Below, one piece after another: positions 1 through 64,000 of a DNA stretch of 64,000 nucleotides. The stretch's first letter is position 1. Every line of letters starts with the position of its first letter. Origin of the DNA: Rhizoclosmatium globosum (Eukaryota > Chytridiomycota > Chytridiomycetes > Chytridiales > Chytriomycetaceae); NCBI GenBank assembly GCA_002104985.1, contig MCGO01000006.1, positions 496,001 through 560,000 of the forward strand, in the 5' to 3' direction. The notes beneath the pieces were generated by a model. That model did no database searches, had not been told where the DNA came from, and saw only the letters and a list, made by a program, of their open reading frames with translations. The translations under genes and the position numbers were made by a program.

Positions 1-3000
1 TGGCGCTGAACTGGAATGAGGCAGGTCCACAGAACTCAACCAAGTCGGCAAACACGCAAAGTCCAAAGTGCTTCACATCGTCCTTGGAGTTTGTCAAGAA
101 CAACTTGAGCTTGGGTAACAGTGGTTGGACGTATGGAATAAAGGCAACACCAGCAATCTTGAAGATTTCGTGGAACGCATTCGCCATCTCAGCCAACAGC
201 TCGTGATCACTCTCTTCGTCCATCTTGAGGGCCTCCTCCTCTTCTTCGTCATAATCAACGTCTCGTCGGGAAGCTACATATCAACAATCAGTAAGAATTT
301 GATGGGCATCAAGGAATCAGAAGTGCGGAGGTAGTAGGAAGTAGGAGCGAAACTTCATTTCAAGTGTAGGTTTGGACAGCTTATTGCAAAACCGATCCAG
401 GTAACAGAGCTCACCCCAACACCGCAAATACCGCCGATACTCCCCGAAAGAAGCAGACGAATACTCGCATTTGAGGGATCTCCGTTGGTTGGACCAAAGG
501 CCGCAATCAGTATTGCAGATTCATTGTAATCACAAGAGTGCTCCCAACGTGGAAAAGTGACACAACAGAATGAAAAACTTACCATTTCTATCCCGTGTTC
601 GCTTCACGAATTCATCCAATTGCTTCTCGGCAGCCTCAACGAATCGCTGCATTTGCTCTTGGTTCAAGAATTCAGGGCCCAAGTATTGCAAACACTCAGA
701 GTATGTGCCGAAAATGTGAGATGAGTATCCGGGATCCAACTCGGTCATCATAAAGTCCAACAACTTGGCAACAACATCATTCCAGAATGTCATGATTTGT
801 GGTGTGCTATAGCATAAAGTTAAAATCGTGATCTAAATAGCCAAACGATGTATAAATACTTACGAATATTGGCCCTCTTCATACAGTTGAACAACAATGG
901 AATAGTGGAGGCAGCAGCATGTCGGACACCATCATGGAACACAAAGTTCAACAATGGAACAGTCGTCTCCATCACCTTTTGAACGTATGGGACAAAGTGC
1001 TCCTCCAAGTCACGAGCGTAGGTACAAATCATCTCAACAGCAGTGTGCTTGTCCTCCAACACATTGGTCTTGATACCAAACTTTTGTGTACCCAAGGAAA
1101 TGAATTCCCATCCTTCTTCTTCTGGGTACTTGTCTTCACTTTCGTCAGAGTCGAGAACGGCCATGTCTGGCTTGACGGCAGCGCTGGCAATCAATGGTGG
1201 GATAACGACAGCCAAGTAAGGCACAAAGTCGACTCCAATGACTTTACAGACACGGGCCCAGGCGACGAGCAAGTAGCTGGAGACTGGGTCGTCATCTTCT
1301 TTTGGCTCTTGCTGGATGACGTTCAAGATTTGGAGGAATTGGTGAACGTGTTGGGAGAAGACTTCCTTTCCGACGGCGAGACCGATCAAAGAGGCACATT
1401 CCAAGGCTTTTCCACGGAGAAGACGGAAACGCTTGTCAGTTGCATTCTGGAGAATGTTGATGAGCACTGGCATGATGGCTCCGTAGTACTACGACAATAA
1501 GTTATTAGATTTCTTGTTTGTAAGTGAACAATTGAGGCAGGAATGGGAGTGAAGGAGTGATCGCTTCATTTCTAGGTGTGGTATATGTCCGCTCTCTAAG
1601 GCCGAGTTCAGGTGACAGAGCCAATCAACACCGCAAATACCACCGATACTCCCGAAAGAAGCAGATGAATACTCGCATTTGAAGAGCTACCATCGGGAGA
1701 ACCCGTTGGCCCCAAGTCAGCATTGCAGATTCTGTTGTAATCACTAGCGATTTCTTTCCTCCAAGCTGAAACTTTGGACAGAATGATTTCGAGAAACTTA
1801 CGTTAACAAAGTTCTTTTCGGCACAGTCAGCAACGGTGGCAATAGATGTAATGGCTTGCTCCTGAACATAGGTCTTCTCCACATTCAAGAGTCCAACAAG
1901 ACGACGAACGATTTCGTCCAAAGCTGGAGCAACCTTGTGCTTATCAGCATCCTCCATGAAGTTGACAAGAGCGGCAGCAGAGTGAGCCTGGACTCTAGGG
2001 TTGGCACTGTCATCCATCAATGGAACCAAATTCGAGAGAATAATGTCGTTATAGTCGGACTGGAAAGTTGGGGCAAAGTCTGTGCACATTTGACCGACAC
2101 AGTTACAAGCAGCGAAGCGAACACGTGGGTGTGGGTCACGCAAGTATGGAATGACAAGGCTGGTGAAATAGCAATTAGAATCAAGAACTTGACTGGATGA
2201 GATTACTTACTCAACGACATTCTTCAAAGAGTCAATCATGACGTCTCTGCATCCCTCTCCCATAACAGAGACTGCAAGCAGACCGGCATGACGGCTTTGC
2301 CATTCAGCAGATCCAAGCAACTTTGGAATCAAGGTGAACGCAGTGCTGAGCATAGCCTTTCCTCCCAAAGCGATACTGAGACGGTCGATAGCCTGCTCAG
2401 CAAAGACGTAATCTTCATCGTTGTCGTCATCGTCTTGAGAGAGCTAATTTGAGAGTTAATTTTCTTGAATTCCAAAAATAATTCAATCAGACACTTACAT
2501 CGTCAGTGGTGTACCAGCTTGGATTGTCCTCAATCTTGGACATCCAAGTCAAAAGAATAGGAATGATGGTGGCAGTGAATTGAGGGAGCTTGCGAATCAT
2601 TCCTGGACGAGCTTCGGAGAGAGCAATCAACAACTCGACGGCAGTTTGACGAGTTGGAGAGTCGAGATCTTCGTTTTGCATGACGGTGGCAACGAATTCG
2701 ATCAAGTGTGGCAAGTGGACGCGGAACAAGCGTGGGTCTGTCTCAGCCAATTCGATCAAGTAGGAGAAGGAGTCGACAACAAGCTTTTCATCGGTGAGAC
2801 CAGCAAGAGTCTGAAGTCATGAGTTTAGTATTGGTTATTTCAAGAAAAGAGGATGAGAGACTTACGGTCAAAATGACTGGCATAAGCTGACCAAAGGCAG
2901 TTCGTGAAGGGCTGTTGGATGCGTTTTCATTGTCCTCTTCAGTCTGCAACACATCAATCATGTACATGACGCAAGCATGGATGGCAGTGACTCTGACTTC

Positions 3001-3764
3001 CTCGTTTCCAGGGGTTTGCAAGCATTCAGCAAACAGCGGAGCAGCAGCAGCAGGGGATGACTTGTCGGTGATCAATGAAGGAACAACGGCAATAATACGA
3101 AGAGCAGCTTCACGCAAGTGAGGGGTGGGTGACTTGAGGCACTCGTGGATGGCAGAAAGGAGAGCTGGCCATTCGACTGTTGGAATACAAGTTTTTAGAA
3201 ACACTGGAAAGACTTGACAAGCATAGGATACTCACGATCAATTTGAATATTCTCGACCATAATTTCTGAGATTGAATCGCAAATCTTGTGTCGCACGTCC
3301 GAGACTGATTCCTGGGACAGAGCTTGAAGGAGGTGCGACTGGACGTACTGGCGGACAGAGTCACCGACAAGGGCCCACAATGAGTGGGATTCCTCGTCTT
3401 CCTTTGCATCGGAGAGGGTCTTTACGGCAAAGCGACGGAGCAGAATCGCAGAGAGAGAGCGGATCTAGGTAAAGCAATTGTTTTAATGCCATTGGAATTT
3501 GACTTGGACGGGTGCATTCAAGGGCTGTTTCAAGGCAGAAAGAAAGAAGGAGTTCGCACGGACCTGTGGCTCTGGATGGGCACAGGCAATGTTCGAGAGA
3601 CCCGCGAGAAGCACGTGTGGTTGCGACTCCTTCCACTGCGACGACAGCGACGATTCGGCAGTTTGTCGCTCGGCGTTGTTGGTCGAAAGAAGGCGGACGA
3701 CAACGTTGGCCAATTCGCCAATGACGGGCCCGGTCAGGGCGGCCTCAATGTTGCCGGTGCTCAT
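1..3764 (-). CDS. KAP121: Importin-beta family nuclear import receptor (KAP121/PSE1, IPO5-like), C-terminus beyond the left edge
   Basis: Karyopherin that carries ribosomal proteins, histones and other cargo into the nucleus with RanGTP. The ATG is at 3764 ([10 protein letters not shown]), followed by tandem HEAT repeats over about seven exons. Typical IPO5 stretches are visible: SILLRRF-like [15 protein letters not shown] near 3440, [18 protein letters not shown] near 2550, [20 protein letters not shown] near 2100, [15 protein letters not shown] just after the intron ending at 1489, and the acidic DYDEEEE region near 250. The last residues in the window ([10 protein letters not shown]) are still inside the HEAT array, so the end is missing. 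Exons join in frame without breaks. The introns at 274-582 and 1489-1801 are about five times the normal length and are copies of each other (see separate entries). The first donor, near 3480, is weak and its exact position uncertain. Confidence 0.93.
274..582 (-). repeat. Long intron of the importin gene, copy A of a duplicated intron
   Basis: This is a 309-nt intron with donor GTAAGT at 582 and acceptor TAG at 274. Positions about 399-533 align with 1610-1744 in the second long intron at high identity by eye, with a few substitutions and small indels. Weaker similarity continues towards the acceptor (AAATGAAG near 352-360 against the same string near 1564). Read on the gene strand, the core contains an open stretch rich in Ser, Gly and hydrophobic residues. 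The normal introns in this window are 45-70 nt, so both length and sequence mark it as a member of a pair. Confidence 0.85.
1489..1801 (-). repeat. Long intron of the importin gene, copy B of a duplicated intron
   Basis: This is a 313-nt intron, phase 0, between ...EKNFVN and YYGAIMPVL, with donor GTAAGT at 1801 and acceptor GTAG at 1489. It carries the same core as the 274-582 intron, in the same orientation. Both start with GTAAGTTT and both share the block around 1610-1744. The flanking exons encode different HEAT repeats, so this is duplication of the intron and not of an exon-intron unit. Confidence 0.85.
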
Positions 3765-3904
3765 TGATTTGTGTTTGGTGAAAGTTGGAGAAGGACGGAA
3801 AAAAAGAAAAGCAAGGCCATCAAACACACTTGGTTTAACCGGTTTAAGGGCGTGAAATGAATAGTTTATCGTGAATATAATAATAGTTTACAATTGAGAA
3901 TAGC

Positions 3905-6027
3905 TTATTGAGCTGTGGACCGCTTTCTCAGTCCTCCACCTCCAATTCCAGAACTCATCACACTGTCCCTGGTCAGCCAGCTACTCAGCCGCTTCTTTTT
4001 CATCCCTTCATCATCCAAGTCACTTCCTCGATTCGTCCATGCACTCCAACTCGTCATCACGCTCATTTTCCGTAGCCCACTGTTTCCCCCTTCATCACTT
4101 GGAAGTGGTTTTTGAATGACCGGAACCTCCTTCATTCCTCGAATCCATCTCCTTCTCCTTGTCAACGAAGTTATACCAGATATCTTTGATGGATTCGTCC
4201 AATTATGATCGCTACCGTCGTGTCAATAAAATTGTGACACAACAGTTGCGAAACTCACGTGAACACCCAGCCTTCAGAATCAGTCGCTGCCCATTCTGTA
4301 TCCAAAACCCAGTCGTCATCGACCCAGATATGATTTGCAAGAGGAGGTATGGAATCAGCAGACTTTTCATGGAGTTTGGCCAAACCCGAATCATCACTCC
4401 ATGAAGAACGTTCTTCTCCTAACATCGTCGACGTCCATCCAGCTCCTATACCATCCCATAACCAAAAAAAATAAGATAAAGAAGAAAATGTGCAATGAGG
4501 AAAGAAAACAGGGCCATCATAAACAGAACCAAATGTACAAGACAAGGGTAAGTAAAGGGGCGTCAATGGACTCACCAGCCCACCAGCGTTGGTTTTCAAA
4601 AACTTCCACCATCACGACTTTTGGTTCTATTTCCTCTCCATTCATCTCATTGCCGTCTCCAATAACATTGCTGCCCTTTCCCTCCCGTCTCGTTGAATAT
4701 TCCCCCAAAGAATCCGTCACTGAATCTGGGAGCGGCATCCCTTTCACGACTGATTCTCCAACCATCACTCCTCGTCGCCAAAGTACTTCGGCATAACGTC
4801 GACAAGCATCATACAGATCCACGTTTCTCGACACAACACCCAGGCACCACAGACACCGATAACAAGTCGTACGAGCCAAAAGGGGACGATGAATGCGCCC
4901 AACAAGGTTACGGGAATTGCAACAACGACGCCTTTCAAGAACATGCTCGTTTTCGACGGATTCCTCCATGTGAAATAGGTTTCGTGGAAGGTTGCAAGCG
5001 AATCCATCGATTCACAGAATAATGTCATTTGGTTCTGGACAAAGGATAGGTATCGGTTGTATTTTTCTGATCCCAGTATATCCATCACTGTCATGAGGTC
5101 GCTTTGGACGGGTGGCGGAGGGGCAAGTGGAGGTGCCTTGGAGATGTAACGGTATAGGATATAGAGTGATAATATAAGCTGAGGGAGAATCAGGATAATG
5201 ATGGGATATGCGCCTTGGTTGATAAAAGTCAATATAAGTCAATGATGGAATCAAAAACGTATTCAGACACACTTACAACACACGAGAAAGGTAATCAAGA
5301 CGATCGATGATAAAGACGCATCTTTCCACATCAAGATTCTCTCCCCGAGCTCAAAGGCTTCCACAATTGCACCCATCCTCGCCATTCCTCCTGCCCCGAG
5401 CGTCACCAGGGACGTGGCTCCTGCTACCAGGCCTTCCGATTCGCTCTTCTTCTTTTGGATCTTTGATTCGGTTCGGGCTGTTTGTTTCGCGATTACTTGA
5501 GGGATGTCTTTTGGGGGGAGGCCTGACAGGGCTGTTGGGAACGCGTTCATGTGGAGTGAGGTTGTCGACGGCTGTTGAAGGAGTTTGAATAACTTTGTGG
5601 TGGGAGGTTTCGGTTGATGACTCAAGGAGAGGGATGGGTGGGGCCTGGTATATTGACCCTATTGGTTTGTTGAACTTACCTTTGCGGTTCTCGCTCGTAT
5701 TGTTGGGACTGGGGTATCAGCGCCACTGGTGGATGATATTGTAGAGGGAGATGTCTTTGATGAGGTTATTGAGGCACTGCATGAGGTCGGAGTTGGGGTG
5801 ACGGCCCGTAAAGAGTTTGACATCTTTTTGGCAGCTGCAAACGTCGTGGCACTTTCCCATCGAAATCGCTCTTGATTGAAATTGTCCATTACTTGGTATT
5901 TGGCGACGGCTTTTTTGTCCTGCTCCTTTGGTTTGAAGATATTTTTAGGCAAGGTGGCAGCCCCATGAGCTTGAATTCGTGCAAGATCTGAAGCTTCACA
6001 AGAAAGGTAAGCGAAAGTATTCTTCAT
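3905..6027 (-). CDS. Dysferlin-domain (DysF) integral membrane peroxin, Pex23/Pex28-32 family
   Basis: Members of this family are ER/peroxisome membrane proteins that control peroxisome number and size. Six exons (5680-6027, 5277-5571, 4815-5213, 4576-4749, 4259-4445, 3905-4211) join into a 569-residue frame; the first acceptor (5571, or about 5595) is the least certain. The N-terminal 120 residues are Ser/Thr-rich and cytosolic-looking. Hydrophobic segments follow at about residues 203-240 and 305-345. The DysF fold comes next: FENQRWWAG plus GWTSTMLGEERSSWSD (DysFN), WVLDTEW..SEGWVF, then the hallmark TRRRRWIRGM (DysFC) near residue 485. A short Ser/Arg-rich tail ends at the TAA at 3905. 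The start was chosen as the first ATG of the open exon 1. The gene is divergent from the GT32 gene at 6089, with about 60 bp between start codons. Confidence 0.82.
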
Positions 6028-6088
6028 TTCCAGAATAATATGGGTTAGTCCAGAGTTTGAAAATCAAGCTCAAAATCGAAATACCAAA

Positions 6089-7305
6089 ATGGTTGTGTTC
6101 CGTCCCAACCTCAAACCACACTTCCGCCGTCACCAACGCGTTTACTTTCTCCTTCTCGGTACCATATTCACTATAATATGGCTCTTTCTCGTTCCAGAAG
6201 CCAAACTATACAATGCAGCGAATAAAATGACGCAAGCGGAAGTTGACAGGATATGGGCACAATGGAGGAAGACCGGAATGGACGTTATCTTCCAAAATCA
6301 ATTTAAAGTTAATCCAAATCGACTCGTTGCTGCAACCAAGGAGTATGAGGCCCGGTATTGGAGTACTCCTGAAGGAATGGATGCTGTCAAAATCCCAAAG
6401 TATGAAGGTTTTGTGTCTTTGTACAAGTTTTCTGACTGCATTCGTGTTCAGGCTGATCATCAAACGTACAAGACGAAAGATAGAACGCGAATTGAGAGTT
6501 CACGGCTGGCGCATATGGATACTTGGATTACAATGAATCCCGGATTCAACTACACGGTTTGGACTGACGATGAGATGTGGCGATTTGTGAGAGACAACTA
6601 TGGCACGAGAGTCCAACTTGCGTACAAGAAGTTGCCGATGGTTGTTCAGAAGGCTGACTTCTTTCGTTACCTTGTTGTCAACAAATACGGGGGTTACTAT
6701 ACGGATACTGATACGCGATGTGCAAGGAATCTGAATTGGTGGAGAATCGATCACGAGAAAGAGGAAGTTCAGTTTATTGTTGGTGTTGAGGTAAAGTTCG
6801 TTTCCTTTCTTGAGTGCATCTCTAAGACTCAAGTTAGTGGTATGTGCCTCCACCTGATTTCCCGCACGTCCCTATATCAGTGACGCAATGGGCATTCGCG
6901 TCGGTTCCGAATCACCCCATCCTTCAACTCATGATTGAAACTGTCACAAACACTGTTCTTTCAGGTCCAGCAAAAGACCTCAGCGACACTTCCAAAGTTG
7001 TCGAAATCACAGGACCTGTTCAGTGGACTCGTGTTATTCGAGCCTTTATGGAAAGTCGCGGTGGTAGCCTGGAAGCCATCGGAAAGGGAGAATCCGTGTT
7101 TTATGGAGCTGAGGAAGGAGTGTTGATTTTACCGCCAATAGCATTTAGTCCTGGCACATTTGAGCCAAATATCACCAAAAGAGATGAACGGACTGTTCTG
7201 TATCACGAATTTGCAGGAAACAAAGGATGGAAGAAAGTCCGGATTGGAAATTGGTGGAATCGCTGGATTCAGCAGGAAAGGAACGTGGACGAAATGGAAG
7301 AATAG
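6089..7305 (+). CDS. GT32 family (OCH1-like) glycosyltransferase, type II Golgi membrane protein
   Basis: Probable alpha-mannosyl- or related glycosyltransferase that elongates glycans in the Golgi. Two exons (6089-6790, 6838-7305; 47-nt intron, GTAAAG..TTAG) give 389 residues, about the usual length for OCH1/HOC1-type enzymes. A cytosolic stub (about 15 residues, Arg/His-rich) precedes a single hydrophobic anchor at about residues 18-37, as expected of a Golgi type II protein. The GT32 core is clear: GFNYTVWTDDEM, then KADFFRYLVVNKYGGYYTDTDT. The last motif holds the metal- and sugar-nucleotide-binding DxD. ITGPVQWTRVI and a C-terminal VLYHEFAGNKGWK fit the family. No frame break was seen. 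The acceptor substrate cannot be told from sequence. Confidence 0.88.
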
Positions 7306-7987
7306 ATATATTACCAACCGGGATCTCGGGCATTTTTGATTCTTTGGTGAAGGGACTGATACGCGGTTGATCAACCCTTAAAAACTCGCCACAAAGGCCG
7401 CAACGTCAGCTATCTTTGATCTTTGATTTTTGAGGCCATCCGTATGAGCGCATGTGTCGATCGTCGCGCTTTCTGCTTAATTGGGGGAAGGATGCTGTCA
7501 CCATGACCCAAATGAGAGATTCAGCTTTCTCCGTGCCGCCAACCCGTCCCTCTGATCATGATCGAATGCATTTCCTTGATGGAAAAGAAATGACAGATCG
7601 CCATGATGGTGGAGAAGCAGAAAAGGAAGGGATTGGAGCGCAGTCGAAGGGGGCCCATCGGAAAAATTCGAATCTATTTTTAGGATTTTCTGACTTTGCC
7701 AAAAAAGCAGCGAGGCGTCAAGAAGGGCCATTTTTCTTCCTGATCCCTCTTTTTTTCTTCATCAAACCAACAGTTGAGTTTTCGACCCGTCCCAACATCT
7801 GAACATTCTACCTGGCACCGAGCAACGCAACTGCAACAACTAGTCCGATGTACTACAACTGCAATACACCGAATCAGCAGCATTGCGTGCGCGTACAGCC
7901 ATTGAATGCCCCGACATCCTCACTTTTGCTCTTTTTCTGCTTGAGGCCGAGTCAACTAACCTGTCTTCAACTACTTCAGAACCAAAC
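7306..7987 (+). promoter_or_regulatory. Intergenic region and probable promoter/5' leader of the eEF1A gene
   Basis: The 682 bp between the GT32 stop and the eEF1A start hold no credible gene; the short open frames have no family signal. Long pyrimidine tracts occur near 7730-7770 and 7915-7980. The sequence just before the ATG ends in a splice-acceptor-like CTTCAG, nine bases before the start codon, so a 5'-UTR intron is possible, as is common for highly expressed translation genes. I see no certain TATA element. Confidence 0.35.
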
Positions 7988-9490
7988 ATGGGTAAGGAGA
8001 AGTTGCACGTTAACGTCGTCGTCATCGGACACGTCGACTCTGGAAAGTCCACCACCACCGGACACTTGATCTACAAGTGTGGAGGTATCGACAAGCGTAC
8101 CATCGAGAAGTTCGAGAAGGAGGCTGCCGAGTCTGGAAAGGGTTCCTTCAAGTACGCCTGGGTCATGGACAAGCTTAAGGCTGAGCGTGAGCGTGGTATT
8201 ACCATCGACATTGCTCTCTGGAAGGTGTGTGCTTTGCCCGAACCCTCGAAATTTCATTTAGCCCGCTTTTCTTTTTTCTTTCCTTCCACACACTCCCTGC
8301 ATCTGCATTCTTGTGAACATGATCACTGATCTTTGTTTCCCCTTCAGTTCGAGACTCCAAAGTACTACGTCACCGTCATTGACGCCCCAGGTCACCGTGA
8401 CTTCATCAAGAACATGATCACTGGTACCTCCCAGGCTGACTGTGCCATTCTTATCATTGCCTCTGGTACTGGTGAGTTCGAGGCCGGTATCTCCAAGGAC
8501 GGTCAGACCCGTGAGCACGCTCTCTTGGCCTTCACCCTCGGTGTCAAGCAGCTCATTGTTGCCATCAACAAGATGGACACCACCAAGTGGTCCGAGGACC
8601 GTTACAACGAGATCGTCAAGGAGGTTTCCGGATTCATCAAGAAGGTCGGTTACAACCCTAAGGCTGTCGCTTTCGTTCCAATCTCTGGATGGCACGGAGA
8701 CAACATGCTCGAGGCCTCCGAGAACATGCCATGGTTCAAGGGATGGAACAAGGAGACCAAGGCCGGAAACCAGACCGGAAAGACCTTGCTCCAGGCCATC
8801 GACGCCATCGAGCCACCATCCCGTCCATCTGACAAGCCACTCCGTCTCCCACTCCAGGATGTCTACAAGATCGGTGGTATCGGTACAGTTCCAGTCGGTC
8901 GTGTCGAGTCCGGAGTCATCAAGCCAGGAATGGTTGTCTCCTTCGCCCCAACCGGAGTTACCACTGAGGTTAAGTCCGTCGAAATGCACCACGAGCAGCT
9001 CGCTGAGGGTCTCCCAGGTGACAACGTCGGTTTCAACGTCAAGAACGTCTCCGTCAAGGACATCCGTCGTGGAAACGTCGCCTCTGACTCCAAGAACGAC
9101 CCAGCCAAGGAGGCCGGTTCCTTCACCGCCCAGGTTATCGTCCTCAACCACCCAGGTCAGATCGCCGCTGGTTACTCACCAGTCTTGGATTGCCACACTG
9201 CTCACATTGCTTGCAAGTTCGCTGAGCTCATCGAGAAGATCGACAGACGTACCAACAAGAAGCTCGAAGACGCTCCAAAGTTCGTCAAGTCTGGAGATGT
9301 CGCCATCGTCAAGATGGTTCCATCCAAGCCAATGTGTGTTGAGTCTTACCAGGAGTACCCACCATTGGGTCGTTTCGCCGTCCGTGACATGAGACAGACC
9401 GTTGCCGTCGGTGTCATCAAGGCCGTCGAGAAGGTTGACAAGGCCGTCAAGGGAGGAAAGGCTGCCGGTAAGGCTGCTGGTAAGAAATAA
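7988..9490 (+). CDS. TEF1: Translation elongation factor 1-alpha (eEF1A)
   Basis: GTPase that delivers aminoacyl-tRNA to the ribosomal A site. Two exons (7988-8224, 8348-9490; 123-nt intron inserted after IDIALWK) give 459 residues, the standard length. G-domain motifs are intact: GHVDSGKST (P-loop), DAPGHRD, NKMD. The segment [24 protein letters not shown] contains the insertion typical of animals and fungi. The C-terminus is Lys/Gly/Ala-rich ([12 protein letters not shown]). Codon use is strongly biased towards C-ending codons (ATC, GTC, TAC, AAG), far more than in its neighbours, which indicates very high expression. The presence of true eEF1A matters in zoosporic fungi because several lineages use the EFL protein instead. 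Confidence 0.98.
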
Positions 9491-9602
9491 ATGGTTTGAC
9501 CTTTACCGGACAAGCTTGTTTATTCTGTACCAATCCCGCTCTACCATAAAAACCTATTTGTTCGCTGTTTTATTTTGTTTTGATATGAAGTAGGGGATTC
9601 TG

Positions 9603-9608
9603 AATAAA
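9603..9608 (+). terminator. Polyadenylation signal AATAAA downstream of eEF1A
   Basis: A canonical AATAAA lies 113 bp after the eEF1A stop, followed by T-rich sequence, and is the only such hexamer before the next gene. It is a plausible 3'-end signal; the position fits, but transcript data would be needed to place the cleavage site. Confidence 0.4.
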
Positions 9609-9723
9609 TAGTTTTTTGCAATAATATAGTTCCATCTCGTTTGTTCTGAATAGGCACTCTGCTTGTTTCGGTCGGATGTGGATTTGGCTGCAATCTGTTT
9701 TGCATTTCGTACTATTTGAAATC

Positions 9724-10216
9724 ATGTCTGCAACCGTCACCAAAGCAATTGAGAATGTTTGGGATTACCCTCGCCCTCCTGCGCTGCAAACAGTAACTAA
9801 GAGACTTCGTGTGTTTCTGGGAGAAACGCTGATCGCAGACACAACAAATGCATATCGAGTCCTTGAAACTTCGCATCCACCAACTTACTACATTCCACCA
9901 AGCGACATCAAGATGGAATATTTGACACAAAGCGGAAAGTCATCTTTCTGTGAATGGAAAGGCCGAGCGGGTATTACAACGTCACTATTCCAGGATCGGC
10001 AACGGTGAAAGAACGTGCTTGGTTTTATTCCTCTCCAACAGCTGGCTTCACTCCAATCCAAAATTATGTCTCCTTCTATGCTTCACCGTTTCGGTGTTTT
10101 GTGGATGATGAAGCTGTTCAGCCACAGGAAGGGATTTCTACGGGGGTTGGCTCACAAGTGATATTAGTGGAGGGAAAAAGGGGATTAAGGGAGGACCAGG
10201 GACATGGGGATGGTAG
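9724..10216 (+). CDS. DUF427 domain protein, reading frame broken twice
   Basis: DUF427 proteins are small beta-rich proteins of unknown function found in bacteria and fungi. The family pattern is easy to follow across three frames: VWDYPRPPAL..RLRVFLGETLIADT..AYRVLETSHPPTYYIPPSDIKME..SFCEWKG (9757-9965), YYNVTIPGSATVKERAWFYSSP..GFTPIQNYVSFYASPF..FVDDEAVQPQEG (about 9974-10132), and DFYGGWLTSDISGG ending in GPGTWGW before the TAG at 10214. Each junction needs exactly one added base, and both fall on GGG runs (9969-9971 and 10131-10133). No splice signals could explain such small shifts. Either a recently inactivated copy or two consensus errors; the unaltered family motifs favour the latter. 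Confidence 0.8.
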
Positions 10217-10342
10217 CTCATCAATAATGGTTGTTTGAACTGAGTTTCAGCGTTTACGAATATAACATGATCAATTCACATAAATACAATTCCAACTATT
10301 CAATGCCAATAACAAAACTAGAATCCAAATAGTAAATCAACA

Positions 10343-11144
10343 TCACGACTTAATTGGATGCACCAAAGCTCCAGGCCAACAGCCGCCTTGCGTCTTCCAC
10401 TCTTCATAAAACTGCCACGCCCCTCTTCCCTCCCAATGATACGTCCACTCCCCAGGAACCGCCGGCTCACTACCATCCCGACACAAATCATCCGTCCCAC
10501 CACCCCTCCACCGTCCAACCTTCCTATACAACGCATGCGCATGAAACTGCGTCGTAAGCGATTCCATCCGCGCAACCGTCGGCAAGAACCCCTCATAATA
10601 ACACGACGCGTTGTATTTCCGTGTCGCAAGAATCAATTCCGTTGAAAGGCCCCATATCGCACCCAACCCCTTCTTCATTTCCTCACGCGGGAAGTTGATG
10701 CACGATGGGAGGTGAGACCATTTTTGGGGCGGTGTGCAGAGGTGTTGGAATGTGAGGAGAGCGGGTTTGTGAGAGGGGAGTGTTTCTGTCCAGCGAGAGG
10801 TTGAGCGGACGTCTTGTTCGATGAAGTAGGTGTATTGGGTTTGTGGATGGAGGTGTAGGTAATAGGACAGAGGAATATGGGGGTGGTGGTATTGGGATGT
10901 GTATGACGGCTCAAAGTTATGGACCTGGAATATGGAGAATGTGTTAACTTTTAAATTGAGAAGCGCGTGTTTATACCTCACTGTTGGTCCATAACCAGGA
11001 GAGGGGCCAGAATTCTTTTGGAACTGAGCTCTTGGTGAGAATTTTAAGTTTTTCTTCATCCGTCCACATATCTGAGCGCGATTTGTTGTTTGTGTATTCG
11101 GTTTCCTTCACGTTTACGAACAGAACTACTCGATGGTTCATCAT
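10343..11144 (-). CDS. DUF3405-like protein (fungal, glycosyltransferase-like), unusually short
   Basis: Two exons (10977-11144, 10343-10924; 52-nt intron, GTATAA..CCAG) give about 249 residues from the first in-frame ATG at 11144. Recognisable DUF3405 features: RVVLFVNVKE, then DEEKLKILTKSSVPKEFWPLSWLW, HPHIPLSYYLHLHPQTQYTYFIEQDVRSTSRW (the acidic EQDVR matches the family EMDVR), and a late ARMESLTTQFHAHAL. Full family members are 500 residues or more, with an N-terminal ILRxYDGF-type block that I cannot find upstream. The copy is therefore either truncated or has undetected 5' exons. It lies tail-to-tail with the DUF427 gene. Function unknown; a Golgi role is only a guess. Confidence 0.5.
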
Positions 11145-12345
11145 AAGACCAGCCTATACCATTTTAGGTTGAGTATTGGGAACGAGTGGCATCTCTAAAG
11201 ACTCTCAGCACCGTGGCTTGAAATTAATAATCCAATATCTTCACGTTTGTTTGAGTTTCTCTAGTTCCTGATGCCAGCCCATTTGCAGACTCAACTCCGA
11301 CTAGTTTTCGAAAGTTGCATTCCCCCCACTCATTCCTTTGCTGAAAAAAACATTACCTCAATAATCAAACTCCTTATATTCATGACCAAATCTTGATTAA
11401 ATACGGCTCGAGAATGAACACGAATCAAAACGGTGGCTGAAGGTGTTGTAATACATTCATTGACAAGGTGCCATTCATTGTACGATAATTGATAAGGAGC
11501 GTATCTGTGCCGAGTAAATTAAGGAAGGCAAATGAGGAGTAAGAAAGGCGGGACTTTCTGTTCACTGATATTGTGACCAGGGTATGTTATACCAATCTAA
11601 CGCACCTTGAAACGTATGATTCACAAGATGAAGATTCTGGATTAAACGGTGTATTTAGGACAGGGTACCAATGGTTTCGAGTTAGATCCGTGAAAGCGTG
11701 CTGATGGTTGAGTTGAGCATCAAATTGAGGATTCATGTGAATCGACTGATGAATACGAAGTGACGAAGCATTTATGAGAGCAGCAGACCACTGCGAGTAG
11801 AGTTCGCGGCATTGGCTTGAGGAGGACAAATACGTTGGCCACCGCGCCATCAAATTTCCATAAATTTCCAAACTGAAGATTAGTGATTCTTCCCACCAAT
11901 TTCGCAGCCGGCGCAATGCAACGCTGCTTTGTAGATCCGACAGTCCAGAGTTTGTTACTTTCGGAAAGTAACCCCTGTATAACCTGTCAATTCAACTCCG
12001 CAACACTTTTTCACACGATATTCGGACTTGGATCCTGGACGCGTATTGCATCTGTAATATGAACAACAAACAAAAGGGAAAGGACTGCGCGTTAAAGTTA
12101 TATGGCTTGTCTTTTTATGGTTTTGATTTGTTTCTTGTTTCTTGATCTGTTTTGCAGAGGAATTAAATGATTCTTTTTTCGAAAGTAGTTTCTGTGCATC
12201 GTCGTTCTCTCAGAGTCTAGTACAATTTCATACCTCCAATCTATGCACGTGAATAGTTTTATTTAGGTCATTTCTATTGAGTGTAATTTACAACAAGATG
12301 AAAGTTCATCCCAATCCAGCAAGCATCCCACCATTCTCTTTCTTT
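11145..12345. other. 1.2-kb stretch with no confident gene
   Basis: This is AT-rich sequence upstream of the DUF3405-like gene and downstream of the GDS1/KilA-N gene. One minus-strand open frame at 11587-11916 (109 codons) has no recognisable motif and no splice context. The segment probably contains the promoter of one gene and the 3' UTR of the other. No repeats or RNA genes were seen. Confidence 0.5.
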
Positions 12346-15300
12346 TCAATTCAGAATATCAATATCTTCGTCTTCACTTGTAGGTTGAACTCTGACAGGC
12401 GGAGGAACAGGTAGCGGCGGTGTAATTGATGGTTTTACAATGGGTTTTGCACTTGGTAGTGGTTTCGAGTTTGCACTGTTTGGTCGTTTGGTTCCAACTG
12501 GTGCAGGGTTTCGTATTTTGGGTTTCGAGATGGGTTTCTTTGGCGGAGCAAAAATAGGTTTTGTGGATGATGGCAAAGGCGGTGAAACAGGTGGTCCAGC
12601 GTCTTCTGGTGATATAACCCTTCGAACTTTTCCTCCATGAGCATTCGCAGCTCGCAGTGACTTGGCAGCCATCGTATGTCGGTATGGATTGTCGTCCAAG
12701 ATGGAATCTTCATCTTGTTCGTTATCACAACGTCCTCACTATCCTCGTCATCGGAGTTCGACAAATGATCCAGAATCGCTTTGACTTTCTTATTGGCACT
12801 TCCAATAGGAAACTGTTTGCCGCCAGTTGATTTTCCGCGGCCGTTTGGAGTTGACGATGGAAGAGACTTTCCGCCTACATTTCCACCTGAGCTGGAATAG
12901 GAAGAAACCGAAGCAAGGGATTTTCCAGCCGACTTTCCTCCACTACTGCTAGCTGTTTGGACAGACTTTCCTCCCACCATTCCTTCAGATTTCACATGCT
13001 TCTCCACTAAGGCCAGAGACTTCCCACCGCCTTTGCCTCTTCCATATGGATTCTCCATCGACATTGATTTACCACCAGTATTAACGGCTCTATCTTCGTC
13101 GTCCTCGGAAAAGACCATCGCAGAACTAACAACCGACTTTCCTCGCCCTTTACCAGACCAAGAAGACGCAGGAAGAGACTTGCCACCAGTATTCGGCCTC
13201 TGAGCAAGCGCGATTGATTTTCCAAGTGACTTCCCAGAATACGACTTTCCTCCTGTATGTGGTCGAGGGTATGAGTCCAAATCTGACGACGGCTCTTCGG
13301 ATGCTTCTTTTTGTACATATGGAGGAGAATCTTGCATCATATTCGCGATTTCATCGTCGTCAAGGTCAGTCAAATCAAGATCTTTAGGAGCAGACGTTGA
13401 GGTTGAAGACGATGCTACAGTTGCTGAAGTTACTGTAACAGCAGGTATAGTCTGTGATGTAGTATTCGAAGAACTTAGGTTTGTATCAATTGGAGGCGGA
13501 ATGATTGGAACATCTGGTTGCTTTGGAACAACAGAAGAAGGTACAACTGGAACACTCTTTGGAGAAACCGAAGGCTTTGCTTCCCTCGCATTTTGGGCTG
13601 TCGTTTCAATAGAAGCTCCCAACTGTGTCAAGACATCCAAAGAGCGGTCAACGAGATTCACCATGGGGAATTGACCATCCGCAACAGACTTGATGAGTCC
13701 AGTTGGTGAACCAGTCTGCTTGACACTATTGGCAAACGACTGTAATATAGCTGCAGAAGAGGGCGCAACGCTGTCAGGATTATTTTTGACGGCTTCGTTG
13801 ATCTTTTTGGCTCCTTGTGCAAATGCAGCGAGAGCAGCAGCGACAACTGCAGGTGTAATAGACGTACTTATTCGCGTTGAATGAGCAAGAGTATTTGCAA
13901 GTGCTGTCACAGCAGCGCGCGTTGCTGTTTCGGTGGCGGCAATAACATCTGCATGAGTTGGACGAGATCTAAAGAACCAAGTAAATATCAAATGCAAAAA
14001 AATAAATCCATTTACTCACGAGTCTGTCTTTGGAGGATCTGTCTTGGGTTCAGAAGCTGCCTGCTTCTCTGAAGACTCTAGTTTCACATCTTTGACTGAT
14101 GGATCGCTAGATTCTTGCTTTACAGTTTCATCCACAACCATGGCAGTAGAAGTATCAGGCTGCAATTCACCAACGGCTACAACCGGACTCGTTGAAACAG
14201 ATGGCGTTCGAGACGCAGCCACAGCATCCAAAGACTGTTGTTGCTGTTGCTGTGCCGCTGCTGCAGCCGCCGCCGCTGCCTGCGCCTGAGCAAACTTAAT
14301 AGCAGCCAACGACCCTGGCGGATAAATATTCATCCTCGGCGACAAAGGACTTCCATTCACACTCTTCTTTCCACCACCTGGAAACAGCAACCCTCCAACA
14401 GGTTGTGGCCCACCAACACTCCCCAAACTAATCAACTTCTTCCTCACCCCGCCACCACTACCACCCACAGATCCACTCCCCACGACGCCAAGCTCCTTTT
14501 TCCTTCGAGCTGGAGTCACGACTGAAGCACCCGGTGGTGGCGGCGGCGCAGTGAACCCAAACCCAACCATCCCAGCATCATCTGCAAGAAACAAGCTCAA
14601 CCGTTGATCCAACGACAACGTCCGCGCAAGTTCTCGCGCTCGGCTTAACGGGATCCACGTCCCTCGCAATGGACTCTCCGGCCGTCGAATACGTTTCTTC
14701 CATCGTTCGAGAGACAGAATCACGGACCGTTCTTGTTCAGTTACGAGACCGCCTGCGTGTAAAAGCTGGGATGCGTTAACCATGCCGTTGTCTGCACGTC
14801 GGAGGATGGGTGTCCCCAGCCCCGTAGGTTGGTTCGTGGTTGGGGTATAGTCGGTTCCGACGGTGTAAGAGAACGACTCGATGTCGTGTCAAGTACGCGG
14901 TCACTGATCCATGTGATATATACAAAGACTCCGTCAATAGTCGTCATCCACATTAAAGACTCATGAAGGTTTGAAGCAGGGAACAGAGTTAGAACAGCTG
15001 GGTCCATGGAAGTAGCGGGGCCGCCATTGTTATCAATTGGAGATTTTGGTGCATTAAGGTTACTGTTTGAAGCGGAACGAGGTTGATGCTGAGGTGAAGC
15101 AGAGGCGGAATTATTGGTTGGAGTAAAGTCATCGTCGCTCGAGTCGAATTTAAGGTATCCGTCTTCTATTGAGTCTCCAAGAGAAGCCGGAAGTTGATTA
15201 CGTGATGAAGACGCGGAAGCTGAAGAAGAAACGGAGAATGAGCGTGTCCGAAATGAGTCTGACAGTGGAGCCAATCGCAAGGACTTCAAATCTTCGTCCG

Positions 15301-17838
15301 CGACGGGAAAGAGATCGTTCACTTTGTGCGGTACTTTTAAAATGAGCGTTAAATATTTGGCGATGTCAAGTGGAACCCTACAACATAATTAGTATTCCGA
15401 TATAATTGAAACCATTTACTTACCAGATTCCATTACAATCTCTCGAAACCCCAGTAGTTCCCGCTTTCACAGCAACCACAGTCAATTCACAAGGAAACAA
15501 ACTCTTGACATCATCTTGTTCGACACCTCCATAAACAACCTGAACCACAAAACTACTTCCCCCAGCAACAACCTGAACATCTCCACCAGAAGCTGAGGAA
15601 GTAACAAGGCCCATCAACGACAACGCTGCATCCACCTCCTCACAGTCTGGAGAGCTCGGTCTCACTGGATCTTTACTCAACGACAGCTGCAATAAGTTCC
15701 TACAAAACCGACTCCACAACGGTAAAAACGACGCGTCCATGTCCGGAAGATTCTCTTCATACAACGACGGATTACTATACGACCCCACTAAATCCCCAAC
15801 GCGGATATAATTCGTCATATCGAGTTTGAAGGAAACAGTGGGAGCTTGCACACTCTTTTCAGGTGTGACAGATATACAATGGAGGGGCATAGATACAAGG
15901 GGACACGATTTCAAACGCGAAACTGTAACGATTTGACCGGAACTGTGAATGAACTGTTGCTGGATTGTGCTTGGGATATTCAAATGGATAGATGCGATTT
16001 CAAAGAGCGGTTTCGTGGAGTTGGACACTTTGTGATGGTGTTGGTGATGAGGGGCAACTGAAGGTTTTGGTTTAAATACAGGTGGTGGTGGGGCAAGAGA
16101 CGATCTGTCCAAACTTCCAGTCAAGGGAGCTCGGCCCGCACTTGGACGAGACGAACTTCCGTGGCCTTTTTCGCTGATGGACAGTAGTTCATGCAAATGG
16201 AGTTTTTTGGGTGTTGCACTACTCCGCCGACGCCCTAAAGAGGGACCTGCTGATGCTGTGACTGATACACGACGATGCTTTTTCGCAGCTAATAGAGCGG
16301 CTTTTTTTGATGATTCATCGTGCTCAGTCCACAATTCGTCAAGTTCACCCATACTGACAGATTCTGGATGTTGTACTGGCATTGCGGTATTATTATTCGT
16401 GTGTGGAGGTGAAGAAGCTGCACTGTTGGCTGCTGAAATCTGAGCAGAGTAAAGGTCTGGGCCCAGATCCAAAGGATGAATATTATTCAAAGCGTTGTGG
16501 CCACTTCCGAATTGAGGAGACAAAATGCTGTTTGATCCTGCTGATGACGGAGGAAGGAGTGGCGAGGGCATAAATAGTTTTGAAGGGAGCGACGCTCCTG
16601 AGTTTGGACCAACAGCTGGAGAAGTAAAAATAAGCGTTGGTGAAAGATGCGAAATTTGAGATTGCTGGTGAAGTGTTGATAGAGGTGGAAGAGAAGTAGT
16701 GTTCGGTCGAATAAAAATGTGTGGTTGGAATACAGGCGAGAATGTGTAAGTTTGTTGAGGATTTTGAGGCGGTAAAGGGGCCAATTCTTCATGCTCCATT
16801 TCATCTTCGACGTCAACTTCTGGATCAGAGTCGTAATGGTCATCGGGATGAATCGGAGATACAGAATGATGTCGCGAGTGATTCCCATCAGAATGCCCAT
16901 GCGCCATTCCGCTGTTACTTCCACTGCTGCTACTACTACTGCTGCTGCTGCTGCTACTCGTAATAACGACATCATCTCTACTACTCGCAATCGATTCGCG
17001 CCGGTTTCGACCACGATCAGTTCCATTATTCATGGTAGGAGGGAGAAACGGAGAAGGAGCAATATCCTCCATTCCGCTTTCAATGATATCGTCGTCGTCC
17101 CATTGCATATCCTGCCTCAGATCGACATCACTATCAGTGTCGGAATAAGCAGCCCGCTTCTTTTTAGGAGGCTGTTGTTGCTGCTGCTGCTGTTTCGACA
17201 CAGGTGCACTTTTTCGTTTCTTTTTTTGGGACTGAGAGTCTGAAGCGGTGGATCGGGGAGCTGGCGGCAGAGCAGAGGAGCCGGAAGGGGAGGTGGCACG
17301 TTTGGGTGGTTTCGCCGGCTCATCAGGACGCATGATAACATTATAGTCGTCATTAGGCATTTCGAAAGGTAACTGATCGACAAAGTATTTGATGCGGCGG
17401 TTGTTTCCTTCTGAGAGTAGTCTGATATATGAGGTGAGAGGTTGACAAGATTGGGAGAAAGGGGGCTGTATAGAGTACCTCCCGAGCAGGGGCACACGGG
17501 TTCCGTTACTTTCGTTAGCCTTCTTGAAGTGAGTAGAGATGCGCGAGGAGACAGTGGCATGGGGAGTCTGTATGGACAGTTGTAGTTAGGATGGATAGGA
17601 TGGATGGATAGGGAGGGACACGCGATCGCACCTGGCCACCGAGATGCGCGTACCCGTTCGCAATGATTGTCTGAGTGATTTCCTTTGGCGTCGCGGGTTC
17701 GTTGCGGCCGCTGTGCAGAATCGCCTTGACAATCGCTGTGAGCACCTTGTCGCGAAGCTCGTCCGGCGGCATCAGAACTTCGAAGCCGTTGAACGAGAGC
17801 GCGACGGGCGCAAGGACCTTTGGTGCGCGCGGGGCCAT
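12346..17838 (-). CDS. Giant transcription-factor-like protein with N-terminal GDS1 winged helix and central KilA-N/APSES domain
   Basis: Five exons (17632-17838, 17479-17567, 15424-17421, 14020-15377, 12346-13968) give about 1,758 residues once two one-base breaks are allowed for, near 14882-14890 and near 12725-12735. Residues 1-120 match the GDS1 winged-helix pattern: LRDKVLTAIVKAILHSG..PATPKEITQTIIANGYAHLGGQ, then TPHATVSSRISTHFKKA and RVPLLGR..RRIKYFVD. A long disordered region follows, with poly-Q, an NLS-like PPKKKR and a 12-Ser run. A KilA-N/APSES-like domain follows: ESFSYTVGTDYTPTTNQPTG, ILRRADNGMVNASQLLHAGGL, ERSVILSLERWKKR, GTWIPLSRARELA. After an A/Q-rich segment the C-terminal 500 residues contain many GGKS repeats. 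It is expected to be nuclear and DNA-binding. A single gene is favoured because every intron keeps phase, but transcripts could show two. Confidence 0.7.
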
Positions 17839-17998
17839 TCGTTGGTCGGTTTTGGTGGTGGTTGGTTGGTTGGTTCGTTGGTTTGGTGGTTTGGTGGGCC
17901 TGCCACTCGCCAAATCACTTTCTTTCAAAGCTTTCTTTCGAACAAACACGTTTTTGTTGTTGTTGCAGCGCCACTTCTCGTGCTTTCTGAGAAACCCT

Positions 17999-19071
17999 TT
18001 ATTCAACTACTTTGTCTTCCCACGTATGTGTCCAGTATCTATCCCAGGGTTTTAGTTAAAAGCCAAAGAGAGAAATAGGAATACACTCACGTTATCGTAA
18101 AGGCTCGACGACCAGGATCCACAATCTCAAGACATCGAGTCGCATTAAAAGATACTCTCTGCTTGGAACAAACAGCATGCTCTGTTTCTCCAGACGGCCA
18201 CGTCCATGAATACGGAAACACAAGACTCGGACTCGCAATATATACGGATTCCTCAAAATGCATCTCCTTTCGTACATATTCCTGCAATGCCCTCCAAATC
18301 ATTACAGGACCAGTAACTTCCTCCACCGTCCACGAATCTCTTGCCTCTAACATCTTTCTTGCACACACCATCCAAAAGCCATGCCCCGGTTTCGACGCCA
18401 TAAATGCATTTGGTACTCCATGCAAATAATTCCACTCTCCAGATGTAAATGGAAGTACGGGTTTTGGCTCTGTCCTCATATTCCCCAACACCAGTTCATG
18501 TCCCTGCAGCAGTTCATGAATTGGTTTCAAGCAAATCACATCCAAGTCCGCATACACGCCTCCATACTGATGCATATAAAAGATTCGGGCTGCGTCCGCT
18601 CTCATGATAGGAGAAGGGAAGCTTTCGTATCGTCCAAGAAACCACGGGTAATGTGTTTTAATGAGCCGGTGATTGTCTGCGTCATCCCAGAGTGTATAAA
18701 CGTATTTGGATTCTTTGTTTTCCACGTGTCACTCCATTCTCGGAATGCCTTATAATTATGCGTTGGTTAGCATAATGACGTCAGACTCAAATGGAACTCA
18801 ACTGGCGGTATTTCTCGCGTCTTCCAAGACTGATGGATAATCATTGGGATTCCATCCGAATATTGTGGAGGTATAGATACAGCTGCTTCTTGTAAAGCCT
18901 CGACGGGATTGAGCTCAAAGACTTTTGGGGCATGAGGATACTGTCAAAATGAAAGACGCTCAACACCTAATGCATACTCCTCTCATGAATCCATATCATT
19001 ATCAGTGTTGGTGTGACCAGTAAGAATACCGCAAGGATTCGTCTGGGAAGGACAGTCCGTCGTACTTTCAT
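17999..19071 (-). CDS. GT32 family (OCH1-like) glycosyltransferase, second copy
   Basis: Golgi mannosyltransferase-like protein. The N-terminus MKVRRTVLPRRILAVFLLVTPTLIMIW is a basic stub plus signal anchor. The next exon carries NPVEALQEAAVSIPP..IPMIIHQSWKTREIPP (the GT32 IHQ-W motif), then FREWSDTWKTKNP, LWDDADNHRLIKTHYPWFL, and ADAARIFYMHQYGGVYADLDV with the catalytic DxD. VTGPVMIWRAL is followed by a final short exon ending WTHTWEDKVVE before the TAA at 17999. An intron at about 18745-18800 carries a good TGCTAAC branch site. One missing base in an A-run at 18705-18707 breaks the frame between KNP and KYVYTLW, and the first intron junction (about 18941-18977) does not keep phase as read. 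It shares only family-level similarity with the GT32 gene at 6089. Confidence 0.8.
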
Positions 19072-19224
19072 CCAATCTTTCTTTACCCAATATTACTTCC
19101 CAACAACAATACAAGTTACTACAATTAATTAAGTGAGTTATGCCTTTCTGAAAATGGAAGAATTGAAAACACGTGTTACTGTTTGCATCCCGTCCGAAAT
19201 TCCACTCCACAGTTGAAATCACTG

Positions 19225-19798
19225 ATGCCAGGCCAAATCACACTCCTCCCTGAGTTCGGCTACGTAAAGCGCCACCTTCTCTTTCTTAGACAGCAACTAA
19301 CTAAGAACAAGGTAATCGCCGTCGGAACCCTCTCGACAATCTACCCAGTCATTCTCGGCGGCCAAGTCGGTGCCGCCCGAAAGAGAGCCGGTGTCCCATA
19401 CCCTCACATGTACGCGACCCAACTCGAATGCGCGGAAAACAAGAACAAACACATCTTCAACTGGTGAGGCCCAACGCGCACATTCGCCAACCAACCGCAA
19501 CTCTAACTAGACTGACATCCTTCTCAGCTTCCAACGCGCTCACCACAACTATCTCGAAAACTACCCTCAGTTTCTTTTCCTTCTCGCAACCGCTGGTATT
19601 GAGCACCCTGTCAGTGCTGCCGTTGCAGGCTCCGTATGGCTCGTTGGACGAGCACTGTTTGCTAAGAACTATCAGTCGGGTGATCCAACGAAAAGAAACA
19701 GTGGATTCGCGTGGATTCATTACATTGGTCTTACGGCATTGTTGGGGATGAGTCTAAAGAGTGCTGTGCGGTTCAGTGTTCAAGCATTCCTCAACTGA
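19225..19798 (+). CDS. MGST3: Microsomal glutathione S-transferase 3-like MAPEG protein
   Basis: Membrane enzyme of the MAPEG family with glutathione transferase/peroxidase activity, detoxifying lipid hydroperoxides in the ER. Three exons (19225-19263, 19312-19463, 19528-19798) give 153 residues, the normal MGST3 length, with four hydrophobic segments. Family motifs: LLPEFGYV at the N-terminus, GGQVGAARKRAGVPYPHMYA, FNCFQRAHHNYLENYPQFLFLLATAGIEHP, and VGRALFAKNYQSGDPTKR. The first intron (48 nt) is a multiple of three and has no stop, so an unspliced read-through with 16 extra residues is also possible. The spliced form fits the family better because EFGYV runs straight into VIAVGTLS. It lies tail-away from the GT32 gene. 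Confidence 0.88.
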
Positions 19799-19880
19799 AA
19801 GGACTTTCAAAGTTCTGGGATGGGAGAATCGTATTTAATGCCTTACGAAGGAATAAATCCTTTAATCTGCTTCACAGAAA

Positions 19881-20830
19881 ATGGTCAAAGTTTCCGTTGC
19901 CCTTGCAAATGACTCCAAGTCCCCGTTTGACCTTGAGATGGATGCTGAGCAAGTGATTGGAGACTTGAAGAGAGCGATTCGAAGGCTGCGGATCCAAGAA
20001 CTTGCATATCTTAAACCTGGAGCCTTTCTGTATTCAGAATCCGCAGTGCTTTACGAGGATTATCGACTTCTGAACTCACCAGCTTGGCTCAGCCGTTGGA
20101 CCTGACACAGACGAAAACAGCATCGAGCGAACGTTGGACTTCACGGTTTGCCTTCCACCTTCGTTCAGCCTTTACAACTGACGGATTCCATTTTTCAGCA
20201 ATCGAACTCCTTAGAACGCATCTCCGACTCTGTTCAATCGCTTGATGGGGCCACTTTGCATGTTCTGGTGATGCTGCCAGATGTTGCCATGTTGGTAATC
20301 ATGAAACAGTATCCATTAACGCCACTCTGCCAACAAACTTTGGCTTCTTGAAGCAACTATCGGAATGCTCCGATTGGAGAACTATCCAGACTGTATAGCC
20401 TTGTCGACCCAACTTTGGTTACTATGACCCATCTCATCCATCGCCATAATGTATGATCATACCTCAATCAAAATACATACTGTATTTACGGCAGGTGAGT
20501 TTGAGTAATACGTATGACTGTACTCCTTACAGCCTTTCAGAAAACGACTGTCTTCACTTCGAAAACTTGATTCGAGACGAAATAGTCACAATAGACTCAC
20601 CCTTCTACAACCTTCTGATTGAAACAAGAGTATCGAATGTTTTCACTCATTTCTCCGTTGATGCACTCCAACGAATCTACTTGAACCATTACCAATCAAA
20701 AGACCCTCAAGAAAATCTGTTTCAACTCATCGAACCTCCAGTTGTATATTACGGGAGAAAAAGCGATGAGTTTAAGTATCTTGGAATTGAAGCCCTTTTG
20801 CCCCTTCACACTGTCAAACGAGTGACTTGA
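19881..20830 (+). CDS. Crinkler (CRN)-like protein, gene model incomplete and possibly decayed
   Basis: Crinklers have a ubiquitin-like header followed by variable C-termini; they are known from oomycetes and chytrids, where some act as effectors. The ATG at 19881 opens a header with the right layout: MVKVSVALANDSKSPFDLEMD, VIGDLKRAIRR, FLYSESAVL. After an intron ending in TTTTTCAG near 20198 comes SVQSLDGATLHVLVMLP, matching the hallmark HVLVxxP that closes Crinkler headers. A 37-nt intron at about 20048-20084 would join the two header parts in frame. Beyond 20280 the frame shifts, and a last open part (FENLIRDEIVTIDSPFYNLLIE..VVYYGRKSDEF, 20545-20830) has no recognised domain. No secretion signal was seen. 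It could be a pseudogene. Confidence 0.5.
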
Positions 20831-21458
20831 TGTCTCCAGAATATTGCAGGAACACGGATGTACACAGAGAGTATGCCGAGGACGAAAACAATATGCTCGT
20901 TTTATCTCACGGAATGCAGGGGTTTTACGCTGGGTTTAGTTTTGATGTTCCAATCATTAAGATAGAAGTAGCATCTGTTTCACCACTGTAGTCAGGGATG
21001 GAAGATTTCGGGTAATTCTACTTTATATTCTCTTATATTGAGGTGTTAATCTTAATTTAAGGTTGAGCTGGAATACGAGTTATAAGCAACGAGTATAAAG
21101 ACATAGTCTTCAATAGATTGAAGGACGATTCCCATATACTAGTGATCCGTTCGTTATGACTACGTCTGTATGGGTGAAAAATCCGGATGTTTTTGCCAGT
21201 GTTTGCAGTGGAAGGCCAAAGATACTCAAGACGTGGGAAGATTATTATATCGCATATTGATCACGGATCAATAAAGCCACTGTGATACTCTATTCCTGAA
21301 TTCCATTCTCAAATGAAACTCATTAATTTTTGTTGCCTGCGCTATAAACGAGCTTTAGAAAAACTGCTTTAATTCTTTTTGACCTCCAATTAGTTGTTTC
21401 CGAATAAACTTGTTCGTTTTACGCGTGTTCTCATATTCATTATTTTCGTTAAAACCAA
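20831..21458. other. AT-rich spacer after the Crinkler-like gene
   Basis: About 630 bp without a credible gene. Weak open stretches near 20880-20990 could be decayed exons of the upstream Crinkler-like gene, but none continues a readable protein. The last 100 bp presumably hold the promoter of the GID5-like gene. No repeat was seen. Confidence 0.4.
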
Positions 21459-24208
21459 ATGACACTTCATGCGAGACACACAGCCAAGTGCCAGAGCGCC
21501 ATCGAGCAACTGACGCGCACTACGGATGCAGCAGGAATTACAGCACAGCTTCGCAGTATCAAGAACTCAGTGATAGGCAACCGCACGAAGAAGGAGGTGT
21601 TTGTATCCAGCGATGTGTTAGCAGAGTAGTAAGTGCTCTTCTTATACTTCTCCTTCTTCCTCTAATTAAGCATCCACTAAAAACTCTCTCAAAAACAGCC
21701 TCGCTACGCTGCTCTCATTCGAAGGCGACGTGAAAGTGCAAGTTGAAGCCGCGTTTGTTGTTGCATCTCTCGCCAAAGCCGCATCGCCGTCGTCGCCGCT
21801 TCTCGCCGGCCGCATCGCCAATGCCTGACTAATCTTGTCGCTGCCGTCGCTGGATCATGGCCACGTGCTGATCTTCGACTTGCGGATGCAACATTGAGAG
21901 CAACAAAGGAAGTGCTGACCAAGAGTGATCTGTTACGTTGGATGTTTGTATTATTTATAACATATGAAACGGCGTCTCAAAGGTTTGGTTTCGCAGAATA
22001 CGTTTGCGGCGAATCTGATTCGGCTTCTCAATCCTCCCAACCTTGACAATGACTCAAACACGGTTCAACACCAACTCCGAATCAACGAACTGTCTGCATC
22101 AATTATTGCCTCCCTCTCCTCATCTCTTGTCTCCCAAGATGCCCAGAGGCTCCTTGTCGCGTCAGATGCTCTCCCAAAACTTTTGGTTCTTCTCGACAAA
22201 GCATACGTCCAATTCAATAAGATGCAAGAATCTGTACTCGACGCAATTTCTTGTCTTGTGAAGGACAATTCTGATGCAGGTCGAGCTTTCGTGGGACTTT
22301 TCGTGGATTCCAACCAATCAGAACGGTCCGTCGTTGCTCTCCTCCGTCTTCTAAAGGACGGAAAACATGCAATGACACGTCTCCTTGCAGCTTCTTGGTA
22401 CGTTATACACGCATACGATTGAAAAGACATTCCATGACTTGTTTCTATATCCAGCCTGTCAAACCTGTACAAAATTGTGAATCTCGAAAACCAGCGTATC
22501 CCTTCCCAACTTCTCCTCCCCACTCTCATCAACTTATTTTCGGATCCCTCACTCCTCCTTCTCACGTCTCAGTCGGAAAACCTTGCCCTCCTCGAACGTG
22601 CCCCTCTTGTTCTTTCAGACCTCGTTTCCGAGTCGGAACCACTCCAAAAACTGGCACTAGAAGGTGACGCGATTTCCAGACTTGCTGAATTGCTTCTGAC
22701 GCCACAAGTCCGCGGCTCTCTTTGTGTTGGTGGATCTGTGATTCCTGGGGACGAAACCATGGGAGAAGCAGATAAGTCTGGAAAGAACATCTTGGGGAAA
22801 GGGTCTAAGTCTGGGAGTAACAATGTTGATATCGATGTTCAGTCCAACCTACTTGTTGGAGATTTAGAGAATGGGACTCAAGGATCCAAAACTTATGAGC
22901 GTGTTGCAGAGGTAATGTCGAACTTCATGTTGAATCTGCTGACGCATTTTGGCTCATTTTAGAGCTGCCTTTTGGCTCTGGCCGCAATTTCTTCTCTGCG
23001 TGAAGATTCCAGGAACAAGTCATCGATCTTAAACTTCTTCCTCTCATTGTCCAATCACTATCCTCTCCGACGACTCAAATCCGGTCAGCTGCATGTAAAT
23101 GCACACGATCGCTCTCTCGGTCCGTCAAAAATCTCCGAACCTCACTCGTGGACGCTGGTGTAGCACATCCCCTGTTTACATTGCTTCAGGACCCGAATGT
23201 AACAGTCCAGACTTATGCCACGGCCACGCTGTGTAACATCGTATTGGATTTCAGTCCCATGAAGAAAACTGTGATTGAGAGTGGAGGAGTTGAGAGGCTC
23301 GTCGCTTTGATTGATGGATGCATCAAAGCTGGAAGTGATGGGCCTGATCAGGTCCTTTTGAACAGCATTTGGGCACTTAAGAATCTGCTGTATCAGGCAG
23401 GTTCGGATGTGAAGCGAAAGGTGATGGAGGAGTTGGGATGGGATATGTTGAAAAAGTGAGGTTTCGTTTGTATTATTTGCATCTAACCTCATGGGCATAG
23501 GTTGATATTTGACGAACGCATTGGAATCCAAGAGCAGGCAATCAATTTGCTTCGTAATCTTGTCTGTGGCAAGGAAGACGACATTGATACCGTGTTTTCT
23601 GGGTTTGGGGAAGCGGCGCTTTCAATTCTGTTTGATAAGAAGCTCACAGAGCCAAGCAACCTTTCAACTGAATACGATAAAGTCGTTCTTCAAACTCTTT
23701 ATGTTGTTGTGAACATCGCAACAGGGAGTGAGAGACATAAGGGGTTGGTTGTAGGGAGTCATGGGCTGATGACGAATGTATTGAAGTTTATGGTTTGTGT
23801 TCGATTGTTTGCTATTATGTCACTAACGAATTCCAGAACCATGAAGCGCCATTAATTCGATTGGCTACTGTGTGGTGTATCCTTAACTTGACGGAGCCTG
23901 ATGATTTATGTATGTAAATTTCGTTCGAATTGACAAAGTCCTCTAAGCTCAGTGCTTTAGACCCCAAACTTTCTCATGATCGCCTGGACCAATTGCGTGC
24001 ATATGGATTCCATGAACAGCTACAAAAGATGTTGGCTGATTCTGATCCTGATGTACGTGATCGTGTCAAGACGGCGCTCAAAAATCTTGGAGGATATGGA
24101 GCCGATGGTTTGGATCTTATGGACATAGATGGGCGTCACGGAGGAATGGAGATGGAAGGAATGCAGGATTTGAGCTCATACTTGGCTGGTGGCGGGAGGA
24201 GTGGCTGA
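21459..24208 (+). CDS. GID5: Armadillo-repeat GID/CTLH E3 ligase subunit (GID5/VID28, ARMC8-like)
   Basis: Scaffold of the GID/CTLH ubiquitin ligase, which in yeast degrades gluconeogenic enzymes. About eight exons starting at 21459 encode ARM repeats. Family stretches: SIKNSVIGNRTKKEVFVSSDVLAEYL near the start, LLSFEGDVKVQVEAAFVVASLA, TLCNIVLDFSPMKKTVIESGGVERL (23227-23300), SIWALKNLLYQAG, QEQAINLLRNLVCG, VVVNIATGSERHKGLVV, ATVWCILNLTEPDDL, and VRDRVKTALKNLGG before the TGA at 24206-24208. Most introns keep phase. Two one-base breaks occur: near 21805-21812 (AGRxxRQCLTNLVAAV) and at 23017-23022 (NK/VIDLKLLPLIVQSL, one G short). The last intron near 23910 is not certain. Confidence 0.85.
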
Positions 24209-24362
24209 TTCTTGATGATGCGTGCGTTTAAATTAGTGGATTGTTTCAGTTTTTGTTTTTGAATAAGCTTGAAGGTTCTCAGTAAAATGACTCCATTTCA
24301 AGCTATCACCCTAATAGTTCCAAAACAAAAGACAAGAAAGAATTTAAATCGTTCTATTTCAA

Positions 24363-27300
24363 CTATTTTACATTCGCAAATTCTCGTAACAGAGTAGCTT
24401 CATACAGGAAACCATCTTGTTCAAACAAATATTCATCAATAGGTAACTCATGTTTTTCCTTGCTTCCATGAATAGTAAGTACACATAAAATTCGAGACAT
24501 CAATAGTCTTCTCAGATGAGAATCCAACCAAGGCTTTGTACCTCCAATTTTGAGAGCTTTCCGCGTTTCATTTGAAAAAGCTTGAACATTCGCAACTGGA
24601 CTCCATAAAGCTTTTACTGCACCGCATAGTCTCTTACAAAAGCCCGATACTTCGGTGAGGGGTTTTGTCAGGGATGCGGTATTGGCTTTGTTGATTTCAG
24701 ACACTAGATTCAAAATAGTCACTGAAACTTTGGATCGAGCAGTTAGTTTTCCTGACGTCAAAATATGAAGTTCCATCATTAAGAGCAACTGCGAGATCCA
24801 AATACGAGACAGTAAAGACACTTGTAGAGGTTTGACTGACAGTGTACTCTCTAAACATGTTTCAAAATGATTGTTGATTCTCTCAACTTGATGGCTGACA
24901 ACATTTTCGTGGTCTACTCCATTGTGCAGAATAACAAGAGCAGATCGAATCGCATTCGTCATACATAAAAGCGTCCGAATTGAATCTTCGGCATTAACCG
25001 TCTGTAAGCTGACGTTTTAGTTCTAATTTCAAATGAATCAATATTACTCACATAGATTTCTATCGCCTGTGAGTAGAGTCTTTCGGTGTCCTCAACAAGA
25101 TTAGCTTCGGCAAAAGCTGCAGCTTGTCGAAACTGGAACTCGCCACTTAACTCCTTGTCATCATCTGACAGATGAAATTTCACATCACTTTCAATCGAAG
25201 CTTTCGTTTGACTCAAGTTTCCACATCTAATTCCCATTCATTAGATTTGTTAAAGAACCTCAAAACTCACATTGAAAACAATCCAGCTGACACATTTCGA
25301 GCGAAATACGCCGCTTCCAAAAATCCTTTCCCGCGACTGTTTAAAATTTCCTGTGAGGTCTCTATTTGTTTACATGAAGTTATATTGTTGCTGTAGATGC
25401 AGTGAAGGTCTTACTGAAATGCTCTGCTGCTTGGGACCAGCTTCCTCGATACCAATTCAACAATCCTCGATTTTTATGTATTGAAGCGATGGCATAATCT
25501 TCGGATTCAGATGCAACATAATTTTGCCCTTTCGCTTCATTAAATTCGAGGAGAATGCGCTCACAGCAAAGACTCGCTTGATTGCTGAGTTTAAATAATC
25601 CGATACTTTGAAGTGCGCATGAGATTCGGCAAAATATGATGCCACTTGGAGCTCTTGCTCTTTAAACAGACTCTGTCCCAAAATAAGAGCAACTCCTTGC
25701 AACTCAATCAACTCAAAGGAAGGAGCTAGAATTTGTTTCATCAATAAAATCGTCTGAATAATTTCGTCAATTGTTCTTTGAGTCAGATCAAACCGAATTG
25801 AATCACGTTTGTTGCCTTCTGAAGCTCTTCGAGAAGCAACGGAAGCTCGAACATCAGAGATGCCAGGATGAGACTTCTTGAATGCCATTTTAAAGTGTTT
25901 CTGTGCGTATACTTTGGATATATCTGCTCGTCGTTGTTCATCCTCACAAGTTATGACCTGCTTTGATGCCTCATACATTCTGACAAGCCGACGCAAGACG
26001 CTGAAACCGTTTGATGAACGTTCATATCCGGCTATATTTAATGCTTCTTGACAATGTTTCATAGCCTCTGTATTATCACTAAAGTGATGGTTAGAATCCA
26101 CTGCATTAACAACAGAACCTCATACCCCTTGCTTAAATGAATATAGGCGAGTAATCTACGCTCGCGTATTACTTCATATGCGTTTTTGGTAAGAACCAAT
26201 CGCTTTGGAAATCCTTGTAACGCTTCGTAAAAGTCGAAAGCCTCGTTTATCATTCCCATTTCAGCAGACTCTAAAAATGCTGTGTAAAGAGTGATCTGTT
26301 TTCGCTCTTCTTGGCCAGTGACTTGGAATAAATGTTGTATAACCGATTGAATAGCCTCCCACTTGTTTGACCCTCGTTTTATCTTTTTCAGAAAGTAATC
26401 TGCATAGACAGCATGAATTTCCTCTCGCTTTGATGGAACCATTGTAGAAAGTATCCCTTGCTGAATCATGAAATGTGAAAAACAAAACACATCCTTGTTT
26501 TCGGTCTCCTTGACAAAGCGATACACATCGTACATAGCAATAGTATCAGCAATACCTGACGGTGTTAAATCATATAGCGCAGGTTCATCGGTTTTCATGA
26601 TTATATCATTTAGTTCTTGAATGTTGAATTCCATTCCTGAAATCGAGGCATACTTTAAGATCTGCTTCATCGCAGGCTTCAATTTATCGAACCTATGAAA
26701 AATATAAGCTTATATATTAAAATAAAAATCATGTATTTACTGAGCAACAACTGCGGCAGTTGCACCGGACGGAAGCGACGCTGCATTACCCCCAGTTCTT
26801 TTTAGAACGCCGTCTATGACCGCAATATTTGGATCATCATTTAAAACTCTAATGAGAACATCTGCAACTAGTGGATTTCCTTGGCTTCGGTTGAATATCT
26901 CATCCGTCAAGGAAGATGCAATGGATGTAAGCTGAAACTTCACAATATGCTTTATCATAGCTTCAACCGAGGGCTTATCTAAGCTGTCTAATTCTATACG
27001 CTTAGTTGAGTGTACCTTCTTGATATTCCGCATTATATGGGTACGACTGTCTTTCCATTCCTGATTCTCAGTGAGAACTCATCGAAAAGTATACGATGGC
27101 AACTTACCTCCAAAGGCCGCTTGACACAGACAAAAAGAACCGCTGGACACTTCTGCATTAAATTTGAGAGCAACTCAAGTGAAAACGAATCACACCACTA
27201 AAATTTCCAAAGTTGATAAAACCAAATGGAAAAACAAGCTACTCACTTGCAAATCATCGAATATAATAGCTATTTTGTACCCAAGATATGCAAGCGCCCC

Positions 27301-30180
27301 GAACAACTTTGAATAAAGACTTGCCAACCGCGCTAAGATGTCCTGAGTGACAGACTGAACATTTTGAGTTGTATTAAGGCCAGGAATAGCATTCAATGTA
27401 TCACATTCAGGTCCTGAAAATAATGCACAAAGCACGTCTGAGGTTGAAGAGCCTTCAGAATCAGCCCTTTCAACTTTTCTGATATATTCAAGACTAGTTG
27501 CTGCAAGCAGTGGACTCGCTGACACCATTATATTTGAGCCAAGTTTTGACATGGAAGCTGCAACAGATATTGAAGGACGGTTGTTGTTGCCTTCTGTGAT
27601 AGACTCAGTTTGTCCTTTCGCCTTTTTTCCAGCTTTAGATGTCTGCGGTCCGGAAGTGGAAGACGATCGATCAACAGTTTTTGTTAGATTAAATTCGTTC
27701 AGTCTTATTTCTTGGGATTTCCCCCTACTTATGGAGTTGGGTTTCAAATTGGCTCCAAGTTTTTGGGAATCAAAGGAATCAGTATTCGAAGCTAATTCTG
27801 TCTTTGGACTTGATTTTCTCTGATTCTCTTGAGCTTTTATACTGTCTTGATGCGTTATTGGTATTTTGGTGCCTATACTATTTAACCCAGGAAAATTGGC
27901 TGCATCAGCAGCTGGAACCATTCCAAAATTTTCATTTGATCCTTGTATTTGAATATCTGTGCCTGATGTCTTGCTCAACCGCTTGAGAAGATGACCTTTT
28001 GATTCAAACACAGACGGCCTTGACAAGCTACCGTCTACCTGCATCGATTTATGAACATCGGCAATTTTTATCTGTTTTGTCTTAATGCTTGATATCAGGT
28101 TTGTTGTGATTTGGGTAAAAGCTGATAAGAGAGTGTTTTGGTGATTCTCTTGGCATTTGCTGACACTGTAAAAACAGATTTAGTCACGTCGGACTGAAAT
28201 GAACATCGAACCTTGATATTGTGTACGTAACTTGGTTCACCTTGGTTTCAATTTCTTTCAAGAGAACAGACTTCCCAGTACCACTTCGTCCAGCAATGAT
28301 GAGCCGACATCGTTCGTCTTTTAGCCAGGATGATATCAAGTCTGACACTAATGCGATTTCTTTTTCTCTGCCGATCATTAAAGTTGAAGTCGTTTCCAAT
28401 CCCATTGTATCAGTTTTGCTTCGAGCCAAGGGAGTGAAGATTTTTACAGGATATTCAACACCTTTCAAACAGACCTCGGGAAGGTCTGTGTTGTAGTCTA
28501 TCGCATCGCGAGTGTCGTTGTAAGTTCCCTCGTCACATAGCACTCCGCCTTTACACTGCTCTAAGCACATTAAGCGTGCTGCATTATTTACACAGACTCC
28601 AAGCAGTGTTCCATCACATCGGCTTTGATTACCAATTATTCCTGCGAAAACAGTCCCCGCAGTAGCTCCTATTGAAAATTCGTCGGCTATTATAGCCTTC
28701 AGTTTGGGGATCATCTCCACAGCCGCCGCCATTGAGAAATAGCATTCACTCTTTTCATGTGCAAATCCTTCCAAACCCCAAACAAGTAGAGCCGTAAGGC
28801 TTTTATCGTCACAGTTGAACTGACGAATGCATCCCTGGTGATTTCGAACTGCTTCCAAGATGACCATCGTAACGCTTTGTAACTTGGTCAGATTTTCAGG
28901 TTGTGCAACAGTGTCAACATTAAAGGCTGGGAAGTACAAGAACAAGATTGCGACTCCCCGTAACTGATCGTAGCTACTTAAATCAACATTGTACGGTGAC
29001 TCTCCATCCAGATCTTCAGATGAATATAGCGGCAGTTGAATCTTTCGGACGCTTTGTGCGAGAGCGTCATCAATGTATGGCACAATCGTATTAATAAATC
29101 CAGGCTCTCGATCCTTTAGGCTGAATAATGCACTCTCCGATACTTCTGAAACGTTTATATTTTGACCAAGATCTTGTGTGAGGCATAGAAGGTATTTTTC
29201 GATAGGGTCTGTTTCTGTGACCATAAAATACCGACCTCCCAGATCCCTCGAGCCTTTTCTGACAGGCGGAAATGATGGCTCGCTTGTCATAGCTCCGATT
29301 ACAAGGTCGTGTCCGATGGAGTCAAATGTGAAATCCCCTGGCTTTCCCAATCCCAACAGAATTCCGGAGTTTTTGAGAGCCTTCCCAGCAATAAAATATT
29401 CAGAACGAGAAAAAGCACCGTCTTTGGATCCTTTCACTTGATGTCCAATATGTACATGCTGCATTTCTCCAATGCCAAGGCCAATGTGAATTTTAAGTGG
29501 TTGTTTTTTGGTTTGTTTTTCGAAATTATCTGCCATCATCGACGAACGCCGTTTCTCTATATCTAAAGAAAATCGTTTCGCCAAAGGCTCTGATGGAGAT
29601 TTTCGAACGGTGTCTGGAGTCGATGCTTTTGGCCCTTTGTCTGGAATAACTAGCTCATACCCCTTGAAGAAGTTCATCAGCTGTAGACAACTGGCGAAAA
29701 CTCTTCGAACTACAATTTCTCGATGTTTCGTGTCTGTTGATTGGACTGACCTGTAATCACTACGTGTTAACTGGCGCTACTTCTTAGCAGCTAGTTCTTA
29801 CCAACTTGCAATAACAGCATCTCCAGCAAATTTAACAATAGATCCTCCACTTAAATGAACATGTTTGATGATGGCGTTGATGGGTTTGTTGAGCAGCTCT
29901 TTGACTTTCGCGCCACTATCAGACCCAAGGACTTCATTTAAATAGCTTGACAGTTTCGAATATCCCGAAATATCTATAATTGCAACGAGAGCAAATTCTT
30001 CTGCTTGAGACCATGGGAGAGATGGCGGAGTTGATTTCTCAAATGAAGGCGTTGATGTGCTCTCAGGCGACGCCTTACGTTTCACAAGAGCTCGAATATG
30101 CTGTGGAACGAGACTCAAGGATCCATCTTGAAATGAAGGCAATCGCAGTTGAGGTTTTGATGAGGATTTACACGAAAATC
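24363..30180 (-). CDS. Soluble adenylyl cyclase (ADCY10-type): two class III cyclase domains plus AAA-like NTPase and helical-repeat region
   Basis: Makes cAMP from ATP in the cytosol. About ten exons run from about 30180 (start uncertain; the first in-frame ATG is not obvious) to the TAG at 24363. C1 has both metal-binding Asp residues, in FALVAIIDISGYSKL and GGSIVKFAGDAVIASW. C2 is degenerate at its own metal site (VAILFLYF) but has the purine-pocket Lys region (NCDDKS) and VNNAARLM, which supplies the catalytic Asn and Arg across the pseudodimer. A P-loop (AGRSGTGKS, about 28290) and Walker B (IAIIFDDLQ, about 27250) mark the NTPase, and a long helical region follows to the end. Order and size match animal sAC of about 1,600 residues. 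No frame break was noticed. The gene is divergent from the kinase-tail gene at 30365. Confidence 0.85.
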
Positions 30181-30364
30181 AAAAGGGTATGTATTCCATT
30201 CTCTTGGAGTCTTCGCATCACCCACTGACTCAAGAAAAGGATGGAAATTACAAAACAACTGCCAAAATTAGTATTATTTTGATTAAGCAAAGTATGGTCA
30301 GTCTTGTGAAAAATTAGCATAAATTAACACACTTCGTTAAATCGCGTTACTTTCTATAAAAATC
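30181..30364. promoter_or_regulatory. Short divergent promoter between the cyclase and the kinase-tail gene
   Basis: At most 184 bp separate the cyclase 5' end from the open frame of the plus-strand tail gene, so the two genes probably share regulatory sequence. The region is AT-rich. CTATAAAAAT at about 30354 is TATA-like and faces the plus strand. Confidence 0.35.
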
Positions 30365-31246
30365 TTGATATATGTAGAAGGACTTATTGTGGACTGTTTT
30401 TTATCCATAAATTGTCACTTGAACAAACTTGCACAGAATGCTCACATTAGACCACGCAACGTCACGCGCAAATCCGAGCAAGATCGCCAATTCCAACGCG
30501 ACAGAAAAGAGCTCCTCGACGCAGAAAAGCGCGCCGTGAATGCAGTCCAATCCCTTGTCAAAAAGCAACGTCAACTCGAAAAACAAATGGCCACCTTCTC
30601 TCTCCAAGACAAACAGCGCGGCCGCACCAAAAGCACAACCACAGCTGATAAAACCTCCTTAACAAAGTTCGGGTTCTCACCACCACGACGAACCAGCAAA
30701 AGCCCTGAAAAGAAGACTCACAAAAAACGAGTCAAGAAAGTCGGAGCTACCACTTCATCAGGAGCATCCACCACAAATAAATCTCCTCCCCGAAAACTAT
30801 CGATCCAAATCCCACGAGCAGATCAATGTGAAGTCATTTACACCGAAGACGATAACTTGAACCAACCACCCCCACAAACAATCCCACAACGGAGCTTGAG
30901 CCCCTATGAACAGCGATACGCGAACCTCGTTGTGAAAACTGCACTGGAAGAGCAAAAGTTCCGGCAGAATGCGTTCTTGTTCTTGCAAAACCTTGATACA
31001 GAGGATTTCGTGACGCAGCGGTTTTTGGATTCACCGTATTCAGAGGAAGAAGCTGGGTTGCCAGAGAACTGGAGGGGTATGAGCGTTGAATTCGGGAAGA
31101 GGTAATACGAATGTTTTGTGTTTATTTTGCTTTGAAACTGAATTTTTCACTATAGGTTGAAGGAAAAGATTGGACAGCTTATGACGTTATACAATGACTA
31201 TTTTAATAAGATGGAAGAAGTTGGAGGTGTTGGAAATACTGAATAA
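30365..31246 (+). CDS. Kinase-less paralogue of the C-terminal modules of the neighbouring MAK-like kinase
   Basis: The main exon is open from about 30365 to 31101, followed by an intron (GTAATA..TATAG) and a last exon 31156-31246. The start is unresolved, since no in-frame ATG occurs near the 5' end. Two parts match the kinase encoded just downstream. The first is QFQRDRKELLDAEKRAVNAVQSL..KQRQLEKQ against QFIQQRRELSALEKVAVDAVQSL..KQKQLQQH. The second is the C-terminal FLFLQNLDTEDFVTQRFLDSP..LPENW.. plus LKEKIGQLMTLYNDYFNKMEEV against FLRNLETEQVVTSEFIETP..FPADW and LKEKIGELVSLYNEYYYEMEGI. The intron interrupting the second module has the same position and phase in both genes. Between them lies a basic Ser/Pro/Lys-rich linker. 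No catalytic domain. Possibly a regulator or dimer partner of the kinase (inference). Confidence 0.75.
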
Positions 31247-31333
31247 TTAAAAGGGATTAACAAAGGGCCATTCTTTGTGATTTACTTGAAAGAAACGCCA
31301 GGTCGAGACTCTTTTTTGAGAATAATACCCAGT

Positions 31334-33678
31334 ATGGCTCCTATGGACAAATACGAGATTCTGAAGGAGCTTGGGGATGGAACGTTTGGGTCAGTAGTCA
31401 TGGCCACCAACAGAGTGACAGGGGAAACGGTACGGGTCTTCGACACTACCTAAGGCGATACAAGAATCTGAATTGTATTCATTTGAATTAGGTAGCCATC
31501 AAACAAATCAAGAGAAAGATTGAAAACTGGGATGAACTACGTGAAGTCAAGGTGACATTCTTCCAAGTTCAACTAATTACCAGTCTAACACACTGAAAGG
31601 CTCTCGCTCGTCTTGGAAAACACAACAACATTATCAAACTCAAAGAAGTCGTCCGCGACCATAAAGCCGACGAACTCAATTACGTTTTCGAGTACATGAG
31701 TGATGGAAACCTGTTTGACAAGATGAGAGAAGTCGAGGCTGGAGGATACATGATGGAAGAGTACGATGTCAAAAAGTACACGTTCCAGTTATTGCAAGGA
31801 CTCAGCTATATGCATGGAGCAGGCCTTTTTCACAGGGACCTGAAACCAGAAAACTTACTTTTGTCTGGGGATATTCTTAAGATTGCGGATTTCGGACTTG
31901 CAAGAGAAATACAAGGCGACGCACATACTGAGTATGTTACGACACGATGGTACCGAGCACCTGAAATTCTCCTCAAGTCACCCACTTACACAGCTGCTAT
32001 CGATATGTGGAGTGTCGGAACAATTCTTGCTGAATTCACGACACTGCAGGCTTTACTCCCAGGCTCCTCTGAAATCGACCAGATTTTCAAGACTTGCTCT
32101 TTAATAGGAAATCCACTTGAAGCTGATGCAGATGAGAATACCGAGCCTGAAGAGGTTGATAATAGAGGATATTATACTACGAGGCAATGTCCGGATCGAA
32201 GTGAATTGCAGGGCGGAGGTGCTTGGTCAGAGGGAATTCGGCTTGCCGAGGCTATGGGGTTCACGTTTCCGGACATGAATGCAGTGCCGTTGGAACAGAT
32301 TATGGAACACGCACCGACTGAATCAATTCAGTTGATTGCGGATATGCTGCTGTATAATCCTGTTAAGAGACCGACTGCGAGTGAGGCGTTGGAACATCCA
32401 TGGTTCGGTGAAATGTGGGAGGATCCTCGATTTGCTGATGTTGTGCAGCGTTCATGTATGGCACAAGTGGAAAAGCATGTGGAGCCTAGAGTTTCTGAGT
32501 ATAATCGAAGTCGGGAATCCACGGTGGTAGAGAGACCTCCTTATGCGCCATCTTCATTTTCAAGAAAGACAAGCAAAGTTGAATCTGAACTGTTTCAACA
32601 GTATCAAAGAAGTAGAGAGCCAAGTAATAATGAAGACACCATACTGTCCAGAAGAAACAGCAAGCAACATATTGAAGATATTATCAAGAGAAAGCCCAAG
32701 AATTCAATTGCAGCTCAATTGCCACCCAATATCAAAGAAAGAGGCGCTTCGCTAAATACAATCAAAATTGAAAAAGAAAAGCAGTTCATTCAACAAAGAA
32801 GAGAATTATCAGCACTAGAAAAAGTTGCCGTGGATGCTGTTCAATCTCTTGCTGAGAAACAAAAACAGTTACAACAACATCTTCTTCAGTTGGCAAAAAC
32901 CGAAGGTGTCAAAAAATCCAAGAGCAATAAGCAAAGGTTGATGGAGAGGATCCAAGATGCGCATGCAGAAAAGCGAGCTGTCGAGTCTGTCCACGTATTG
33001 GTATTGCAACAACAAAAGCTGCAACGAAACTTGGAAAAGATTGCCGTTGGGGAGCTACGAAAGGGAGGCTCAAAGTCGCCAACTGAGCCTATTTTGAGTC
33101 CGAAAAGAGCGTTTGGGAAGAATGTTTCAAAGCCTCATGTACATTTGCAGTACTCTGCCCCAGCTGATTTGAAGGATGTATTGCCTGCTCTTCCACAAAA
33201 AATAGAGAAAGTGGGAAGCAGAAAATCTTCCGATTCAGAGAACGAGTGGGGACATTTCAAAGAGCTGAGCACAGTTTTGAAGAATGCTGAATATTTTGGA
33301 AACGGAAAGAAGGTTAGTCTTATCGTTCTACTGGTAAGATATGTAATGAAACTTTGTTGGTTAGGAGCACCAAAAATATAGAAGGTTGATGATCCAGTTC
33401 TTGCGTAACCTTGAAACAGAACAAGTGGTGACAAGTGAATTTATCGAGACACCCGTGACGGCTGAAGATGCCAATTTTCCCGCAGACTGGAAGGAAAAGT
33501 GCATTGCTTTCGGTGGGAGGTAAGTTTTCATGTCCGTTTCTTGTGATTCCACAACAACTAACAATCCGCTGTCAGACTGAAGGAGAAAATTGGAGAGCTG
33601 GTATCCCTTTACAATGAGTATTATTACGAAATGGAAGGAATTGCGAATGAGCAGCATAGTATGTTAGCACAGAAGTAA
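31334..33678 (+). CDS. MAK/ICK-type (RCK family) serine/threonine kinase with a novel C-terminal coiled-coil module
   Basis: RCK kinases control cilium length and, in fungi, meiosis (Ime2-like). Five exons (31334-31429, 31492-31551, 31600-33312, 33365-33519, 33576-33678) give 708 residues with no frame break. Kinase motifs: GDGTFGSVV (P-loop), VAIK (Lys about 36), HRDLKPEN (about 130), DFG, HTEYVTTRWYRAPE, and a C-lobe to about residue 300. The activation loop carries TEY, as in ERK-type MAP kinases, where MAK/ICK usually has TDY. The remaining 400 residues are charged and contain two QSL/VHVL-type coiled-coil repeats and the terminal LKEKIGELVSLYNEYYYEME module, both shared with the gene at 30365. 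Placing it in RCK rather than MAPK rests on the overall loop sequence and is moderately sure. Confidence 0.88.
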
Positions 33679-33719
33679 CAAAACTGAAATAAATATCGGA
33701 CACCACTTTTCTTCTGGAA

Positions 33720-36700
33720 ATGTCGACACCATACACGCCTGGAGTGTCGACGCCGTCAGCCGGACCGCACGGGAAGCAGCGGCGCATCAAGAGCGAGTGG
33801 ACGGCGATGGAGGATGCGCAGTTGATGGTACCTTGGTTGTCTTCGCCACCAACTCCAGTCAGAGTCTAAACCACAACCACACCAACAATCAGATCGCAGT
33901 CACGCAACACGAAGGTCGCTGGGCACACATCTCCTCGGTGTTCAATGGTCGGTCGCCCGCAGACTGTCTCGCTCGATACGAACGAATCAAAGCCGATCCA
34001 CTCGTTCAACGCCGAATCGAAGAACTTGCTCAGGCACAGAAACAACAACAACAACAAACTGCGGAAACAACTGCGCCCACAACGAGAAAGTCGACTCGCT
34101 CGTCCCGTCAGAGTCCCGTAAAACTATCGTGTGTTGCTTTCGAATGTCGCGTGTCCGGACTAACTCGCCTCAACGAAAAACAGTCAACTCCCGCCTGCGT
34201 CTCATCGTCATCAGCTGCTAATACGACCGGATTCTTGGACTTTCTGAATGATCCCTCGCTCAACGCTCTTTTTCCTGGACTTGGCGCCGCTTCTGAGATT
34301 CCACCCAGCTCACCACTGTTTGTTTGGAATGCTGAAGAGGCCAGTCAAACGCCGAAACTTTCGTCTCCTGACTCAGAAAAATCGAAAACATATGCCTGCC
34401 CTAATTTAATGTGCGATAAGGTTATACTTTGCGGCAATCGTACCGGGTAATATTTGTTTTTAGCGCTCTTTCTATGTGCTGAATAGTGTTGACAGTATCA
34501 CGTGAGGCATTGTCAACATGACGGGAATGGAATGAAGCCTGGTGCGAAACCGTTTGTACCAAAGAAAAAGATTGCACCTCGCCCACCTGCTTCTTCTTCT
34601 ACAAACGACCTTGATTTTCTATTCAGTGATGGCAATTTGGGTACCACGGCAAATCTGGCACTTCCTGCAGTTGCCACACCTGCAGTCAATGGCGATCTCG
34701 AACAGTTTGATTTCGACCAACTGTTCAACTTGTCCATGTCGGCTCCAGGACCTCAGTTGCGATCGGCGTCAAACATGCGTACTTCTATGATTGGGAGCAC
34801 TCCTATGCCTTCAAACACTGTCGTTCCTCTTCAACAACAACTGCTGCCTCCACAAAATCCACAAGCTCAGCAAATTGGACATTATGCTACTCGTCAATCA
34901 TTTCATTTACAGCAACAGCAACAGCAGCTATATCGTCAGCAGCAAAATCAACAACCAATCAGTAGTCAACAACGACGGCCTCAACCCATTCCTCAACATA
35001 TGCTCATTGGATCTTCTCCAGCCTTCGTCTCTGGAAATTCAGCGCATAATCAGTTTTTGTCATCTATGGCGTCCTCCCCTAACCATTTCGCTGGACCTTT
35101 GAATTCAGTCCTTCAAACTCAGCAACATCGTCAAGTAACGCTCTGGTACCCAAGACCAAATTAGCGCGGGACGGTATCTCGCGTAAGTTTGCTTCTTAAT
35201 TGATAAGTTTCAATGTCCTGATTTTCTGTTAATAGGTGTTGAGTTGGACTACCTGTTTGAAGACTATCTCATTGGAGCTCCAAAAGGTGAACTAGAAGCG
35301 CTGATTCAAAGCACACTCGAAGAACCTGACTGGGCTTGGTCTCAAAGGTTGGTTCAACTTTCGTCGTTTGGTGTGTGTGGGCTAACAACTCCTCTCAGTC
35401 AAGTTTTTAGCAAGGCGCAGTTGTCTCTACTGAAATCGCAAATGAACTCCAACTTTCAGCTGGTGTCTCAAGCGTTTGTGATTGAACGCGAGCTTCATGG
35501 ACCAGGCGCAGATGAAGCGTTGTATTGGGAAGATCAACTTGTATGTAGTACTCAGATTGCAATTAAGTCTCATTAACGCCCAACTAACAGAGAAATTGGA
35601 TGCGCTCCGTGTATGGGGTAACAAAGCCGTGGGGCCAACAACGTACCATAACACCACGGCCATTTCAAAGTTGGATAACATCTTAAACCTTCCACATCCA
35701 CTTCGAACTGCCCCTCGTTCAGCTGCGTCACGAGACTTTGTTAAATTTATGAGCTACCAAGTAACTGAAGCAGAAGCAAACGACCGCATGTACCGTTCAA
35801 GACAAAAGAAAGAGGACTATGCTTTAACAACGAAACGAGTTGCACCCATGTTTGAAGGACTCATCAAATTGGGAGAATTGTGTCGTTTGACTTGGAACAA
35901 GGACTTGGTCCCTCACATTATCCGCTGTATGTATTGTGAAATGATGTCTTCTTGAAATAATCTGTCCCATTGTAGATCGAAAGAGAAAGAACGAGTTTTT
36001 GAACCAGGAGGATTCACTTCTGATGCGAGGAATCACTGTTTTTGGAGTCAATGATCTTCACGGAATCCGTGCACACTGTCTTCCTGCAAAATCCGTGAAA
36101 GCTATTGATGAACGTATCAAGTTTTTGAGTGGTCGAACCAAGAGTACTGAGAAAGTTGTTGATAATCCTGTTAAGGTGGGAGACGTTTGTTTTTTGATGG
36201 TCTGGTCATAGCTGACCTTTCATTTGTTTAGACTTGGCTGTTAAAGCCTTTTAAGCCTGTTACAGTATTTGAGAAAGATATCATGAGACAGGTAAGGAAC
36301 CAGTAGGCTGTCGATTTGGCTAAGCACAGAACAAATCCTTAGGCTATCATTCAACAAGGACCATCTGCTCTCGTATATTTCATGAAAATATTTCCTCACC
36401 ACCCTGTCCGACTCATCAAAGCCGTCTGGCAGAGCATGCGAACGCACGGCGATGTGCAAGAACCATTCCCATCAGAGACGTACAACATGATCATGGAACA
36501 AGCAGACAGACTCTCGCCCACAACAAGTGGGGTTGAAGATGACGATGCTGAGTATTCTGACGACGATGACGACGACGATGAGGATGATGATGTTGAAACG
36601 GACGAAGAAGACGTGTTTGGATTCTTCAACACAGACGCTTGTGAAGAAGATAGCGATGAAGATGGAGACTTTGACCCTGGGCAGGATGACGATGATGACG

Positions 36701-38205
36701 TGAAGCCAGCTGAGAAGCGACAGCGGATGAGGCGATCGCCGAACGGTCAAACGGATGAAGGAGAGAAACCGGGAGGGGAAGATGAACGGGTTCTTGAGGT
36801 TGAAGAATCGAAACAGACCAAGGATGACGGTGAAGCTGAAGGACCTGTGTCTGAAAAACCGCCTCGAAAACGAAAGTCTGTAGCTACGAGGTTGAAGCCT
36901 GCTGAAATGGAAAACGTTAATGTTGAGAACACGTGGACTTCAAATGGAACTAAGAAAGATCCTCGGGCAAAGTTGAGGAAACTTGTAAGTTTTAAGGTTG
37001 TTTTGGTAGCTCAGTGTTCTAACTTGATGATATATAGTCATTGGCTGTGCAGCAAGGAAACTCCTCAATTGGTCGTGGACGAGGTGCTACTCGTGGTAAA
37101 AAGAAAGTGGGTGTCATGACTCCGGACTACAAGGGGGATGGGACTTCTCCTTTTCCTCTAGACGATGACTTTTTAAGAAGCCTCATCCTATGCCTCAAAG
37201 TGAGTACAATTAGGTACCTGATTTGTTGCTTACCGATGTGATGTAGGAGTTTCAAAGTCGCCATCAAATATGCCGGAACTTGCGCGTTCTTCAGTGAGCA
37301 TAGCATCTTCCTCCAGATTTGATAATTTTGAGATACTTCCTAGTTCTGAGCCGGACTGGGGACTCGACTTTGGAAATGGAGGTGGCCTCTTTGACATGAA
37401 CCCAAATTTTCGAGACGGAGCCATGAACCATCATCACGCTTTGCAAACAAATTCAAACCAGGAGCCTATCATGGTTCATAACAGTGCCGATGATGAACTT
37501 GAATTTCTCTTGGATCAAGCAGACGACGCGTTAAAAGCAACAATACCCTATATAGATCCAGACCTTGATTTCCTCTTCAGCGACATTGTTTTCCCAGAAG
37601 ATGTCACACCCGCTGCTACAACTATTGCAGCTCCAAAGACACCATCCGCTCCCATAATATCACTTTCTGAAAACAAGAACGTGCAAAACCAGTTCTCAGC
37701 AAACAACCTGCTTTCTTCACCCTTGTTCAGAAAAATGGTGACTCCAGAATTTCTTCTGGCACGTTGAATCCATTCAGTTCAACCCCTTTCGCGGCTGGAC
37801 CCTCGAAACTGAAGGATGAACTCAAAGTTCGGTCACATGAAAACACTGTAGAACGGAATCGAGGTGGTGATGAGAACTCGTATCCTGAGATACGGTCAGA
37901 TGGGAAGGTATGGTGTTTCCTTGGAAAGGGGGGAAATGAATATTCAAATCGTGTTATTTAGATTCAGCCAAGGTTAAGGAAACGATCTGAACAAGATGAT
38001 GATTTTATCAATCGGTCGTCGAATGTCAAGAAATTGAAGGCGAATGTTGTTGATAAGGAATCGGATGGTCTTGGAGTCAAGAAGGTTCGAGTTGATATGT
38101 TTGCTACAGTATGTCTAACTATGTTGTCTTATTTAGATGAGACGTGGAGATATGGCTTTGGCAGCCGCCCTGGCTGGGAAGAATTCAAAACTAGGCGTAT
38201 TATGA
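33720..38205 (+). CDS. Nuclear protein with N-terminal Myb/SANT and C-terminal GON4-like SANT domain
   Basis: Probable chromatin or transcription regulator. The first Myb-like domain is split by an intron: RRIKSEWTAMEDAQLM joined to IAVTQHEGRWAHISSVFNGRSPADCLARYERI. A Q-rich low-complexity part (34,850-35,150) follows, then an ordered region (PLSQVFSKAQLSLLKSQMNSNFQLVSQAF; NLPHPLRTAPRSAASRDF). A second SANT domain reads EFLNQEDSLLMRGITVFGV, IRAHCLPAKSVKAIDERIKFLSGR and NPVKTWLLKPFKPVT, the pattern of GON4/GON4L. An Asp/Glu tract spans 36,530-36,700. The C-terminal third has FLFSD motifs and an NLS-like RKRSEQDDD stretch, ending at TGA 38203-38205. At least eight introns; several junctions between 34,400 and 35,300 are uncertain, and a T-run at 37749-37754 lacks one base. 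It could be two genes, though direction and spacing favour one. Confidence 0.68.
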
Positions 38206-38296
38206 GAAACTCGTATTTCTATTAGACTCGTATATTTCGCTTTCATTCCTATAAAATCAATAAATCATTTACAAGCGCTATAAATATTTACGTTTA

Positions 38297-41200
38297 TTAT
38301 GTATTGTATCTCTTTTTGAGACCATCCAACAGCGATGATGATGAGGGTCCTGAGCCGCTGCCCTGCCTATTCACTGCACTTCTGCCAAATAAACTAGTTG
38401 ACGGCTGTGAACTACTTCCACCAGATGAATTTGTGTCGGTTTGACCGTTTGAAGAAGCTCTTGAATGACTTGCAGAGGAAGAGCTAGGTTTAGATGCTGA
38501 ATATGTGCTTCCACCTCGTCCAGCCGAGCCTGAATTTCCCGTAAACGTAACAACACCAACATATTCTCCGCCATGAGCTTGATTTGCCCGTTTTTGCTCT
38601 GCGCGTACTTTTTTCCTTGACAGTCTGACTTCCTCTGCAGCTTCACGCGCGACACGGTCAGCATGAGCAAGAGTCAATGGATCTATTGCCGCATTGTTCC
38701 CATTCATGATCTTGTCGTGAGCGACTGTTGAGTGTAAAAGCGAGAACAGCATACGTGATTCTTCGTCATCCTCAGTTTTTGCTTTCTTCTCTTCTTCTCC
38801 AGTTTGGAATTCTTCCACTTTAGCTAAATGATCGATTTCATCAAGAGCGTCCCCATCTTGAGGTTCCTCCTTCACTGCACCTTCCTCGATCTTGATGGGA
38901 GCTTTACCTTTCCCAACAGGTACCAAGTTGGCAGGAGCTTTCATTTCTCGTATCCTCGGCTTATTCTGAGTCTGAGCATTCTTCTTCCCCACCACTTCAG
39001 TACCACGAAACAAATCCCCCGTCTCAGTCCCCAACGCATCTCCGTCCGTCAACGTGAACAAATCCTTCATTGACCGAGAATCAAAGAACCGTTTATGCGA
39101 CCCTCCACCTCCACTAGGATCACTCAGAATCTTGTTTGTCAAGAACTGTTTGTAAATCTGGCGGTGATAAATCTTTTCCTCGATCGTGCCGGACATCATG
39201 AGTCTATAGACTGCAACGTCTCGTGTTTGGCCGAGTCGCCAGGCGCGTTCGCGTGCTTGTACGTCTGTGGAAGGGTTCCAGTCTGGATCGAATATCAAGA
39301 CGCGGTTGGCGCCTGTCAAGTTGATTCCAAGACCTCCGACTTTGGTCGTAAGGAGGAATACAGTAATGCTTGGGTCCGCGTTGAACTTGTCAACCATGCC
39401 GATACGGTTCTTGATGGGTGTCATACCATCCATTCGGAAATATTTGTATCCTTCGTTTGCGACTAGTTTTTCTAGGATTTCTTGCATTTGTCGGGTTTGG
39501 CAAAAGACGAGGGCGCGGTGGCCTTGCTTTTTCCACATTGAGAGGAGGGCTTTGACGACTTGCATTTTACCGGAACGGGATGGGCAGCCGTAATCGGGTT
39601 TCTGAAATGACCAGTCAGAGAATACAAAAAATAAGTGAAGACGAATACCATTCTGTCCAAATCGCGATTCAATAAATCTGGATGATTACAGATCTTTCGG
39701 ACTCCGTCAATTGCCCCTAGAGCGTTTCGTTTCCCATCTATCGCTCCAAGCACGGCATCACTCTCAACATATTCTTCATAAAGCTTCCGTTGCTCCTTCG
39801 TCAGTTTACAAAACAGCACGCTTTCAGTTTTCTGAGGCAAATCAGCCGCGACGTCACATTTCAGGCGGCGAAGAAGGTAAGGAGAAATCAAGTCTCGCAG
39901 AACCGAGGCACACCTTTGAGCAGTTTGAACTTGAATATTTGACGCGTTCGCATATGCACCCAGTCTGATTGGGACTTCGAATTGTGTGAGAAAGACGGGA
40001 AGTGTTCCCAGTCGGCCAGGGAATACGAAATCGTAGAGTGACCAGAGTTCTTTCAAGTTGTTTTGAATGGGTGTTCCTGAAAGAATGATTCTATGAGGAG
40101 TCTTTCACAGTATTAGATTTGCGAGAGTAAAGAAATTGAGCTCACTCGCAGTTTTTTGCAGACAAGAGTAATATCTGCATCTGCATTACGAATCTTGTGA
40201 CCTTCGTCAAGGACTGCATATGCCCAGGTAATTGGTAATAACTGATCCCTATAGACGCGAACTCCTTCATACGTTGTCAAAATTACATGTCCCTTCTCCA
40301 CAACACGCCCAACTAATTCCGAAATCTGCTTTTGCGTTTTTGGGTTCTGCTTCCGCACCGCAACAACGTTTCTAGGCTCTGAATCTTTGCTCTTTCGTTT
40401 TCGCTTTCGTTCGTAGCCTTCTTCCTCACTATCACTCATTTCATCTTCAGAATACACCTCCGCGCGTTTCCCACCACCGCCCTCCACATTCCCAACACCA
40501 CTTCCACTAGAATGCAGAATAACAACACGCATAGCGCCCCACCATTCATGAAACTCTTTAGCCCACTGCCGTAAAACAGTCGCAGGAGCAACAACAAGGA
40601 TAGGTTTTCCTTTTCCAAGCATTCCAGATCGATGTAACCCAGCCATAAAAGAAATCATCTGAATCGTCTTCCCAAGCCCCATCTCGTCGCCCAGAATCCC
40701 ACCAACTTGTTGATCGTAGAGTTCAAGGAGCCACGAGATGGTTGTGAGTTGGTAGGGAAAGAGTTTGGACGCGATTTCACCGGGAACGGTGAATTTCTTT
40801 GACAGGACTAGATCATTTTCGTATTTGTGGAACGGTTCTGATGCGATATCTTTGTCTAGAGGAGAGTCTGAGTCGTCTGAGTCGTAACTGAAGTCTGGGT
40901 TCTGATAAAAGGTTGATAATTCTGTATCGGATTGACCAACTCACCTCTTTCGTAAATCGTGCTATTCGTCGTTCTTTGACCCATGATGCATATCGTTTTT
41001 GGTAATGGAACTCGTTACCATCGTCCACAGTTTCAAACTTGCTTTTCGAGACAAGGACCCATCTTCATCCTCCACCATTTCGTCTTCCTTCCCCCTCCTC
41101 ATTTTCCTCATCATCAGAATCTTCAATTCGAGCAGAGTTCTTGTTTACTGGTTTCTTTTCAGGAATATACTCATCCGCAGAATCATCCATGTCTATTGTA

Positions 41201-41885
41201 AAGTCCTCATCCCCATCTTCATCCTTTTTCACTTTTTTGGCAGGAGGTGGTCGTACAGATTCCTTGCTATTTTGAATGCGTTGCTTCTCCATGGTCAAGT
41301 CCTTCACACTTCTACCAGCTTGAGCTCGATTATCCTCTTCTCCACCACGATCAAAGGGAGTGATCTTTCCCGTTCGAATAAGCATTTCTCTTGTAGTTTC
41401 TCCGTTCGCAGTTGATGGACCGTCACTTCCAGTTGCAGGCAGTTCCTCAACGTCTCTGTCGCCCATCCGAACTTCAATCTCTCTGACCTCCCTCTGCAGG
41501 ACATCCAAATGCTCTTCCGCCGTGACAATTTTATCGAGCAGGGCCTTCTTTGAGCTTATTTTGAGGTTTGGTTTGTTGAGTTGGTCGTTGAGTCTGTCGA
41601 GGTCGTTTCGAGTTGCGCTGATTCTGTCGCGGGTTCGCCTGAGCCGCTTTTCATCGTTTTCGTTTTCCCGTTTTCGCAGATCAGCGAGAAGCTGTTTTGT
41701 TGGTTTGAATTTGAAAGAGCGAGATTGGATTAGTTGGATTTCAAAGCAGCGAACCAACTCGGACGCCGCACCTTCTTTTCGAGCGTCTTTTCGAGCACGT
41801 TTTGGTCGGTTGCGCCGGCGAGAAGTCCGGAAAGGATCAGGTCGTCTTCGTTTTGGCTCGGCGGCGATTGGCGGACATTGTCCAT
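38297..41885 (-). CDS. RAD26: SNF2-family ATPase RAD26/CSB (ERCC6), transcription-coupled repair factor
   Basis: DNA-dependent ATPase that binds stalled RNA polymerase II and starts transcription-coupled nucleotide excision repair. Four exons (40945-41885, 40146-40901, 39649-40101, 38297-39601) give about 1,151 residues after small corrections. The N-terminal [25 protein letters not shown] is followed by a long charged coiled coil. Helicase motifs are present in order: [32 protein letters not shown] (I), [12 protein letters not shown] (Ia), LDEGHKIRN (II), LSGTPIQN (III), [13 protein letters not shown] (IV), [14 protein letters not shown] (V), [21 protein letters not shown] (VI), then the CSB-type [22 protein letters not shown]. 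The first exon has apparent indels at 41766-41773 (one G short), 41091-41095 (C/G5 run) and 41041-41046 (A/T run). The Ser-rich tail ends at 38297. Confidence 0.95.
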
Positions 41886-42819
41886 TTTGGGCAAAGTTCT
41901 GATGACACTACTTGGCCACCTTCAAAAGGTCTTTCATCATTTATTGAAAACATGAATTGCTGCTCCCACACGTGACACCGCCGTCCCTCTTGCCTTGCCT
42001 GCATTCTGTCCTTTTACGCCACAGTTCGAACTCAGTTTTGGAGAGCGAAATAGATGGTTCTCCAAAAGTCCTTCTGATCCTTCGAGCACCCTCCCTTGAG
42101 CAACGACTGGGAAAGTGTCAACACATCTGCGGATGAGCAAACCGAAGATGAGCATTCAACCTTCGATCTTCATCAGTGTAAACAACAACAGCAATTACGC
42201 GCGTTACAAAGGGCTCTCTTGGCATTTTAATAGTGGAAGGGAGCAGTCCGCGATTCTCTGGTGCCAGTCTGCATGCTTTGGTAGATCTTTAATGTCGAGA
42301 ACATACACGCAGTTAAGCCGGCATTAGCCGAGTACAAAGGCCCGACCAAGCATGCTCCTGAAGCAGGTGGCCCGCAAGTGCGACTTGTTTCTGGTTATTT
42401 GCACTTCTAGAGGCAACCGGGTTGGTTGCATGGATAAGTGCCCGTTCTTCAGCTGTTGGTGGCTGGTTGCTAATGTTTCTTCAAGCGAAGTACTGAAGTT
42501 ATGAATTTTGGATGTCCATGCCATGCTGAGGTTGTATCTCTGTATTGACAACTTCAAACAAAGGTAGACTTATAAACTTTTCATTTTGATATCGAACAGA
42601 TAATTTGGATGCATTAGCTGAGGACTTTCAATGATACAATTACTAGGGGTTCTGACACAGAAGACACGTTGTTTTGAATGCAGAGGAGCATAAGGGATGA
42701 ATCTAATTTTCAAGTTGAAAGCCTCTTCTCTGGGCTCGTCTTAATAAAAATCCACTTCAAAACGATCCAGATAGTCCCTTTATTTCAGTGACTCAGTTTC
42801 AAAGCCTAGAATTTTGACT
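41886..42819. other. 0.9-kb spacer, no confident gene
   Basis: This sequence lies between the RAD26 start and the aminopeptidase stop. Short open frames on both strands (for example 42115-42327 plus and 42324-42557 minus) lack family motifs and splice structure. It should contain the RAD26 promoter at its left end and the aminopeptidase 3' UTR at its right end (AATAAAAATCC near 42742 lies close to the stop on the other strand). No repeat was found. Confidence 0.4.
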
Positions 42820-44601
42820 TCACAAGTCAACAGAAACCCTCTTGTCAATAGCCGCAAACTCCTCGTAAAACGACTGGAACAAATCAATAGCAGTACCAAC
42901 GTCCTGAACACCACAAGTCTCACGGATACTGTGCATGGAAAGCTGTGGGTTACCAACATCTAAACCACCAATGTTCAGTGATGCAACAAAATACTCAAAA
43001 CAAAACAGCACTCACCAATAGTTCTCAAACCCAATTTAGCACTCAACATAGGACCAATAGTGCTTCCACAAGGAGAATCGTTTCTAACAACAAATTCTTG
43101 GAGGGCAACGTTACGCTTCTTGGCAACCTCACGCAAGATGGTAGTAGTAACGGAGGTGGTAGCGTATCTCTGGTTCGCGTTTTGCTTGATGACAATACCC
43201 TTGTTCATGGAAGGACGGTGGTTGTCTTCGTGCTTTTCAGAGTAGTTGGGGTGAACGGCGTGTGCCATACTGTTATCCCGCATTAGCATGGATCTGAGGA
43301 AAGAATAGGAATGGTAGGGGGAAAACACTCACTCAGCAGAAATCAAGAACGACTTTGTCAAACTCTGTTCAAACGCAGTCTTTCCAGCCTCAACTCCTTC
43401 AACACTCGCGCCGGCAAGACGTCTCAACGTGACTTCCAACAAATCAGAGTCGGCTCCAAAAGCGGTTTGAGATCCAACTTCCTCGTTGTCGAAGAGAGAG
43501 GCGACACGGATCAAGGAATCGGATTCATGGCCTGTGGCCTTGATGATGGCTTCGATGGCACAGTAAGATGACATCAAGTTGTCCAAACGGGCTGAGAAGA
43601 TGAATTCGTCGTTGATTCCTCCGATGGTGGATGGGTGGGTGTCGTACAAACACAACTCAAAGTCTCCAATGTCCTCGACTAGAGATTATTGTTAGTATGT
43701 GAAAGTTTCAGAGTTGGGAGTGTCGCTTGAAATTGTCTATGATCTTTTTGGGAGCAGACGTTCAACATTCCTAATTTTCACTAATCCGTTTCCTCGCTCA
43801 ATCAATCTTCGAGCAAGTACATACCATTCACACCAAGCTTGTTAGCCAACTTGGAAAGCAAAAGAGCGTGATGTTTTCCCTTGTCCTCCTCGCCGTTCAA
43901 AGCCTTGGCAGCAAGACCCAGCATTGGAGTCAAATGAACTTCATTGTTAAACTTGAATCCTTCAGACGAAATAGTTCTGTCCAAGTGAATAGCAAGAGTA
44001 GGAATTCGGAGGATTGGTTCATCGACTTGAACAAGCTTATGTTGGATAGCATCTCCAGACTTGACCATGACACGACCAGCGATACCAAGGTCACGGTCGA
44101 ACCAGGTGTTCCAGAGACCGCCTCCGTATGTCTCAACACCCACTTTCAAGTATCCGGCTGTTTCCTTCTTGGAGACAGGCTTCACTTTGAGGCATGGAGA
44201 GTCCGTGTGTGCACCAATGATACTGAATCCGTTTCCAGACTTGTATTGGCTAATACGGATATGTATTAGTGAACACCGCCAAACACCAACCAACAAACAA
44301 CCCACTAACCCGCCAACAACAAAGGCAACGACAGACGACTGGTTGCGAGTGAAGAAATACTTTCCACCGCGCGTGACAGTCCAAGCGTCCTTCTCGCTGA
44401 TTGCGCTGAATCCGGCAGCCTCGAGTCTTCGCTTTGACTCGGCGACGGCGTGGAACGGCGATGGCGATGCGCGCACGAACGTGAGGAAGTCACGTGCGGC
44501 GGCGGCGGAGTTTGAATTGGTCACGGTTGTCTGGACAAAGACGGAGTGAGTGAGTGAGTGAGTGAGTTAGTTTGGGTGTGGTGGCGTTCGTTTTTTACCA
44601 T
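42820..44601 (-). CDS. DNPEP: Aspartyl aminopeptidase (M18 family, DNPEP/Ape4)
   Basis: Cytosolic dizinc peptidase removing N-terminal Asp/Glu. The protein follows the family from [29 protein letters not shown] through [12 protein letters not shown] (first metal His), [48 protein letters not shown] (bridging Asp), [16 protein letters not shown] (catalytic and metal Glu), [41 protein letters not shown], and [12 protein letters not shown] (last metal His) to the stop at 42820. Six exons or so, all in phase. The start is best explained by an ATG at 44599-44601 followed directly by a 68-nt intron (44531-44598), giving [16 protein letters not shown]. The open frame continues upstream of that ATG, so an N-terminal extension cannot be excluded. 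Confidence 0.93.
44544..44567 (+). repeat. (GAGT)6 microsatellite inside the first intron of the aminopeptidase gene
   Basis: Six perfect GAGT units in a row lie in the 68-nt intron between the start codon and the rest of the coding sequence. On the gene strand the repeat reads ACTC, adjoining a CTAAC that could serve as branch site, so repeat length sets the branch-to-acceptor distance. Confidence 0.95.
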
Positions 44602-44955
44602 TTTGGAGGATTGAAAAACGGAAGGAAGCGGATCACTGTTGTAGCCTTCATCTTCCCGGTCTAGCAGGTATGTGGGAGGGTAGTCATAGGAAGATGCATC
44701 CGTGGTCCATTGCGGTGCCCCAGGGAGACATCCGCTAATCACCATGCGGCTTCTTGACATCCTGTCTATTTGTGGTTGAAAAATGCTCCTAGGAACTTGA
44801 AGGGATGTATCATAGAAGAACTTGGTAGTCCGCAATGTAATTGATGTGCCAAGAAAGAAGACGCACAAGCACTTGAAGGCCACATAAAGTGAATAATTAC
44901 ATTCATCGCACCAGTTTACTCTACCAGTCTCTACAGTGACACCTAAACTAAAGAA

Positions 44956-46288
44956 TCACAAAACATCCACGGCCCCGATATTCACCAACGCAGCACTGCG
45001 TTGACTCCATCCAACAGACTTTGCTTGAAACCGCCCTTTCGCACCACCTCCCTTCATTTGATCCTTTGTTCCCATGGCAGTCTGGAAAGCTTTCCAAACT
45101 GTCGAGACATCAGCTTCTTTGGTTTCTGTGCCTCCAACAACGAGAGCTGCACCACCAGATGAAACTTCTCCAGTTGTAAAAATCAAGACACAGTTTTTAC
45201 ACTTTTCGGACGCGGATTTCGATAGAGTAGTGAGGAATTCAGCGTCACCATCTGCACGGTGATACGCCAGGATAGGAACAGTAGAGGTGGGGGTGACAGC
45301 GATGGAAGAAAGAGATGATGCGAGATTGAGAGAGATAAAGTCCGAGACTTCTTTAAGATAGGATTTGTTTGATTTGGTGAGATCTTTGACTTGATTCTGC
45401 AGACCCGTCACTTTCTCGACAAACTGGTCAGGTCCCGCACACAACAGGTTTCCAAGGACGCGGTCTCTTGTAACGGATGCATGAAGAGTAGAGAGGACGC
45501 GGTCTCCGAATATAAAGTAGAGACGCAGGTTCTTTCCGCGGATACGTTCCGTGTTCAAGAGCTTCATGCATTGTAGTTGGGACGTGGATGAGACGTGCGT
45601 ACCACAGCATGGGTTGTTGTCGAGGTTTCCGATACGAACATTGCGAATAACGCCGGATGCAAGGTCTTCAGGGAGTTTTGAGGGGAGAGAGCCGTTTTCC
45701 TCATGCGAGGATGCCGTTTGGATTGTGAAGGGGAGGTTGTCTCTGATTAAAGAGTTTACTTTCGATTCGAGGGAGGCCCACGTCTCGTCGGTAGGGACAG
45801 GTTGGTTTGTGAGGTCGAATTCAACGCAGCTCTTTTCCTTTCCAAGTGCCCATGCAACTGTATTGAGACCGTATTGTTGTTCCGCAATTGCCGAGAGAAG
45901 GTGTTGACCCGAGTGTTGCTTTAGCAGTTATTAGTAAGTTGTAGTGGGGTCAAAGAAGGCACCTCACCTGCATGTGATCCCACCGTCTCTGCCAATCCAC
46001 AACAACTTCAACACTGCTTCCAACAACCAAATCAGCGACTGTCGCCGAGACCAAATGCACCGGTTCAAAGCCACGGCGCACAACGTCGGTCACCGCAAAG
46101 CCACCAATCGTTCCAAAGTCGCATGGCTGTCCACCGCCAACTGGAAACAGAACCGTGTCGCTGAGGACAACTTCGACGGTTCCACTGGCCTTGGTGCCCG
46201 TCACAGACACGATCGTGGCCGTTGTCGAACGCAGGGACGAGTCGCGTTGGCAGAGAAGGGCTCCAACTGGCGCTGCTGACACTGGCAT
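44956..46288 (-). CDS. Alanyl-tRNA editing protein (AlaX-L / AARSD1-like)
   Basis: Free-standing editing enzyme that hydrolyses Ser- or Gly-mischarged tRNA-Ala. Two exons (45968-46288, 44956-45918; 49-nt intron) give 427 residues. The N-terminal beta-barrel part has VLFPVGGGQPCDFGTI and VEVVVDWQRRWDHMQ. The zinc site follows directly after the intron: QHSGQHLL (HxxxH), and CCGTHVSS later supplies Cys and His. The C-terminal third resembles the C-Ala-like region (EKVTGLQNQVKDLTKSNKSYLKE coiled coil, GGGAKGRFQAKS). No frame break. An upstream in-frame ATG at 46378 would add 30 basic residues; the ATG at 46288 matches the family start. Confidence 0.9.
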
Positions 46289-46406
46289 TTCAAACAGACT
46301 TTTGATGTGAACTTCAACAACTGAAATCAACTGAATATTGATTATTTCTTTCTTTCTTCTTCTTCTTCTTCCATCCACTTTTTATAATATCCAACAAACG
46401 CACCCG
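46289..46406. promoter_or_regulatory. Compact bidirectional promoter with a pyrimidine tract
   Basis: Only 118 bp separate the start codons of the AlaX-type gene (minus) and the disordered-protein gene (plus). The centre holds a CT-rich run (about 46346-46376), and TTTATAATAT at 46381 could act as a TATA element for the plus-strand gene. Confidence 0.4.
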
Positions 46407-49400
46407 ATGAGCGAGCGCAAGTCCATCATGGAGCGCCTTGGACCACGGCCGCCGAGCGCAGCAACGACCGGTTCGCAATCAAGTGGCCAAGGCATCGCCG
46501 GACGACTCGGTGGAAAGCGCGAAACAACCACCACAGCAACAGCATCAACAGCATCAACAACAAGCCACGGCGCGCACGTGTTGCCCCGACGACCAGACGA
46601 TGCTCAAAGTTACGTGGGCCAAACAATCCCACGTGGCCCGCAACAACAACAGCCTCACACTCAATCCCAACACCCACAGCAGCAGCATCACCAACACCAA
46701 TCACACGCAACTCACCCGAATCGCTCAATTGTTGGCGCTGCTTCATCTGCTCCTCCACCGCCTCCCCCGCCTCCTCCCCCTCCGCCAAAGGACATCTTTG
46801 CTGCGGCGTTACAGCCAAACAGGGTTCGTCCATCCCACATCCAACTAAACCACACAACAGCGATTCAGTTCATATTGTTGATGCGTCCTCGACCAATATG
46901 AGGAGGTTGAATACGTCTCTCGTGTCTCAACGGTTTCCGCGTCAACTGCGCATCAAAACCACCACCACCACCGCCTTGAAGACTCTAGTGCTTCAACAAC
47001 AAAAAGTGATATTTCAAAGCGTGTGTCTGAAGATAGACGAGACCGTTCATATGGTCTCAAGAATCAACGATCTCCGAATTCAAACAAAAGTCAAACGATA
47101 ACAACAACATCAGGTCTCGTTCTATTTCACCTCTTCCTCCCCACCGCAGAAGCCTAACGAACGCGGCAATGATTTTGATTCTCGTTCGGATTCTCGGTCA
47201 AAGTCGAGAGACTCGCAGAATATGAAGAGGAGGAGAAGGATTCAAAGGATTTGAAATACTCAAACGTCTCAAACAATGAACGGGAACCGCGAGAGTGGAA
47301 AGACTCGCGTGGCTCAGAGTCTAAGCCCATCAGAAAAGAGTCTGAAATTGATTTTCGTATGAACCCGGCGCGTCAAATGAATATTCAAAGCTCCGTCAGT
47401 GACAACGCTCGTGTCGTTGATCTTACTCAAAATCGTGATCGAAAGGATGTCGAAGGACGTGAACAACGCAGTCATATTATTGATCAAATTGAAGCGGCGC
47501 GTTCTATTGCAGCTCGTATCACCGCTCGTGCTCCCGTTCAAGACCAAAATGGTAAAATAATTACACAAAGTTGGATGGTTTTAACGCCGTGTCGCTGATG
47601 ACTTCGCGGACAGGATTTCACGGGAATGCAGTGGAGGGCGCGATTGCACGACGACTTAATGAATCAAGAAATGCTCATAATGCTGATATACTCGTTCAGA
47701 CAGCAGTAATCGTGCTTTCAGTAAACCAGATTCTCGCAGTGGTGATAAACGTGAAGAGTTTCGTCGAAGGGATCAAATTCGGGATAGCAAAGGTCAGATG
47801 GTTGATCGGGTTAACTCCCGGAATTCGGACAACCGCGTCACTCAACGTGAACCTGAACGTTCAACCCAAATAAGTGGTTCTGGTGGTAACTTGGATGGCA
47901 ATTATTCAAATGATACTGAGTCGCGTCATAAGAACGACAGAGTGAATGTTCAAGGTACTCGTGGTAACAATGATGCTAACACCCAAAGTGTCAATGGTAA
48001 CAATGTTGTCTCTGGTTTGAATACTCGTGACAACGATTCTGCTCGACTGAGACAGAATGCTGCAAATATTGAGGATCGGGATTCTCGTCAAGATACGGCA
48101 AATGTAGATCGAGCGGTGGCAATTGACAGGTCGCGTATTCGAAGTGACCGTAATGTACAGGATGGCAGTGAAAAACGTGTCAAAGTCAACAAAAACAAAG
48201 TCGATGATCATGTGGGGCCAAAGTCCAGCAGCGTGATTCAACCTCCGTTCAAAATTCACGATGGTGCTGTTGGTGGTATCAATCTTCAGCATGTAACTGG
48301 TTCTGGTAAAGGTATTGAAGGTCCTCCAGTCCCACCGCCAGCCCCTGTAATCCCAACTCCAGTCACATTCAACTCACCTGTACGTAAACCACCGGTCGCT
48401 GCAGTTTCTGAAGCGGTTGTTGTCCCGCCAATATTGCAGGCACAGTCACCTCCAAAATCTACTGTTGTGGTCCCACAAGGATTCAAAGATCCGTGGGGAG
48501 ACCGACGAGCTAAGCGCCAAAGCCAACTGCAACAACAACAGGTTTTAAACCTCTTCTATCTATCTCGGAACTCGGTTGTTTAAGTTTCAAAAATATTCAT
48601 CAGGCAATCGAGACACGTGATTCTGGTTCTCATGGTCAAAACGAAAGATTGGGAGATGTCAAAAATCAGCAAACGGTTTTGGATTCGCGCAATGAGTCGA
48701 CTCGACGTTATGATTCTGGGACTCGATCAAATATCGGCAATGTTTCGACTGTACAACCGGAAACCGAATGCGAGGGAGCCTGACGTCTCTATCAGCTCCG
48801 GTTTTGGTACAAGTCAAGGAACGAGATGTGAAGCGGAGTCGTCTTGACGACGAGGAAGTTTCAATTGTTGAAACCAAACGTGTTCGAGTACAGGTTTGTG
48901 TCTTGATTATGCCAATTATCACGGGACTCATTTCTTCAATAATAGACTCCACCTCCACCTCTACCAAACCTTCAACCCTAGTTGACATCATGGAAATTGA
49001 TCCACCACAGCCCCTAACGAATCATTCTCAAAATCAACAGCCGTAAAACCTGCCCTAAATCCTATTATCGAATCGCAACAGCACGAATCACGACATAATA
49101 TCCCCGCTGTGCCTCCTCAACAACCGATTCAAAACCATCAACTCCAACCATCACATTACCATCCACCTCCACCCCCACTTCTTCCACTCTCTTCAACTCA
49201 ATCCCTATCTCGCCCATCACTCCAAAACATTCCATTTCCTCCACCTCCACTGACCCACCCAATCCGTCCCTCTGCTCCACCTCAACGTCCACTGTTGCCC
49301 CAGGAGCAGATAGAATATGAAGCGTACCTTGAGCTTTTCCGTAGTCGCGTTGAAAAGCGGGAACCGTTTCCATGGCCGCCGCAGTTTTGTGTCACTGCAA

Positions 49401-50604
49401 GGAAGGCACCAGAACCAAAGCCCGATGTAGTTATTGTTGAGCGTGGTGGAAATGGTGTGGACAAGAGACCTGAACGGTTTGATGATGTGGATCAAGTGAG
49501 TCCGTTCATTTTGGAAATAGGCGGTTTGGTTAATTCTGGTTTCGTGCTGTAGAGGCATGCAATTCAACGAAATGATGAAGTTGACCATCGTGAGCGCAAC
49601 AGCGTCAAAGCCCTGATTCTCGACCGCTGAGCAGGAATTCTCAACAACGAGACTCGGTTGATAACATGCAACAGGAACGAGTCCTGCAAATGGAACAACC
49701 TGCGGGTCGTCGAGAACTGAATGGGAGATTGGCATCGTGTCGAATCGGACCACCACAGCAAAGAAGGGAGCTGACACAGCAGAATCGAACTAACGAAACT
49801 GTGCAACACAACCGTGAACAGAATAGCAGGGATGTACAACAACGTGAGCGTGACCAAAGGAGAGACTTCCAGCAACGCGAACAAGGGGATCGCGGACAAA
49901 AAGGAGAAGCTTTCCAACCGAACGACCGCCGACAACAAAACCGTGACCATCAACGTGAAACATGTCCCGGGATCAATATTTACAGCGCGTGACTTCACAA
50001 ACCGACAGGATCAAAGTCGGGATACGCAATATCAAAACCGCGGCTCCACCGGGGAACAAACTTCTTCTGAGCACAGACAAGAACCACAAGTGCAAATCAT
50101 TACCCCGTTTCTGCCCCAGAACCTCCCCAACCATCCCCCATACAAATTCAACCAGTCCAATCAACGCCAACACGCCAAAGCCGACGTGATGACTCACTGC
50201 TAGTCTCGTTTGAAATGACTCCTGAACCGGAAACGCCACCTCTTCCGAAACGCAGTATCACAAAATCACCTGAACCTACCCCACGACCTTTCGTCGCGCA
50301 AGAACAAGTCGCAGCACCACCACAACAGCAACCGGCACCACCGGTTCCTCAGTTTTACAACGCACATCGTGGAGCAGGTGGGATCTTTGAAGAAGAGGAT
50401 CAAGTAGATTACGGAGACGACGACGATGAAGTTGAATATTCGCTTGATATTGGAAGTCGAGCTGTGAATGGTGAAAGGACACGGTCTGTTTTGTTGAATC
50501 TTACTGATGGGATGCAAGAAGGCGATGGAGAGTCGGGAGTAGTAGAATGTGAATGGGATGGTGGTGTGGGGGTAAGGGTTGGATCTGTTTTTGGTGTTCT
50601 GTGA
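46407..50604 (+). CDS. Large disordered Arg/Asn/Asp/Gln-rich protein, function unknown, multi-exon model unresolved
   Basis: I do not recognise this protein. It starts MSERKSIMERLGPRPPSAATTG, continues with Gln/His runs and a 12-Pro run (PPKDIFAAALQ), then a long RS/RD/RN-rich region. That region is readable in pieces at 47251-47560, 47690-47870 and 47798-48540. It is followed by a Pro-rich part (49109-49310) with a short ordered-looking segment EQIEYEAYLELFRSRVEKREPFPWPPQF and KPDVVIVERGG near 49300-49450. Next are RNE/RQQ/RDQ-rich repeats (49640-49990). The acidic C-terminus reads GGIFEEEDQVDYGDDDDEVEYSLDIG. Frames switch several times, partly by introns and partly by a one-base break near 47681-47690. 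Composition suggests an RNA-binding or splicing-associated nuclear protein, but no domain supports that. Confidence 0.5.
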
Positions 50605-50923
50605 TTTGGCTCTCTCGCTGCTTTCTGCTGCACCAATGTCTTGATAATACATCTTTTATTTTTTCGATAATGGGAACGATTAAAAAAAGCTATAGATGCG
50701 CTGGAGGGAACGGGAAGATAAATACGATACAGAAAAGGTGTAATGGAAAGAGCAATGAGCATTCAAGTGGTAAATAATATGTGCGGACGTGAGGGTGGGT
50801 TGGGATGGGCGAAAAAGATATAGAATATGGATACGTTGCAAGTTGCAGATGAATAAAAAACTACCAGAATCAAACGACTTCCATAGGACCAAAAAACAGG
50901 CACACAAGCAGTCAATACGCGCA

Positions 50924-52060
50924 TTATACAACTACAGGCAACTGGACCCCCAATTTCTCCAACATATCAAACGCCCAGAACGTGTATTCATCCAACATAT
51001 CAAGTGGAACCATATACGTCACCCGATGCGTATCCGTGTCCACGAGTGGAATTGTAAACTTTGTGTCCACTGACTCTGAGGCCAATTTAGTGGGCGTTAT
51101 GGGCGCATTGGTTATAGCAGTTGCAGAAGAAGAACGGGTTCGGAGAGAACGTGAAGGAGGTACATCCGTTTCAGATTCCGAGGCCGTTGCTGCATGAACT
51201 AATTTCATATCATCGTCTTCATGTTGGTGGTGGTTGTGAGGATCCATCTCTGCTGGAGGTGCCATTTCTGGGATGGAAGGCCTGGGCGGTGCCAAGGCAT
51301 GAATAGACGTAGGCGGTCGAATGATATTGTCTGAACTTGTGTTATTTTTCCCGATGCTATTCAATTTGGCAGCGCGAGCGGCGGCAAGCATTTCAACTGC
51401 TACGGCAGCTTCCATTAACTGGTTTAACGCGCTTCTTTGTTTTGGTTTTTCGTCTGTTACTCGAGGAGTAAGGATGCAGCAGTGGAGTGAGTAGTCTGAT
51501 GGGAGAGGCGGGATTGGAGGTATGTGGCAGTGGCGGTAGTGTATGCAGCAAGGGTGTCAGCGGGTAAGACGATATTCAGACGATTCAAAATTCTGTTATT
51601 GAAAAGTAAGACATTTAGCAGCGTAAAAGGTGGTTGGAGGTATGCTTACTCAGTGTATTCCTCAGCCCCGTTTGCAAACACTTTACTCTGAGGCACAGAC
51701 ACAGGACGCACGCGTTTGACAGCAGTCCTCCTGTTGCGCTTTCGTGGTTGGGCATCAGCAGTGGGAGCGGCCGAGCGCGGTGCGACCTTGTCCTTGCGCA
51801 TGTCCTTTGGGCGGGCGATGCCGTACATTCTCTGGTACACCGAGCACGAGTTGCACATGGGCCGGCCGTCCTTGTCGCGGCGCCACGATGACGCGACCTG
51901 TTTTTGGAATGATTGGAAGTGGTGGGTGGTGGGTGGGAGTGTGTTGTTTGTTAGGTGGTTGGTTGTTGAAGGGATGGCCCCAAACCGTTGTTTCGCAGTT
52001 GCTGCACACTTTGCGCACTGAGAACGTGGCGTTGGTGCTCTCGGGTCCCTGGGTAAGCAT
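50924..52060 (-). CDS. GATA-type zinc finger transcription factor
   Basis: A single GATA finger with a 17-residue loop is formed only after splicing. VCSNCETT before the intron joins VASSWRRDKDGRPMCNSCSVYQRMYGIARP after it, giving C-x2-C-x17-C-x2-C with the usual basic tail (PRKRNRRTAVKRVRP). The downstream exon continues EILNRLNIVLPADTLAAY. One base is missing near 51468-51474, after which TPRVTDEKPKQRSALNQLMEAAVAVEMLAA runs to a Ser/Pro-rich region and the C-terminus FWAFDMLEKLGVQLPVVV. The ATG at 52060 (MLTQGPESTNATF) is the start used; a splice-like CCCAG just after it means a further 5' exon is possible. In fungi such factors regulate nitrogen, iron or light responses; which one applies here is unknown. 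Confidence 0.82.
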
Positions 52061-53063
52061 TGGAGGTGTGGGATCTGGTTGGTGGGTGGGCTGCCAGGTG
52101 GTGCGCGCGCGAAGTGGTGTGTGAAAGCTTTTTTGGCAGGCTCCTCCCTGCCACTCATCGACAATTCTTGCAACAGAGAGAATCCCTTCCTGGTGACTTA
52201 CAAGACATGGTCTGGCGCCTTTCTTTTTTTACTGCCAGTTTCTTGGCTGTTTGGTTACTTGCTCAACTGTCACCAGCATTGAGGCTATTGTGAAGTTGTC
52301 AGATTAATTGACAGACAGCAATGATACACAACTCAATATCAATTATACCGTTTGTTGAGAATTTAGTTTATTGGTCATGCCAAGGACTTCTTGTTTTCTT
52401 GTTTTTTACATTCCTCATGGTTCAATACAAAGGAACTCAAAGGAAAGACGCGTTTCTTCTTCCAGCTTGCTATTGAAGTAAAACAAAACGAAGAGTTTTT
52501 CAGCCTTGTGCTATTTGTTGCTCGGAGTAGTGACATATAGTTGAATTTATTCGATGTTTGGCATTCATTCTCACCAAAGCATCGTCGCTTCGTTATTAAC
52601 GCCAATCGATTTCCTTGGTTTTGGAAACAGACAAGTCAATTTGATCGGAATCCTCAGCCTTAAATGCCTTCACGACCGTTACCACATCTCCTTGTTGGTT
52701 TTGGTAGTGGAGTTGATTTTGCTGGTCTTGAGGGTCATGGATCATCTTCAATTGTGATTGCTGATTGTTATATGTAAAGTAACTTGGCAAGCTTGCTTTT
52801 ATTTGTTTCCAATCACTGGAGACTGGGCATTCGAATGAAAATAATATACCATTTGGACTGAAGTATTATCCTTCATCTTCACTGTGTAACTCTGTATTTT
52901 CCCAAGTTTTGATGGATTAATTGTGAGGACAGAGGAGAATTCCAACACATTTCCCTCATTTCACAGCCCCACATACAACTGTTCATAAACAAGTAAGTAA
53001 ATTTGGTAAATTTATACGATTAATGACAGGAAGAGAAATATCCGCATTAAGTTCACCTCCAAA
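52061..53063. other. 1-kb spacer, at most a small hypothetical gene
   Basis: This stretch lies between the GATA gene start and the transporter start. A minus-strand open frame at 52596-52790 encodes 63 residues rich in Gln and Asn plus an acidic part (VVKAFKAEDSDQIDLSVSK). It lacks an ATG at its upstream end and has no known relatives I recognise. The remainder is AT-rich and should hold two promoters. Confidence 0.3.
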
Positions 53064-54570
53064 ATGCATGGCCTGTCACTTGAGCCCCAAGGACGCCACG
53101 GATCCCAATCGCCTTTGACCCGAGCATTACTCACATTAGTTTACATTCTATCATGGTACACAACATCACTAGGATTAAGCATGTACAACAAATGGCTCTT
53201 CAGCAGGTTTGGCTCTTCACCTTCTTCCCCACGGACTAAAGCCTTCCAATCAGGGATCACATGAACTTTGCATACCCCCTATTTACATCCATGATCCATA
53301 TGGTGATGCAGTTTCTCCTTTCAGGGTTCTGTTTGACGTTTCTATGGCCGTCAATGCGACCGACACATTTACCGTCCACTCAGGATTATCTGTTGAAAGT
53401 ATTACCTTGCGGGATTGCTACTGGTCTCGATATTGGGCTGTCAAACTCATCGTTGAAGGTGCGAAACATCATCGTGTTGTTATAGTGGGTGAACAGCAAA
53501 CGTCGAGCCAACTTCAAATGATAGAAGGAACGTTATTCTGATAAATTTACAAGTGGGAGCATTGGTCATTAGTCGGGACTATTCATGAAGACCGCTTCCT
53601 ATTACCTCCATTCTCTATCAAATGAAAGTCCGCTCCCAAATAACCTACCCAAACCTAGGTTATATCTCTATCATTCTATACAATGGTTAAATCCGGGGCC
53701 CCAGTATTCGTCCTCCTCTTCGCATTCCTATTTGGCCTTGAAAAACCAACATGGAAACTGACATTTATCATCCTCCTCATCGTCTCGGGCGTGCTCCTCA
53801 TGGTTTCAGGCGAGACAAAATTCAATATGAGTGGGTACATTGAGATCCAAACTGCAACAGTCCTCGCCGGATTTCGGTGGTCAATAACGCAGATTCTGTT
53901 GGCAAAGAGCTCGTTGGGAATGACGAACCCACTTGCAACGAGTTTATTCTTATCGCCGCTGATGGCTGCGAGTTTGGCGGTCGCGAGTCTGGTTGGGGGA
54001 GAAGATTGGGGTAAACTGGCAAAGGAGTTTGGAACTGGGGGTGGTGCTGGGGGTACGCTACGGACTGTGAGTGGTGGCCAATTGGCAGGAATGTTGGCGT
54101 TTGGAGGCGCGTTGGCTTTCTTGATGGTCATGGCAGAGTTTCAGCTGATTCGGCATACTTCAGTTGTAACATTCAGTGTTTCGGGAGTATTGAAGGAAGT
54201 CCTGACGATTGGAATATCGATGATGGTGTTTGCAGACGGAGAGTTTACTCTTATGAAGGGGCTAGGCTTTGTTTTGAGTCTTGTGGGAATAGGAATCTAC
54301 AACTACGTGAGAATCTTTGGGAGTGATGAAGATGGAATAAGCGAGGATGATTTGGGTGATGTAAGACGAAGGAGGCGATCAACTGACGATAGTAACGATG
54401 ATGGTGATGCCTTGTTGGATTCTGACGATGATAACGATGTTGTGGCTTCCTTGTATGGGATGGACAGCTACGCAAGCGCTCTCGTCGGAGAACACGGAAG
54501 TTTGGATATTTCCAGGCATGATCATAACAGATTGTCCAGCTTTGAAATGGAAGTTTTCAGCAATAAATGA
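53064..54570 (+). CDS. Nucleotide-sugar/triose-phosphate-type transporter (SLC35C2-like, DMT superfamily)
   Basis: Golgi or ER membrane carrier. Three exons (53064-53206, 53254-53458, 53659-54570) give 419 residues with about ten hydrophobic segments and no frame break. Family motifs: LTLVYILSWYTTSLGLSMYNKWLF in helix 1, HMNFAYPLFTSMIHMVMQFLLSG, GIATGLDIGLSNSSL, then VISLSFYTMVKSGAPVFVLLFAFLFGLEKP, AGFRWSITQILL and SVSGVLKEVLTI..GIGI-YNYVRI. These place it with SLC35C2/Ymd8. The C-terminal 70 residues are acidic and cytosolic (DDDNDV). The second intron (200 nt) is longer than usual here but shows no similarity to the importin introns. The substrate is not predictable. Confidence 0.88.
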
Positions 54571-54722
54571 TGTTGCATGTGAAGATATTGGTAACAAGTG
54601 AATCGTTTCCCAAATTCGGAAATAGGTATATTAACGAGCCTTTTATTCATTTCAGTTGATTAAGTTTCTCCAGAATTCATCAGTCCCAATCACTCTTCTT
54701 TTGGATGCATCATATATATTCC

Positions 54723-56150
54723 TCATGCGTCATCAAGAGACTGAGCATAATAGCCATCGAGTTCAGCCAGAACTGAAACTAATGAAGGTCTTGAGTAAGG
54801 AGGTGGGCATGTGGTGGTCAGTGAGGAAGTTGATCTCGCAGATCCTGCTGATGCTGTTGCCTTTGGAGCATTGCCGGCACTTCCAAAGCCGTTTTCTGAA
54901 GATTTCGATGAAGTGAACTCAGGAATGGATGATGATGATGCAGCAGCAGAGGCGAAAGTGAATGGAGTTGCGTTAGCTGTCAGTGAAGCGAGATTGATAC
55001 GGGTCGGTGAGATCTGGAAGTTGCTGCAGGTACTAGCTGCTCGAGGTGACATTCCTTTCAGGCCAAACGATTGTGTCGCTGCCCGAGAAGCTGCAGTGAA
55101 TCGGTTCATTTGTTTGACTGGTTTTGCGAGAAAAAAGCAAAGTTCTACACATTCTATATTCTCATTATCTCAGGAATTACCACTGGCGTTTCTGTATTCT
55201 GTCTTCTTTTCTTCGATCATGGCTATTGGCGGTTCGCAACCTGCTGCCTGGCCGTTCACCTCGTCCAACAAATTCGGCCATATCACCATCATCTTCAAAC
55301 TGTTCATAAGGCCGAGATTTATGAGCTCCTCCAACAATGTTTCGCAATTTATCCAAGTAATTTGTTGTTGTGGAGGATGTTGCTCCAAGCTCAATATCAT
55401 TGACATGGTTCTGAATCGAGACTGCAGAAGGACTGCCCCGGGCCCTTTTCCTTCGCAGATAAAAATAACATGCAAGAGCAATAATAACGAGGATTGATAT
55501 AGCAATGCCAACGACGAAGAATACGTTTGTGGCTGTGATTGTTGTGTCTCGTGTCACCAAATGAGTTGAAGTGGAAGTTTTCGACTTATACTGATTCCAG
55601 CTATTCGACAAGATGTAGTTTGAGATGGAACGAGACTGTTGAGGTGATAGGTTATCTGGAAGTACATCCTGATGTTCGCCATTCACCCGAAATTCACTGA
55701 CACTTGGAAAGCGGGATGAGAAAGTGTAGCGATCGACTTTACAGTCAGTTAATTGTCTGATGCAGGAGTAAAAGTGTGTCTGTCAGCAGTTTGCCAATAA
55801 TAAGGGTAACTTACACAGTGGTAAGTGCTTTCAGCTGAGCAAGTTCTGTTAGAAGGAAAGCCTCCGTATAGATGTATGTTTTGCGCAGCTCAATGTCCTG
55901 CGATGTTATCGGTCAAGAAAGTGTTGGATTGTTTGGGTCAACAATATCTTACAAGTTGGTTACATCGCCCTGGCTATTGCAAGAGAAACGTAACAGAGAG
56001 GATTGCACTGAAATAGCTTGCTGACAACAGAGTTTTGGATCTATCGACGATCCTGGTAAAGCCGCCGCCAAAGTTGCACAGTCGCTTGCATAAATTGGAT
56101 TTGGGATTTTCAAAAAGGTGTTCCAACCACACACACCAATCCTTGAATGG
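54723..56150 (-). CDS. Receptor-like single-pass membrane protein (Cys-containing ectodomain, TM helix, Ser/Thr/Ala-rich tail)
   Basis: Function unknown; the layout resembles the LRR receptor-like gene at 57.4-63.6 kb. The N-terminal part contains DCATLAAALPGSS..KLCCQQAI..RFSCNSQGDVTNL, a pattern parallel to DCAIVSAAFKL..SCCGNGPAVCDASGRVTEM in the other gene. Further exons give a Thr-rich stalk, then a transmembrane helix VFFVVGIAISILVIIALACYFYL followed by RRKR. A cytosolic tail reads PYEQFEDDGDMAEFVGRG and, after an intron near 55120-55180, a Ser/Ala-rich stretch to the stop at 54723. No signal peptide was found: the first 30 residues are not hydrophobic enough, so the 5' end is uncertain. 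A plus-strand open frame (54811-55497) overlaps but lacks such structure. Confidence 0.6.
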
Positions 56151-56201
56151 GCTATTTCAACGGACCCGTGGATGCATAATTAACAAATACTTTATTGGTA
56201 T

Positions 56202-57210
56202 CTATGATATAGCAAGGAATCTATGATGTGGGAGAAGGGACACGGAACAGTAAGGCAGGACGGCTGAAACAGTTGACACATCTACTGGCCGTTTCGTGGC
56301 AGTACTGTTTCCGGTACCCTTTCTCCGCCCAGCCTTCATAATGATTCGGCCGTCAACGCGATCCACAAAACTCGATACAGGAGTGACAATAGACTGAGTA
56401 GATGCGGAAGACAATGGAGGCGAAGACACCTGTGTTGATATTGGCGATACAGATCGAGACAACGTGGGAGCTTGTGTCAGTGCGACGCCTGGAGCAGGTC
56501 GTAACGATCCGGAAAGAGAAGAAGCAAGTGGTGGAAGTGAATTGCTGTTGGAGAATGTGGGATCGCAAAGAATCCATCGTTGATTTGCTTTGGTTTGAAG
56601 AAGTTGAAGCCACATCGCCATTTTGACGCTTCAAAGGTGGCAAGTGAACAGAATCATGAGTGGGAGACTGAGACCGAACTCTTTTCCGACTCTGCTCTTC
56701 TCCATTCTCAGAATTACTGGACGAAGGAGACGAAATGGGCGAGAGGGGTGCAACATTTGAAGAAGATTCTTGAATGGCATCCAGATTTGGTTGGAGCCCC
56801 GTAACACAGCTCATTCGATGCAATTCAGCAACAAGTGAAAAGCATTTACTGTCGGCAGCAGCAAGGGCTCGAGACATACTTTCCAACTCGGCTTGTAGTT
56901 TCTGAATGTGCGAGACAGTCTCAGTCAAGATCATTTGTTTGGATGCAGGTAATGAAGTTGGAGACACTTGGGCTGGTACAGGTGATGTAGAAGTTGTCGA
57001 TGAATTTGGCAGAGTGTTCTTGTGGTGGAGACTTGGAACAAGGGCGGCCAATCGAGCAAATCCCGTGTTGAGCACTTCCCTCCGCTGCCGTTCAACTTCA
57101 TTCTGCTGCTGTCGCTTGCGTGCTTCTTCTGTGATCGCTGACATTTGGACGAGACTGTTGGAAGGAGTTTTGGTGCAATTGTTCCATCTCCCAGAATTGC
57201 GCAATCGCAT
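56202..57210 (-). CDS. Basic helix-loop-helix transcription factor
   Basis: The basic region and helix 1 read ARKRQQQNEVERQRREVLNTGFARLAALVPSL, with the Glu and Arg expected to contact an E-box. Helix 2 reads SKQMILTETVSHIQKLQAELESMSRALAA and runs on as a possible leucine zipper. The loop between them is long, about 25 residues, and Ser/Thr/Pro-rich. The C-terminal half is Ser/Pro-rich with an NLS-like RKRVRS. A frame change near 56540-56620 is needed to continue into the S/P-rich frame (SLPPLASSLSGSLRPAPG) that ends at 56202; otherwise a 288-residue version ends at 56353 in an unlikely hydrophobic tail. The ATG at 57210 was chosen; the second Met (57144) is equally possible. Confidence 0.78.
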
Positions 57211-57730
57211 GGTTGCCAATCATGTGATTTCTTGCCCAAACACCCTCCTAAGGTTCCCTTTCGCATTTTTAATGTTTCATTAACGACACAACTAAATTGT
57301 GAAAGAATTACAAAACATCATTGCATCGTTGAAAGTTGTCAAGAAAAGTAACCACTTCTACATTTATTCTAAATACATGTCTGTTCCAAATATTACAATC
57401 ACTACTGTTCGTGATTTACAACAACTCTTCGAACGGCAGATCGTTCACGACGACGACTATTCCCATTCCCACCATCTTGTCCATATTGTCCGTAGTCTTG
57501 TTCAGTATATTGGGCTTGCTGCTTTGGGAATCCTGGACGTCCTCCTCGAGTTTGCGCCGCTGGTTGAGAATCTGTGAACGGATTTTGTGGTGCATCGTAA
57601 TTCTGACCATAAGCAGTCTGTTGATTTTGCCATTGATTCTGAGCTTGTCCTCGAGGAGCCCCAACATATTGTGGTTGTTGTCCATATTCTTGTGGATAGC
57701 CACCTGATACTGCATTCGTTTGGATAGGAA

Positions 57731-57735
57731 CAAAC
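57731..57735 (+). repeat. Target-site duplication CAAAC, left copy
   Basis: CAAAC directly precedes the left LTR and recurs directly after the right LTR. Because the LTR ends also match at one base, a 4-bp duplication CAAA is formally possible. Confidence 0.85.
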
Positions 57736-57826
57736 CGTTAACCGTTATATGATATTATTTATTATTTACTATATATATTGTGTTGGTGTATTATGAATAG
57801 AATTAATTCTTTCCCTCAATCTCTTG
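57736..57826 (+). repeat. 5' LTR of the copia element, 91 bp
   Basis: AT-rich direct repeat from CGTTAACCG to CAATCTCTTG. I find no difference from the copy at 62473-62563. It lacks the usual TG...CA ends. Its length is at the very low end for LTRs. Confidence 0.9.
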
Positions 57827-57868
57827 CGTTATCAGCACCAAGCAACCCAAACCCCTCAAACACCAACG

Positions 57869-60800
57869 ATGCTAGCCACGTACGGCCAACCAAAGGAGTC
57901 TCAGAAACTCAGCCAATCAAACTACGCGACCTACTTCCTGAAGTGGCTTGAAGAAATCAAAAAGACTCTCGGCAACCTCGGCCTCCCCTCCGGCTCAGCC
58001 CTCTACCAAGTCACCCCCCTCGCACCTGACTCAGTACCAATCAACTCCCTCGTCATGTTTCTCAATGTCGACATCATCCCTGTCTCGAAAGCGCGCGTGT
58101 ATGGAACTGAGTTGGTTGCAGGTGCCACCCTCAAAACTGTCAAAGACCCCACCTTCGAACAGGAAATGAAGTACAACGGCATTGTCGCGCACTACGAAAC
58201 AGCAAAAAGCCGTGTCTGGGGAACCATCAAAGATTTCACAGACGACACGCTCTTCACCATCTTCAAAAACTCAGCCGGACCAAAACAAAACATCGTCGAT
58301 GGAATTGTCGCCCTTCAAAAACATTGTCAAATCTCTCACCAATCAAACATCAATGCAGCTAAAAATACTCTTCAATCTCTACGCCTCGCTCCAAACAAAC
58401 ATCCCCTCACTCTCCTCCAAAATATTCAAACCCAAATCCTCATTCTTGCAGACCTCGGGTACCCTGACTCAACAAACCTATCGCTATGCACTGAATTCAA
58501 TCTGTCTAACATCAACAATTTCTTCACTGGACTTACCGACGATGACCTTGCACGCTCAATGACTGCGCTCATCTACTCAAAGGCGAAGAAGGACCCTCTT
58601 GATTTTGCCGAAGTATTGAGCATTGTTGCAGAAGACGAACTTGGGTCACGTGGTCGAACAGCGCACAAGGATCTCTTTGGAACTGGAAATGGTCGTTCGT
58701 TTGTTGCCAAGGATGTCGCATCTCTCGAGGAACAAATTGCGGCTCTGACTAGAGCGTTTGCTGCCACCCGCCATGTCAGCCACAATCCAGTGAGCACTGT
58801 TGACTCTCTCAAGCTCTTTGTTGTTGGTTTCCCAGAAGGCACTACCTCTGAATTGCTTCGCGCCCATTTCAAAGGATGTGTCCGAGTTGACGTTGTGAAG
58901 TCGAAGAACACGGGAAAATCAATTGCCTTCATCAACTACGACAACGCCTCAGCCGCAACTGCTGCCTTGAATACACCCTTAACTTTTGAACAATCTCAAA
59001 TTGTTATTCGTCGTGCATTCAATAAAGCTTCTACCGCTTACCCTTTGACAGTCCCTATTGCAGCAAAACAAGTATTGTACAAACCAAAGCCTATTATTGC
59101 ATACCTTGATTCCGGTTCAGAAAAACATTTAACCCGCTTTGATGACCTTCTACTTAACAAATCAAAATGCAAGCCATCAAGAATACAGGGCATTGCACCC
59201 GATGCTGTCATAGTGGGAAGTGGGATTCAGGGTGATTTGAAAATTGAAGACTCCAGTTTGACTCTCAAAGATGTGGAACATGTGCCATTTTCTACAGAAA
59301 CACTTGTGTCAATATGGAAGCTCCTGTGCGAAAAATTGGACGTATTCTTTGATCACCAAACAATGACTGCATATGTTGGTAAAATGAAGGATGGTGTGTT
59401 CAATGTTACTGCTCGTGCAAAAGGCGTGGACGGCCTCTTTCACCTTACTCTTGACTCTCCAACCACTCAACACCAGCTTGACCATGATCCAAGTATCAAA
59501 GCCTTGCTTGGTACAACATTTCCCCGTGTCACACTACGGACATGGCATGAAAGGTTTATGCACGCGGGCATTGATCAAATTTTGAAAACAGTTCCTGCTG
59601 TCCATGGTCTCTCATTTGCTGGGTCAGACAAAGAGTTCTTCTGTGAGACGTGTGTTATGGCCAAAATGCCCAGACTCCCCTACAACAAATCTGGATGGAC
59701 TGCCAGCAACCTTCTTGACACTCTCATTATTGATGTATTCTTTCCAGAAAAGGGAAACCCCTCTCGAGATGGTCATACGTGTATGCTGGGTGTCATGGTT
59801 CCATCTATTCACTTCAAAATTTGTTATGGACTGTTCAACCACACTGCGAAAGAAGTTGTTAAATTCTTGAAACTGGCTATTGCGTATCTTGAATCATTCT
59901 CCACTGAAAAAGTCCAAAATATCAGAATGGATCCATCAGGAGAAGCAGAAAGCAAATTGATGCATGAAGCATGTGCTGAACTGTCGAAGACTCTCCAAAT
60001 TACATGTACAGATGCACACAACCAGGATGGGCACTTAAACGGGTACTTTAAAGTCATGATGGAAAGAGTCCGCGCAAACATTATTCAAACAGGAAAGCCA
60101 ATGGATTTCTGGCTGAATGGCGCACTCTATCATACCTTTGTTGACAACCGTACTATGCACGGAAACAAAACAAAAACCCCAGTTGAACTGCTCACTGGAA
60201 AGAAGCCACAAGTAAAACATTGGAGAACCCTCAACTGTGTTGCCTATCCACGTATCCTCCCAAAACATATCAAAATCACTGATGAGAATATTGATAAACC
60301 AGGAATCTACTGGAAACTGGACCTCGCGCTGTGCGAAGTACATTTATTGGTTATGGTAATTATGATGGTCACCCGGTTCAACGTATGGGATGGATGTTCC
60401 TCACAGAAGACGGAAGAACCATCTACTCACGTGATGGGTATTTCTATGAAACATGTTTCCAATTTGAGGACATTCAAGGAAAGCAACACGAATTGATTCC
60501 GGCTGTTCGGTGGGCCGATCATCATGATGATTCTGCAGACGAAGACTATATTACTATGCCATTGGAATGCTCAATTGAAACACTTGAAGAAGCTGCGACA
60601 AATAGTGACATCTTGATTCCTACCCCTGTACCTTTAAAAACCCCATCAACCCCTCCCCCCACTGAATCCCTCTGTGAAGAATTCTTCACTCCATCGTCCA
60701 CCCCTACACAGTATGAATCTGATGGAGAATATATCCCCACAACACCAACCCCTACCTCAGAGTTACCAACAAGGAGATCAACCCGAAATACAATACAAGC

Positions 60801-62478
60801 TCAGCATTATGACTCTGCCACTGGAAAATATTACTCTCTTGTATCGCGTAAGGCTGAAATTACAGTGACGGAAGCTCTCAAAAGTGCTGAATGGATTGCT
60901 GCCTTTGGAAAACACCACAAGAAACTCGACAATGCGAATGCCTATCAGTTTAAACTCAAGTCAGAGGCTACTAGTCCTATTGTGAACTTGTTCTATGCCC
61001 TTACTGAAAAGCAAGAAGAAGACTCTGGTGTCTTTGAACCATATGTGCGAGCCATTGCAGACGGAAGTTCGCAAAAGCTGTGTGATGTTGGCCAAGTGTA
61101 TGTTACAACCCCAGACGTGGAAACCAACAAGATCTTTTCCATCCATGTCACCCAGAGAGGTATGAATACACGAAAGGTTGATGTCAATGGCGCTTTCCTC
61201 CAAACACCAAACAACCCAGACCGACCAGTCTTTACGTATATTCCAGAAGGATTCCCACTTTCAGAAGGAGTCTCTCGTCATACTCACTGTATTCAATGGT
61301 TGAAAGTCATCAATGGACAACGCGACGGATCCTTCCTATTTGCAAACCATCGAGATGGACTATTCCGTGAATATGGTTTTGTCCAATGCCCCTCAAGCCC
61401 AGCACTGTGGATCAAACAACTGACAGATACTGAACATGAGAAGATTCTCTTCATGGAGTGGTTTGCAGACGACGGCGAATTAGCACATGACCCCGATTGT
61501 CTTGCAGAAGCAGACAAATTCCTTGCCTGGTTGAATGAACGACTTCCGATAACCATCAAAGATATTGTGGGCACTATTATTGGATGCCGAAAGACTTACA
61601 CTGAAGGATGCTTTGATATGGATCAAGAAGCCTATATTCTGGACTCCTGCCTTCCCTACCAGACAAACAAGCTCATTAAAAACAAAACTCCATGGAACAA
61701 CGGGCTAGATATGAAGGAATTTGACAACGTAGAAACTGAGTCTGACGTGTCAATGAACGGAATACCATACCAAGAAGCTTTTGGCACCCTCCTAACTCTA
61801 CACAAAACCCGTGCCGATATTCTATACACTCTCAGTAAACTTGGACAACATGTTAAAAACCCGCAGCAAATTCACTGGAAAGCCCTTCAACATTTGTTAG
61901 GATACTTGAATCGAACCAGTGGAAAAGTTCAACGATTTAGAAAGTCTCAAGATGGCATTGTCAAGTTGATTGGATACACGGATGCTGACTTCGCTGCTGA
62001 CAACAACACCCGAAAATCGCGAACTGGAATTGTTGCCTCAATAGCTCAGGGAACAGTATCTGCCTCATCAAAACTCCAAAAAACAGTAGCAGACTCAACT
62101 GTTGCAGCTGAAACAACTGCAGCTGTCTCTGGATCAAATGTCTTCATCTACCTCAACAACATTCTGAAATGGCTTGGGTACAATGACCCTAACCCAACTG
62201 ACCACTACTGTGACAACCTACAATCAGTCACAAACGTTATCGAAGGATCTGGGCGACACAGAACACGACACCTGGATCTACAGTACATGGTTCTGAAGGA
62301 CAGGCACCAAAACAAAATCATCAGCTTCAAATGGTGTGGAACAGACAGCAACAAATCAGATATTATGACAAAACCCCTACGCTTTGTGAAACATGAACGT
62401 GCCATTATGGAATTGGGAATTGTGGACCGGGACTCAAAACAAAATACCACTTCAGCCCTCTTTGCCAAAGTCCGTTAA
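57869..62478 (+). CDS. Copia Gag-Pol polyprotein with RRM, one-base break between integrase and RT
   Basis: About 1,536 residues if the break near 60334-60338 is ignored. The Gag part runs to about residue 310. An RRM follows at 58805-59020: LKLFVVGF (RNP2), helix, KSIAFINYD (RNP1), helix, IVIRRAF; no CCHC knuckle is seen. The protease has AYLDSGSEKHLT. The pre-integrase zinc domain shows TWHERFMHAG and FFCETCVMAK. In the integrase core the first Asp is in LIIDVFF and the second in RMDPSGEAES; the residue 36 positions later, where Glu is expected, is Asn (60038-60040). RT has RKVDVNGAFL and FADD (61462-61473). RNase H has GYTDADFAADNNTRKSRTG, SSKLQKTVADST and HYCDN. TAA 62476-62478 lies inside the right LTR. 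The ATG at 57869 is the first in frame. Confidence 0.92.
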
Positions 62479-62563
62479 CCGTTATATGATATTATTTATT
62501 ATTTACTATATATATTGTGTTGGTGTATTATGAATAGAATTAATTCTTTCCCTCAATCTCTTG
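62473..62563 (+). repeat. 3' LTR of the copia element, 91 bp
   Basis: The partner of the left LTR, with no visible difference. The polyprotein stop codon is formed by its first bases (CGT TAA). Confidence 0.9.
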
Positions 62564-62568
62564 CAAAC
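62564..62568 (+). repeat. Target-site duplication CAAAC, right copy
   Basis: Directly follows the right LTR and matches 57731-57735. Confidence 0.85.
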
Positions 62569-63688
62569 TTGCCATCAGCATCTCGCATTGCAGCTGGAGC
62601 CGCTGGAATTGGTTGCGGCTTCCGCATTGGAATTCCATCAGCATCGTCATTGAGCATAACATGAGGATTTCCCCCTCCTCTATTTCTCTTAGTCTTGATT
62701 CGCACGCAATAGCAAATACCAAGTGCAACAAGTATCAAAAGCAGAAGAATACTGCCTCCGACTATTGCTGCCAGTGGAAACGTAGATGACTGCGAGTCTG
62801 CAGGCACAGAAATTGAAGTTGTCGCAACTGAAGACGTGGCTGCTGTCGTAATTGCTACAGCTTTAGTCGTGACATTCGAATTTGTGGCACTTGCTGTGGC
62901 AACGGCTGACGTAGTCACTGCCGGGGGACCAGGATTGTTGACCGGGTTTGGTGCAGGCAATGGTGGCCAACTAGTTGGGCAACCGGTTTTTTGTGCTCCG
63001 ATGTTGATCTTAGTACTTGGAGATGATCCAGTTAAGCAGTTTCCTTGGAACTCGCCAACCTGCAAAATAGTCCAAGACGAGAGTCCCGCTGGAATAGATC
63101 CAATAAAGAAGTTGTCTTGAATGTGAAAGTACTGCATACTGATCATCCCAGCGAAAGATGGAGGGATGGGTCCGTTAAAGTGATTTCCCTGCAAGTGCCT
63201 TGTACATGATCTTAGTATTGATTTCGTAGCTGTATATATCTCACATCTCAAAGAGTTGGCTGAAGCCACCAAATGTGTCTGGCAAGGGTCCAGTCATTTC
63301 ACAGTTGTCGAAGAACATGATACGAAGATTGGGCAGTGCTTCGAGTCCCTGAGGAAAGGTACCGCCGAACCATTGGGATGCTTGAGTGCATCCAGCATGA
63401 CTGACGGAGGTCAAACTCAATTAACGCTGATATCGCCAAGAACTCACATCTCGGTGACTCGTCCAGATGCATCACAAACAGCAGGTCCATTTCCACAGCA
63501 ACTAGATCCAAGAGAAAGCTTGAACGCTGCACTGACTATCGCACAGTCTTGGGCAGTGGACATGGGCTGGGTGGAGAATTTTTTTTTGAAAGCCCAATTG
63601 AAGTTCCAAGATTTCCTCTTTGAAAGAAGTTATATCATTTTGATGAAACTTTACTAGTAATACTATGAAACTAATCTAGACTGAATTT

Positions 63689-64000
63689 TTAGTAATCTCC
63701 ACGTCTGTCTCCCCGAGCAGCACTTCTGTCTCGACCGCCTTGAGGCTGTCTATTATCACGAGGATCACGTCCTCCTCGGCCCTGCGATGGCTCACGTCTT
63801 GGAGCATATTCTCCACCACGGTCTCCACCACGTGTCGCACTTTGTCCACGTGGTGGTCCTCCAGCATACGGTCTAGTTTGAGTGTCCCCACGACGTGGAG
63901 CCCGTCTATCATCCTCCTCTTCATAGCGTCTTCTGTCAGGAGCAGCACCGCCATATCCGCCCTTTCCTCCACGCCCTTCGTTACGCCCGTATTGGTTCTG
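63689..64000 (-). CDS. C-terminal part of an Arg/Gly-rich protein, 5' part beyond the right edge
   Basis: The minus strand is open from the window edge to TAA 63689-63691 and encodes a tail such as NEGRGGKGGYGGAAPDRRRYEEEDDRRAPRRG, TRGGDRGGEYAPRREPSQ and RDPRDNRQPQGGRDRSAARGDRRGDY. RGG/RG repeats of this kind are typical of RNA-binding proteins. The Gly/Arg-rich tail of the neighbouring LRR receptor-like gene is also similar in style, so this may instead be a tandem receptor-like paralogue. The part seen cannot decide between these. Confidence 0.6.
   Translation of the reverse strand, partial: QNQYGRNEGRGGKGGYGGAAPDRRRYEEEDDRRAPRRGDTQTRPYAGGPPRGQSATRGGDRGGEYAPRREPSQGRGGRDPRDNRQPQGGRDRSAARGDRRGDY

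Follow-up and report, generated by a model that had tools for sequence, protein, structure and literature searches.

The locus raises the question of whether an RRM domain can take the place of the zinc knuckle in the Gag protein of a Ty1/copia retrotransposon. Most retroviruses and many LTR elements select their own RNA through the zinc knuckle. In the Ty1/copia group, a CCHC knuckle in Gag is common but not universal; the Gag of yeast Ty1 lacks one and relies on a basic chaperone region. In the window (the 64,000-nt stretch analysed here, from Rhizoclosmatium globosum, the one genome to which all genome results refer), positions 57736-62563 are occupied by a 4.83-kb LTR retrotransposon of the copia type in which an RRM lies between the capsid-like part of Gag and the protease (Table 1). 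This arrangement suggests that the part that grips the element's own RNA was changed in one group of retrotransposons. The element, denoted family A, probably belongs to a distinct Ty1/copia lineage in which the RRM of Gag was captured once, replaces the CCHC knuckle and acts as the nucleocapsid.

Table 1. Features of the family A element in the window (window positions)
Feature	Positions	Strand	Basis or remark
Target site duplication, left (CAAAC)	57731..57735	+	CAAAC at both element flanks
5' LTR, 91 bp, ends CGTTAACC...CAATCTCTTG (not TG...CA)	57736..57826	+	Identity of 100% with the 3' LTR
Putative primer binding site CGTTATCAGCACC	57827..57839	+	Complement of the tRNA-Ile(AAT) anticodon arm, with C opposite A34
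Gag, capsid-like N-terminal part	57869..58777	+	Begins at the first in-frame ATG; model mostly helical
RRM domain in Gag, capsid/protease interval, no Cys-His knuckle	58808..59023	+	Pfam RRM_1, PDB sequence match, predicted fold, structural matches
Protease region	59099..59323	+	AYLDSG at 59099-59116, followed by a sub-cut-off Pol_BBD match
GAG-pre-integrase (zinc-binding start of the integrase)	59528..59668	+	PF13976, 25.7 bits, under the cut-off of 28.4
Integrase core and C-terminal part	59669..60496	+	Frame of the window copy broken in or near the overlap 60331-60496
Reverse transcriptase (RT) and RNase H	60853..62325	+	Alignment with the RTs of 21 other rows
3' LTR, 91 bp	62473..62563	+	Stop codon of the second frame (62476-62478) inside the LTR
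Target site duplication, right (CAAAC)	62564..62568	+	CAAAC at both element flanks

Four copies have 5-bp duplications that fix the LTR boundaries and vary from copy to copy: CAAAC in the window, GAAAC in C223, CAGTA in C29 and ACTAG in C415. The coding region of the window copy consists of two overlapping frames, 57824-60496 and 60331-62478; three other copies (C223, C415 and C29) possess an open frame of 1560 aa, and shorter frames are found in C246 and C389. The GAG-pre-integrase match, itself below the cut-off, is located upstream of the RT and RNase H, so that the integrase precedes the RT in the polyprotein. The Pol_BBD match (PF22936) in the protease region scores 20.8 bits against a cut-off of 27. 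Pfam RVT_2 matches 3 of 6 RTs of the RRM lineage, with a best value of 3.4e-35; the second frame of the window copy has no Pfam match, although its RT groups in trees with the RVT_2-matching RTs of the lineage, and a PDB profile search with RT finds nothing. The LTRs are very short, and the second frame ends at a stop codon within the 3' LTR. The insertion splits a host-gene reading frame on the minus strand (57616-57735 and 62564-63272), and the flanks, once joined, give one frame that continues over the insertion site; the interrupted gene contains an LRR-like stretch (LRR_1, 18.7 bits, cut-off 20.6) and an apparent membrane span.

A Pfam search started with the window Gag identifies RRM_1 with a modest score of 28.2 bits, and the match ends at profile position 57 of 70. 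Such a match could arise from a helical or linker stretch that resembles an RRM by chance. This reading is very improbable given that all six families of the lineage described below, divergent as they are, score above the RRM_1 gathering threshold (28.4 bits for B; 27.6 and 28.8 for C; 24.3 for D; 30.9 for E; 41.5 for F), that the joint RRM profile of the lineage yields 5.7e-28, and that the fold search agrees. The predicted structure contains the beta-alpha-beta-beta-alpha-beta arrangement of an RRM, in agreement with the structural matches. The RRM between Gag and protease that the earlier note had claimed is thus borne out by Pfam, the predicted fold and the structural matches, and the profile and structure checks that it proposed recover an RRM fold and not its absence. 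In the textbook form of the RRM, RNP2 and RNP1 bear three stacking aromatic residues. Here, an aromatic residue is present at RNP2 position 2 in five of the six families, at RNP1 position 5 also in five, and at RNP1 position 3 in one; therefore, judging from these sequence patterns, RNA binding via the RRM sheet is plausible, though not in the textbook form. No host donor gene for the domain was found in the genome itself: outside the element copies, the window RRM has a single match up to E 10 (C410, E 0.75; 13 candidates scored). In a viral structure library there is no match at E 0.001, and the rows obtained are generic RRMs and unrelated ones.

A genome search with the window RRM retrieves 11 matches at E 0.001. 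Six of these, at 98-100% identity, make up family A (window included); the others are a decayed match in C165 (67%), two RRMs of family B (C71, 53%; C371, 49%) and two of family C (C45, 38%; C413, 37%). RT relatives at 30-33% identity also bear RRMs and form families D (C394, C34), E (C380, C90 and others) and F (C113). A census of RRM plus protease gives 17 full-length matches, one split match (C413) and one decayed match (C45) for family E, three plus one split match (C329) for family F, and two for family D; with A, B, C and C165 added, the lineage occupies at least about 36 places, which is a lower bound. No relatives of the lineage were detected in viral and prokaryote contig collections, which says little about other eukaryotes. 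The broken frame of the window copy might be taken to indicate that a host RRM exon entered one copy through a local insertion or an assembly fault. The chance of this is negligible: five other contigs carry the family A RRM at 98-100% identity and without stops, three of them with the 1560-aa frame. The earlier note had proposed a search for further copies, in case these should carry a normal knuckle with the RRM segment inserted only here; the same RRM is present in the five additional copies, and none has a knuckle with an insert. The other copies, the matches in six families and the joint profile accordingly lead to the rejection of a local insertion, an assembly fault and a chance similarity.

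Several families show features of their own. In family E, an in-frame tandem array of the 20-residue unit NVAAASGVCSPSSPPAKSVS is located between the integrase and the RT (L046; L051; C101, C377:473296-481128 and others), with at least 44 exact units in L046 and at least 12 in L051; copies of this family have open frames of up to 3313 aa. The third catalytic acid of integrase is the Glu of the DDE triad. When compared by eye, the corresponding place (window 60020-60070, NQDGHLNGYFKVMMERV) is Asn in families A, B and C and Asp in D, and seems to be Glu in E and F; the target duplications of family A are clean despite the Asn.

The knuckle was searched for as the pattern C-x2-C-x3-5-H-x4-5-C in frames of at least 150 aa. 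None of 20 RRM-lineage pieces contains it, versus seven of nine pieces from other copia families, with the qualification that the 20 are not independent Gags because they include RT pieces and repeated copies of one family. Among the Gag pieces proper, the pattern occurs in 0 of 8 from the RRM lineage and in both ordinary ones. The nine non-RRM pieces represent seven families, five with the pattern (H, I, J, K and M) and two without it (G and N). The contrast is softer with Pfam: zf-CCHC is above the cut-off in H only, zf-CCHC_2 in family I is below it (E 0.057), and J, K and M have no zinc-knuckle match. In H and J, the knuckle pattern sits where the RRM sits, in the interval between capsid and protease, and the presence of the RRM coincides with the absence of the knuckle in all six families, A to F. 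One copia-like family, L048 (C13:93700-98300), has an odd domain order in one frame, namely a sub-cut-off gag-pre-integrase-like plus integrase-like part followed by a protease-like DSGCNNHLLP stretch.

The capsid part of Gag is less readily classified. In the window copy it has no Pfam gag match, its profile comparison with ordinary copia Gags is weak, and a PDB profile search gives nothing convincing (three rows, best E 0.068); Copia capsid is absent among the VIA-align matches listed for the family A model, a list filled by the RRM. The corresponding part of the family D Gag matches the Drosophila Copia capsid (8vvw). Retrotran_gag_2 is above the Pfam cut-off in H and in two J pieces.

Phylogenetic analysis was based on an RT alignment of 22 of the 83 RT matches, from which three near-copies (A_C29, A_C223 and E_C101) were removed ahead of the first tree. 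The resulting unrooted RT/RNase H tree comprises 19 rows, and a branch with support 97/98 has the 11 RRM rows on one side. In a second unrooted tree of 17 rows, which leaves out G (C13, L048) and N (C124, L063), the families without a known Gag type, the support of this branch is 100/100. For 8 of the 11 RRM rows, the copy itself shows the RRM; C385, C413b and C380 are labelled via close relatives, their own Gag lying past the contig end or in a part that was not fetched. In the second tree, a placement of family E nearest to the knuckle rows has support of 80/82, and the alternative with F in that place is not rejected (p-AU 0.29). The grouping could reflect long branches or uneven sampling, with the RRM captured repeatedly in separate families: the RRMs of D, E and F are only 15-25% identical to that of A, several long branches come together in the two trees, and three rows are labelled by family only. 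Repeated capture is nonetheless unlikely, considering that 96% and 100% of 200 bootstrap trees place the RRM rows on one side of one branch, that the RRM occupies the same place in Gag, and that the RNase H signature V[AT]DST is common to those RRM rows that cover this region. A single capture from a cellular RNA-binding protein would then have occurred in the ancestor of families A-F. The knuckle, presumably lost in this lineage, would be ancestral in view of its occurrence in the majority of retroviruses and in many elements of the copia type; the trees themselves are unrooted. The five additional RRM families and their grouping in the RT/RNase H trees lend support to the idea, put forward from the window alone, that the acquisition of this domain marks out a new lineage of copia elements.

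Comparison of C45 with C413 (family C) over 79 codons that span most of the RRM stretch reveals 11 silent changes and one replacement (dN/dS about 0.03); over 452 Gag codons, there are 40 silent changes and 13 replacements (0.09). Between families, the RRM values are 0.28 (A vs B), 0.31 (A vs C) and 0.28 (B vs C), with silent sites near saturation, and the value for the capsid part in A vs B is 0.09. The low dN/dS therefore indicates that the RRM is kept: the domain is under purifying selection, yet its divergence between families is faster than that of the capsid. An alternative is a real and selected RRM that is not a nucleocapsid and binds host RNA or a host protein, with roles in nuclear transport, translation or escape from silencing, packaging being left to a basic tail or the capsid. 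The Gags of the Ty1 type show that the knuckle is dispensable, the knuckles of J, K and M are unusual at best, the usual stacking aromatics are incomplete, and family E has an Arg/Asp-rich linker ahead of the RRM, all of which can be cited for this reading. We consider it unlikely, host roles included, in view of the position of the RRM in the very interval where H and J carry the knuckle pattern, the pairing of RRM presence with knuckle absence in 6 of 6 families, and the net charge of just 0 to +7 in eight Gag pieces of the lineage. For the RRM as nucleocapsid, the following scheme can be proposed: the capsid part would assemble the particle, the RRM would hold the element's own RNA during packaging and might aid the seating of the tRNA primer, and the protease would afterwards cut Gag.

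With regard to the primer, the motif CGTTATCAGCACC directly follows the 5' LTR, and its complement, GGTGCTGATAACG, is identical to the anticodon arm of tRNA-Ile(AAT), GGTGCTAATAACG, apart from G at position 34. In the genome, the A form occurs at 11 places and the G form at 17. ARAGORN predicts tRNA-Ile(aat) at the match in five of seven fetched A-form places and none at the other two. Among the G-form places, 9 of 17 are in copies of A, B or C, one is in knuckle family I and seven are untraced; besides the window site, primer-site positions are C45:78767, C71:78876, C371:78973, C413:25772 and C235:113401. The motif is thus common to RRM families A-C and knuckle family I; H has it with one mismatch, and a search that allows up to two mismatches does not find it in L007 or in the pieces fetched for D, E, F, J, K and M. 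Position 34 of tRNA-Ile(AAT) is normally inosine, which pairs with C. Accordingly, the C opposite position 34 makes the putative site fit priming by the 5' half of tRNA-Ile(IAU). Priming with a half-tRNA is described for Drosophila copia (PMC5371799), and the parts of the literature covered contain no evident report of an inosine-paired primer binding site in a retrotransposon. For a motif upstream of Gag that is common to E and F, a match to tRNA-Lys(CTT) was considered; a pattern for this tRNA has no genome match, and such a match is thus not supported. A tRNA array is located at L070-L074 (C46, about 295-308 kb), with repeats of about 1.7 kb that each contain tRNA-Asp, -Gly, -Ser and -Ile.

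If the proposed role of the RRM is correct, the RNA-selection step of a retrotransposon can be rebuilt with an unrelated domain, a cellular RRM instead of a zinc knuckle, in parallel to LINE ORF1 proteins with their RRM and CCHC modules. The RRM lineage then becomes a system for asking what the minimal duties of a nucleocapsid are, and the succession of capsid, RRM and protease in one frame provides a simple marker of the lineage for other genomes. The portions of the open-licence literature covered contain no evident description of an RRM in a copia Gag, which is weak evidence of absence.

Compared with Ty1/copia elements (Pseudoviridae) that have a CCHC Gag, the lineage shares the LTRs, the 5-bp duplication, the protease-integrase-RT-RNase H order and RVT_2 matches in 3 of 6 RTs, but has an RRM for the knuckle, 91-bp LTRs without TG...CA and, in the window copy, an RT without an RVT_2 match. 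Ty1 Gag is likewise a copia-type Gag without a knuckle, but contains a basic chaperone region and no RRM. The capture of chromodomains by LTR elements (chromoviruses, CoDi-I and Chronos; PMC5348765), as far as the sections covered describe it, similarly marks lineages with a captured cellular domain, although that domain is a different one and is fused to the integrase. Among LINEs, according to the sections covered, ORF1 types differ in their RRM, CCHC, PHD and esterase modules (PMC4120745; PMC5563155), RRM as well as CCHC domains are regarded as binding and chaperoning the transcript (PMC4120745), and plant BNR is a further case, named in the title of a reference cited by PMC3605345 and PMC5348765. 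The ORF1 proteins of L1, the Jockey superfamily and BNR resemble the present case in the use of an RRM for RNA binding in a retrotransposon; unlike the copia lineage, where the RRM lies inside the polyprotein in the capsid/protease interval, LINEs are non-LTR elements. On balance, we lean towards the view that families A-F are an undescribed copia lineage in which a captured cellular RRM replaces the zinc knuckle as nucleocapsid and offers a folded, sequence-reading mode of genome recognition, and which would be the LTR counterpart of the LINEs with RRM-bearing ORF1.
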